A stretch of DNA of 43,249 bases from NCBI RefSeq assembly GCF_002198735.1, contig NZ_MWLO01000128.1, positions 135,200-178,448 of the forward strand. The letters are read 5' to 3'. Under the pieces are notes generated by a model that was not told the DNA's origin, made no database searches, and saw only the letters and a program-made list of their open reading frames with translations. The position numbers were made by a program, and so were the translations under genes. The stretch comes from Ideonella sp. A 288. Its GTDB lineage: Bacteria > Pseudomonadota > Gammaproteobacteria > Burkholderiales > Burkholderiaceae_C. Shown here in pieces: positions 1 to 43,249 of this stretch (positions are counted from its first letter, which is position 1; each line of letters starts with the position of its first letter).

Positions 1-1317
1 TCGGGGGCCTACCTGCCGGCCGACGGCAAGCCGGCGAACCACATCCCATTCGCGGCTGTAGCAGGCCTGGGCGCGGCCAACTGCGATGCCTGCCACAAGG
101 GCAGCGTGGCCACTTGGGCGAACGGCCGGCTCCATGCCAATGTGGGTGTGGTCAACCAGTGCGGCACCTGCCACACCGGCAGCTACCTGGCGGCCGTGGG
201 CAAGCCCGCGACGCCGTCGCATGCGGGCGTCAGCACCTGCGAGGGTTGCCACACCTCCACCTCCACCTGGGGCGGTGCCAAGCCCGACCACGCCACGTTC
301 AATGCCGCCACCAACTGTGCGAGCTGCCACAACGGCGCGCCGACCATCGGCAAATCGGCCTCGCACATGCCCGTGGGGGCCACCAACTGCTCGGCCTGCC
401 ACAACACCCGCACCTTCCGGCCCAGCACCTGGAACCACACCCAGACGGTCGTGACAGCCCAGTGCGCCACCTGCCACTCGGGGGCCTACCTGCCGGCCGA
501 CGGCAAGCCGGCCAACCACATCCCATTCGCGGCCGTCGCAGGCCTGGGCGCGGCCAATTGCGATGCCTGCCACAAGGGCAGCCTCGCCACCTGGGCCAAT
601 GGCCGACTGCACGCCAACGCCAGCATCGCCGCCCAGTGCGCCACCTGCCACAGCGGCGCCTATCTGGGTGCGGTCGGCAAGCCGGCCAATGCCACCCACG
701 CCACCATCGGCGCCACACCCTGCGAGAGCTGCCACAAGTCCACCGCCAACTGGCAGGCGGCCACCTTTGCCCACACGGCGGCCAACGCCGTGGGCACGGG
801 AACCTGCGACAACTGCCACAACGGCTCGGCGGCCAAGGGCAAGTCCAACACCCACGTGCCGATCACGGTGGCCGCGGCCAAGTGCGATGCCTGCCACCGC
901 TCGCAGGTGGCCTTTGCCACCGCGCTCACGATGAGCCACACCGCGGTCACCGGCATGGCCTGCAGGCAGTGCCACAACGGCGCCTACCTGTCCGAGGGCA
1001 CGCAAGGTGCACTGGCCAAGCCGAACAACCACGTGCCGGAGGCGCAACTGCTCAACGGCGCCACCATGGACTGCAACGCATGCCACACGGCCACCACGTC
1101 GTGGGGCACGACCCGCATGAATCACAACGGCAGCATGGGCAATGGCGCCGGCTGGTGCAAGGCCTGCCACCAGAGTGGCGCGAACTACGCCGGCGGCATG
1201 GAGAAGAAGGCGCTGAACCACGAAGCCAAGAAAGGTACGGTGCCCACCGACTGCTCGATGGCTGGCTGCCACCGGCCGTTGGGCAACAAGGGCGCGGCCT
1301 ACACGAAGTGGGATTGA
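1..1317 (+). CDS. Multihaem c-type cytochrome, 5' end outside window
   Basis: The frame is open from the first base, so the N-terminus and signal peptide lie upstream. The 438 visible codons contain 14 CXXCH haem-binding motifs (for example CDACH from codon 28, CGTCH, CEGCH, CASCH, CSACH, CATCH) and one terminal variant CSMAGCH (CX4CH, codons 418-424), so about 15 haems are predicted in this part alone. The rest is Ala/Gly/Thr/His/Asn rich without membrane segments, as in periplasmic or cell-surface multihaem cytochromes. The protein is built of tandem five-haem modules of about 159 residues beginning GAYLPADGKP. It is followed 40 nt later by an outer-membrane protein gene and then the ccm operon that would attach the haems. 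The specific redox partner cannot be read from the sequence; extracellular electron transfer is an inference. Confidence 0.93.
   Translation, partial: SGAYLPADGKPANHIPFAAVAGLGAANCDACHKGSVATWANGRLHANVGVVNQCGTCHTGSYLAAVGKPATPSHAGVSTCEGCHTSTSTWGGAKPDHATFNAATNCASCHNGAPTIGKSASHMPVGATNCSACHNTRTFRPSTWNHTQTVVTAQCATCHSGAYLPADGKPANHIPFAAVAGLGAANCDACHKGSLATWANGRLHANASIAAQCATCHSGAYLGAVGKPANATHATIGATPCESCHKSTANWQAATFAHTAANAVGTGTCDNCHNGSAAKGKSNTHVPITVAAAKCDACHRSQVAFATALTMSHTAVTGMACRQCHNGAYLSEGTQGALAKPNNHVPEAQLLNGATMDCNACHTATTSWGTTRMNHNGSMGNGAGWCKACHQSGANYAGGMEKKALNHEAKKGTVPTDCSMAGCHRPLGNKGAAYTKWD
1..1317 (+). repeat. Tandem coding modules in the multihaem cytochrome
   Basis: Bases 1-477 are repeated at 478-975, with near-identical DNA over the first 120 or so bases (only a few changes, mostly at third positions). 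A degenerate third copy starts near 976 (NGAYLSEG matching SGAYLPAD). Each full unit carries five CXXCH sites. The high DNA identity at the start of copies 1 and 2 suggests a recent duplication or gene conversion. More copies may lie upstream of the window. Confidence 0.85.
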
Positions 1318-1357
1318 CACAAAGGGACCGGCAGCCTGCCGGCGAGCGAGGGATCAC

Positions 1358-3802
1358 ATGAATCGTTGGAACAGCCACTGGCCCTTGTTGGGCCTGATGG
1401 GATGGAGCGCTCTGGCGCAGGCCCAGCTCATCGAGGACGTCGATGTCCGACCCGACGGACCCAGGGCGGTGGTGACGGTGCGCTTCGCCGCGCCGGTGCA
1501 GTACCTGCGCGCCGTCACGGCGCGGTCGGGCGACCTGGTGCAGGCGTTCTACGACGTGGTGCCCAACCGCGATGCGGTGGCGCCGGTGGACGGCCAGCGC
1601 AAGGTGCTGCGCGGTGGCGACGGGCTGCCGACGATCACCGTGTCCGACGAGGTCGACAACGGCCGCACGCGGCGCAAGCTGGTCATCCGGCTCGACGTCG
1701 CCACCCGGTTCACCGTGCGCGCGGGCCGCAGCAACCGCAGCATCGAACTGGTGCTCGACGGCCTCGGCGACGCCGCGCGCACGGTGGCCTCGCGAGGTCG
1801 GGCCACGCCGGTGGAGCCGACGCGGCGCTTCCAGATCGTGCTGCAGCGGTCGTCGTCGCCGATCCGCATGGAGCGGCCGCTGCCGAGGTCGCTGGGGACG
1901 ATCGAACTGCGCAACGTGGCCCGCGTGGTCGAAGGTCGCACGGAGTACGAGTTGAGCATCGGCCCGTTCAATACGCGGGACGAGGCGCAACAGGCCTTGC
2001 GGCAGTTGGGCGCATTCCCGGGCGCAGCCATCGAAGATCACGTGCCGACCGAGGGCCCGGCGCCCAAGGTGGCGGCCGAGGCGGCCGCAGGGGCAGCCTC
2101 GGCAGCGCCTGCCGAGGACATCGAATCGCGTGGACGAAGAGGGCTCGATGCAGCCAGGGCCTCCATCGCCCGCCAGGACGACGCAGCGGCCCTGGCTGGG
2201 CTGGATGAAGTGCTGTCGTTGCCACCGACCTCTGCCTCGCGCGACGCCCAGGCCCTGATCGGCGAGGTGCGCGAGCGTCTGGGCGACACCACCCGGGCTC
2301 GCGCCGAGTACGAGACCTTCCTGAAGTTGTACCCGCAGGGCGCCGACAGCCAGCGTGTGCGCGAGCGCCTGGCAGCCTTGCCCGCCCCGCTGGCCCGGGA
2401 GCCCGAACCAGTGAAACCCAGCAGCACCAGCACCTGGAGCGGGTCGTTCTCGCAGACCTATTACGGCGGCCAGTCGCAGACCCAGACCCAGCTGAAGGAG
2501 GACCTGCAGGGCACACCGCTGGAAGGCCAGATTCCGCAGGTGGTGTCCGACGAGACCATCTCCGCCACCGACCAGAAGCAGTTGCTGACCAGCGTCGACC
2601 TGGGCTGGCGCTACCGCGACGCCGAGCGCGACATCCGCTTCTCGTTCCGCGATTCGTTCACGGCCGACTTCATGCCGAGGCGCCCGTCGAGGAACCGGCT
2701 GTCGGCCTTGTTCGTCGACTACCGTTCGGTGCGCACCGGCATGTCGGTGCGGCTGGGCCGGCAGTCGGGCCTGGGCGGCGGTGTGCTCGGCCGCTTCGAT
2801 GGCGTGCTGCTGGGCTGGTCCTTCAAGCCGCGCTGGAAGCTCAGCGCCGTGGCTGGCGTGCCCACCGACAAGTTGCTCGACACCCGCCGACACTTCTATG
2901 GCGTGTCGCTCGACGCCGACGCACTGCTGCCGCAACTGGGAAGCAGCGTGTACGCCATCCAGCAGGTCATCGACGGGCACGTCGACCGCCGCGCGCTGGG
3001 GCACGAACTGCGCTACGTCAAGCCCAATGCCAGCGTGTTCACGCTGCTCGAGTACGACATCGCCCTCAAGGGCACGAACATCGCGTCCGCCCAGGGCCTG
3101 TTCATGACCGAGGGCAATTCGAGCATCAACGTCATGTACGACCGCCGCTCGACCCCCATGCTGATGCTGGGCAACGCCTTGTTCTTCGCGCCGCCGGGCG
3201 GCACCTTGCCGCGCCGCATCACCGACCTTCTGGGCCTGCAGACGCTGGACGCTGCCAAGCGCTACGTCAGCGCCACCACCGCCTACATGACGCAGGCCAA
3301 CGCCGGGTTCACCACGCCGATCACGCCACGCTGGCAGGCCGGCCTGGACCTGCGCCTGACCAACGTGGGCGCGCTGGCGCCGGTGGTCGACATCCCGGAA
3401 CTCGTCAACGGCCGTCCCGGCACTGGAAACCTGTACACCCTGGGCGTGCAGGCCATCGGCACCAACCTCTACTCGGCGCGCGACACGCACGTGATCAGCG
3501 CGTCAGTGGTGTCCGGCCCCGACCTGAAGGGCTGGCTGGCGTCGTACAACAACCTGTCGGTGCCCTGGGCGCAGTGGCAGTTCGAGCCCTCGTTGCGCCT
3601 GTACCGGCAGCGCCAGGCCACATTGCGGGGAACGATCACCACCTCGCGCTGGACGCCGGGTCTTCGGCTGAGCTATCGGCTGGGACAGCGCTGGACGCTC
3701 GAATCGGACCTGAGCGTCGAGTTCAGCAAAACCCGTGGCCCTACGCAGGACGAGTCCGCCACACGCGTGTTCTACTCGCTCGGTTACCGGTACGACTATT
3801 GA
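1358..3802 (+). CDS. Exported SPOR-like/TPR protein with C-terminal outer-membrane beta-barrel
   Basis: The 814-residue protein has a signal peptide (MNRWNSHWPLLGLMGWSALAQA, cleavage near residue 22). Residues 23-130 form a beta-rich N-terminal domain. A SPOR-like stretch lies near residues 195-225 (YELSIGPFNTRDEAQQAL), a low-complexity Ala/Glu linker follows, and residues 250-335 hold TPR-like helices (GDTTRARAEYETFLKLYP). From about 350 to the end there are alternating amphipathic strands, ending in FYSLGYRYDY. A terminal aromatic residue is typical of barrels assembled by BAM. It sits 40 nt after the multihaem cytochrome, probably in the same transcript, so a role as the outer-membrane partner of that cytochrome is plausible but inferred. 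I do not recognise a named family. Confidence 0.8.
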   Translation: MNRWNSHWPLLGLMGWSALAQAQLIEDVDVRPDGPRAVVTVRFAAPVQYLRAVTARSGDLVQAFYDVVPNRDAVAPVDGQRKVLRGGDGLPTITVSDEVDNGRTRRKLVIRLDVATRFTVRAGRSNRSIELVLDGLGDAARTVASRGRATPVEPTRRFQIVLQRSSSPIRMERPLPRSLGTIELRNVARVVEGRTEYELSIGPFNTRDEAQQALRQLGAFPGAAIEDHVPTEGPAPKVAAEAAAGAASAAPAEDIESRGRRGLDAARASIARQDDAAALAGLDEVLSLPPTSASRDAQALIGEVRERLGDTTRARAEYETFLKLYPQGADSQRVRERLAALPAPLAREPEPVKPSSTSTWSGSFSQTYYGGQSQTQTQLKEDLQGTPLEGQIPQVVSDETISATDQKQLLTSVDLGWRYRDAERDIRFSFRDSFTADFMPRRPSRNRLSALFVDYRSVRTGMSVRLGRQSGLGGGVLGRFDGVLLGWSFKPRWKLSAVAGVPTDKLLDTRRHFYGVSLDADALLPQLGSSVYAIQQVIDGHVDRRALGHELRYVKPNASVFTLLEYDIALKGTNIASAQGLFMTEGNSSINVMYDRRSTPMLMLGNALFFAPPGGTLPRRITDLLGLQTLDAAKRYVSATTAYMTQANAGFTTPITPRWQAGLDLRLTNVGALAPVVDIPELVNGRPGTGNLYTLGVQAIGTNLYSARDTHVISASVVSGPDLKGWLASYNNLSVPWAQWQFEPSLRLYRQRQATLRGTITTSRWTPGLRLSYRLGQRWTLESDLSVEFSKTRGPTQDESATRVFYSLGYRYDY

Positions 3803-3948
3803 TGTCCCGATGCTGGCCCGATCGACGAGCCGCCCGGGTGGGAGCGGTGTGTCCAGCGGGTCGGGGCCTCTGGGTAGGAGGCCCTCCCGACGGGCTGCGG
3901 CCAAGGCACCACTTGAGCATTGTCAAGAAGCGCGGTCCCCGCGTCCGA

Positions 3949-3954
3949 TAGCAT
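3949..3954 (+). promoter_or_regulatory. Candidate -10 element ahead of ccmA
   Basis: The 239-nt gap 3803-4041 holds no convincing gene. It contains TAGCAT at 3949-3954, close to the sigma-70 -10 consensus. TTGTCA at 3920-3925 lies upstream, but its 23-nt spacer is longer than usual. This is the only candidate start for the ccm operon that I can see. Confidence 0.3.
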
Positions 3955-4041
3955 CCGCCCGGTCGTTCAAGGCGATGGTCCCCGAGTGTCTTGGGTGGCC
4001 GGTCGCCGCGGACGCACCTCTCACCCTTTCGACCTGACACG

Positions 4042-4689
4042 ATGACGCAATCGACCGGCCCGCTGGCCGCCCAGGCCCTGGCCTGCCGGCGCGGGCGCCG
4101 CAAACTGTTCGCCGGCCTCGACCTCCAGCTCGAGCCCGGCAGTGTCACGTGGTTGCGCGGCACCAATGGCAGCGGCAAGACCAGCCTGATGCGCATCCTG
4201 GCCGGGCTGTCGCAGCCGTTCGAGGGCGAGGTCACCTGGGCCGGCACGCCGCTGCGCAAGGCCGGCATGGCCGCCCGGTCGTCGGTGCTGTACATCGGGC
4301 ACGCCAACGCACTGAAGGACGACCTGACCCTGGCCGAGTCGGTGGCCTTCCTCGGTGGCCTGTCCGGCATCGATGGCGGCCAGGCGCGGGCGCGCGCGGC
4401 GCTCGATCGCCTGGGGCTGGCTTCGCGCGCAGATGCCGCGGTGCGCACCCTGTCGCAGGGTCAGCGGCGCCGCGGTGCGCTGGCCCGCCTGGCCTTGGAC
4501 GACGCGCCGCGCACCTGGATCCTCGACGAGCCCTTCGACGCGCTCGACCAGGCCAGCGTGCGCATCCTCAGCCGCCTCATCGAGGCCAACGCCGCGCGCC
4601 AGGGGGCGGTGCTGCTGACCAGCCACCAGACGATCGAGATCGCCGGCGCGCGCGAATTCGACCTCGAGCCTTGGCGGGCCGGACCATGA
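4042..4689 (+). CDS. ccmA: Haem exporter ATP-binding protein CcmA
   Basis: This is the ABC ATPase of the CcmABCD complex, which releases holo-CcmE after haem transfer in System I cytochrome c maturation. The 215-residue protein shows Walker A (GTNGSGKTSL, about residues 38-47), the ABC signature (LSQGQRRR) and Walker B with the catalytic Glu (TWILDEPFDALD). The ATG at 4042 was chosen because the protein then begins at the family's normal position; longer in-frame starts add an unrelated leader. Its stop overlaps the ccmB start as ATGA. It is the first gene of a nine-gene cluster in the usual order. Identification is secure. Confidence 0.96.
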   Translation: MTQSTGPLAAQALACRRGRRKLFAGLDLQLEPGSVTWLRGTNGSGKTSLMRILAGLSQPFEGEVTWAGTPLRKAGMAARSSVLYIGHANALKDDLTLAESVAFLGGLSGIDGGQARARAALDRLGLASRADAAVRTLSQGQRRRGALARLALDDAPRTWILDEPFDALDQASVRILSRLIEANAARQGAVLLTSHQTIEIAGAREFDLEPWRAGP

Positions 4690-5351
4690 GCATCCTCATC
4701 GCGGTGGCCGGTCGAGACCTGTTGCTGGCGCGCCGCCGGCGCATCGAGGCCTTGCTGCCGCTCGGTTTCTTCATCTGTGCCGCGGGCCTGTTTCCCATCG
4801 GGGTGGGCCCAGAGCCGCAGATGCTGCGCCAGATGGCGCCCGGCGTCGTCTGGGTGTGCGCGCTGCTGGCGGCCATGTTGTCGGTGACGCAGATGTTCTC
4901 CAGCGACCACCAGGACGGCTCGCTCGAGCAGATGCTGCTGTCGTCCAAGCCGTTGGTCGAGGTGGTGCTGGGCAAGGTGCTGGCACACTGGCTGTCGTCT
5001 TGCATGCCGCTGGTCGTGGCCGCGCCGCTCATCGGCGTCCTGTTCGGCATGCACGCGGCGTCGATCGGCATCCTGGCGCTCACGCTGCTGCTGGGCACGC
5101 CCATCCTCAGCCTGTTGGGGGCGGTGGGTGCAGCGCTCACCCTGGGCCTGCGCAGCGGCGCGGCGCTGGTGTTCCTGCTCGTGCTGCCGCTGACCATCCC
5201 GGCGCTGATCTTCGGCACCGGGGCGGTCGGTGCGGTCGATTCCGGCCTGTCGCCGCAGGCCCACTTTTCCCTGCTCGGCGCGTTGCTGATCGTCACCCTG
5301 CTCGGCGCCCCCCTGGCCACGGCCGCGGCCCTGCGCATCTCGCTGGATTGA
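4686..5351 (+). CDS. ccmB: Haem exporter permease CcmB
   Basis: The 221-residue integral membrane protein has about six hydrophobic segments and is the permease partner of CcmA. Family features are the N-terminal basic stretch LARRRRIEALLPLGFF and the conserved FSSDHQDGSLEQMLLS region after the second membrane segment. The ATG at 4686 overlaps the ccmA stop by 4 nt, which argues for this start over upstream in-frame codons inside ccmA. ccmC begins 5 nt after its stop. Confidence 0.95.
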   Translation: MSILIAVAGRDLLLARRRRIEALLPLGFFICAAGLFPIGVGPEPQMLRQMAPGVVWVCALLAAMLSVTQMFSSDHQDGSLEQMLLSSKPLVEVVLGKVLAHWLSSCMPLVVAAPLIGVLFGMHAASIGILALTLLLGTPILSLLGAVGAALTLGLRSGAALVFLLVLPLTIPALIFGTGAVGAVDSGLSPQAHFSLLGALLIVTLLGAPLATAAALRISLD

Positions 5352-5356
5352 ACTAA

Positions 5357-6124
5357 ATGAACCTTGCCAAGTCTCCCACCCGATGGAGCACATTCGCCGC
5401 GCCCTCCCGGTACTTCGACCTGTCGGGCCGACTCATCCCCTGGTTCTGGGCCGTGGCGCTTGTGCTCGCCGTGGCGGGCCTGTACATCGGCTTCTTCGTG
5501 GCGCCCACCGATCACCAGCAGGGCGAGTCGTACCGCATCATCTTCATCCACGTGCCCGCTGCGTGGATGTCGATGCTGATCTACCTGGTGATGGCCTTCT
5601 GGGCGGCCTGGGGATGGATGCTCAACGCCCGCATGGCGTCGATGTACGCGCGTGCGCTGGCCCCCACCGGCGCGATGTTCACCTTTGTCGCCCTCTGGAC
5701 CGGCGCCCTGTGGGGCAAGCCGACCTGGGGCACCTGGTGGGTCTGGGACGCACGGCTCACCTCCGAGTTCATCCTGTTGCTGCTGTACATCGGCTACATC
5801 GCGCTCACGGAGGCCATCGACGACGCGCGCCGCGCCGCGCATGCCGGCGCTCTGCTGGCCCTGGTGGGCGCCGTCAACATCCCGATCATCTATTTCTCGG
5901 TGCGCTGGTGGAACACGCTGCACCAGGGGGCCACGATCAAGTTGACCGCCGCACCGGCCATGGTCGATACCATGCTGACAGCCATGTTGCTGATGACATT
6001 CAGCTTCTGGGCCTACAGTTTTGCAGTCGTGTTCACCCGAGCGCGGGCCATCGTGCTCGAGCAGGAGTCGGACACGGAATGGGTGAGGGCCCTTGTGAAC
6101 AACCGCCGAGAGACCACATCATGA
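5357..6124 (+). CDS. ccmC: Haem lyase/transfer protein CcmC
   Basis: This membrane protein loads haem onto CcmE. The 255 residues contain six predicted membrane helices and the tryptophan-rich WWD signature [16 protein letters not shown], which binds haem at the periplasmic face. Conserved histidines flank it (FIHVPAAWM before and NTLHQG after). The gene lies between ccmB (5-nt gap) and ccmD (ATGA overlap). Length and motif order match the family. Confidence 0.96.
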
Positions 6125-6285
6125 CCTGGAACTCACTGAACGACTTTCTCCACATGGGCGGCTACGGCCTGTACGTGTGGGGTTCCTACGGCGTCACCCT
6201 GTTGGTGATGGTGGCCGAGCCGCTGTTGGCCGGCAATCGACTGCGCACGGCCCACCGGGCCGCTGCCGAGGAGCATGCAGCATGA
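6121..6285 (+). CDS. ccmD: Small membrane protein CcmD
   Basis: A 54-residue protein with one transmembrane segment ([19 protein letters not shown]) preceded by the typical [10 protein letters not shown] stretch and followed by a charged tail. CcmD holds CcmABC and CcmE together and is needed to release holo-CcmE. The ATG overlaps the ccmC stop (ATGA), and its own stop overlaps the ccmE ATG in the same way. Position and size support the call although the sequence family is weakly conserved. Confidence 0.9.
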
Positions 6286-6755
6286 AGCCCCGCCACAAAC
6301 GTGCCGCCATCGTCGTAGGGGTGCTCGCCGCTGTCGGCGTCGTCGTGGGCCTCGTGCTCAATGCCTTCAACAGCAACCTGGTCTTCTTCTACACGCCCAC
6401 CCAGATCGCGTCCAACGAGGCTCCGCAGGGCCGCACCTTCCGCATCGGCGGACTGGTGAAGGAGGGCAGCGTGCTGCGTGACGGCGTGACCGTGCGTTTC
6501 ACCGTCACCGACACCGCGCAGCACGTGCCGGTTCGCTTCGAAGGCGTGCTGCCCGACCTGTTCAAGGAAGGCAAAGGCGTGGTCGCCCAGGGCCAGTTGG
6601 GCAGCGACGGCATCTTCGCCGCCAAGGAAGTGCTGGCCAAGCACGACGAGAACTACATGCCGCCAGAGGCCGCCGAGGCGCTGAAGAAGGCCGGCGCCAT
6701 GAAGGGCCAGACCACCGTCGTGCAGTCCGGCATGGGCGGCGAGGCACGCAAGTGA
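6282..6755 (+). CDS. ccmE: Haem chaperone CcmE
   Basis: This periplasmic haem chaperone is anchored by one N-terminal membrane helix (residues about 8-30, after MKPRHKR). The OB-fold core follows, then the haem-ligating motif [10 protein letters not shown], whose His covalently binds haem and whose Tyr coordinates it. The C-terminal tail is flexible. At 157 residues it has the family length. The ATG at 6282 overlaps the ccmD stop, and the stop overlaps the GTG start of ccmF. Confidence 0.97.
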
Positions 6756-8734
6756 TCCCGGAACTCGGCCACTTCCTGCTCATCCTCGCGCTCGGCGTGG
6801 CCCTCGCACAGGGGGCTCTGCCCTTGGCCGGCGCCCATCGGGGCCGCGCCGACTGGATGGCCATGGCGCGCCCGCTGGCCTGGGCTCAGTTCGCCCTGGT
6901 GACGGCGTCGTTCGTGTGCCTGACGGTGTCGTTCGTGCAGTACGACTTCTCGGTGCTGTACGTTGCGTCCAACTCCAATTCGGCCACGCCGCTGGCCTAC
7001 CGAATGGCCGGGGTGTGGGGCGGCCACGAGGGCTCGCTGCTCCTGTGGCTGTTCATGCTCAACGTGTGGACGGTGGCGGTGGCGGGCTTCAGCCAGCGGC
7101 TGCCAAAGGAGTTCCTCGCGCGCATCATCGGGGTGCTGGGGCTGGTGTCGGTGGGCTTCCTGCTCTTCACGCTGATCACCTCGAACCCGTTCGAACGCCT
7201 GATCCCCGCCGCGGCCGACGGGCGCGACCTGAACCCGCTGCTGCAAGACCCGGGCATGGTGGTGCACCCACCGATGCTCTACATGGGCTACGTCGGGTTC
7301 TCGGTGGCCTATGCGTTTGCGATCGCCGCGCTGCTGGGCGGCCAACTCGACAACGCCTGGGCCCGCTGGACGCGGCCCTGGACAACCGCAGCCTGGATCT
7401 TCCTCACCTTCGGCATCGGCCTGGGCAGTTGGTGGGCCTACAACGAGCTGGGTTGGGGCGGCTGGTGGTTCTGGGATCCGGTCGAGAACGCTTCCTTCAT
7501 GCCCTGGCTGGTGGGCACGGCACTGATCCACTCGCTGGCCGTGACCGAGAAGCGCGGCAGCTTCAAGGTCTGGACGGTGCTGCTGGCGATCATGGCGTTC
7601 TCGCTGTCGCTGCTGGGCACCTTCCTCGTCCGCTCGGGCGTGCTGTCGTCGGTGCACGCCTTTGCCACCGACCCGCGGCGCGGCCTGTTCATCCTGGCCT
7701 TCCTGGTCATCGCCATCGGCGCCTCGCTGGTGCTGTACGCCTGGCGAGCCCCCAAGGTCGGCCTCGGCCAGCGCTTTGGCCTGGTGTCGAAGGAATCGAT
7801 GCTGATGGTCAACAACATGCTGCTGGCCGTGGCCACCGGCGCGGTGCTGCTGGGCACGCTGTACCCGCTGTTCCTCGACGCCATGGGCCTGGGCAAGATC
7901 TCGGTCGGTCCGCCGTACTTCGACACCGTGTTCGGCATGCTGATGGCGCCACTGTTGCTGATGATGGGCATCGGCCCGCTGGTGCGCTGGAAGAACGACG
8001 ACGCCACCAGCCTCGCGCGGCGCCTGCGCTGGGCGGCGCCCCTGTCGCTGGCTGCGGCGCTGGCCGTGGGATGGGCGAATGGCCGCATCTCGCCGGTGGC
8101 CACCGGCGGCCTGGCATTGGCGTTCTGGATCGTCGCCAGCCTGGTGGTCGATCTGCGCGAGCGCCTGCGTCCCACCGGCCATGCCACCAGCCTGCTCGGC
8201 CGCGCCCGCCTGTTGCCGTTGGCGATGATCGGCATGATGGTCGCGCACTTCGGCGTGGCCGCCTTCGCGTTCGGCGTGGCGATGGTCAAGACCTACGAGA
8301 TCGAACGCGACGTGAAGATGGGGCCGGACACCCGCACCGAGCTCAACGGCTACACCTTCCGCATGCTCTCGATGCGCGAGGTCGAGGGCCCCAACTACGC
8401 CGCGGTGCGCGGGCAGATCGAAGTCAGCCATGGCGGCAAGGTCATCGCGATGCTGCAGCCCGAAAAGCGCATCTACCGCGTGCAGAACAACCCGATGACC
8501 GAGGCCGCCGTGGACAGCAACATGCTGCGCGACCTGTATGTGTCGATGGGTGAGCAACTGCCGTCAGGCGAGTGGGTCGTTCGGGTGCAGCACAAGCCGT
8601 TCATCAACTGGATCTGGGCCGGTTGCCTGATCATGATGCTGGGCGGTGTCCTGGCTGCCAGCGACAAGCGCTACCGCGTGCGCCAGACGCGCACGGTCGA
8701 CTACGCCGGCATGGCCGACGGGGGCCGGGCGTGA
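6752..8734 (+). CDS. ccmF: Cytochrome c haem lyase subunit CcmF
   Basis: The 660-residue polytopic membrane protein is the core haem lyase that ligates haem to CXXCH apocytochromes. The WWD motif is seen as [18 protein letters not shown]. Conserved features before and after it include [10 protein letters not shown], the [13 protein letters not shown] stretch and the ATDPRRG loop. The start is GTG at 6752, overlapping the ccmE stop (GTGA). The multihaem cytochrome at the start of the window would be an obvious client. Confidence 0.97.
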
Positions 8735-9258
8735 ACAAGAAGCTGCTGTGGCCGCTGGGCATCTTCCTGGTGCTGGTGGCCTTCCTGGGGGTTGGTCTGA
8801 ACCTCAATCCTCGAGAAGTGCCGTCGCCGCTGGTGGGCAAGCCGGCGCCCGGGTTCAGCACGGCGTCGTTGGTGGCCCCCGAGCGCGTGCTGCGCAAGGA
8901 GGACATGCTGGGCAAGGTGTGGCTGCTCAACGTCTGGGCCTCATGGTGCGGCGCCTGCCGAGAAGAGCATCCGGTGCTGGTGGCCTACGCCCGGTCGGGG
9001 GGCGTGCCCATCTACGGGCTGAACTACAAGGACCAGCGCAAGGACGCCCTGGGCTGGCTGAAGGACTTCGGCAACCCTTATGTCGATTCGCTGTTCGACC
9101 TGGACGGCCGCATCGGCATCGACTACGGCGTCTACGGCGTGCCCGAGACCTTCGTCATCGATCGTGCCGGGGTCATCCGCTACAAGCACATCGGCCCGGT
9201 CACGCCGCAGGTGCTGCGCGACAAGATCGAACCGCTGCTGAGGCAACTCAATGGCTAG
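8731..9258 (+). CDS. ccmG: Thiol:disulfide oxidoreductase CcmG/DsbE
   Basis: This membrane-anchored periplasmic thioredoxin-like protein reduces the CXXCH cysteines of apocytochromes. One N-terminal membrane helix (LLWPLGIFLVLVAFLGVGL) precedes a thioredoxin fold with the active site WCGAC and the cis-proline loop GVPETFVID. At 175 residues it has the family length. It starts at GTG 8731, overlapping the ccmF stop, and its 3' end overlaps ccmH by 8 nt. The Gly-Ala pair between the active cysteines differs from E. coli CcmG (PTC) but is compatible with function. Confidence 0.96.
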   Translation: MNKKLLWPLGIFLVLVAFLGVGLNLNPREVPSPLVGKPAPGFSTASLVAPERVLRKEDMLGKVWLLNVWASWCGACREEHPVLVAYARSGGVPIYGLNYKDQRKDALGWLKDFGNPYVDSLFDLDGRIGIDYGVYGVPETFVIDRAGVIRYKHIGPVTPQVLRDKIEPLLRQLNG

Positions 9259-9775
9259 GCGACTCGATCTGTGGGCGGCATTGCTGGCCGCCGGCTTGGC
9301 CCTGGCTTCTGCCTTTGCCAGTCCTCTGGCACACGCTGCCGATGCGCCGGCCACTGCTGCTGCAACCCCTCGCGAGGCCGCTGCCGTCGCGGCCAACCCG
9401 GCGCTCGAGGCCCAGGTGATGGCGCTTTCCGCCGAGTTGCGCTGCCTCGTCTGCCAGAACCAGACCATTGCCGATTCGCATGCCGAGTTGGCGGTCGATC
9501 TTCGCCGCCAGATCCGCGAGATGCTCACCAAAGGGCAGGGCGAACGCGAGATCCTCGACTACATGACCCAGCGCTACGGCGACTTCGTGCTGTACCGCCC
9601 CCCCTTCAAGCCCACGACCGTCCTCCTCTGGCTCGGCCCGGCGTTGCTCCTGGTCGTCGCGCTCGGCTCGCTGGTCGTCGTCCTGCGGCGCCGCGACCGC
9701 CTGGCCGACGATGCCTTCGAACCCGACACTGACTCCGACGAACGAGAGACCGCCCCCGATGTCAAGAACCGATGA
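9251..9775 (+). CDS. ccmH: Cytochrome c maturation protein CcmH (CcmL-type)
   Basis: This thiol oxidoreductase holds the apocytochrome for CcmF. The 174-residue protein has a signal peptide (cleavage near AHAADA), the diagnostic LRCLVCQNQTIADS motif with the redox-active Cys pair, and a C-terminal membrane anchor near residues 119-140 followed by a short charged tail. It is the short form, without the TPR domain; the TPR part is the separate downstream gene ccmI. The start overlaps the end of ccmG by 8 nt. Confidence 0.95.
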   Translation: MARRLDLWAALLAAGLALASAFASPLAHAADAPATAAATPREAAAVAANPALEAQVMALSAELRCLVCQNQTIADSHAELAVDLRRQIREMLTKGQGEREILDYMTQRYGDFVLYRPPFKPTTVLLWLGPALLLVVALGSLVVVLRRRDRLADDAFEPDTDSDERETAPDVKNR

Positions 9776-10991
9776 CCTGAAGCGCCAGATCGCGCAGATC
9801 GACGAACTGATCCAGGGCGGAATGCTGACCGGCGACGCCGCCAAGCAGGCGCGCGCGCGCCTCGAAGAAGAACTGCTGGGTGCGGTGCTGCAATCGGCCT
9901 CGCCGTCACCGCCCACACCGACGCCCGCGCCGGCACCCGAGCCATCATTTTCCGGTGAACGTCCGTCGGCCAAGACCTGGTTGGGAATCGCCGGCTTCGT
10001 GGTGGCCGTTGGCGTGGCCGGCTACGCCTGGCTGGGCAATCGTGAAGGCCTCGCGGTGGCGCCCGGCGCCACCGCACCGGCGGCCGCGGCCAGCGGGGCC
10101 GCCCATGCGATGGGCGTCACCCAGATCGAGGGCCTGATCGAGAAACTGGCCGAGCGCCTGAAGAATGCCCCCGAGGACGCCGAAGGATGGTCGATGCTGG
10201 GCCGCTCCTATTCCGTGCTGGGCCGCCATGCCGAAGCAGTGCCGGCCTACAAGCGCGTGATCGAGTTGCGTCCGACCGATGGGCAGGCCCACGCCGATCT
10301 CGCCGATGCGCTGGCATCGGCCACCGGCAAGAGCCTGGATGGCGAGCCCGAGCAACTCATTGCGAAGGCGTTGACGCTCGAACCGGACAACCCCAAGGCG
10401 CTCTCGCTGTCGGGCACCATCGCCTTCAACCGCGGCGATGCTGCAGGCGCCGCCAGGCAGTGGGAACGCGCCCTGAAGAACCTCGAGCCCGGCTCCGACA
10501 TGGCGCGCCAGATGCAGGGGGCGCTGGACGAGGCCCGCCTGCGTGCCGGCCTGCCGGCGCAGTCGCCCGCGGCAGCGGTGGCCGCGACCGGCCAGGACGC
10601 CGCGGCGCCCGCATCCACCCAGGGTGCTGCTCCGGCAGCCGCCTCTGGCGCCACGGTGCAGGGCCGCGTGACGCTGGCGGCGTCCTTGGCCGGCAAGGCG
10701 TCGCCGGACGACACGGTGTTCGTGTTCGCCCGCCCCGTGGCCGGCGCGCGCGCGCCGTTGGCCATCCTGCGCAAGCAGGTCAAGGACCTGCCGATCGAGT
10801 TCACTCTCGACGACAGCCTGGCCATGAGTCCGTCCATGCGCATCTCCACCGTCACCGAAGTGGTGGTCGGGGCACGCATCAGCAAGAGCGGCAATGCAAT
10901 GCCCCAACCCGGCGACCTGCAGGGCCTCACCCCCATCGTCAAGGTGGGTGCCAAGGGTGTGGCCGTCGAGATCGCCGAGACCATCAAGTAG
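9759..10991 (+). CDS. ccmI: TPR apocytochrome chaperone CcmI (CycH-like)
   Basis: The 410-residue protein presents apocytochrome c to the CcmF/H lyase. It begins with a short coiled segment, then a Pro/Ala/Thr linker and a membrane helix near residues 72-90 (WLGIAGFVVAVGVAGYAWLG). TPR repeats follow (WSMLGRSYSVLGRHAEAV; AHADLADALASATG), then an Ala/Pro-rich linker and the C-terminal beta-rich CycH domain (GRVTLAASL... DTVFVFARPVAG). The ATG at 9759 overlaps the ccmH end by 17 nt and gives the standard MSRTDDLKRQI N-terminus; an earlier start at 9711 is less likely. Confidence 0.93.
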   Translation: MSRTDDLKRQIAQIDELIQGGMLTGDAAKQARARLEEELLGAVLQSASPSPPTPTPAPAPEPSFSGERPSAKTWLGIAGFVVAVGVAGYAWLGNREGLAVAPGATAPAAAASGAAHAMGVTQIEGLIEKLAERLKNAPEDAEGWSMLGRSYSVLGRHAEAVPAYKRVIELRPTDGQAHADLADALASATGKSLDGEPEQLIAKALTLEPDNPKALSLSGTIAFNRGDAAGAARQWERALKNLEPGSDMARQMQGALDEARLRAGLPAQSPAAAVAATGQDAAAPASTQGAAPAAASGATVQGRVTLAASLAGKASPDDTVFVFARPVAGARAPLAILRKQVKDLPIEFTLDDSLAMSPSMRISTVTEVVVGARISKSGNAMPQPGDLQGLTPIVKVGAKGVAVEIAETIK

Positions 10992-11026
10992 GGTCCCCGT
11001 GCCCGGCTGGACAGCGGGCGCGGCGG

Positions 11027-11032
11027 CACAAT
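11027..11032 (+). promoter_or_regulatory. Possible -10 element upstream of the RraA-like gene
   Basis: CACAAT occurs 35 nt before the rraA-like ATG in the 75-nt gap after ccmI. No clear -35 is visible, and no hairpin terminator was found for the ccm operon in this gap. Confidence 0.2.
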
Positions 11033-11066
11033 CATCGTCGCCCATCGACACCACCCATAACCCGAC

Positions 11067-11564
11067 ATGACCCAGCAGCCCGCCACGTGCGACCTTTGCG
11101 ACGCGCACAAGAACGACAGCGACGGAGCCTTCCGAGTGCTGCCGCCGGTGTTCCGCGACTTCGGCAAGCGCAGCGCGTTCTGCGGCGAGGTGGCCACCGT
11201 AAAGTGCCATGAGGACAACACGCTTGTGAAGGCGGCGGTCGATTCACCCGGCCTGGGTCGCGTGCTGGTGGTCGACGGCGGCGGATCGCTGCGGCGCGCG
11301 CTGGTGGGCGGCAACCTCGGCGCCGCTGCCGCGCGCAACGGCTGGGCCGGCGTGGTGGTGGACGGCTGCGTGCGCGACGTGGCCGAACTGGCGCAATGCG
11401 AGCTCGGCATCCGAGCGCTGGCCGCCATGCCATTACCCACCGAAAAGCGGAACCAGGGCCAGGCCGATGTGCCGGTGCAGGTGCAGGGCGTCTGGGTGCG
11501 CCCTGGCGACTGGTTGGTGGCCGATGCCGACGGCATCGTCGTGATGTCGGACCGGCCGGCATGA
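11067..11564 (+). CDS. rraA: RraA-like protein / putative 4-hydroxy-4-methyl-2-oxoglutarate aldolase
   Basis: The 165 residues form a complete RraA fold. The N-terminus [11 protein letters not shown] aligns with the family start, followed by [14 protein letters not shown], the Gly-rich [15 protein letters not shown] loop, and the metal/substrate motif [13 protein letters not shown]. Members either inhibit RNase E (RraA proper) or act as divalent-metal class II aldolases and oxaloacetate decarboxylases. The retained Arg-Asp of the catalytic motif fits the aldolase branch, and many beta-proteobacterial members are annotated with both names. It is translationally coupled (ATGA) to the next gene. 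Confidence 0.9.
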
Positions 11565-12046
11565 TCCCTGCCACTGCCGAGGCCATCGAGCGCGTCAGTG
11601 CACGGTGCCGGCGGCTGGTGGGCAAGCGCGCGATGTTCGCCGCGGGCGTCTCGATGGTGCCGGTGCCCGGGGTCGACTGGCTCACCGACATCGGCGTGCT
11701 GATGAAGGTGCTGCCCGAGATCAACGCGGCGTTCGGCTTGTCGCCTGAGCAGGTCGAGCAGTTGGCGCCGGAGCGCCGCGTGGTCGTCTACAAGGTCTTG
11801 TCGACGGCCGGCGGACTGGTGGCCGGCAAGTTGGTCACGCGCGCACTCGTGTTGCAGTTGCTCAACCTGGTGGGCGTGCGCCTCACCACCCAGCAGGCGG
11901 CCAAGTACGTGCCCCTGGCGGGTCAGGCGGTGTCGGCCGCCTTGACCTACTCGGCCCTGCGTTACGTGTGCCACCAGCACATCGACCAATGTGCCGCGGT
12001 GGCCCGCCAGCTTCAATTGCCAGCGCCGACCCCAGTGGGCGGCTAG
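11561..12046 (+). CDS. Conserved hypothetical protein, weak DUF697-like features
   Basis: A 161-residue protein that I do not recognise by name. It has a basic N-terminal helix, a segment with the pattern [26 protein letters not shown] (residues about 32-57) reminiscent of DUF697/GTPase-associated membrane proteins, and two hydrophobic stretches (residues about 80-105 and 118-135). The ATG at 11561 overlaps the RraA-like stop, so the two are probably co-translated. The 3' end overlaps the -10 element of the following tRNA gene. Confidence 0.75.
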
Positions 12047-12049
12047 AAT
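12017..12049 (+). promoter_or_regulatory. Promoter of tRNA-Pro
   Basis: TAGAAT at 12044-12049 is a strong -10 hexamer placed ten bases before the mature tRNA 5' end. TTGCCA at 12017-12022 may be the -35, although the 21-nt spacer is long. It overlaps the last codons of the preceding gene. Confidence 0.5.
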
Positions 12050-12058
12050 GCAGGGCTT

Positions 12059-12135
12059 CGGGGTGTAGCGCAGTCTGGTAGCGCATCTGCTTTGGGAGCA
12101 GAGGGTCGCATGTTCGAATCATGTCACCCCGACCA
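12059..12135 (+). tRNA. tRNA-Pro (anticodon TGG)
   Basis: A full 77-nt cloverleaf. The acceptor stem CGGGGTG pairs with CACCCCG, the D-arm contains GCGC...GCGC, and the anticodon stem TCTGC/GCAGA encloses the loop TTTGGGA with TGG at 12093-12095. The T-arm has GTTCGAATC, and the CCA end is encoded (12133-12135). tRNA-Pro(TGG) reads CCN codons. The 62 nt after it contain nothing recognisable before the convergent gene. Confidence 0.97.
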
Positions 12136-12197
12136 TACAAAGCAACGACAGCCTCCGCGTCGCCAGCACCACGGGACGCGACGCCGGCCCCTCCTTC

Positions 12198-12878
12198 TCA
12201 GGCGCCGTTGCGGCGCTGGCGTCGGCTCAGCCCCAAGGCCGCCAGCGCGGCCGCCACCAGCGCGATGCCCGCGGGTTCGGGCACCTGTCCACCGTTTCCG
12301 CCGCCCTGAGTTCGCGTGGCGATCAGGAAGTCCTGCGCGGTGGGGCTGTACAGGCGGTTGACGATGTAATTGTTGGCGGCATTGGCCGTGTTGGCCGTGG
12401 CCAGCCAGGCATCGGCCAGTGCCAACTGGGCCGCCGTGCCCCCGTGTTGCACCGCAAAGTTGCCGGCGAGCACGGTGGACGGGGCCGCGTCGTGCGTGAT
12501 CTCCCACACGGCCAGCTGGAACGCCACGCTCTCGTTGTGGTTGTCGATCGGGCCAGCCACCGTGAACAGCTTGCCCAGCATGGCCGCCTGCACGAACGAC
12601 AGCCCGTGGTTGTCGCCGTTGGCGACGACCTGGTAGTTGTTGTACGTGACGTTCCAGTTGAAGCTCTGGAACAGGTCGGTGCAGAAGGTGACGAAGCTGT
12701 TGGACGCGCCGCCGTTGTACTCGCCCATCAACGCGCCCACGCCGACGTAGCCCGTCATCGTGGTGTCGATGGACTCGTAGCCGTACTGGAAGTTGTGCAG
12801 GGTCACCGGCGCGGCGATCGCGGGTGCTGCGGACAACAGGCCGGCGCAGGCCAGGCCGAGGGTGAGACGTTTCATCAT
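12198..12878 (-). CDS. PEP-CTERM sorting-signal protein
   Basis: A 226-residue exported protein. It has a signal peptide (cleavage after APAIAA, near residue 23), a beta-rich Asn/Thr/Ser body with SFVTFCTDLFQSF and NYQVV segments, and a C-terminal tripartite PEP-CTERM tag: VPEPAG, a hydrophobic helix, then RRQRR. Such proteins are cleaved by an exosortase and go to the cell surface or exopolysaccharide matrix. No exosortase gene is in the window. The start is the first of two adjacent ATGs (12878; the second gives a one-residue shorter protein). It runs toward the tRNA gene. Confidence 0.9.
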   Translation of the reverse strand: MMKRLTLGLACAGLLSAAPAIAAPVTLHNFQYGYESIDTTMTGYVGVGALMGEYNGGASNSFVTFCTDLFQSFNWNVTYNNYQVVANGDNHGLSFVQAAMLGKLFTVAGPIDNHNESVAFQLAVWEITHDAAPSTVLAGNFAVQHGGTAAQLALADAWLATANTANAANNYIVNRLYSPTAQDFLIATRTQGGGNGGQVPEPAGIALVAAALAALGLSRRQRRNGA

Positions 12879-13120
12879 GGGTCCGATCTTTCGAGGGGGC
12901 GGGGCATGAACGCCCCGCATCAGTGATCGGACTGTGCGTCGGCAAGTTGAGTCCCGGCACCCCGCGAATGGACTGCCGCGACGACACAGGGTGGCAAACC
13001 GTGAACACCTGCCGGGGCATCCCTGCGAACCGGGGCGCGCGAACAAGGGGGTCGGCGGCTCCTTGGATGGCCTCGGCAACGTCGCATCGCGCCTCGGTGC
13101 GGCCGCTTGCCTTCCCGGGA

Positions 13121-13142
13121 TATTTCTGTGATGATAGAAATA
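13121..13142. promoter_or_regulatory. Operator dyad upstream of arsR (ArsR-type binding site)
   Basis: TATTTCT at 13121-13127 and AGAAATA at 13136-13142 form a perfect 7-bp inverted repeat with an 8-nt spacer, an unusually AT-rich spot in this GC-rich sequence. It lies 22 bp before the GTG of the ArsR-family gene and overlaps a plausible -10 (GATAGA/TAGAAA). The arrangement fits autorepression by ArsR that is lifted by arsenite. The remaining 242 nt of the gap from 12879 show no gene. Confidence 0.75.
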
Positions 13143-13164
13143 CAGAGTCTTCACCGAGTCCTTC

Positions 13165-13506
13165 GTGCCCACGCCTCCCACCGAAGTCGTTGCCCAGTTC
13201 GCCCGCATGCTGTCGGCGATGGGTACCGAGCCCCGATTACGAATCGTGCGATTGCTGCTCACTGCGCATCCGCACGGGCTGGTGGTCGGCGACATCGCCC
13301 GCGAGACGGGCATCTCGGGGTCCACGCTGTCTCACCACCTGGACAAGTTGCGCACAGAGGGTGTGGTCACCGTGCGCCGCGAAGGCACGTTCCTCTGGTA
13401 TGCCGCCCACACCGAGGCCTTGCAGGGCCTGCTGGGCTTTCTGTATGCGGAGTGCTGCACCCGCAACAAGGCCATCGAGCCGCAGACCATCGTCTGCTGC
13501 GATTGA
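13165..13506 (+). CDS. arsR: ArsR-family metalloregulator with C-terminal cysteine pairs
   Basis: A 113-residue winged-helix repressor. The HTH core is GDIARETGISGSTLSHHLDK (residues about 42-61), followed by the wing VVTVRREGTFLWYA. Cys97-Cys98 and Cys111-Cys112 lie near the C-terminus, beyond the DNA-binding domain. This resembles the Acidithiobacillus ferrooxidans type, whose As(III) site uses C-terminal cysteines, rather than the E. coli type with cysteines in the DNA-binding helix. The GTG at 13165 gives the full N-terminal helix; an ATG at 13207 is an alternative. It is followed 16 nt later by arsM and preceded by the operator dyad. Confidence 0.9.
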   Translation: MPTPPTEVVAQFARMLSAMGTEPRLRIVRLLLTAHPHGLVVGDIARETGISGSTLSHHLDKLRTEGVVTVRREGTFLWYAAHTEALQGLLGFLYAECCTRNKAIEPQTIVCCD

Positions 13507-13522
13507 CCCTCAGGAGATCATC

Positions 13523-14455
13523 ATGAATGCACCCGTCGACATCCGGCAAGTCGTGAAGGACACGTACGGTGAGGCCGCTGCCCGTGTCGGTACGGCCGAT
13601 GTCGGCAGTTGTTGTGGCTCCAGCAGTTGCTGCGCCGCACCGGCATCGCCCGAGAGTTGGGATCCCATCACCTCCAACCTGTACGACGCCGCCCAGATGG
13701 GTGACGTGCCGGACACAGCGTTGCTGGCCTCGCTGGGCTGCGGCAACCCCACGGCCCTGGCCGAGTTGAAGGCCGGCGAGACCGTCCTCGACCTTGGCTC
13801 AGGCGGCGGCATCGACGTGCTCTTGTCGGCCCGGCGCGTGGGCCCGACCGGCCGGGCCTTCGGCCTGGACATGACCGAGCAGATGCTCGCGCTGGCCAAG
13901 GAGAACAAGCGCAAGAGCGGTCTGCGCAACGTGCACTTCCTCGAAGGCGAGATCGAGGACATCCCACTGCCGGACAACTCCGTGGACGTGGTGATCTCCA
14001 ACTGCGTGATCAACCTGTCGGCCGACAAGGACCGCGTGCTTCAGGAGGCCTTCCGCGTGCTCAAGCCCGGTGGCCGCTTCGCGGTGTCGGACGTGATCGT
14101 GCGCGGCGAGGTGCCTGCGGCGATTCGGCGGAGCATGGAACTGTGGGTGGGCTGCGTGGCCGGAGCCCTGTCCGAGCAGGACTACCTGGCCAAGCTCGCC
14201 GCGGCTGGCTTCGAGCAGGTGGGCATCGAAGTGACGCGGGTCTATTCCGCCGACGATGCCAAGGCGTTCCTGGCCTCGCAGGCCCAGGCGCCAGCCGTCG
14301 ACGCCCTGGCGCAGCAGGTGGACGGCAAGTTCGCCAGCGGATTCATCCGCGGCGTCAAGCCGATGTCTGCCGCCTGTCGGCCAGCCCCGGCCCGTGCGTC
14401 CGATCAGGCAGAGGCCCCCGTCTCGCTGCCCACCGGGGGCCGCTGCTGCGGTTGA
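13523..14455 (+). CDS. arsM: Arsenite S-adenosylmethionine methyltransferase ArsM
   Basis: The 310-residue class I SAM methyltransferase converts As(III) to methylated arsenicals. The SAM loop VLDLGSGGGIDVLLSARRVG covers residues about 88-107. The three conserved arsenic-binding cysteines are visible as LGCGNP (Cys73), SNCVINL (Cys161) and WVGCVAGAL (Cys211), matching the Cys72/174/224 set of the algal enzyme. Extra Cys pairs occur near the N-terminus (Cys30-31, Cys36-37) and at the end (RCCG). A good AGGAG precedes the ATG at 13523. It forms a two-gene operon with arsR. The C-terminal 45 residues are Ala/Pro rich. Confidence 0.95.
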   Translation: MNAPVDIRQVVKDTYGEAAARVGTADVGSCCGSSSCCAAPASPESWDPITSNLYDAAQMGDVPDTALLASLGCGNPTALAELKAGETVLDLGSGGGIDVLLSARRVGPTGRAFGLDMTEQMLALAKENKRKSGLRNVHFLEGEIEDIPLPDNSVDVVISNCVINLSADKDRVLQEAFRVLKPGGRFAVSDVIVRGEVPAAIRRSMELWVGCVAGALSEQDYLAKLAAAGFEQVGIEVTRVYSADDAKAFLASQAQAPAVDALAQQVDGKFASGFIRGVKPMSAACRPAPARASDQAEAPVSLPTGGRCCG

Positions 14456-14503
14456 GGGCCTGGCGCGGCATGGCGGCTGTCCCCGTGACCGCACCGAGTG
14501 CGC

Positions 14504-16027
14504 TCAGGTGCCGCAATAGGTCTGGTAGCAGGCCGTGACGGCCGCTGGCGCCGGCTCGGCGTAGCGGGCCAGGTCCGGCGCTTCGTCGTGCGGCTGGCGC
14601 AATGCGGCCAGCAAGCGGTCGAAGGGACCGAGGTCGCCGTCATCCGAGGCGGCGGCCAGCGCCTCCTCGACCCGGTGGTTGCGCGGGATGATCCAGGGGT
14701 TCGCGAGCCGCATGCGCTCGGCGCGCCCGATGTCGTCCGGGCCGTCGGCGGGCGCGTCCAGCGCGCAGCGGTCGCGCCAGCGTGCCAGCCAGGCGTCCAG
14801 CGCGTCGGGGGCGGCGAATAGCGCTCTCAATCCGGCCGCGTCGCCGGCGGCGGCATTGGCGAGCCGGCGCCAGGCCAGCGTGAAGTCGACCGACTGGGCG
14901 TGCAGCATCGCCAGAAAGTCGTCGGCCAGGGCCATGTCGGCCGCAATGCTGGCGGTGTCGCTGGCAGCCACCGCGGCGCTCAGGCCGAGCTTCGCGCGTC
15001 GGCCTTGCAGCAAGGCCTCGGCATACAGGGCCGGGAAGGCGTCGATCACCTCCGTCACCTGGGCCACCGCGCGTTGCACCGAGGCCTCATCCTCGGCGTC
15101 GGCCATCAGCGGCAGCAGTGTCTCGGCCAGGCGAGCCAGGTTCCACCGGGCGATGCGCGGCTGGTTGCCGTAGGCATAGCGGCCGCCGTGGTCGATGCTG
15201 CTGAAGACCGCCTCGGGGTCGAAGGCTTCCATGAAGGCGCAGGGCCCGTAGTCGATGGTCTCGCCGGAGATGGCCATGTTGTCGGTGTTCATCACGCCAT
15301 GGATGAAGCCCACGTTCATCCACGCGGCGATGAGTGCAGCCTGCCGCGTGGCCACCGCCTTCAGCAAGGCAAGGTGACGCTCCGGCGTGCCGGCCAGGTG
15401 GGGGTCGTGGCGTGCGATCGCGTAGTCGGCCAGCTGGCGCAGCTTGTCGAGCTCGCCCCGGGCCGCGAAGTACTGGAAGGTGCCCACGCGCAGGTGGCTC
15501 GCGGCCACGCGCGTGAGCACCGCGCCGGGCAGGGCCCGATCGCGGCGGACCGGCTCGCCGGTGGCGGCCACGGCCAGGGCCCGCGTCGTGGGGATGCCCA
15601 GGGCGTGCATGGCCTCGCCGATCAGCACCTCGCGCAGCATCGGGCCGACCGCGGCCCGGCCATCGCCGCCGCGCGAGAACGGTGTGCGCCCCGAGCCCTT
15701 GAAGGCGATGTCGCGGCGTCGCCCGGCCCGATCAATCACCTCGCCCAGCAGCAGCGCACGGCCATCGCCCAGCTGCGGCGAGAAGCCCCCGAACTGGTGG
15801 CCGGCATAGGCCTGGGCGATCGGCTCGGCGCCGTCGGGCAGCGCGTTGCCGGCGAACAGCGCCGCGCCTTCCGGGCCACCCAGCGCCGGGGCATCCAGCC
15901 TCAACTCGGTGGCGAGCGCCTCGTTGAAGTAGAGCAGTTGCGGCGCCGGCGCGGGTGTGGGCTTCCAGGCGACGTACAAGCCTGGCAGGTCGCGGGCATA
16001 GGTGTTGTCGAAGCCGAAGGGCAGCAT
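14504..16027 (-). CDS. selO: Protein adenylyltransferase SelO (YdiU family)
   Basis: A 507-residue pseudokinase-fold enzyme that transfers AMP to protein hydroxyl groups and is linked to redox stress. Family motifs are FDNTYARDLPG at the N-terminus, AGHQFGGFSPQLGDGRA, the Lys-containing FKGSGRTPFSRGGDGRAA, and the metal-binding HGVMNTDNMAISGETIDYGP. The C-terminus is CYQTYCGT. Eukaryotic SelO has selenocysteine near the end; here Cys505, third from the end, takes that place. The ATG at 16027 was chosen because residues before it (Arg/Gly/Pro rich) are not conserved. The 125-nt gap upstream holds nothing clear. Confidence 0.95.
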   Translation of the reverse strand: MLPFGFDNTYARDLPGLYVAWKPTPAPAPQLLYFNEALATELRLDAPALGGPEGAALFAGNALPDGAEPIAQAYAGHQFGGFSPQLGDGRALLLGEVIDRAGRRRDIAFKGSGRTPFSRGGDGRAAVGPMLREVLIGEAMHALGIPTTRALAVAATGEPVRRDRALPGAVLTRVAASHLRVGTFQYFAARGELDKLRQLADYAIARHDPHLAGTPERHLALLKAVATRQAALIAAWMNVGFIHGVMNTDNMAISGETIDYGPCAFMEAFDPEAVFSSIDHGGRYAYGNQPRIARWNLARLAETLLPLMADAEDEASVQRAVAQVTEVIDAFPALYAEALLQGRRAKLGLSAAVAASDTASIAADMALADDFLAMLHAQSVDFTLAWRRLANAAAGDAAGLRALFAAPDALDAWLARWRDRCALDAPADGPDDIGRAERMRLANPWIIPRNHRVEEALAAASDDGDLGPFDRLLAALRQPHDEAPDLARYAEPAPAAVTACYQTYCGT

Positions 16028-16152
16028 GCGGGCAGGATCGGGTGGGATGGCCTGCAGTGTGCCGGGAATCGCCCGCCCGCGCCGGCCACGCCCGCTCGGC
16101 CCCACGGCCGGACGGGTGCGGCGGTGGGCGCGGGCCGATCAGCGTCGGCGGG

Positions 16153-17028
16153 TCAGCTCGACGGGGCGAGCTTGTCCTGGGTGCGCGTGTCGAAGTCGCC
16201 GGCGTCGTGGCGCTCGGCCAACTGGCTCGATGGCTGGCCCCAGGTGCGGTTGACCATGCGGCCGCGCTGCACGGCGGGGCGGCTGGCGATCTGGTCGGCC
16301 CAGCGCAGCACGTGGGTGTACTCGTGCACCTGCAGGAACTCGCCGGCCTCGTAGAGCTGGCCCTTGGCCAGGGCGCCGTACCAGGGCCAGACGGCCATGT
16401 CGGCGATGGTGTAGTCCGGCCCGGCCAGGTAGGCACTCTCGGCCAGGCGCCGGTCGAGCACGTCGAGCTGGCGCTTGGTTTCCATGGCGAACCGATCGAT
16501 CGCGTACTCGATCTTCGTCGGCGCGTAGGCATAGAAGTGGCCGAAGCCGCCGCCCAGGTAGGGGGCACTGCCCATCTGCCAGAACAGCCACGACAGGCAC
16601 TCGGCGCGTTCGGGCAGGCCCGTGGGCAGGAAGGCGCCGAACTTCTCGGCCAGGTGCATGAGGATCGCGCCGGATTCGAACACCCGCACCGGCGCGGCTC
16701 CGCTGCGGTCCAGAAGGGCCGGGATCTTGGAGTTCGGGTTCACCGCGACGAAGCCGCTGCCGAACTGGTCGCCTTCGTTGATGCGGATGAGCCAGGCGTC
16801 GTACTCGGCGCCGGCGTGGCCCAGCGCCAGCAGTTCTTCCAGCATCACCGTCACCTTGACGCCGTTCGGCGTGGCCAGCGAGTACAGCTGCAGCGGGTGG
16901 CGGCCGACCGGCAGGTCCTTGTCGTGCGTCGGTCCGGAGATCGGTCGGTTGATGTTGGCGAAGCGGCCGCCGTTGGCCTTGTTCCAGGTCCAGACGGTGG
17001 GCGGCGTGTAGGCGGTCGAATCGGTCAT
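16153..17028 (-). CDS. yghU: Glutathione S-transferase family disulfide-bond oxidoreductase (YghU-like)
   Basis: The 291-residue protein is close in length to E. coli YghU (288). The nu-class N-terminal extension is present (YTPPTVWTWNK, then RFANINRPISGP), followed by a thioredoxin-like domain (LQLYSLATPNGVKVTVMLEE; NPNSKIPALLD; VFESGAILMHLAEK). The helical domain contains WLFWQMGSAPYLGGGFGHFYAYAP. These enzymes bind glutathione or glutathionylspermidine and reduce disulfides. The ATG at 17028 gives the expected start MTDSTAYTPPT. It is divergent from a second GST gene, with a perfect dyad between them. Confidence 0.92.
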   Translation of the reverse strand: MTDSTAYTPPTVWTWNKANGGRFANINRPISGPTHDKDLPVGRHPLQLYSLATPNGVKVTVMLEELLALGHAGAEYDAWLIRINEGDQFGSGFVAVNPNSKIPALLDRSGAAPVRVFESGAILMHLAEKFGAFLPTGLPERAECLSWLFWQMGSAPYLGGGFGHFYAYAPTKIEYAIDRFAMETKRQLDVLDRRLAESAYLAGPDYTIADMAVWPWYGALAKGQLYEAGEFLQVHEYTHVLRWADQIASRPAVQRGRMVNRTWGQPSSQLAERHDAGDFDTRTQDKLAPSS

Positions 17029-17107
17029 CCAGCGGGCTCCAGGCATCGGTCGGGGGTGCGGCGGCGGGTCTGCAGGCGTCGCGCAGGTGCCAGTGTGCCG
17101 GCAATTG

Positions 17108-17127
17108 GCAGTGCACCATTGCACTGC
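17108..17127. promoter_or_regulatory. Perfect 8-bp inverted repeat between divergent GST genes
   Basis: GCAGTGCA at 17108-17115, spacer CCAT, then TGCACTGC at 17120-17127. It lies 80 bp from the yghU-like ATG and 69 bp from the other GST ATG, in a 167-bp divergent intergenic region. A shared operator for a dimeric regulator is the simplest reading. No regulator gene is adjacent. Confidence 0.55.
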
Positions 17128-17195
17128 GGCCATGTCGCGACCGGCCCGCACGCCTGCAGGGCGTTCCACCTGCCATCCACTCGAAAGCCCGGCCC

Positions 17196-17828
17196 ATGAT
17201 CACCCTCTACGACTGCGCCACGGCGCCCAGCCCACGCCGCGCCCGCATCCTGCTGGCCGAGAAGGGCGTCGTGCACGACACGGTGCCGGTCGACCTGGCA
17301 CGTGGCGAACAGCTCGGCCAGGCCTATCGAGCGATCAATCCGCAATGCACCGTGCCGGCCCTGCGCACGGACGAGGGCGTCCTGCTCGCCGACAACGCCT
17401 CGATCGCGGCCTACCTGGAAGCGCGGTACCCGCAGCCGCCCCTGTTGGGCAGCACGCCGCTCGAGAAGGCCGAGATCGCCAGTTGGCACTGGCGCGCAGA
17501 GTTCGAAGGCCTGCTGCCCATTGCCGAAGCGCTGCGCAACAGCTCGCCGGCGATGGTCAACCGCGCGCTGCCCGGGCCGGTGGACTACCCGCAGATCGCC
17601 GAACTGGCACAGCGTGGCCTGGCGCGGGTGCAGCAGTTCCTGGTCGTGCTGAACGATCGCCTGGCCGGGCGCGAATTCATCGCCGCCGACGCCTTCAGCA
17701 TCGCCGACATCGTGGCCGTCGTGGCCGTGGACTTCGCCCGCGTGGTGCGGGTCAAGCCTGGCGAACAGCACCCGCACCTGCTGCGTTGGCGGGCCGCCAT
17801 GGCCCTGCGGCCATCGATGTCGCTGTAG
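17196..17828 (+). CDS. Glutathione S-transferase
   Basis: A 210-residue cytosolic GST. The N-terminal thioredoxin domain has LYDCATAPSPRRARILLAEKG, the cis-Pro loop CTVPAL, and the GSH gamma-glutamyl-binding motif LADNASIAAYLE. The C-terminal all-helical domain has the folding motif DAFSIADIVAVVAVDFA. The candidate catalytic residue in the first loop is Ser (APSPRR) rather than Tyr. The substrate is unknown. It is divergent from the YghU-like gene. Confidence 0.92.
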   Translation: MITLYDCATAPSPRRARILLAEKGVVHDTVPVDLARGEQLGQAYRAINPQCTVPALRTDEGVLLADNASIAAYLEARYPQPPLLGSTPLEKAEIASWHWRAEFEGLLPIAEALRNSSPAMVNRALPGPVDYPQIAELAQRGLARVQQFLVVLNDRLAGREFIAADAFSIADIVAVVAVDFARVVRVKPGEQHPHLLRWRAAMALRPSMSL

Positions 17829-17999
17829 CGCCAGGCTGCGGTTGCGAACCGTGCTGTCGTGTCGGGTCGAGACTGGCGGTCGCGGGACACCCCTTGATCC
17901 CGTGCCCTGGCCGCCACGGTGGAATCGCATCGTGGCTTGTGCCGCTTTTCGTGCTTCTTCCATGCCTGCGCCGCCATCGCAACCCACCGATTCCGGTGG

Positions 18000-18029
18000 G
18001 TGACCGCAGCGAGGGTCGGGTGCTAGCAT
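18000..18029 (+). promoter_or_regulatory. Candidate extended -10 promoter of the second PEP-CTERM gene
   Basis: TAGCAT at 18024-18029 is preceded by TGC, giving an extended -10. GTGACC at 18000-18005 is a weak -35 with an 18-nt spacer. The rest of the 296-nt gap 17829-18124 shows no gene or RNA that I can recognise. Confidence 0.4.
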
Positions 18030-18124
18030 CGATCGGTGGGGGTGCACGGTGCGCCGAACTTGTGGCGCACGCTGCTTTGGGCATGAGACGGATGCCCACA
18101 CGTCCCGATGAGGAGAATGACTCG

Positions 18125-18703
18125 ATGATCCGTGGTTCGCGGCACTTTCTGTCCGCCGCCGCACTGTGCCTCGGCATGGCGGGCAGTGCAGCCCACGCGC
18201 ACTCCTTGTCCATCGATCCCGTCGCCCAGATGGTCGGCCTCGGCAGCGAGGCCACCGTCGAGGTGCGCGTCAGCGACGTGTTGCCCGACCGCCTTGGTGC
18301 CTACGATTTCGAGCTCAGCTTCGACGGCAACATCCTGGCGTTCGACCGGGCCATCGACGGCTTCGGGCTGGGACTGGCGTTCGGGCTGGGCACCACGCCG
18401 GGCGCCGCCAGTGTCCATGTGTCGGATTTTTCGTTCGAGGCCATCGACGACCTGATCGTCTTGCAGGGCGGTGATTTCGTCCTGTTCTCCCTGGTCTTCG
18501 ACACGCTGGCCCTGGGCACCAGTGCCCTGAGCTTCGATCAGGTGGTGCTGCGCAGTGGCGCCGGTGCACCGGTGGCTCCTGATGCCCTGAACGCGGGCAG
18601 CATCACGGTGGAAGCGCGCGTGCTGCCCGAGCCGGCCACCTTGGGTCTGGTCTTCGGCGCCCTGGTCGTCAGCCTGTTGCCCGGTCTGCGCCGTCGCCAC
18701 TGA
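18125..18703 (+). CDS. PEP-CTERM protein with cohesin-like domain
   Basis: The 192-residue exported protein has a signal peptide ending near AHAHS. The body resembles a cohesin-type beta-sandwich: an N-terminal strand with GSEATVEVRVSDV, then LGAYDFELSFDGNILAFD and a later DLIVLQGGDFVLFSLVFDTL. It ends with the PEP-CTERM tag LPEPAT, a hydrophobic helix and RRRH. An AGGAG (18110-18114) ahead of the ATG at 18125 supports this start over an upstream in-frame ATG at 18083. It is probably a surface or matrix protein processed by an exosortase encoded elsewhere. Confidence 0.88.
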   Translation: MIRGSRHFLSAAALCLGMAGSAAHAHSLSIDPVAQMVGLGSEATVEVRVSDVLPDRLGAYDFELSFDGNILAFDRAIDGFGLGLAFGLGTTPGAASVHVSDFSFEAIDDLIVLQGGDFVLFSLVFDTLALGTSALSFDQVVLRSGAGAPVAPDALNAGSITVEARVLPEPATLGLVFGALVVSLLPGLRRRH

Positions 18704-18879
18704 GCGTGGCGGGTGCCCCTCGTGGGCCCGCGCAGGCGCATGGTGGGTCGCGCCGAGCCAAGACGCCACAGGGGTGGACTGGGTACCTACCGTCGCTCAA
18801 TGCTGAGCACACCGCGGTTCTTCGGGCGATCACGCAGGGGTATACGGAGGCTCATCGTCGCAGTGATGGCGCCAGCGGC

Positions 18880-19047
18880 ATGACCACCGACCTGACCGAC
18901 GCCGAGTGGGCGCTGGTGGCCGACCTGATCGAACACGACGCGCAGCGCGGCACGACGCCCCGCTGCGAGCGTCGCCACCTGGTCAACACCTGCTGCCACG
19001 CGCTTCGCACGGGCTGTGCCTGGAGGCTGCTGTCCAAGACTCACCCA
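18880..19047 (+). mobile_element. N-terminal fragment of an IS5-type DDE transposase
   Basis: From the ATG at 18880 the frame reads MTTDLTDAEWALVADLI and continues to RRHLVNTCCHALRTGCAWRLL, the DUF4096-like N-terminus of IS5-family transposases. Similarity stops after about 56 residues (near 19047), before any catalytic domain, and the sequence passes straight into a leucine-rich-repeat coding remnant in another frame. No terminal inverted repeats were seen. The preceding 176 nt (18704-18879) contain no recognisable gene. Confidence 0.75.
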
Positions 19048-19621
19048 TCCCGGCATGAAGTCGCTGCACCTCGAGGGCTACGACGGCCGCGATGGCGCCC
19101 GGTTCGTCGCCTTGGCGTCGCTCGAAGCGTTGGGCCTGGCGCGTGGCTCGCTGGCAAGCCTGGGCCCGTTGCGGCAGTGCGCGGCAATGAGGTCCTTGAC
19201 GTTGACGCACCTCCGTTCATTGACGGACGTCTCCGAATTGCGCCACCTGCCTGGCCTGTAGACACTGACGCTCAGGGAGGCGCTGCCGGGCGTCGTCGAC
19301 CTCGCACCCGTGTTCGGCTGCACCGGCCTGCAGTCGCTGGGCATCGTCGGGACGAAGGCCGAGGTCGAGGACACCGCCTGGCTGCGCGAGGTCGGGCGCC
19401 TGCGGCTGTTGCGACTGCAATCCGGCGTGCGGTCTCTGGTCTGCGATGACTTGTTCTCGCCGAGTCAGTTGGAGAAGTGGGCGGTGGTCAGTGCGCAGCC
19501 CCTGGCCACGACCGAGGCCGAGATTCGGGACATCGCCGCCGCCGCCGGCCACAGGGTCCGGGAATTCGTGCGGTTCGGGACGCGCAGGCGCCCGGCATGG
19601 TTGCTCGACTTGGCGCACTGA
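19048..19621 (+). pseudogene. Leucine-rich-repeat protein remnant: 5' truncated, internal TAG
   Basis: One continuous frame from about 19055 to the stop at 19619-19621 encodes LRR-like repeats: MKSLHLEGYDG, SLEALGLARGSLASLGPL, AMRSLTLTHLRSLTDVSEL, then LPGL-stop-TLTLREAL, GLQSLGIVG and RLRLLRLQSGVRSL. The stop TAG (19259-19261) falls exactly where the repeat pattern LxxLxL expects a residue; CAG (Gln) to TAG is the simplest origin. The 5' part is replaced by the transposase fragment. The C-terminal region (SPSQLEKWAVVSAQ to LLDLAH) is not repeat-like. Probably non-functional. Confidence 0.75.
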
Positions 19622-20174
19622 GCCACACGCACCGGTGCGGCGCGCGAGCCCCACGATGGCCCGTGTGCCACCCGGGGGGCTCAGGCGAGATGGCACCGAG
19701 TCCGCCACCAATCGCGCGTGCGCTGGTGTGCGGCCTGCGGCGCCGGTGACGGGTGACCGGAATCCGCGTCGCCCGGCGAGATCCTGCTGAACTTCGCTGA
19801 CCTTGCCTCGGCCGCGGCCGCCGTGCGCGCCGGGGCCGGCCTGGCCGCCCTGGCCGGCTCCATCGTGTCGCGGGGGATGGACCGCTACTACTCGGGTGGC
19901 CCCTGGCGCATGCTGCGCCGGCTGGCCGCCAGCGAGGTAGCCGGCCCGGTGCTGGTGGGCCTGAACCCTGCCAACCGCTGCCTGCATTGCTTCGGTAGCG
20001 ACGTGTCGATGGTGGCGTTGATCGACACGCTGGCGCCGCTGCTCATCGTCCGCTGACCAGCGCGGCCGCCCTGGCGCCAGCCGCCGCGGCGGCGATGCGT
20101 GGCCAGCGGCCCGGCGCGCTCCGCGAGGCAGCGGGCCGGCCAGGCCAGGCTGCCGAGCCGTGCGAGCAACGCCC
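19622..20174. other. Unassigned debris region between LRR remnant and AraC gene
   Basis: No complete gene is supported. One frame is open from 19757 to the stop at 20054-20056 without a convincing start. It encodes PGEILLNFADLASAAAAVRA and continues with RGMDRYYSGGPWRMLRRL and VLVGLNPANRCLHCFGSD. It does not match a family I know and may be the 3' remnant of a lost gene next to the insertion scar. Confidence 0.4.
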
Positions 20175-20195
20175 TATCATCGTCCAGCCTGGACG
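20175..20195 (+). promoter_or_regulatory. -10 element and dyad directly upstream of the AraC-family gene
   Basis: TATCAT at 20175-20180 is a good -10 hexamer. CGTCCA (20181-20186), spacer GCC, TGGACG (20190-20195) is a perfect 6-bp inverted repeat ending two bases before the ATG at 20198. A transcript from this -10 would have a very short leader, and the dyad would cover the start site, suggesting autoregulation or control of translation. Confidence 0.4.
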
Positions 20196-20197
20196 CC

Positions 20198-21208
20198 ATG
20201 ACGACCACCCACCACACCGTTGCCGTGCAGCAGGTGCACCAGATCCTGCTCGGCGCGCGCCACCAGGGGATCGAGATCGATCCGCTGCTGCTGCGCGCGG
20301 GCATCACGCCGTCGCTGCTCGATTCGCCGCTGGCGCGCCTGTCGCACGGCCAGTATGCGGCGCTGATCCGCGGCCTGCGCCGCAGCCTGCGCGACGAGAT
20401 GTGGGGCCTGCTGCAGCGCCCCGTGCCGCCGGGCAGCTTCGGCCGCTGCATGCGCCAGCTGGTGCACTGCGCCACGCTGCGCGATGCCCTGCGGGAGGGC
20501 TTCTCGTTCTACCACCTGCTGCTGCACGACTTCGTGCCGCGCCTGACGGTGTGCGAGGGCGTGGCCCGGGTGCAGTTCGTGCTGCGCCGCGCGCCCGACG
20601 TGCGGCTGGACTACGCCGTCAAGGCCTTCATGCTGCTGAGCTTCGGTGCGGCGTCGTGGCTGGTGGCACGGCGCATCCCGCTGGTGGGCGTGGACTACAT
20701 CGAAGGGCACGCCAGCACTGACACGTCGCGGGTGTACCAGGTGCCGGTGCGCACCGGGCAGCCGCATGTGGGCCTGTCGTTCGACGCGCAGTGGCTCGAC
20801 CTGCCGGTGGTGCGGTCTCCGCAGTGCCTGCGCGAGTTCTTCGCTGGCGCGCCGGCCAACCTGATCGTGAAGTACCGCGACTCCCGCCGCCTGACCGACC
20901 GCATCCGGCAGTTGCTGCGCAAGAGCGTGGGCGACGAGATGCCGTCGGTCGAGGCGGTGAGCGCCCGGCTTGCCGTCAGCCCGCAGACGCTGCGGCGGCG
21001 CCTGCGCGACGAGGGCCGCGGCTTCCAGCAGATCAAGGACGAGACGCGGCGCGATGCGGCCATCGAGCTGCTGCTGCAGACCGCGCTGCCGCTGCCCGAG
21101 ATTGCCCGCCGGGTCGGCTTCTCCGAGGCCAGCACCTTCCACCGCGCCTTCAAGCAGTGGACCGGCGTGGCGCCGGGCGAGTACCGCCTGTCGCGCGGAC
21201 CGGGCTGA
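20198..21208 (+). CDS. AraC-family regulator with arabinose-binding-type N-terminal domain
   Basis: The 336-residue transcription regulator has an N-terminal ligand-binding domain (residues about 15-200) of the AraC/OruR kind: LLLRAGITPSLLD, ARLSHGQYAALIRGL, then YHLLLHDFVPRL and a VGVDYIEGH segment. The C-terminal double HTH covers residues about 235-330 (VEAVSARLAVSPQTLRRRL; LPEIARRVGFSEASTFHRAF; GVAPGEYR). The ATG at 20198 was chosen because the longer frame is antisense-like and the promoter lies inside it. It precedes a TctC/SDR/thioesterase operon on the same strand and may control it. Confidence 0.9.
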   Translation: MTTTHHTVAVQQVHQILLGARHQGIEIDPLLLRAGITPSLLDSPLARLSHGQYAALIRGLRRSLRDEMWGLLQRPVPPGSFGRCMRQLVHCATLRDALREGFSFYHLLLHDFVPRLTVCEGVARVQFVLRRAPDVRLDYAVKAFMLLSFGAASWLVARRIPLVGVDYIEGHASTDTSRVYQVPVRTGQPHVGLSFDAQWLDLPVVRSPQCLREFFAGAPANLIVKYRDSRRLTDRIRQLLRKSVGDEMPSVEAVSARLAVSPQTLRRRLRDEGRGFQQIKDETRRDAAIELLLQTALPLPEIARRVGFSEASTFHRAFKQWTGVAPGEYRLSRGPG

Positions 21209-21226
21209 CCGGATTCGCCATCGCGG

Positions 21227-21466
21227 TTGGCGCATCCCGCCATTGGCCGGCCGGGGCTGGCTGTCCACACTGGGTGGCACCGCAGCAGCTTGATCGAACT
21301 CGGAGGTCGCGTGCTCACCGCCATCGGCGAGTTGCTGCGTGACGCCGACGGCAGGGCCTGGTGCCAGGCCACCGTCACCGATGCCGACGGCCGCGTCGTG
21401 TCCCGGGCACCAGGCTCGTTCCGTGATCTGCCCTTGCCGAAGCACCCCGAAGGAGACTCCCGATGA
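21227..21466 (+). pseudogene. C-terminal remnant of a PaaI-type hotdog thioesterase
   Basis: A frame from TTG 21227 to TGA 21464-21466 encodes 79 residues. From residue 25 they read GGRVLTAIGELLRDADGRAW and then DADGRVVSRAPGSFRDL, the C-terminal half of a PaaI-family hotdog domain. The same pattern occurs in the intact thioesterase at 23264 (GGRLVATGRATGGGRS; GTFRY). The N-terminal half with the catalytic Asp is missing, as the AraC gene ends only 18 nt upstream. The stop overlaps the next ATG (ATGA), so the original gene probably belonged to the operon. Confidence 0.5.
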
Positions 21467-22446
21467 CATGCCACCCCACCCGCCGCCATGCCCTGGCCGC
21501 GCTCGCCGCGATGTCCGCGATGTCCGCGCTGGTCGCCGCGCCCGCCCGGGCCGCCGAGCCGTTTCCTGCGCGGCCGATCACGCTGGTGATGCCGTTCCCG
21601 GCCGGGGGCAGCTTCGACCCGGTCTTCCGGGCGCTCAGCGAGGCCGCCTCGCGTGAGCTGGGGCAACCCGTCGTGATGATGCACAAGCCGGGCGCCGGCG
21701 GCATCACCGGCCCGGCCAGCGTGGCGATGATGGCCGAGGCCGATGGCTACACCGTGGCGGTGATGCACAACAGCGTGATCCGCGCGCCGCTGACGCAGAA
21801 GATCACCTGGGACCCGCTGCGCGACTTCACCTACCTGGGCGGCCTGTTCGGCCTGACCACGGCCATCGCGGTGGCGGCCGATGCCCCCTGGAAGACGCTG
21901 GCCGACCTGCTGGCCGACGCCAGGAAGCGCCCCGGCGAGATCAGCTACGGTAACGTCGGCGCGACCAGCGCGAACCGCATCTATGGCGAGCGTCTGGCGC
22001 GGGCCAACGGCACGCGATTCAACATGATCCCGTTCAAGGGCGGCGGCGAGGCCTGGACCACGCTGATCGGCCGGCAGCTCGACGTCTACGGCGACCCCGG
22101 CTTCGGCCCCCAGGCCAAGGGCGGCAAGGTGCGGCTGCTGGCCAGCTTCACCGACCGGCGGCTGCAGCGCTTCCCCGACGTGCCGACGGTGAAGGAGCTG
22201 GGCCACGAGCTCGTCATCGAGTCGCCGGTGGGCCTGGTCGCGCCGAAGAACCTCGACCCGAAGATCGCCGCGCGGCTGGGCGCCGCCTTCGCCAAGGCAG
22301 CCACCGACCCGGCCTACCTGGCGCAGCTCGAGCAGTTCGACATGCAGCCGGCGGTGAGCAGCGGCGAGGCCTATGCGGCCTACGCCCGCGCGCAGTTCGA
22401 GCGCGAGCAGAAGATGCTGGCCGAGATCGGCTTCAAGCTGGAATGA
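21463..22446 (+). CDS. Tripartite tricarboxylate transporter substrate-binding protein (TctC/Bug family)
   Basis: A 327-residue periplasmic binding protein. It has a signal peptide with twin Arg (TRRHALAALAAMSAMSALVA, cleavage after ARA near residue 30). The family start AEPFPARPITLVMPFPAGGSFDPVFRAL follows, then the carboxylate-binding loop KPGAGGITGPASVAMM and DVPTVKELGHELVIESPVGLVAPK. Bug proteins bind organic acids; the ligand is unknown. AAGGAG precedes the ATG, and the stop overlaps the next start (ATGA). No TctA/TctB membrane subunits are in the window, as is common for orphan Bug genes. Confidence 0.93.
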   Translation: MTCHPTRRHALAALAAMSAMSALVAAPARAAEPFPARPITLVMPFPAGGSFDPVFRALSEAASRELGQPVVMMHKPGAGGITGPASVAMMAEADGYTVAVMHNSVIRAPLTQKITWDPLRDFTYLGGLFGLTTAIAVAADAPWKTLADLLADARKRPGEISYGNVGATSANRIYGERLARANGTRFNMIPFKGGGEAWTTLIGRQLDVYGDPGFGPQAKGGKVRLLASFTDRRLQRFPDVPTVKELGHELVIESPVGLVAPKNLDPKIAARLGAAFAKAATDPAYLAQLEQFDMQPAVSSGEAYAAYARAQFEREQKMLAEIGFKLE

Positions 22447-23267
22447 GCACCATGGACCTGCGCACCGACCAGTTCCGCGGCCGCCACGTCTTCGTCGCCG
22501 GCGGCTCCAGCGGCATCAACCTCGGCATCGCGAAGGCCTTTGCCCGCGCGGGGGCCAGGCTCTTCATCATCAGCCGCTCGGCCGACAAGGTGGCCGCCGC
22601 GGTGGCGCAGCTGCAGGCCCTGGGCGCCGAGGCGCAGGGCCAGTCGGCCGACGTGCGCCAGCCCGAGGCCTTGTCGGCGGCCTACACGCAGGCGGTGGCG
22701 CGCTTCGGACCCATCGACGTGCTGGTGTCCGGCGCGGCCGGCAACTTCCTGGCCAGCGCGCTGGACATGTCGCCCAATGCCTTCAAGACGGTGGTCGACA
22801 TCGACCTGCTGGGCAGCTTCAACGTCGTGCGGCTGGCCCATGCGCACCTGCGACAGCCGGGGGCCTGCGTGATCCAGATATCGGCCAGCCAGGCCTTCAC
22901 GCCGACGCCGTTCCAGGCCCATGTGTGCGCCGCCAAGGCCGGCGTGGACATGCTGACGCAGGTGCTGGCACTCGAATGGGGCGGCCAGGGCATCCGCATC
23001 AACTCCATCGTGCCAGGCCCGATCGCCGACACCGAGGGCCTGCGCCGCCTGGCGCCCGGCGAGGCCGCACTGGCGGCGATGGCCGAGCGCGTGCCCTTGA
23101 AGCGCCTGGGCCGCCTCGAGGACATCGCCCGCATGGCGATGCTGCTGGCCAGCGACTGGGGCAGCTACATCACCGGCGCGGTGATCCCGGTGGACGGCGG
23201 CCTGTCGCTCACCGGCCCGCGCGACTTCTCGGCCGCGGCCGGCGCCGCGCAGCGGGGCAGGGGATGA
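22443..23267 (+). CDS. Short-chain dehydrogenase/reductase of the 2,4-dienoyl-CoA reductase type
   Basis: The 274-residue Rossmann-fold enzyme has the cofactor loop VAGGSSGINLGIAKAF (residues about 18-33). It has features of eukaryotic-type DECR enzymes rather than FabG: SGAAGNFLASALDMSPNAFK, VDIDLLGSFNVVR, AHVCAAKAGVDMLTQVLALEWG, PGPIADTEGLRRL and the tail SYITGAVIPVDGG. The usual YxxxK Tyr is Val161 (V161-CAA-K165), as in DECRs, which also lack that Tyr. It would reduce an enoyl- or dienoyl-CoA with NAD(P)H. It overlaps both neighbours by 4 nt. Confidence 0.85.
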   Translation: MSTMDLRTDQFRGRHVFVAGGSSGINLGIAKAFARAGARLFIISRSADKVAAAVAQLQALGAEAQGQSADVRQPEALSAAYTQAVARFGPIDVLVSGAAGNFLASALDMSPNAFKTVVDIDLLGSFNVVRLAHAHLRQPGACVIQISASQAFTPTPFQAHVCAAKAGVDMLTQVLALEWGGQGIRINSIVPGPIADTEGLRRLAPGEAALAAMAERVPLKRLGRLEDIARMAMLLASDWGSYITGAVIPVDGGLSLTGPRDFSAAAGAAQRGRG

Positions 23268-23665
23268 CCCATCGCCCGAAGAGCGGCCCCGACCGCCACG
23301 TGCCCTTCATCGACCACCTGGGCATCGCGATCGAGCACGCCCAGGGCGGCACCTCGCGCGTGGCCATCGACCTGCGGCCCGAGCTGCTGAACAACCATGC
23401 GGGCGGCCATGGCTGCGTGGTCATGACGCTGCTGGACTGCGCGATGGCGCATGCCGCCCTGTCGCGCATCGACTACGCCCGCGAGGTGGTCACGGTGGAC
23501 CTGCACGTGGCCTTCATGCGGCCGCCCGGTGGCCGGCTGGTGGCCACCGGGCGCGCCACGGGCGGCGGCCGTTCGGTGTGCTTCTGCGAGGCCCGCATCA
23601 CCGACGAACGCGGCGAGTTGGCCGCGCCGGCGATGGGCACCTTCCGCTACCGCGACCCGGCTTGA
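23264..23665 (+). CDS. Hotdog-fold thioesterase (PaaI family)
   Basis: A 133-residue single hotdog domain. The motif NNHAGGHGCVVMTLLDCAMAHAA has the His-Gly-Gly turn followed by the catalytic-position Asp on the central helix. VVTVDLHVAFMRPPGGRLVA and a C-terminal GTFRYRD complete the domain. It probably hydrolyses an acyl-CoA made or consumed by the adjacent DECR-like enzyme. The ATG at 23264 overlaps the SDR stop (ATGA); longer frames run into the SDR gene. Confidence 0.9.
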   Translation: MTHRPKSGPDRHVPFIDHLGIAIEHAQGGTSRVAIDLRPELLNNHAGGHGCVVMTLLDCAMAHAALSRIDYAREVVTVDLHVAFMRPPGGRLVATGRATGGGRSVCFCEARITDERGELAAPAMGTFRYRDPA

Positions 23666-23757
23666 ACGGGTTCAAGGACGGGCGCCGCTTCGTGGTCGGC
23701 TGGCTGACGGTGGTGAGTGCCGCCGTGGTGGCGGCGCGGTGGGTGGCCGGCGGATGA
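23662..23757 (+). CDS. Possible small membrane peptide, coupled to the thioesterase
   Basis: A 31-codon frame starts at TTG 23662, overlapping the thioesterase stop as TTGA, and ends at TGA 23755-23757. It encodes a basic N-terminus (NGFKDGRRF) followed by one hydrophobic segment (VVGWLTVVSAAVVAARWVAG). The overlap geometry matches the three junctions upstream of it, but there is no homology evidence, so it may be chance. Confidence 0.3.
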   Translation: MNGFKDGRRFVVGWLTVVSAAVVAARWVAGG

Positions 23758-23784
23758 GCGCCGACGTTGCCGATCGGCGCGCCC

Positions 23785-24432
23785 TCAGGCCCGTCGGCGC
23801 AGGGCCCCGCCGATCAACGCCAGTCCACCGAGCATCAGCGCCCATTGGCCGGGTTCGGGCACCGGAGCCGCCACGCCCAGCGTCAGATTGTTGACGGTGG
23901 TGAAGGTGTTGGCCAAGCCCGCCGGTGCGGCCAGGGCCTGCAACGTGAACAGCGGGCCGTCGGAGACGAAGCCGATGAAGCTGCCGGCGTGACTGCTCGC
24001 CAGCGTGTGGGTCACGCTGCCGTCGACATCGGTGGCCGAGAACGACACCGACACGCCAGGCACCACGACGCCGTTGAAATCGGTGGCGAAGAACAGCCCA
24101 CCGACGGCCTGCACGCCACCGGTGAAGTCGTAGAAGGTGATCGACTCCTGGGGCGTGTTGGTCGACAGGTAGACGTCCGCGCCGTTGGCGACGAAGAACA
24201 TGCCGTCGAAATCGGCATCGGCCGAGTAGCCGAACGGGCCGGCGGTGCCCACGTACGGGAAGATGGGTCCGTCGGAGAACTCGGCGTCGAAGGTGTCGGT
24301 GGCCGCCGCGGCGATGGCGCTCAGGAAGCTGGCCTGAGACGTGTGCACGGTGATGGTGGCCTGGGCGCCCGTGGCCGAGGCCAACAGGGTGGCCAGAGCG
24401 ACACGGAACAGGGCGGTGGGGAGCGACGGCAT
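23785..24432 (-). CDS. PEP-CTERM sorting-signal protein
   Basis: The 215-residue exported protein has a signal peptide (cleavage after GAQA near residue 25). The body begins ITVHTSQASFLSAI and is rich in Asp/Phe/Gly with FYDFTGGVQAVGGLFF and VSFSATDVDG, a beta-sandwich pattern common among PEP-CTERM surface proteins. It ends with VPEPGQWALMLGGLALIGG followed by RRR. The start is the ATG at 24432. A TATAAC (minus strand, 24498-24493) could be its -10. It is unrelated in sequence to the other two PEP-CTERM genes outside the tag and lies antisense to the surrounding catabolic genes. Confidence 0.88.
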   Translation of the reverse strand: MPSLPTALFRVALATLLASATGAQATITVHTSQASFLSAIAAAATDTFDAEFSDGPIFPYVGTAGPFGYSADADFDGMFFVANGADVYLSTNTPQESITFYDFTGGVQAVGGLFFATDFNGVVVPGVSVSFSATDVDGSVTHTLASSHAGSFIGFVSDGPLFTLQALAAPAGLANTFTTVNNLTLGVAAPVPEPGQWALMLGGLALIGGALRRRA

Positions 24433-24518
24433 GGGGACGACTTTCAAGCGGCGTTGTGGCGCCGAACGCGGCGAATGCCGCGACGACGCGCCGTTATACC
24501 GCAGCCCACCTGAACCGA

Positions 24519-24536
24519 GCCCCCGCAGATGGGGGC
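24519..24536. terminator. GC hairpin downstream of the beta-hydroxyacid dehydrogenase
   Basis: GCCCCC (24519-24524), loop GCAGAT, GGGGGC (24531-24536) form a perfect 6-bp stem 49 nt beyond the stop of the reverse-strand dehydrogenase. No long T tract follows on either strand, so termination may be weak. Confidence 0.35.
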
Positions 24537-24584
24537 CGGCGAGCGCGGCCTCCATAGCGCGCAGGAGACGCGTGCCCGCGCCCC

Positions 24585-25469
24585 TCAGGGCCGGGTGCCC
24601 TGCGCCAGGATCGAGGCCAGTTCGGGCACGAGCGCCCCGGGCTCGCCATGCTCCAGCGCGCCCTGTAGCGTCGACAGCACGGCCGCCGCGATCGTCCGTT
24701 CGGCGCCGGCGTCGGCGGCCATCGCGTGGTAGTAGCCCAGGTCCTTGCACGCATTGGCGATCGAGAAGCGCAGGCCCGACGGGTCGTGCGACAGCAGGTA
24801 GGGCTTGATGCGCTCCAGCGCGGTGCCGCCGCCGCCGCCCTTGGACAGCACGTCGACGAACACCTCGGGCGCGACGCCATTGCGCTGTGCCGACGCAGCG
24901 GCCTCGGCCAGCAGCGTCACCATGCCCAGCGACACGTAGTTGTGCAGCAGTTTCATGCCGTGGCCGGCACCCACCGGCCCGGCGTGGGTGATGTTCTCGG
25001 CGAAGCACTGCAGCAGCGGGCGGCATTCGTCGAGCAGTGCCGCGTCGCCACCCACCAGCAGGTTCAGGCGGCCTTCGGCGGCCTCCTTCGGGGTGCGGGT
25101 CATCGGCGTGTCGAGGAAGCGGCTGCCCGCGGCCTGGACCGCCTGGGCCATGCGCAGCGTGGACGACGGGATGGCCGTCGAGCAGTCGATCACCACGCTG
25201 CCGGGCCGCAGGCCTTCGAGCACGCCGCCGGGGCCGGTGAGCACGGCCTCGACCTGGGGCGAACCGGTCAGCACCAGGATGACGATGTCGCTTCGTGCGG
25301 CCAGTTCGGCGGCGCTGTGCAGGCTCACCGCGCCCGCGGCCTTCAGCGCATCGAGCGGCTGGTTGCCGGGGTGTTCCAGCACCGCGAGGGCGTGGCCATG
25401 CTTGACCAGGTTGCTGGCGATGCCGTGGCCCATCAGGCCGATGCCGACCATGCCGACGTTCTTCTTCAT
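24585..25469 (-). CDS. NAD(P)-dependent beta-hydroxyacid dehydrogenase (3-hydroxyisobutyrate dehydrogenase family)
   Basis: A 294-residue two-domain enzyme. The N-terminal Rossmann motif is GMVGIGLMGHGIASNLVK. The substrate loop DTPMTRTPKEAAEGRL (residues 120-134) carries Arg125-Thr126 in place of the usual Ser-Gly-Gly, and the catalytic Lys173 lies in GHGMKLLHNYVS. The Arg in the loop and Ser180 match positions used for sulfonate recognition in E. coli sulfolactaldehyde reductase YihU, though YihU's Asn is His176 here. The substrate is therefore probably a small anionic 3-hydroxy acid or aldehyde, but is undetermined. GGAG precedes the ATG. It is divergent from the GntR gene. Confidence 0.88.
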   Translation of the reverse strand: MKKNVGMVGIGLMGHGIASNLVKHGHALAVLEHPGNQPLDALKAAGAVSLHSAAELAARSDIVILVLTGSPQVEAVLTGPGGVLEGLRPGSVVIDCSTAIPSSTLRMAQAVQAAGSRFLDTPMTRTPKEAAEGRLNLLVGGDAALLDECRPLLQCFAENITHAGPVGAGHGMKLLHNYVSLGMVTLLAEAAASAQRNGVAPEVFVDVLSKGGGGGTALERIKPYLLSHDPSGLRFSIANACKDLGYYHAMAADAGAERTIAAAVLSTLQGALEHGEPGALVPELASILAQGTRP

Positions 25470-25557
25470 GGGGTTCTCCGAGCGAACTGGAATGGAAGGG
25501 CAACGCCTGCGCGTGCGGCGGGCACTGCAGGGCGCGGGCCTGCGCTTGGCATCCAAG

Positions 25558-25579
25558 TTGTATTACACATTCGTCATAC
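25558..25579. promoter_or_regulatory. Two FadR/FCD-type half-conserved operator boxes
   Basis: The 150-bp divergent gap holds an AT-richer stretch with TTGTATTAC (25558-25566) and TCGTCATAC (25571-25579), both matching TNGTNNNAC, the core recognised by GntR regulators of the FadR subfamily. They start 13 bp apart. The adjacent gene encodes such a regulator. Binding would control both divergent genes. Confidence 0.5.
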
Positions 25580-25619
25580 CCATTGGTCAAGGACGACCGA
25601 GGGATGGTAGGCTTCCCGC

Positions 25620-26429
25620 ATGGCCCTCACCGCCGAGCCGACCCTTGCCGACCGCATCGCCGCCGAGCTTGCGCAGCGCGTGCGCGCCGGGGCCTACCCG
25701 GTGGCGTCGCGGCTGCCCACCGAGGTCGCGCTGGCCGCGCACTACGGCGTCAGCCGCACCGTCATCCGCGAGGTCATCGCGCGTCTGAAATCGCAGGGCC
25801 TGGTCGACAGCCGGCAGGGCAGCGGCACCGTCGTGCTCGATGCGCGCTCGTCCGACGCCTTCAGGGTGCTGGCGGCCACGCGCGACGACCCGGCGCTGGG
25901 CGTGCTGCGCATCCTCGAACTGCGCCGCGGCGTCGAGGCCGAGATGGCCGCCCTGGCCGCGCAGCGGCGCAGCGCGGCCGACGTGAAGGCCATCGCCCGG
26001 GCCTTGCAGGCCATCGACGACGCCGTCCAGCGCGGCGGCGATGGCGTCGCCGAAGACCTGGCCTTCCACCTGGCCATCGCCAGCGCCAGCCGCAACCCGC
26101 TGTACTCCGACCTGCTGGGCCTGCTGACCCGCGCGCTGCATGACGCCATCCACGTCACGCGCCGCAACGAGGCGCGCCGCGCCGACCTGGCCGCGCAGGT
26201 GCGGGCCGAGCATCAGGCCTTGTGCGAGGCCATCCGCGTGCGCGACCCGGTGGCCGCGCGTGTGGCAGCGTATGGCCATCTGCTCAACACCGCCGCGCGC
26301 CTGCGCAAGGCCGGCCGCGCCTTCTGGGCCGGCAGCCCGCGCGAGGCCGCCGACCGCGTGGCCGCCACGCGCTTGCGCGGCGTGGCGCGTCCGACGTACG
26401 ACCAGTACACCAAGAGACGGGCAGGGTAA
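25620..26429 (+). CDS. GntR-family regulator, FadR/FCD subfamily
   Basis: The 269-residue regulator has a winged-helix domain (residues about 10-75: YPVASRLPTEVALAAHYGVS; RTVIREVIARLKSQGLVDSR; QGSGTVV). The C-terminal FCD effector domain contains LRILELRRGVEAEMAALAA, FHLAIASASRNPLYSDLL and a late EHQALCEAIRVRD with the metal-binding His pattern. FCD proteins usually sense organic acids such as lactate, pyruvate or hydroxyacids. It is divergent from the hydroxyacid dehydrogenase and lies 53 nt ahead of the dehalogenase-like SDR, so it probably controls both. Confidence 0.93.
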   Translation: MALTAEPTLADRIAAELAQRVRAGAYPVASRLPTEVALAAHYGVSRTVIREVIARLKSQGLVDSRQGSGTVVLDARSSDAFRVLAATRDDPALGVLRILELRRGVEAEMAALAAQRRSAADVKAIARALQAIDDAVQRGGDGVAEDLAFHLAIASASRNPLYSDLLGLLTRALHDAIHVTRRNEARRADLAAQVRAEHQALCEAIRVRDPVAARVAAYGHLLNTAARLRKAGRAFWAGSPREAADRVAATRLRGVARPTYDQYTKRRAG

Positions 26430-26482
26430 ACACGGTGGAGGCGCCACCGGCCGGGCCCGGCCGGCGTGGAGATACTGGTGAG

Positions 26483-27169
26483 ATGACCTCCACCAGACTC
26501 GATGGCAAGCGGGTGTTGCTCACCCAGTCGAAGGACTTCATGGGGCCGGCGCTGTCCGAGGTGTTTCGACGCCTGGGCGCGACGGTGATCGAGGACGAGC
26601 GGCGGCTGGCCGACGACGCGACGCTGCCCGGCGCCATCGTCCAGGCCGCGGGCCACATCGACGTGCTGCTGGTGCACCTGGCGTTGCCGGCCCCCAGCAC
26701 CCCGGCGGCCGACATCGACGACGCCGAGTGGCGCGAGGTGTTCGCCCACCTGGTCGATCCGATGCCGCGCCTGGTGGCCGCGGTGCTGCCGCAGATGACC
26801 GAACGCCGGCAGGGCCGCATCCTGGTGATGGGCAGCGCCGCAGCGCTGCGCGGCCAGAAGCGCACCGGCAGCTACAGCGCGGCGCGGGGTGCGCAGCTGG
26901 CCTACGTGCAATCGGTGGGGCTGGAACTGGCACCGCAGGGCGTGCAGCTCAACGCCATCGCGCAGAACTTCGTCGACAACCCCACCTACTACGGGCCCGA
27001 GGTGCAGGCCAACCCGCGCTTCCAGGAGCGCCTGAAGCGCGACGTGCCCCTGGGCCGCCTGGTCAGCGCCGAAGAGGACGCGCTGTTTGCCGCCTATCTG
27101 TGCAGCGACGCCGCCGCCTGCTTCGTCGGCCAGGTGTTCCCGGTCAGCGGCGGCTGGGCCAGTCGCTGA
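26483..27169 (+). CDS. Halohydrin dehalogenase-like SDR
   Basis: The 228-residue SDR-fold protein lacks the glycine-rich NAD(P) loop. It shows both published signatures of halohydrin dehalogenases: T-X4-F/Y-X-G as T14-QSKD-F19-M-G21, and the catalytic S-X12-Y-X3-R as Ser118, Tyr131, Arg135 (Arg replaces the Lys of SDRs). The loop after strand six reads QNFVDNPTYYGPE and the end GQVFPVSGGWASR. These enzymes convert vicinal haloalcohols to epoxides and halide, and open epoxides with azide, cyanide or nitrite; they are cofactor-free. The ATG at 26483 was chosen because upstream frame belongs to gntR. A degenerate, merely NAD-independent SDR relative cannot be excluded. Confidence 0.8.
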   Translation: MTSTRLDGKRVLLTQSKDFMGPALSEVFRRLGATVIEDERRLADDATLPGAIVQAAGHIDVLLVHLALPAPSTPAADIDDAEWREVFAHLVDPMPRLVAAVLPQMTERRQGRILVMGSAAALRGQKRTGSYSAARGAQLAYVQSVGLELAPQGVQLNAIAQNFVDNPTYYGPEVQANPRFQERLKRDVPLGRLVSAEEDALFAAYLCSDAAACFVGQVFPVSGGWASR

Positions 27170-27740
27170 CCGAATCGGTGGGCGACGGGCCGACGCCCGG
27201 GTCCTGCGGGCAGCGGGTGCGCAGGGCATCGCCGATGCGCGTCAACTCGGCGTCGCCGATCAACCGGCCGGCCATCGGCAGCAGTTCGGCATCTTCGCGT
27301 GCGACGTGCCGCTGGCACCGGTCGACAAAGGCCTGAAGTTCGTCAGCGGCCGGCCCCGGCGCGCGGCCCGCCGCCAGGCCATCCAGCGTCGGACGCAGCA
27401 GGCGCCACCGGCGCTCGAGGTCGCGGTGCTCTTCGGTGAGCGACGCCACCATCTCGCGCAGGCACACCGCGTCGGACCCCGCCATCGCGTCGATCAGCGC
27501 CGGGAACAGTTCGACTTCCTCGTCGGCGTGGTGGGGTTGCAGCGCGGTGTCGCGGCAGCACACCGCGCCGTGGACAGCGTCGCATGCCGGCCGGTCCGGC
27601 CGATACCCGTCCTGCGGGTCGATCAGGCGCTGCAGGACGGCGCACTGGGTCAGCAGGTGACGATGGCAGGCGGCCAGCGTCGCCAGCGGCGACTCGTCGT
27701 CGCCGACGGCCGGGGCGTCGACGGGCTGTCCTGGGGTCAT
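27144..27740 (-). CDS. Hemerythrin-like (HHE) protein
   Basis: A 198-residue helical protein with the hemerythrin HHE cation-binding pattern. It has an early His (ACHRHLLTQCAVLQ), then PHHADEEVELFPALI, LTEEHRDLERRW, and CQRHVAREDAELLPMAGRLI, giving the His/Glu ligands of a di-iron site in a four-helix bundle. Such proteins bind oxygen or nitric oxide or sense iron. The 3' end overlaps the dehalogenase-like gene by 26 nt, tail to tail. The ATG at 27740 is the only reasonable start. Confidence 0.85.
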   Translation of the reverse strand: MTPGQPVDAPAVGDDESPLATLAACHRHLLTQCAVLQRLIDPQDGYRPDRPACDAVHGAVCCRDTALQPHHADEEVELFPALIDAMAGSDAVCLREMVASLTEEHRDLERRWRLLRPTLDGLAAGRAPGPAADELQAFVDRCQRHVAREDAELLPMAGRLIGDAELTRIGDALRTRCPQDPGVGPSPTDSVSDWPSRR

Positions 27741-27842
27741 GGCGTGTGTGGTGGGCCGGCGCCGCGATAGCTACACGGCGCGGGTCACAGGGATGCCCTT
27801 GATGAGGTATCGAGCATAGGTCCTTGCGGACGCGATCGTCAT

Positions 27843-27867
27843 TAAGATGCACGGATGATGCTTCTTA
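27843..27867. promoter_or_regulatory. Imperfect dyad upstream of the ferredoxin gene
   Basis: TAAGATGCA (27843-27851), spacer CGGATGA, TGCTTCTTA (27859-27867): eight of nine positions pair. It sits in an AT-rich patch 71 bp before the ferredoxin ATG and runs into TTATAC, a possible -10. This suggests a regulated promoter, with the regulator unknown. The rest of the gap 27741-27937 is featureless. Confidence 0.4.
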
Positions 27868-27937
27868 TACAAAGGTCTTCGCCGCCACGGGCCAACCCGG
27901 CGCGCCCCGTGGCGCCACGACCGCAGGTGGACACGGC

Positions 27938-28261
27938 ATGACCTTCGTCGTCACCGAAGCCTGCATCCACTGCAAGTACACCGACTGCGTCGACGTGTGC
28001 CCGGTGGATGCCTTCCGCGAGGGCCCGAACTTTCTGGCGATCGATCCCGACGACTGCATCGATTGCGCGGTGTGCGTGCCCGAGTGCCCGGTCTCGGCGA
28101 TCTTTGCCGACGAGGACGTGCCGGCCGACCAGCAGGACTTCATCCCGCTGAACGCGGAACTGGCCCGCCAATGGCCGACGATCACCAAGACCAATGGGGC
28201 GCTGCCGGATGCCGAGGACTGGCGCGAGGTCACCGGCAAGCGGGCCGAACTGAAACGCTGA
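27938..28261 (+). CDS. fdxA: 7Fe ferredoxin FdxA ([3Fe-4S][4Fe-4S])
   Basis: The 107-residue ferredoxin starts [24 protein letters not shown]. Cys9, Cys17 and Cys50 can bind the [3Fe-4S] cluster; Cys40, Cys43, Cys46 and Cys21 can bind the [4Fe-4S] cluster ([13 protein letters not shown]). The C-terminal extension ending [18 protein letters not shown] is typical of proteobacterial FdxA. It carries electrons in the cytoplasm; no partner enzyme is adjacent. AGGTGG lies just upstream of the ATG at 27938. Confidence 0.95.
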
Positions 28262-28302
28262 ACGCCTGGCCCCGGCGCGCGACGCGTCGGCCCGCTGCCC
28301 CA

Positions 28303-28316
28303 GGGCCGATCGGCCC
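28303..28316. repeat. 14-bp perfect palindrome downstream of fdxA
   Basis: GGGCCGATCGGCCC reads the same on both strands, 42 nt after the ferredoxin stop in the 193-nt gap before the OsmC gene. It has no loop, so it is better as a protein-binding site than a terminator. No T tract follows. Confidence 0.35.
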
Positions 28317-28454
28317 CGATCGCCATCCGTCGGCCAATCGGTGCGTTGTCAAACAGACCGCCGCCGCCCGGCCCGCGACCATCGGCCGACCGACCTGCGG
28401 CAGCCTCGCCGCACGAGCCCGCCACCCGTCCGACCGCCCCCGAAAGGCTCCACC

Positions 28455-28913
28455 ATGACCGACAAGACCGCCAGCGTGCATTGGGAGGGCTCGGGCCAGA
28501 CCGGCCAGGGGCAGATCAGCACCGAGACCCGGGCGCTCGATCGGGCCCCCTATGGGTTCTCCAGCCGATTTGGCGACGACCGCGTCGGCACCAACCCCGA
28601 GGAGATCCTGGGCGCCGCGCACGCCGCCTGCTTCACGATGGCCTTCTCGTTCGCCTGCGAGAAGGCGGGCTTCGCCACCGACACCGTCGACACCCAGGCC
28701 GACGTGCGCCTGTCCCGCCAGGGCGAGGGCTTCGTGATCGACCGCATCGCGCTGCGCCTGACGGCCAGCGTGCCGCGCCTCGACGAGGCCGGCTTCCAGG
28801 CCATCGCCCACGCCGCCAAGCGCGACTGCCCGCTGTCCAAGGCGCTGGCGAGCGTGCCGGAGATCACCCTGGTGGCCACCTTGCGGGCTGGAGCCCAGGG
28901 CGTGGACGCATGA
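28455..28913 (+). CDS. OsmC-family peroxiredoxin
   Basis: A 152-residue OsmC/Ohr-type protein that reduces organic hydroperoxides with cysteine chemistry. Family features are TETRALDRAPYGFSSRFG, the helix GTNPEEILGAAHAACFTMAF with the peroxidatic Cys, and the late RDCPLSKAL with the resolving Cys. OsmC rather than Ohr is suggested by the N-terminal HWEGSGQTGQGQIST. The ATG at 28455 has AAAGG upstream. Its stop overlaps the next gene (ATGA), so a thiol oxidoreductase is co-expressed. Confidence 0.93.
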   Translation: MTDKTASVHWEGSGQTGQGQISTETRALDRAPYGFSSRFGDDRVGTNPEEILGAAHAACFTMAFSFACEKAGFATDTVDTQADVRLSRQGEGFVIDRIALRLTASVPRLDEAGFQAIAHAAKRDCPLSKALASVPEITLVATLRAGAQGVDA

Positions 28914-29458
28914 ACCGCGACGACCCCGTGGCCGAGACGCAGCCGGCCCTGGCCGCCGCCGACCACAGCCTGGGCGACCCCCACGCCACCGTCACGCTGC
29001 TCGAGTACGGCGACTACGAATGCCCGTTCTGCATCCGCGCCGAGCCGCCGACGCAGCGCCTGATCGAGGCCAGCGGCACGCGCCTGCGCTTCGTGTTCCG
29101 GCACCTGCCGCTGACCGAACTGCACCCGCATGCCGAACTGGCCGCCGAGGCCACCGAGGCGGCCGCCGCGCAGGGCCGGTTCTGGGAGATGCACCGGCTG
29201 CTCTTCGCCCAGACCCACCCCCTGGACCTGCCGGCGCTGACCGGCCATGCGGCGTCGATCGGGCTCGACACGATCCGCTTCGGCGCCGAGATGGCCGACC
29301 GCATCTACACGCAGCGCATCCAGGAGCATCGGCGCGCCGCAGCCCTGGGCGGTGTCAAGACCACGCCCACCTTCATCCTCAACGGCAAGGTGATTGATGT
29401 GTCGTCGGGATTCGACACGCTCGAGCGGGCCGTCGCTGCCAAGCTGAGCGGGCGGTGA
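28910..29458 (+). CDS. DsbA-like thioredoxin-domain protein, cytoplasmic
   Basis: The 182-residue thioredoxin-fold protein has the active site ECPFC (Cys38, Cys41) directly after strand LLEYGDYECPF, an inserted helical domain (HPHAELAAEATEAAAAQGRFW) and the cis-Pro loop KTTPTFILNGK. This is the DsbA/NhaA-type family. No signal peptide is seen, so it probably acts in the cytoplasm. It is fused translationally (ATGA) to the OsmC gene and may reduce it or handle a related peroxide response. Confidence 0.88.
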   Translation: MNRDDPVAETQPALAAADHSLGDPHATVTLLEYGDYECPFCIRAEPPTQRLIEASGTRLRFVFRHLPLTELHPHAELAAEATEAAAAQGRFWEMHRLLFAQTHPLDLPALTGHAASIGLDTIRFGAEMADRIYTQRIQEHRRAAALGGVKTTPTFILNGKVIDVSSGFDTLERAVAAKLSGR

Positions 29459-29533
29459 GCGCAAGGCGCGGCAGGGCGCCGCGCGGGACGTGCCGCGGCG
29501 TGCGGTATGTCCGATGGCGCTGACCTTTAGAGG

Positions 29534-29559
29534 CGCTCAGCTAATGCTTTAGCAGAGCG
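29534..29559. terminator. Hairpin between convergent genes
   Basis: CGCTCAGCTAA (29534-29544), loop TGCT, TTAGCAGAGCG (29549-29559): an 11-bp stem with one A-A mismatch, lying between the DsbA-like gene (ends 29458) and the convergent alternative oxidase (ends 29588). Position and symmetry fit a bidirectional terminator, although no T tract follows. CTTTAG also occurs just upstream at 29525-29530 and again inside the hairpin. Confidence 0.55.
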
Positions 29560-29587
29560 TACCAGTGCGCCGCGAAGGCCGCACCGC

Positions 29588-30316
29588 TCACGCCCGGCCC
29601 GGCGGCCCGACCGCCAGCCCGCTCGCCAGCGCGCTGGCCAGGCCGTGGTTGACGTCGCGGTGCTGCGACTCGTCGGCGCGCACCACCCGCACCACATCGG
29701 CCAGGGTGGCCTCGTCGGCCAGGTGCCAGTACTGCCGGGCGATGGCCGGGGCCCGCGGGTTCGGCGTGCGGCCGTCCTCGATCTCGGCCAGGTAGAGCGT
29801 GTAGCTCAGCACGGCCTCCTCCTCGAAGTAGCCGACCAGCCGGTGCGCCGTGCGCCGCGACACCAGGTAGAGCAGGAAGTAGCCGATGTAGAAGGCGCCC
29901 TGGGCCAGCAGCACCACAAGGCGCTCGAAGGCGGTCGGCCGGGCGATCGCGACGAAGGTCATCAGGTGCATGCGCTCGTTCTCGGCCTCGTCCATCAGGG
30001 TGCGGATCCAGCCGCCGTCGTCCTCCATGCGGCGCAGGCAGCCCAGGTGGGTGAGCGTGGCGCCCACCATGCCCGGCACGGCGGCCACGGTCTCCAGCAC
30101 CACCGCGCGGTGGCCGTAGCGCTTTGCGAAGAACAGGTCGGCGCCGAAGCGCAGGAGCTTGGTGATGGCCAGCGCGACGCGGTCGGACAGGTCCAGCGGC
30201 CGGTGGTGCACGGCGAGGCCGACCGCGGTGTCCGCAGGCGTGTCTGCCGCGGGCCGTCCGCCGGGCGGGTCGCCCTCGGGCGAGGGTCGGTCCGGTCGAC
30301 CCGGGGATGCGGTCAC
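29588..30316 (-). CDS. aox: Alternative oxidase (cyanide-insensitive ubiquinol oxidase)
   Basis: A 242-residue di-iron carboxylate oxidase, like the mitochondrial AOX. Iron ligands are visible as LETVA (Glu75), ENERMHL (Glu114, His117), YFEEEAV (Glu165 or Glu166) and [11 protein letters not shown] (Glu216, His219). Two interfacial hydrophobic helices are present ([30 protein letters not shown]). It would oxidise ubiquinol with O2 without pumping protons. The GTG at 30316 overlaps the stop of the PQQ-type dehydrogenase gene (GTGA); no in-frame ATG upstream is credible. Translational coupling to the dehydrogenase is unusual and suggestive. Confidence 0.93.
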
Positions 30317-31626
30317 GGCGAGGCGGTGACGCGCCAGACCATATTGCCCACGTCGTCGGCGACGAGCAGGGCGCCGCGGCGGTCGATCGCCACGCCGACC
30401 GGTCGCCCGAAGGCATGGCCCTGTTCGTCCAGGAAGCCGGTCAGCACGTCCAGCGGCATGGCGCCGGACGGCCGCGCGCCGTCGAAGGGCACGAAGACGA
30501 CGCGGTAGCCGCTGGCGGGCCGGCGGTTCCACGAGCCGTGCTGGCCGATGAACATGCCATGGGCGAACTGCGGCGGCAGCGTGGTGCCGGCCGAGGCGGC
30601 CAGCCCCAGCGACGCGGTGTGCGGGCCCAGCGCATAGTCGGGCACCAGCGCCGTGGCCACCAGGTCGGGGCGGGGCGGCTCGACGCGGATGTCGACGTGG
30701 CTGCCGAAGTAGCTGTACGGCCAGCCGTAGAAGCCGCCGTCGCGCACCGAGGTCAGGTAGTCGGGCACGAGGTCGCTGCCGATCTCGTCGCGCTCGTTGA
30801 CCACGGTCCACAGCGCGCCGCCCGGCGCCCAGGCCAGGCCGTTCGGGTTGCGCAGGCCGCTGGCGAACAGCCGCTGCTGGCCGCTGGCGATGTCCAGTTC
30901 CCAGATCGCCGCGCGGCCGGCCTCGGCCGGCATGCCGCGCTCGGCCACGTTGCTGTTGGAGCCCACGGTGACGAAGAGCTTGCGGCCGTCGGCGCTGGCG
31001 ATCAGGTTCTTCGTCCAGTGGTGGTTGATGGTGCCGCCGGGCAGCCTCGCCACCACGACGCCGGGTTCGGTGATCCGGGTCTGCCCCGCGACGTAGGGAA
31101 ATCGCAGCACGGCATCGGTGTCGGCCACGAACAGGTTGTTGCCCACCAGGGCCATGCCGAAGGGCGAGTTGAGCCCTTCGAGCAGCACGCTGCGCAGGTC
31201 GGCCACGCCGGTGCCCTGGCTGTCGCGCAGCAACGTGATGCGGTTGGCGCTGGGCACGGCCGCGCCGGCGCGCTTCATCACCAGGCCCATGATCGCGCCC
31301 TTCAGGCCCTTGCCGCTTTCGGGCCGGGCGGGGGCATTCGTCTCGGCCACCAGCACGTCGCCGTTGGGCAGCACCAGCAGCCATCGCGGGTGCGACAGGC
31401 CCTTGGCGAAGGCCGCCACGCGGGTGCCGGCGGCCGCTTGTGGCGTGACGTCCTCCGGCCAGCCGCGGGCCGGGGCGATGTTGACGGTGGGGATCAGCGT
31501 CGGGTGCGGTGGCACCCAGCGGGGCTGCCGGCCCGTGCCGTCCGCCACGGTCAGCCGGGCGGTGTCGCCGCAGGCGGCCAGGGCCGCGCAGGCCGCGGCG
31601 ATCGACAGGGCAGTGGCAAGGTTCAA
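30313..31626 (-). CDS. PQQ-type sugar (L-sorbosone) dehydrogenase-like lipoprotein
   Basis: The 437-residue six-bladed beta-propeller is of the soluble glucose/sorbosone dehydrogenase family. A lipoprotein signal is present ([20 protein letters not shown], lipobox Cys19). Blade motifs are [78 protein letters not shown] and [23 protein letters not shown]. Such enzymes oxidise aldoses or aldehydes with PQQ in the periplasm. The substrate is unknown. The downstream alternative oxidase overlaps it by 4 nt; a paralogue lies 77 nt upstream. Confidence 0.9.
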
Positions 31627-31703
31627 GGCAGGCTCCGGGGCGACATCCGCAGCGGCCCAGGCTACCGACTCGTCGGCAGCCGATCTGTGCGCGAGCGAAC
31701 CGA

Positions 31704-33008
31704 TCAGCCGCCGGCCACCCGCCAGACCACGTCACCCACGTCGTCGGCGACCAGCAGCGATCGGTGGTCCGGCCCGATGGCCACGCCCACCGGGCGGCCG
31801 TAGGACACCGATTCGTCGGGCGCCAGGAAGCCCCACAGCAGGTCGCGCGCCGCCCCGGCGGGCCGGCCATCGGCGAAGGGCACGAACACCACCCGGTAGC
31901 CGCTGAGCCTGCTGCGGTTCCACGAGCCGTGCTGGCCGATGACCATGCCGTCGACGTCGAAGCCCGGCAGCGTGCCGGCCGGCATCCAGCACAGGCCCAG
32001 CGAGGCGGTGTGCCCGCCCAGCGCGTAGTCGGGGGTCAGCGCGCGGGCCACCAGGGCGGCGTCCTGCGGCACGCGGTCGTCCACCGTCCGGCCCCAGTAG
32101 CAGTGCGGCCAGCCGTAGAAGCCTCCATCCATCACCGAGGTCAGGTAGTCGGGCGGCGTCTCGTCGCCCAGGCCGTCGCGTTCGTTCACGACCGTCCACA
32201 GCCGGCCGGTGACCGGCTCCCAGGCCATCCCCACCGGGTTGCGCAGGCCGGACGCGAAGACGCGGCAGTGGTTCGTCGCCACGTCCACCTCGTAGACACA
32301 GGCGCGGCCTTCCTCGGCCTTCAGTCCGTGGTCGCCGATGTTGCTGAGCGAGCCGACGCCCACGTACAGCCGGCGGCCGTCCGTGCTGGGCAGCAGGCTG
32401 CGCGTCCAGTGGCCGCCCGGCTTGAAGCTGGCCAGGCGGCGGCCGGGCGCATCGATGCGGGTGGTGCCCGCGGTGTACGGGAAGGCCACCAGTCCGTCGG
32501 TGTTGCCGACATAGAAGGTGTCGCCCAGCAGCGCCATGCCGAAAGGCTGGTTCAGGTGCTCGAGCAGCGCGTGGCGCTGTTCGGCCACGCCGTCGCCATC
32601 GGCATCCCGCAGCAGCGTGATGCGGTTGGGGCTGTCGCCGACCGCGGCGGCGCGGCGCATCGTGGCCACCATCGCGTGGTCGAACAGCGACCGCGGCTGG
32701 CCACCCGACTGCAACGCCTCGGCCACCGTCACGTCGCCGTTGGGCAGCACCAGGATCCAGCGCGGGTGCTTCAGCCCTGCGGCGAAGGCGTTGACCTTCA
32801 GGCCCGACGCCGCCTGTGGCAACTGGCCGGCCGACCAGCCCTGGGCGCTGGGCATCTTCAGCGTCGGCAGGCGGCCCTGCGGCTGCGCGGCGGGGATCTG
32901 CGGGGCGGCACCCACCGCCGGGGCGCCCGGGTTGCCTTGCCGCCGCCACAGGATGGCGCCGGCCCCCACCATGGCCACCGCGCGCGCCAGGACATCGTGA
33001 AAGGCCAT
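31704..33008 (-). CDS. PQQ-type sugar (L-sorbosone) dehydrogenase-like protein, paralogue
   Basis: The 434-residue beta-propeller is clearly paralogous to its downstream neighbour. Shared motifs are [92 protein letters not shown] and [21 protein letters not shown]. The N-terminus has a hydrophobic stretch ([16 protein letters not shown]) that looks like a membrane anchor or uncleaved signal, not a lipobox. The ATG at 33008 was chosen since upstream sequence is non-conserved. It is probably the first gene of the three-gene unit ending in the alternative oxidase. Confidence 0.9.
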
Positions 33009-33122
33009 CGCGTCGCTCCTTGCCGGCGGGCCGGCCCGCGGGATGCGGTCCGGTGCCACGGCGCGCGCATTGTCATGCCGACGGGCCGTGGCCTGTGCCG
33101 GGCGGCGGGTGCGCACCGTGGG

Positions 33123-33152
33123 TCGACAGGCCGCGGCGCCAGCGCGGACAAT
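33123..33152 (+). promoter_or_regulatory. Promoter of the small hypothetical gene
   Basis: TCGACA (33123-33128) and GACAAT (33147-33152) with an 18-nt spacer. A strong AGGAG lies ahead of the GTG at 33184. On the other strand GACAAT (33074-33069) could be the -10 for the PQQ-type operon, with a poor -35. Confidence 0.45.
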
Positions 33153-33183
33153 CCAAGGCTTGCCCCAACGCAGGAGAACACGC

Positions 33184-33420
33184 GTGAAGACCTACAACAT
33201 CGAAGTGCAGCGCCTGAAGGCGATGCGGCACGACAAGGGCGTGATCGAGATCGGCCTCGACGTGCTGGTGCTGCCCCGCCCGGCGCGCGACGACCAGGCC
33301 GACACCACCAGCCTGCGCCTGCCGGTGGACCACGCCCGCGCGCTGCTCATCCTGCTGAAGCAGCAGTTCGCCGAACTGGACAAGCTGCAGCCGCGCAGCC
33401 GGCGTTCGGGGCGTTGCTGA
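33184..33420 (+). CDS. Small conserved hypothetical protein
   Basis: A 78-residue basic cytoplasmic protein starting at GTG 33184 (KTYNIEVQRLKAMRHDKGVI), with alternating charged and hydrophobic residues and a helical end (ARALLILLKQQFAELDKL). AGGAG at a good distance and a promoter upstream support expression. Function is not recognised. Confidence 0.65.
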   Translation: MKTYNIEVQRLKAMRHDKGVIEIGLDVLVLPRPARDDQADTTSLRLPVDHARALLILLKQQFAELDKLQPRSRRSGRC

Positions 33421-33598
33421 TCGGGCGGCTGCGTGCCGGCGTCGCCGGCATGAGCCCCCGGGGTACAGCGCGGCCGGCGCTGGCACGCCGCGCGGGGCAC
33501 ACGACCGCCAGGATCGCACGCTTCACCCCCGCGCCGGGGTGAGCCGTATGTCGGATTGCGCTACGCTCTTCGGCCCACCCCGGCGAATGGAGCTTCCC

Positions 33599-33832
33599 AT
33601 GCCACGAATCGAACGCCCCGCACGGTTCACCACCGCCGCCACGCTGGCCTCGCTGCTGGGCACCCTGGCCCTGACGGGCTGTGGCATGGAGGTCGGCGGC
33701 ACTGCCGCCTCCGTGGCGGCCACGCAGGCCGCGCAGGCCAGCCAGGCCCAGGCCCAGGCGGCACGCATCGTCGACGGGTTCAAGCAGGCGCAGGACGCCG
33801 GCATGGCGCGCGCGGCCAGCGCCGCCGAGTGA
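33599..33832 (+). CDS. Small lipoprotein
   Basis: The 77-residue protein has a lipoprotein signal peptide (FTTAATLASLLGTLALTGC, Cys28 as the lipid attachment site) and a short, Ala/Gln-rich helical mature part (TQAAQASQAQAQAARIVDGF). GGAG six bases upstream fixes the start at ATG 33599 rather than the earlier frame codons. It is probably an outer-membrane lipoprotein of unknown role. Confidence 0.7.
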   Translation: MPRIERPARFTTAATLASLLGTLALTGCGMEVGGTAASVAATQAAQASQAQAQAARIVDGFKQAQDAGMARAASAAE

Positions 33833-33899
33833 CGGCCGGCGCGCCGCACGGCATCGCGGGCCGGCCGCAACTGTTCAATCCGCAGGTCGGGTCGCCCCG

Positions 33900-34676
33900 T
33901 CAAGGGCGCCCAAGCCCGTCGGCATAGGGCAGCAGCGCCTTCGCCGCCTCCACCCGCAGGGCGAGCGCCACGGTCTCGTCGTTCATCACCTCCAGCAGGA
34001 AGCGCTTCGGGTCCAGCCCGCCGCCGGCCGCGGGTGCGCGCGATGTCGACGCGGGGGCCGTGGCCTCGGGCAGCGCGGCCGATGGCGCCGGCGCTGGCGC
34101 CGCGGGGCGCAACTGGTCCAGCACCCGCTGCCAATCCGCCGGCGCGATGCTGGCCAGTGGCGCCAGCAGACTGGCCTGCCCGTCGGGGTTGGGCGGCAGA
34201 TCGAGCCAGGGCTCGTCGGCGAACACCGGGGCCAGGTCGGCCGCGACGAAGGCCGACCAGCGGCCGTTGTCCGCCTGCGGCGCCGGCACCCAGGGCGCAT
34301 GCACCACCTGGGTCGGCGTGTCGGCATCGAGCCGGGGCCACAGGGCCACGCGCGACGCCTTGACGTCGCCCAGGTAGCGCGCGCGCAGCGCGTCGAGGAA
34401 GTCGATGGCCCTGGCCGCGGGCACCGGTTGCGCCACCGAGAACCAGAGCTGGTAGCCGTCCTGGCCCGACACCGCGATGGCCGGCGCGGGCAGGTCCAGG
34501 TCGGCCTGCACGCCCTGCCACACCCTGGCCAGGGCCGCCCAGTCGGCCGGTCGCCGAAGCTCCAGCACCATGGCCCGCACCTGCCCGCCGGCATCGACCA
34601 GGCCGGGCTCGCCGGTCTCGAGGGTCGGGTCCGTGGGCGCGTACAGGCGATGCAGTTCCAAGGGCAGGCGGGTCAT
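33900..34676 (-). CDS. Hypothetical protein
   Basis: A 258-residue protein that I do not recognise securely. The N-terminal 150 residues are alpha/beta (VRAMVLELRRPADWAALARV; AIAVSGQDGYQLWFSVAQPV; AIDFLDALRARYL), loosely reminiscent of primase-like folds. An Ala/Pro-rich linker (residues about 190-220) follows, then a short C-terminal helical motif, DPKRFLLEVMNDETVALALR, that resembles the D-L-x-VMND-x-R segment of small DNA-packaging or plasmid proteins. The start at 34676 is uncertain. There is no membrane segment. Confidence 0.65.
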   Translation of the reverse strand: MTRLPLELHRLYAPTDPTLETGEPGLVDAGGQVRAMVLELRRPADWAALARVWQGVQADLDLPAPAIAVSGQDGYQLWFSVAQPVPAARAIDFLDALRARYLGDVKASRVALWPRLDADTPTQVVHAPWVPAPQADNGRWSAFVAADLAPVFADEPWLDLPPNPDGQASLLAPLASIAPADWQRVLDQLRPAAPAPAPSAALPEATAPASTSRAPAAGGGLDPKRFLLEVMNDETVALALRVEAAKALLPYADGLGRP

Positions 34677-34784
34677 GGCGGCGTCGCTCGCGCGGCGGGT
34701 GGGGAGGGGTCGACTCTAGTCGCCACCGGCGCCGCCCGGGGCGTGGGGGTCTCGTGCCTACCGCGCAGTCGCGACAATGCCGCG

Positions 34785-35615
34785 ATGCCGCCGACCTGCG
34801 CCCACCGCCTGATCGCCGCCGACGAGCATGCGGTGCCCAAGCCCTTCCGCGCCTTTGCGGTGCGCAGCGACGAGCTGCGGCATGCCGGCGACGCGCGCGC
34901 GCCGTACGGTCGCGTGCACGTCCTGCACACGGCGTTCCTGGGCGACGACGCCCTGGCGGGGCTGGCGGCGCAGGGCCTGGCCAGGGTGCGCCTCGAGGCG
35001 TTCTCCGACATCGACTACGCCACCACCACGCCACAGGACCTGGCCCGCGCCGCGCCCTGCGCGCCCAATCTCGCCGACCGCATCGCCGAGGCCTTGCAGG
35101 TCACTGGCGTGCTGGGCGACGACCCGGCGGGCTACCGCGACAGCGTGGCCCACCGCATCGACTACCTGGCCTCGTGGGGCGCGGGTTTCCACAACGACGT
35201 CGCGCGCCACTGGTCGGGCTGCCTGTTCTGGCTGCTGGTGCTCGACGCGGCCGACGTGGAGTTCGTCATGCCGCATGCCGGCGTGCGCCTGGCACTGTCC
35301 CCGGGCGACCTGATCGTGTTCGACCAGACCATGGCACACGGGCTGTGCCGGCCGCGCGACCAGGGGCAGGCGGTGGCCGCGTCCTTCGACACCGGCGCGC
35401 ACCGGCACCAGATCTTCCTGACCGGCGAGTTGCCGTTGACGGACGCGCAATGGGCCGCGCTCGGCGCGCCCTGGCTGCCGGTGGAGGTGCACGAGCGCCT
35501 GGGTGCGCTCGACCTGATGGTGGCGGAGTTCGACGACCGCAGCGGCGCCATCAAGCGCGTGCGCGCGCTGCAGGACAGCATGAAGCGCAGCACCTGCCAC
35601 GTCGACGGGGACTGA
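34785..35615 (+). CDS. 2OG-Fe(II) oxygenase-like protein
   Basis: A 276-residue protein with a probable double-stranded beta-helix core. GAGFHNDVARHWSGCLFWLL supplies an HxD pair, VEFVMPHAGVRLALSPGDLI the middle strands, and FDQTMAHGLCRPRDQGQAV the distal His and a downstream Arg, the usual order H-x-D...H...R for Fe(II)/2-oxoglutarate enzymes. The substrate is unknown. The ATG at 34785 follows GACAAT (34773-34778), a possible -10 that would give an almost leaderless mRNA. Confidence 0.6.
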   Translation: MPPTCAHRLIAADEHAVPKPFRAFAVRSDELRHAGDARAPYGRVHVLHTAFLGDDALAGLAAQGLARVRLEAFSDIDYATTTPQDLARAAPCAPNLADRIAEALQVTGVLGDDPAGYRDSVAHRIDYLASWGAGFHNDVARHWSGCLFWLLVLDAADVEFVMPHAGVRLALSPGDLIVFDQTMAHGLCRPRDQGQAVAASFDTGAHRHQIFLTGELPLTDAQWAALGAPWLPVEVHERLGALDLMVAEFDDRSGAIKRVRALQDSMKRSTCHVDGD

Positions 35616-35650
35616 GCCTCGGCACGAGCCGGGCGATCGGGCCGCGCCGC

Positions 35651-36487
35651 CTACCAGGCCGCCGGGTCCAGCCGATAGCAGCGCTTGAGCTGCTCGTACA
35701 GCGCCGGCCGCTCGGCGGCCAGCGCCGCCGGCTGCTCGAAGAAGTGCTCGCTGGCGACGGCGAAGAACTCGGCCGCGTTCGTGGCGGCATAGGGTGCCAG
35801 GACGCCGGGTTCGTCGCGCGCCAGCCGCGCATGCAGCGCCTGGAATTCGTCGCCCATCACCCGCGCCCAGGCCTGCTGCAGCGCTCCGCGCCCGACGTAG
35901 GGGGCGCCGTTGGCCACGCCGGTGTCCTGGTCCAGCTGGTGCGCGAACTCGTGCACCACGACGTTGGCGCCGTCGTGCGGGTCGGCCGCCCCGTCGCGCA
36001 CCGCGTCCCAGGCCACGATCACCTGGCCGCGCTGCCAGCTCTGGCCGGCCAGCACGTCGCGGCCTTCGTGCACCACGCCGCCGGGCCCGGCCTCGGAGCG
36101 TGGCACGACGAAGTGGCCCGGGTACACCAGCACCTCGCGCAGGTTGCCGAACGAGCCGCCGCGGCCCAGCAGCAGCAAGGCGGCCTGCGCGGCGATGGTC
36201 ACGCGCATCTCGTCGGTGACCTTCAGCCCTGCGCAGCCGATGAACGGCACCTCGGCCAGCAGCACCTGTATGCGCTTCTTCAGCCGCAGTTGCTGCGCCG
36301 CCGGCAGCTCGCGGGCCAGCGGCACGCGGCGGCGCAGGATGGTCCGCCAGGCGGCCGGGAAGGGCCTTTGCGTGATGCGCTGCCGACGCCACAGCCGCGC
36401 CAATGCAGGCCCGGCCAGGGTGGCGGCCACCAGGACGGCAACGACGACGAGAACGCCCAGGGCGACCAATGCACTCACCGGTGGCAT
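35651..36487 (-). CDS. mtfA: MtfA-type zinc-dependent peptidase
   Basis: The 278-residue protein has one N-terminal membrane helix (SALVALGVLVVVAVLVAATL). The M90/MtfA domain follows, with the zinc motif VVVHEFAHQLDQDTG (HExxH), a preceding LVYPGHFVVP strand, and the downstream NAAEFFAVASEHFFEQP, where Glu supplies the third ligand. E. coli MtfA binds the Mlc repressor and has aminopeptidase activity; the membrane anchor here is a common variant in beta-proteobacteria. The start at ATG 36487 gives the helix. Confidence 0.9.
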   Translation of the reverse strand: MPPVSALVALGVLVVVAVLVAATLAGPALARLWRRQRITQRPFPAAWRTILRRRVPLARELPAAQQLRLKKRIQVLLAEVPFIGCAGLKVTDEMRVTIAAQAALLLLGRGGSFGNLREVLVYPGHFVVPRSEAGPGGVVHEGRDVLAGQSWQRGQVIVAWDAVRDGAADPHDGANVVVHEFAHQLDQDTGVANGAPYVGRGALQQAWARVMGDEFQALHARLARDEPGVLAPYAATNAAEFFAVASEHFFEQPAALAAERPALYEQLKRCYRLDPAAW

Positions 36488-36551
36488 ATGGGCGATGCCG
36501 CGGCCGAATTCAAGCCCGGGGCGACCCCCGCAGCCGCGGGGCCGGAGGCCG

Positions 36552-38027
36552 TCAGGCCTGCGTCACGTGCGTGGCCGGCCGGCGGCCGTCGTTCCAGCGC
36601 CCGCCCAGCGCGCGCTCGACCTGCGCCGCCAGTTGCAGCAACAGGCCATCGTTGGCCTGGCGGGCCTGCGCATGGATCCCCAGCGGCAGGCCGGATTCCT
36701 GCGTGCCCAGCGGCATCGACAGGCCCGGGATGCCGCACAGGTTGGACAGCGGCGTGTAGGCGAAATTGCGCCACAGGTGCTCGAACCAGTCGAGCACCGA
36801 CGGGTTGTCGCTGAGGGTGAGGTAGTCGGTGTCGCCGATCAGCGGCGTGGGCAGCGCCGTGATCGGCGTCAGCACGATGTCCCACGCCTCGAAGAACTGG
36901 CCGAAGGCGCGCGAGGTGGTGTTGAACACCGCCTGCATCTGCGCCCGCTCGGTGAAGCTGGTGTGCAGGCCGGCCTCCCAGATGCGGATGTTGATCGGCT
37001 CGATCAGCCCGGCGGGCGGGCGCTGCAGGCCGTGCGAGGCCAGCAGGTTGGCGATGGTCTGCGCGAAGTTGCTGATGTAGCAGGTGGTCTGGGCGGCGAA
37101 GGCGGCCCGGAAGTCGACCGCCGGCACGGCCCACTCGACGTGGTGGCCCAGGCCTTCCAGCAGGCGGCCCGCGCGCTCGAGCTCGGCCACGAAGTGCGGC
37201 GTGGCGCGGTAGTCGCCCCACTCGTGCGACAGCGCGATGCGCAGCCGGCCGGGGTCGCGCTGGATCAGCTGCAGGCAAGGCTCTGCCGGTGTCCAGTAAG
37301 GCATGAACTCGCCCGGCGCGCCGCCGCGGCAATGGTCGACGAAGGCGGCGGTGTCGCGCACCGTTCGGCTCTGGCAGCCCTGGGTGGAGACCAGGCCGCT
37401 CAGGTCGGACAGCTTGGGCGCGATCGAGAACACGCCGCGCGAGGGCTTGAGCCCGAGGTTGCCGTTGGCCCCGGCCGGGATGCGGATCGAGCCGCCGCCG
37501 TCGGTGGCGTGCGACAGCGGCAGCACGCCGGCGGCCACCACCGCCGCGGTGCCGGCCGACGAGCCCAGCGTGGTGTAGGCCCGGTCCCAGGGGTTGCGCG
37601 TGACGTAGACCGCGGGGTTCTCCGCCGACGAGCAGACGCCGAACTCCGGCGTGGTGGTGCGGCCCATCAGGTTCAGGCCCGCCTGGCGCATGCGGCCGGT
37701 GAGGAAGCTGTCGTCGGCGGGCCGGTGGCCGCGCATGAAGAGTGAGCCCATTTCCTGCAGCCGCCCCGCCATCGTCGGGCCCAGGTCCTTCATCAGGAAG
37801 GGCACGCCGGCAAAGAAGCCGTCGGCGCGGGCGCCGGCCGCCACGGGGTCGGCCACCGCGTCGTCGAAGACCTCGACCACCGCGCTCAGCAGCGGGTTGA
37901 CCTTGGCGATGCCGGCGGCCGCCTGGCGGGCCAGTTCGGCTGGCGTCACGTCACCACGGCGCACCCGTTCGGCCAGCGCCACGGCGTCGTGCGCGGCCCA
38001 CTCGTCCCACCCCATCGCCAGTGTCAT
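36552..38027 (-). CDS. Amidase signature-family hydrolase (6-aminohexanoate-cyclic-dimer hydrolase-like)
   Basis: A 491-residue amidase. The Ser-cisSer-Lys triad is seen as Lys in VPFLMKDLG, and the serines in GSSAGTAAVVAAG and DGGGSIRIPA. The C-terminal substrate-pocket segment FAYTPLSNLCGIPGLSMPLG is typical. The overall layout (EWAAHDAVALAERVRRGDVT start, MRGHRPADDSFLTGRMRQAG) resembles NylA-type cyclic-amide hydrolases, but substrates in this family vary widely. The ATG at 38027 gives the conserved MTLAMGWDEW start; AGGA is 11 nt upstream. Confidence 0.88.
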   Translation of the reverse strand: MTLAMGWDEWAAHDAVALAERVRRGDVTPAELARQAAAGIAKVNPLLSAVVEVFDDAVADPVAAGARADGFFAGVPFLMKDLGPTMAGRLQEMGSLFMRGHRPADDSFLTGRMRQAGLNLMGRTTTPEFGVCSSAENPAVYVTRNPWDRAYTTLGSSAGTAAVVAAGVLPLSHATDGGGSIRIPAGANGNLGLKPSRGVFSIAPKLSDLSGLVSTQGCQSRTVRDTAAFVDHCRGGAPGEFMPYWTPAEPCLQLIQRDPGRLRIALSHEWGDYRATPHFVAELERAGRLLEGLGHHVEWAVPAVDFRAAFAAQTTCYISNFAQTIANLLASHGLQRPPAGLIEPINIRIWEAGLHTSFTERAQMQAVFNTTSRAFGQFFEAWDIVLTPITALPTPLIGDTDYLTLSDNPSVLDWFEHLWRNFAYTPLSNLCGIPGLSMPLGTQESGLPLGIHAQARQANDGLLLQLAAQVERALGGRWNDGRRPATHVTQA

Positions 38028-38097
38028 GTCGTCCCGTTCCTGAAGAAATGCCGTGGTGCCACCGTGCGCCACCGCAGCGATGCCAGTCTACGGCCGC

Positions 38098-40989
38098 TCA
38101 GTGCAGCAGCTTCAGGCCAGGCGGCAGCGCGTCGCCGAACAGGCTGCGCTCGGCCGCCTCGTCCAGCGCCACGACCTCGCGGACACGGTCGATCCAGGCC
38201 GCCGGCACGCCGTGCGACTGCAGCCGGCCGACCACCCGTTCGCTCACTTCGGGCGGCAGGTCGCGCGCCCGGTCGCCGCTGCGGCGGGCCAGGTTGGCCG
38301 CCGCGGCCGCGGCGCCGTCGGCCTGCTTCCAGTCCAGCGCCAGCAGCACGTCCAGCCAGGCCTGCGCCGTCTCGATCGGCACCACGCCGTGCGCGCTGCC
38401 GTACAGCGGCACGCGGGCGCCCAGGCGGCCCAGCGCCCACAGTGTCCAGGGGTCGCGCACCGGCCGCGGGCCGGTGCCGGCGGCGGCCGGGCGCAGGCGC
38501 TGCAGCAGCCAGTCGCCGATCTCCACCTTGTGCTCGGCCGGCACGCGTTCCAGCGACGCGCCCAGGCGCAGCATCTCGTCCCAGCCGCCCTTCACCAGGC
38601 GCGCGGGGCGCTCGCCCAGGCCGGCCTCGGCCCCGCGCAGGTTGAACGCGAAGTCTTCCAGCAGGCGCGACTGCGCCGCCTCGTCCAGCCCGCCGGCGAC
38701 GCGCCGCCACAGCGTCCACCACTCGCTGTTCACCTGCGCCTCGTGGCCATGTTGAACCCCCTGCTCGAACAGCGGCCACAGCTGCTCGATGCGCCAGCCG
38801 TCCAGGGCGTCGCCGAAGCCGGGCCGCAGACACCAGCCGGCCAGGCTGAGCCAGAGCCGCTCGTGGTCGGCCGAGCGGCGGCGGCCCCGGTGGCGCTGCC
38901 ACAGCGCGTCGAACAGCGGGCGCAGCAGAGCGGTCGGCCAGCGCTCGCGGTGGCCCAGCAGGGCTTCGAGCTGAGGGCGCAACTGCTTGACGGCCTTGGG
39001 GTCGGCGTCGCGCAGGCGGGCGCCGAACACGCGCTCGATGCAGGCCACGGCCTCGTCGAAGCGCGGTGGCAAGCCCGCCGTGGCGGCGGCTCCCGCGGTC
39101 GGCTCGCCGCGCAACTGGAACTCGAGCTGCCAGCGCTGCGCCGGGTCGTCGGCGGCCAGGCAGTGCACTTCCAGCGTGCCCACCTCGGTCAGCATGGCCG
39201 CCAGTTGCACCGGGATCTCGCGGCGGCCCTCGCCAGGTACGTCAGCGCGCACGTCAGCGCGCACCACGGTGGCCAGCGGCGGCAGCGCCTGCGCGTCGCG
39301 GTCGGCCAGGTCGACCAGGTCGCCCGCCGCGGGCGTGGCGTGTCCGGCGCCATCGGCGGTGGTGGCCGCCAGGTGGAAGCGCACCGGCTCGCCGACCCGC
39401 AGTGCGAAGCGGCGGCCCTCCAGCCGCAGTTCGTGGCCGGCCTCGCTGCCCTGCGGCAGCAGGCACACGCCGGGCTTGGCGAGGCCACCGGCGCCGTCGT
39501 CCAGTTGCAGGAAGTAGCTGCGCGGCGAGCCGCCGGTGATGCGCGGCGCCAGGCCCCGGCGGGCCAGCGCATGGGCCACGGCACCACGCGCCACCGCCAC
39601 ATCCGGGTCGTCGTTGTGCAGCAGGCGCAGCGGCCGGCCGCTCCAGCCCGACAGCGTGGCCTGCAGGCGCGTGGCGATGGCGTGGGCGCGGAACACGCCG
39701 CCGTTCAGCAGCACGGCATCGGGCCAGCCGGCGCCTGCGTGCTGTGCCAGGAAGGCGCTGACATGACGGGTTACCGCAGCGTCTGCGGCGTAGGGCAGGC
39801 CGAAGCTGACCAGCCCGCTGGCGCGCTCGCGTCGCGGGCCCTCGTCGGCCGCGCCCTGGGGGAAGAAGCCGTCGACGATCAGCGCGTGCACCTCGTCGCG
39901 GGTGAACTCCACCGAGCGCGCGCCGCCGACCAGCCGCGAGCCGCCGCCCAGCAGGGTGACGCTGGCGCTGGCCGGTGCGTCGGCGGCGAGCAGGCGTTCC
40001 TTGACGGCGCGGCAGCGTTCCACCAGCTGCGCCAGCTGGCCGGCGCCCAGCCTCGGCTGGGCTTGGCCTGGCCGCGCCTCGGCCTGACCCAGGCGGGTCT
40101 CCGCCAGGTGGGCCAGCGCCAGGTCCATGTTGTCGCCGCCCAGCATCAGATGCCGGCCGACGGCGATGCGCTCGAGCCGCGGCTCGTCGTCCTGCAGGTC
40201 GACGCGCACCAGGCTCAGGTCGGTGGTGCCGCCGCCGACGTCGCACACCAGCACCAGCCGCGTGTCGGCCAGGTCCTCGCGCAGCGTCTTGCGGTGGCGG
40301 AACAGCCAGTCGGTCAGCGCTGCCTGCGGTTCCTCCAGCAGGCGCAGCGTGGGCAGCCCGGCGTCGCGGGCGGCCTGCAGCGTCAGCGTGCGGGCCGCGT
40401 CGTCGAACGAGGCCGGCACCGTCAGCACCAGCTCCTGCTGCTCCAGCGGCTGGGCCGGGTGGTGGTGGTTCCAGGCCGCGCGCACGTGCGCCAGGGTGCT
40501 GGCGCTGGCGGCCACCGGCGACACCTTGGGCACGTCGGCCGGCGCGCCCCAGGGCAGGATGTCGGCCAGGCGGTCGACCGCGGCATGCGACAGCCAGCTC
40601 TTGGCGCTGGTCACCAGCCGCCCCGGCACCTGCGCGCCGAGCTGGCGGGCCAGCATGCCGATCACGGCGCCGTCGTCCGTGGTGGCCGGCGGCCAGGGCA
40701 GGGTGGTGTCGCCGGCGGCCAGTTCGCCGGCCGCGGGGTGGTAGCGCACCGAGGGCAGCAGCGGCCGCGCCGCCACCTCGCCCGCGGCGACGAGCTGGTC
40801 GATGTCGAACAGGCGGATCGACTGGCGCGAGGCGCCGGCCTTCACCGGCGCGAAGGCCACCACCGTGTGCGTGGTGCCCAGGTCGATGCCGACGCTGAAG
40901 GCCGGCCCCTGGGCGGCCGACCCCTTGGCGACGGGTCCCTTGGCGACGGGTCCCTTGGCGGCCGGCCCGTGGCGGCGCGCGTTGCTCAC
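38098..40989 (-). CDS. Hsp70-like chaperone with C-terminal DUF3731 region
   Basis: The 963-residue protein has an N-terminal Hsp70 ATPase domain after a short repeat-rich leader: phosphate-1 loop GIDLGTTHTVVAFAP, TVPASFDDAARTLTLQAAR, EEPQAAL, phosphate-2 loop VCDVGGGTTDLSLV, and LLNGGVFRAHAIA. The C-terminal half (from about residue 600) is not the DnaK lid but the helical DUF3731-type extension rich in Trp/Leu (SEWWTLWRRVAGGLDEAAQ). The GTG at 40989 overlaps the upstream Hsp70 stop (GTGA) with GGAGG just before it. Clients and partners are unknown; no J protein lies nearby. Confidence 0.9.
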   Translation of the reverse strand: MSNARRHGPAAKGPVAKGPVAKGSAAQGPAFSVGIDLGTTHTVVAFAPVKAGASRQSIRLFDIDQLVAAGEVAARPLLPSVRYHPAAGELAAGDTTLPWPPATTDDGAVIGMLARQLGAQVPGRLVTSAKSWLSHAAVDRLADILPWGAPADVPKVSPVAASASTLAHVRAAWNHHHPAQPLEQQELVLTVPASFDDAARTLTLQAARDAGLPTLRLLEEPQAALTDWLFRHRKTLREDLADTRLVLVCDVGGGTTDLSLVRVDLQDDEPRLERIAVGRHLMLGGDNMDLALAHLAETRLGQAEARPGQAQPRLGAGQLAQLVERCRAVKERLLAADAPASASVTLLGGGSRLVGGARSVEFTRDEVHALIVDGFFPQGAADEGPRRERASGLVSFGLPYAADAAVTRHVSAFLAQHAGAGWPDAVLLNGGVFRAHAIATRLQATLSGWSGRPLRLLHNDDPDVAVARGAVAHALARRGLAPRITGGSPRSYFLQLDDGAGGLAKPGVCLLPQGSEAGHELRLEGRRFALRVGEPVRFHLAATTADGAGHATPAAGDLVDLADRDAQALPPLATVVRADVRADVPGEGRREIPVQLAAMLTEVGTLEVHCLAADDPAQRWQLEFQLRGEPTAGAAATAGLPPRFDEAVACIERVFGARLRDADPKAVKQLRPQLEALLGHRERWPTALLRPLFDALWQRHRGRRRSADHERLWLSLAGWCLRPGFGDALDGWRIEQLWPLFEQGVQHGHEAQVNSEWWTLWRRVAGGLDEAAQSRLLEDFAFNLRGAEAGLGERPARLVKGGWDEMLRLGASLERVPAEHKVEIGDWLLQRLRPAAAGTGPRPVRDPWTLWALGRLGARVPLYGSAHGVVPIETAQAWLDVLLALDWKQADGAAAAAANLARRSGDRARDLPPEVSERVVGRLQSHGVPAAWIDRVREVVALDEAAERSLFGDALPPGLKLLH
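40922..40966. repeat. 15-bp tandem repeat in the Hsp70 leader
   Basis: Two perfect copies of CCCTTGGCGACGGGT (40922-40936, 40937-40951) and a third diverged copy (40952-40966) encode AKGPVAKGPVAKG near the N-terminus of the larger Hsp70. Copy-number change would not shift the frame. Confidence 0.8.
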
Positions 40990-42854
40990 CCGGCCTCCAC
41001 AGACTCCTGCCGTGTGCCGCGCACGTCGTACTCGACCTTCCAGCGCTCGCCACCGGACAGCGCCATGGCCTCGATCTCCAGCGTGCCGGCCTCGGTGACG
41101 CGGGCGTGCAGGCGCACCGGCACCACGTCGCCGGCGCGGCGGCCCTCGGGGGGCAAGGTGGCCGAGATGGCGTCCAGCTCCTGCAGCTCGTCGCCGCCCC
41201 ACAGGTCGAGCAGGGTGCCGACGACGTCCTGCCGGCGCACCGACGAGGCGAAGAAGCGGAAGCTCACCGGCTCGCCCACCACCAGGCCCAGCACCAGTTC
41301 GGGCACGGCCGCGTCGGTGCCTTCTTCCATGCCGAAGGGCGCCACGCACAGTGCCTGCACCGGCGGCTCGACACCCGGCACCGCGGGCATCGTCGACTCG
41401 ACGGCGATGTAGTAGCCGAAGGCCGTGCCGCCACGGATGCGCACGCCCTGTCCGCGGCGCACGTGGCCGTAGTAGGCGGCGCCGCGGGCCACCGCCAGGT
41501 CGAGGTCGGCACCGGCCAGCAGCCGCGCCGCATCGGCCCCGTCGGCCGCGAGCCAGGCGTTCAGCGTGGCCAGCGTGCGCTCGGCCAGCGCGGGCGACTT
41601 GAAGACGCCGCCGTTCAGCAGCACCGCGGTCGGGTGGATGAAGCTGGCGCCTGGCGCCACGCGGTCGGCGAAGCCTTCCAGCTCGGCGACCGCGCCCAGC
41701 TGTCGGCCCAGGAAGGCCGCCAGGTGGCGCGTCACCGCGGCGTCCTGCGCATAGGGCAGGCCCAGCTGCGCCAGGCCGGCGCGCACGCGGGTCTGCGGGC
41801 GGGCTGCGGCGTCCACCGCCGGGAAGAAGCCGTCCAGCAGCGTGGCCGACACCTCGCCGCGCGTCAGCTCGGTGCGGATCGAGCCCTTGATGAGCTTGCT
41901 GCCGCGGCTGGGCACGACGATGGGCTCGGCATCGCGGCCTTCGCCGCCGGCGCCCAGCAGGCGCTCCTTGGCGTGGCGGCAGCCGTGCGTCAGCGCGCGC
42001 ATCTGCCAGGCGTCCAGCGTGGTGCCGGCGGTGGCGAGCTTGCGCGCCACCACATGGGCCAGTGCCAGGTCCATGTTGTCGCCGCCCAGCAGGATGTGGT
42101 CGCCGACGGCGACGCGGTGCAGCTCGAGGTTGCCCTTGCGCTCGAGCACGGCGATGAGCGAGAAGTCGGCGGTGCCGCCGCCGACGTCGACCACCAGCAG
42201 GATGTCGCCCGGCCGCACCTGCTTGCGCCAGGCGCCGCCGCTGCCCTGGATCCAGCTGTACAGCGCGGCCTGCGGTTCTTCCAGCAGCGTCAGGTGGCCG
42301 CAGCCGGCGGCGCGGGCGGCCTCCACCGTCAGCTCGCGCGCGGCGGGGTCGAACGAGGCGGGGATGGTCACCGTCAGGTCCTGCTCGGCGAAGGGCGCGT
42401 CGGGGTGCGCGTGGTCCCACGCGCGGCGCAGGTGATCGAGGTAGCGCACCGACACCTCCAGCGGCGACACCCGGGCCACCTCGGCCGGCGCGTCGTGCGG
42501 CAGGATGGCGGCACGGCGGTCGACGCCCGGGTGGCACAGCCAGCTCTTGGCGCTGGACACCAGTCGGATCGGCGTGGTCGCGCCGCGGCTGCGCGCCATC
42601 TCGCCGACCACGTCGCGGCCCTCGGCCGACCAGGGCAGGGCCAGTTCGCCGGGTGCCAGTTCGTCGGTATGCGGCAGGTACAGGAAGGACGGCAGCAGCG
42701 GCGGCGCCTCCACCGTGCCGGGCGCGGTGAGCTGCGGCACCGCCATCACCTCGCCGACGAGGGCGTCGCCGTCGCTGGCGGCAAGGTCGACGAAGGCCAG
42801 CGCGCTGTGCGTGGTGCCGAGGTCGATGCCGATGGCGTAGCGGACTTCGTTCAA
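40986..42854 (-). CDS. Hsp70-family protein (YegD-like group)
   Basis: The 622-residue Hsp70 homologue starts MNEVRYAIGIDLGTTHSALAFVD. Phosphate-2 loop VDVGGGTADFSLIAVLERKG, EEPQAALYSWIQGS, and the adenosine region LLNGGVFKSPALAERTL are all present. The C-terminal part is a substrate-binding-like beta region (VVPVRLHARVTEAGTLEIEA) without the helical lid, as in DnaK relatives of the DUF2760 neighbourhood. The start is TTG at 42854, overlapping the DUF2760 stop (TTGA); no ATG gives the conserved N-terminus. It is translationally coupled to the larger Hsp70. Confidence 0.92.
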   Translation of the reverse strand: MNEVRYAIGIDLGTTHSALAFVDLAASDGDALVGEVMAVPQLTAPGTVEAPPLLPSFLYLPHTDELAPGELALPWSAEGRDVVGEMARSRGATTPIRLVSSAKSWLCHPGVDRRAAILPHDAPAEVARVSPLEVSVRYLDHLRRAWDHAHPDAPFAEQDLTVTIPASFDPAARELTVEAARAAGCGHLTLLEEPQAALYSWIQGSGGAWRKQVRPGDILLVVDVGGGTADFSLIAVLERKGNLELHRVAVGDHILLGGDNMDLALAHVVARKLATAGTTLDAWQMRALTHGCRHAKERLLGAGGEGRDAEPIVVPSRGSKLIKGSIRTELTRGEVSATLLDGFFPAVDAAARPQTRVRAGLAQLGLPYAQDAAVTRHLAAFLGRQLGAVAELEGFADRVAPGASFIHPTAVLLNGGVFKSPALAERTLATLNAWLAADGADAARLLAGADLDLAVARGAAYYGHVRRGQGVRIRGGTAFGYYIAVESTMPAVPGVEPPVQALCVAPFGMEEGTDAAVPELVLGLVVGEPVSFRFFASSVRRQDVVGTLLDLWGGDELQELDAISATLPPEGRRAGDVVPVRLHARVTEAGTLEIEAMALSGGERWKVEYDVRGTRQESVEAG

Positions 42855-43249
42855 AGTTCCACCTCCGCCGGCGCCAGCACGCGCGCGTCGTGGCGCTCGG
42901 CCAGCTTCGGCAGGCGCACCTCGGTGACGCGCCAGCCGCGGTGGCTGAGGCTGCCGGTGAAGGGCGCCTGGCCGACCACCTGGCCGGTGAGGCGCACCTG
43001 CGAGGCGTCGAAGCCGGCGGCCAGCGTGATGCGGCTGCCCTCGGCCTCGGTGCGCACCGGCACGATGCTGAAATGCTCGCGCAGCACCTTGGCGCAGCCC
43101 TCGTGCACCACGCGCGCCGCGGCGCCGATCTGCGCATCGTCGTAGGCACCGAGCTCTTCGCCGACGAAGTCGATCAGGCGCGCGTCGCGCTGCAGCAGCG
43201 CCAGCAACTGCAGCGCCGCATCGGGGCTGGCTTCCTTCAGCACGGGGGC
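42851..43249 (-). CDS. DUF2760 protein, 5' end outside window
   Basis: The frame is open to the end of the window; the visible 132 codons begin APVLKEASPDAALQLLALLQ. It continues RDARLIDFVGEELGAYDDAQ, GAAARVVHEGCAKVLREHF and ends VRLPKLAERHDARVLAPAEVEL. This matches the C-terminal part of DUF2760 proteins, which usually lie directly upstream of two Hsp70 genes. The N-terminal region, which often has a membrane segment, is missing. Function is unknown. The stop at 42851-42853 overlaps the Hsp70 TTG. Confidence 0.88.
   Translation of the reverse strand, partial: APVLKEASPDAALQLLALLQRDARLIDFVGEELGAYDDAQIGAAARVVHEGCAKVLREHFSIVPVRTEAEGSRITLAAGFDASQVRLTGQVVGQAPFTGSLSHRGWRVTEVRLPKLAERHDARVLAPAEVEL

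Follow-up and report, generated by a model that had tools for sequence, protein, structure and literature searches.

A subtype D halohydrin dehalogenase gene in Ideonella and the changing neighbourhoods of its relatives

Can the genes around a halohydrin dehalogenase (HHDH) tell us what such an enzyme does in nature? The question is raised by a gene in a 43,249-nucleotide stretch of DNA from Ideonella sp. A 288 (the window, here always the whole stretch), which the initial annotation read as an HHDH gene in a catabolic-looking island. The coordinates, 228-residue length and both motif positions that it gave were exact, and the neighbours that it named (FCD regulator, dehydrogenase, DECR-like SDR, thioesterase and Bug protein) are all present. 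The gene and its nearest neighbours are:

26483..27169, plus strand: putative HheD-type halohydrin dehalogenase gene, 228 aa, with T14-X4-F19-X-G21 and S118-X12-Y131-X3-R135
25620..26429, plus strand: FCD-domain GntR-type regulator (Pfam FCD and GntR), ending 53 bp before the dehalogenase gene
24585..25469, minus strand: hydroxyisobutyrate-type dehydrogenase, divergent from the regulator (context gene)
27144..27740, minus strand: hemerythrin-domain protein, overlapping the dehalogenase 3′ end by 26 bp (context gene)

Upstream, the genes for a Bug/TctC protein, a PRK07576-type SDR and a hotdog thioesterase form a run with 4-bp overlaps. It is very probable that the window gene encodes a D-subtype HHDH, an SDR-fold lyase that works without a cofactor, and that this is most likely a chromosomal stand-alone haloalcohol/epoxide enzyme, with the FCD-regulated genes as neighbours by chance. 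The stand-alone role and chance neighbourhood are the most likely reading, but a weaker one than the family placement.

We examined the protein for the residues that set HHDHs apart. It satisfies both motif 1 (T-X4-F/Y-X-G; T14, F19 and G21) and motif 2 (S-X12-Y-X3-R; S118, Y131 and R135), and a sequence check found neither the T-G/A-X3-G/A-X-G cofactor loop, whose glycine-rich form the initial annotation had rightly called missing, nor S-X12-Y-X3-K. All six motif residues are invariant in 42/42 aligned sequences, made up of the window protein plus 41 of the best 80 loci, hand-picked for diversity (alignment A1). Given this invariance, the motif residues exceed chance. Across the called proteins of the best 80 of 417 loci plus the window, the motif 1 pattern was found in 78/81 and the motif 2 pattern in 81/81. 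Since genes were called with a codon-usage caller that set some starts too late, the three proteins without motif 1 (L007, L012 and L013) are explained by misplaced starts; the start of the window ORF agrees with homologues that begin alike in the alignment. One of the 81 (L073) also fits a loose glycine-rich pattern, yet near residue ~47, outside the loop. Seven SDR paralogues, taken from 26 weaker matches in the same genome, all lacked both HHDH motifs and all carried the loose cofactor-loop and Tyr-Lys patterns. The patterns alone are imperfect: HheC fits the loose Tyr-Lys one as well, and the other SDR in the window fits none. Comparison of the window gene with eight relatives gave dN/dS values of 0.07-0.29; thus, the gene is kept by purifying selection.

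Searching the PDB sequences placed the protein closest to 7b73 (E 1.1e-100), which we take to be HheD2, followed by 8xxb (1.9e-86) and HheB (1.1e-48). Further down, other dehalogenases were mixed with SDR-labelled chains, and then came FabG and more SDRs; 5o30 and 6i9u, presumably HheG-type chains, ranked under several FabG enzymes. Since HheG-type chains fall below FabG, sequence rank alone does not part HHDHs from SDRs, and the case for an HHDH here rests on the close match to HheD2. Identity of the window protein is 68% with HheD2, 44% with HheB, 31% with HheA2, 27% with HheC and 23% with the other SDR in the window. The assumption that 7b73 is HheD2 is supported by the protein of strain HTCC2207 (L023), which is identical to 7b73 across its 225 residues.

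A 35-row tree divided 24 D-type proteins, together with HheA2, HheB and HheC, from eight SDRs (the seven paralogues of the same genome plus the other SDR in the window) by a branch with support of 98/96. We looked in this tree for clustering with cofactor-binding SDRs, and the window protein falls with the HHDHs instead. Long branches make the inner order uncertain. Support for the D group is no higher than 69/72, and HheB lies beside the D rows in an unsure order. The assignment to subtype D comes from identity and the tree, with HheD2 nearest (68%) and HheB next (44%), and with HheD2 and 8xxb as the only D references. Motifs, identity to HheD2 and tree position together bear out the proposed HHDH identity as far as sequence can, and the gene almost certainly encodes an enzyme of a known, already crystallised subtype. 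For the window gene, then, its sequence, motifs, family placement and purifying selection are established.

The likenesses to characterized enzymes fall off in steps. With HheD2, a crystallised halohydrin dehalogenase of a gammaproteobacterium (PMC5892878) that also appears in the reference list of PMC11536340, the window protein shares 68% identity over the whole chain, both motifs and a similar length; the neighbours differ, as the locus in the marine gammaproteobacterium HTCC2207 and its kin have an acetyltransferase-like gene before HheD. The D-type-like chain 8xxb, labelled SDR only, matches over residues 5-228 and has both motifs, but is more distant than HheD2 (292.6 vs 339 bits). HheB (PDB 4zd6) also carries both motifs, but belongs to a separate subtype. 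HheC of Agrobacterium radiobacter AD1 (PDB 1pwx) shares the Ser-Tyr-Arg residues and motif 1, but has a C-terminal extension as a feature of its own (PMC4989007). In addition, the HheC gene shares its operon with an epoxide hydrolase gene (PMC11976700), while none was seen beside the window's dehalogenase gene. Judged by sequence, the window protein adds a new member to subtype D, which is already described, with D enzymes counted up to HheD38 in a 2016 review (PMC4989007). Biocatalysis makes use of this enzyme family, to which it contributes a further HheD sequence.

Fold, mechanism and activity are predicted from the family. In our alignment, HheC F12 corresponds to F19 here, and the HheC N-Y-L segment (176-178) to N162-F163-V164. 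HHDH chemistry, as described in PMC4989007, has Ser holding the substrate, Tyr deprotonating it and Arg lowering the Tyr pKa, with a nucleophile pocket in the position of the cofactor site. By analogy, Ser118 would bind a vicinal haloalcohol and Tyr131, its pKa lowered by Arg135, would accept the proton; the alkoxide would then displace the halide to form an epoxide. The halide would exit to a pocket whose lining is formed by the T14-F19-G21 loop, probably together with the N162-F163-V164 segment. F12 of HheC contacts the halide directly, a contact that is missing in HheB (PMC11976700). In the reverse reaction, the epoxide would be opened by halide, azide, cyanide or nitrite. Most likely the enzyme serves to convert or detoxify small haloalcohols or epoxides.

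We determined how widely such genes occur. Scanning a single genome for each species yielded 417 stretches encoding a relative at E ≤ 1e-3, not necessarily all D-type, and the best 80 of these, 65-89% identical to the window protein, were kept. With the window's own genome counted in each case, matches were present in 4/398 genomes of a phylum-wide draw (E ≤ 1e-60), all four in the window's family, in 33/250 genomes of the family (E ≤ 1e-60) and in 17/21 genomes of the genus (E ≤ 1e-50); the 17 include one 115-residue fragment and one genome with two copies. The subtype is therefore patchy overall and usual in the genus, so that the description of these enzymes as rare stands for the phylum and fails within the genus, with the family figure on record above. 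Copies from the genus are not monophyletic, and the clade that includes the window's protein also draws members from Rubrivivax, other Ideonella, Limnohabitans and a Herminiimonas MAG; this mixed membership suggests exchange between lineages. One genus genome (G007) carries two D-type genes (L102 and L103) with 64% identity to that of the window, and around one of the two lie genes that by eye resemble acyl-CoA degradation genes. There was no support for a catalogued catabolic plasmid as the source, the sole match in 72,556 plasmid records being only 43.6% identical.

Gene orders in the different lineages were read from 81 loci (the best 80 of 417 plus the window), with genes named by eye. HheD lies behind an acetyltransferase-like gene in 16 SAR92-type loci, behind a glyoxalase-like gene in eight (four Limnohabitans and kin) and beside a pyruvate-phosphate dikinase-like gene in three Dechloromonas/Azonexus loci; genus and family loci show many other neighbours. 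Since constant neighbours occur only within single lineages, the question becomes the natural substrate rather than the window's island, and the survey matters slightly more than the enzyme itself. Counting related loci apart, a same-strand gene ends ≤100 bp upstream of HheD in 54/79 loci, and HheD looks monocistronic in 16/77. HheD may thus often be part of a shared transcript, in the window too, which counts against the stand-alone part of our reading. Its partners in such transcripts would differ among lineages. According to the 2016 review, just two of the HHDH genes then known shared an operon with an epoxide hydrolase, and other physiological functions are not excluded there (PMC4989007). 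A crude pattern detected no alpha/beta hydrolase within three genes of hheD in the 81 loci, and the epoxide hydrolase N-domain PF06441 was absent from the window's own genome. At a further locus (L134), a gene that by eye is alpha/beta hydrolase-like lies directly upstream of HheD.

One neighbourhood points to a physiological role. In five of the 81 loci (L003, L008, L010, L014 and L026), HheD follows a glycerol kinase gene on the same strand, directly downstream in L003, L010 and L014 and separated from it by a single gene in L008 and L026. These loci come from the genomes of L090-L094, five of 16 genus loci fetched, and each has a glpD and/or GlpR-like gene ≤3 genes away. In a sixth genome (L015, the same as L095), the glycerol kinase gene is ~5.6 kb upstream on the same strand. 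The identities of GlpK and GlpD in L003 are backed by curated cut-offs, the regulator there scoring below its own (284.6 vs 331 bits). The gene between glpK and hheD in L008 (L091; region 8932-9987) is TIR-domain-like by eye.

An epichlorohydrin-to-glycerol route is known. From these neighbourhoods, the D-type enzymes of this Burkholderiales clade could have served glycerol metabolism, turning C3 halohydrins (e.g., 3-chloro-1,2-propanediol) into glycidol and then glycerol for the kinase, with the window's copy relocated from an ancestral glycerol operon. C3 halohydrin chemistry is consistent with a glycerol kinase neighbour, and the adjacency is found in both subclades of the window's clade. 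However, only three of the five genes are directly adjacent, and the intervening gene in L026 is on the opposite strand. The window genome's own glp operon contains no HHDH gene, and glycerol kinase was within three genes of HheD in 0/29 family loci outside the genus. On a 29-row D-type tree, the adjacency required four changes, and 85-87/500 shuffles gave as few; thus, it is no more clustered than chance, and a single ancestral event, one gain followed by several losses, may account for all cases. No epoxide hydrolase was found beside the gene. We regard this reading as unlikely. If true, it would give HheD enzymes a physiological role, a point left undecided in PMC4989007 (2016), and the glycerol kinase neighbourhood in five genomes offers one directly testable answer on the natural substrate. 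We term the link unreported solely because we found no open-access paper with both terms, halohydrin dehalogenase and glycerol kinase.

Another alternative is that the dehalogenase acts in a local, FCD-controlled acid-degradation island, making or opening an epoxide or halohydroxy intermediate, with the hydroxyisobutyrate-type dehydrogenase, the DECR-like SDR and the thioesterase carrying out other steps. The dehalogenase gene shares its strand with the regulator and follows 53 bp behind, and a scan with little power on DNA of this kind found no promoter-like or terminator-like site between the two genes, which may be on a shared transcript. Moreover, in three of the 81 loci (L061, L070 and L077), HheD lies on the same strand between genes that by eye are like an acyl-CoA carboxylase subunit and HMG-CoA-lyase-type, which shows that HheD genes can sit in acid-degradation surroundings. 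Conservation argues the other way. We searched 132 loci with gene calls, 126 of which have an HheD gene (at least 8 of them second copies of genomes already counted). The regulator, dehydrogenase, hemerythrin, ferredoxin and OsmC genes occur ≤3 genes from HheD in 1/126 loci, the window only, and the nearest HheD relative (L001, 89%) has different neighbours. The Bug protein (26-31%) and the SDR (30-32%) have weak relatives near some other HheD genes, a scatter expected because both families are large.

The regulator itself has matches in 39/250 family genomes (E ≤ 1e-50, own counted), and besides itself only two exceed 53% identity, in G023 (68%) and G195 (61%). Both of these lie within ~3.5 kb of an opposite-strand relative of the dehydrogenase (69-70%), from which one or two genes separate them. 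No HHDH gene is among the five genes on either side of these regulator relatives, and neither genome is among the 33/250 family genomes with an HHDH match. As the pairing of regulator and dehydrogenase exists elsewhere without an HHDH, the regulator seems to belong with the dehydrogenase and the HHDH gene to be the later neighbour. The suggestion that the island could reveal the natural role of the enzyme thus finds no backing in these comparisons, and a part for the dehalogenase in the island is very unlikely. That the protein is an ordinary or degenerate SDR with the motifs present by chance is extremely improbable: Pfam and NCBIfam see only an SDR (adh_short_C2, with no NCBIfam model over its cut-off), but the 68% identity to HheD2, the missing cofactor loop and Tyr-Lys, the tree position and the purifying selection all count against it. 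We return to a D-subtype HHDH, most likely acting on its own, as the preferred reading.

Several other genes of the window deserve mention. The DECR-like SDR (22443-23267, plus strand) scores above the PRK07576 cut-off, yet lacks the usual loop pattern and Tyr-X3-Lys, with Val at the catalytic Tyr position in the alignment. Two small predicted proteins (18092-18703, plus strand, and 23785-24432, minus strand) have, by eye, a C-terminal PEP-CTERM-like sorting signal; the second had no Pfam match at E ≤ 1e-6. An alternative oxidase gene lies at 29588-30211 on the minus strand (Pfam AOX, E 9e-79), and upstream of it on the same strand are two genes with glucose/sorbosone-dehydrogenase-type domains (30313-31626 and 31704-33008). 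Finally, 38098-42854 (minus strand) contains two adjacent Hsp70-related genes, one at 38098-40989 with HSP70 and DUF3731 DnaK-related domains and a second identified by eye.
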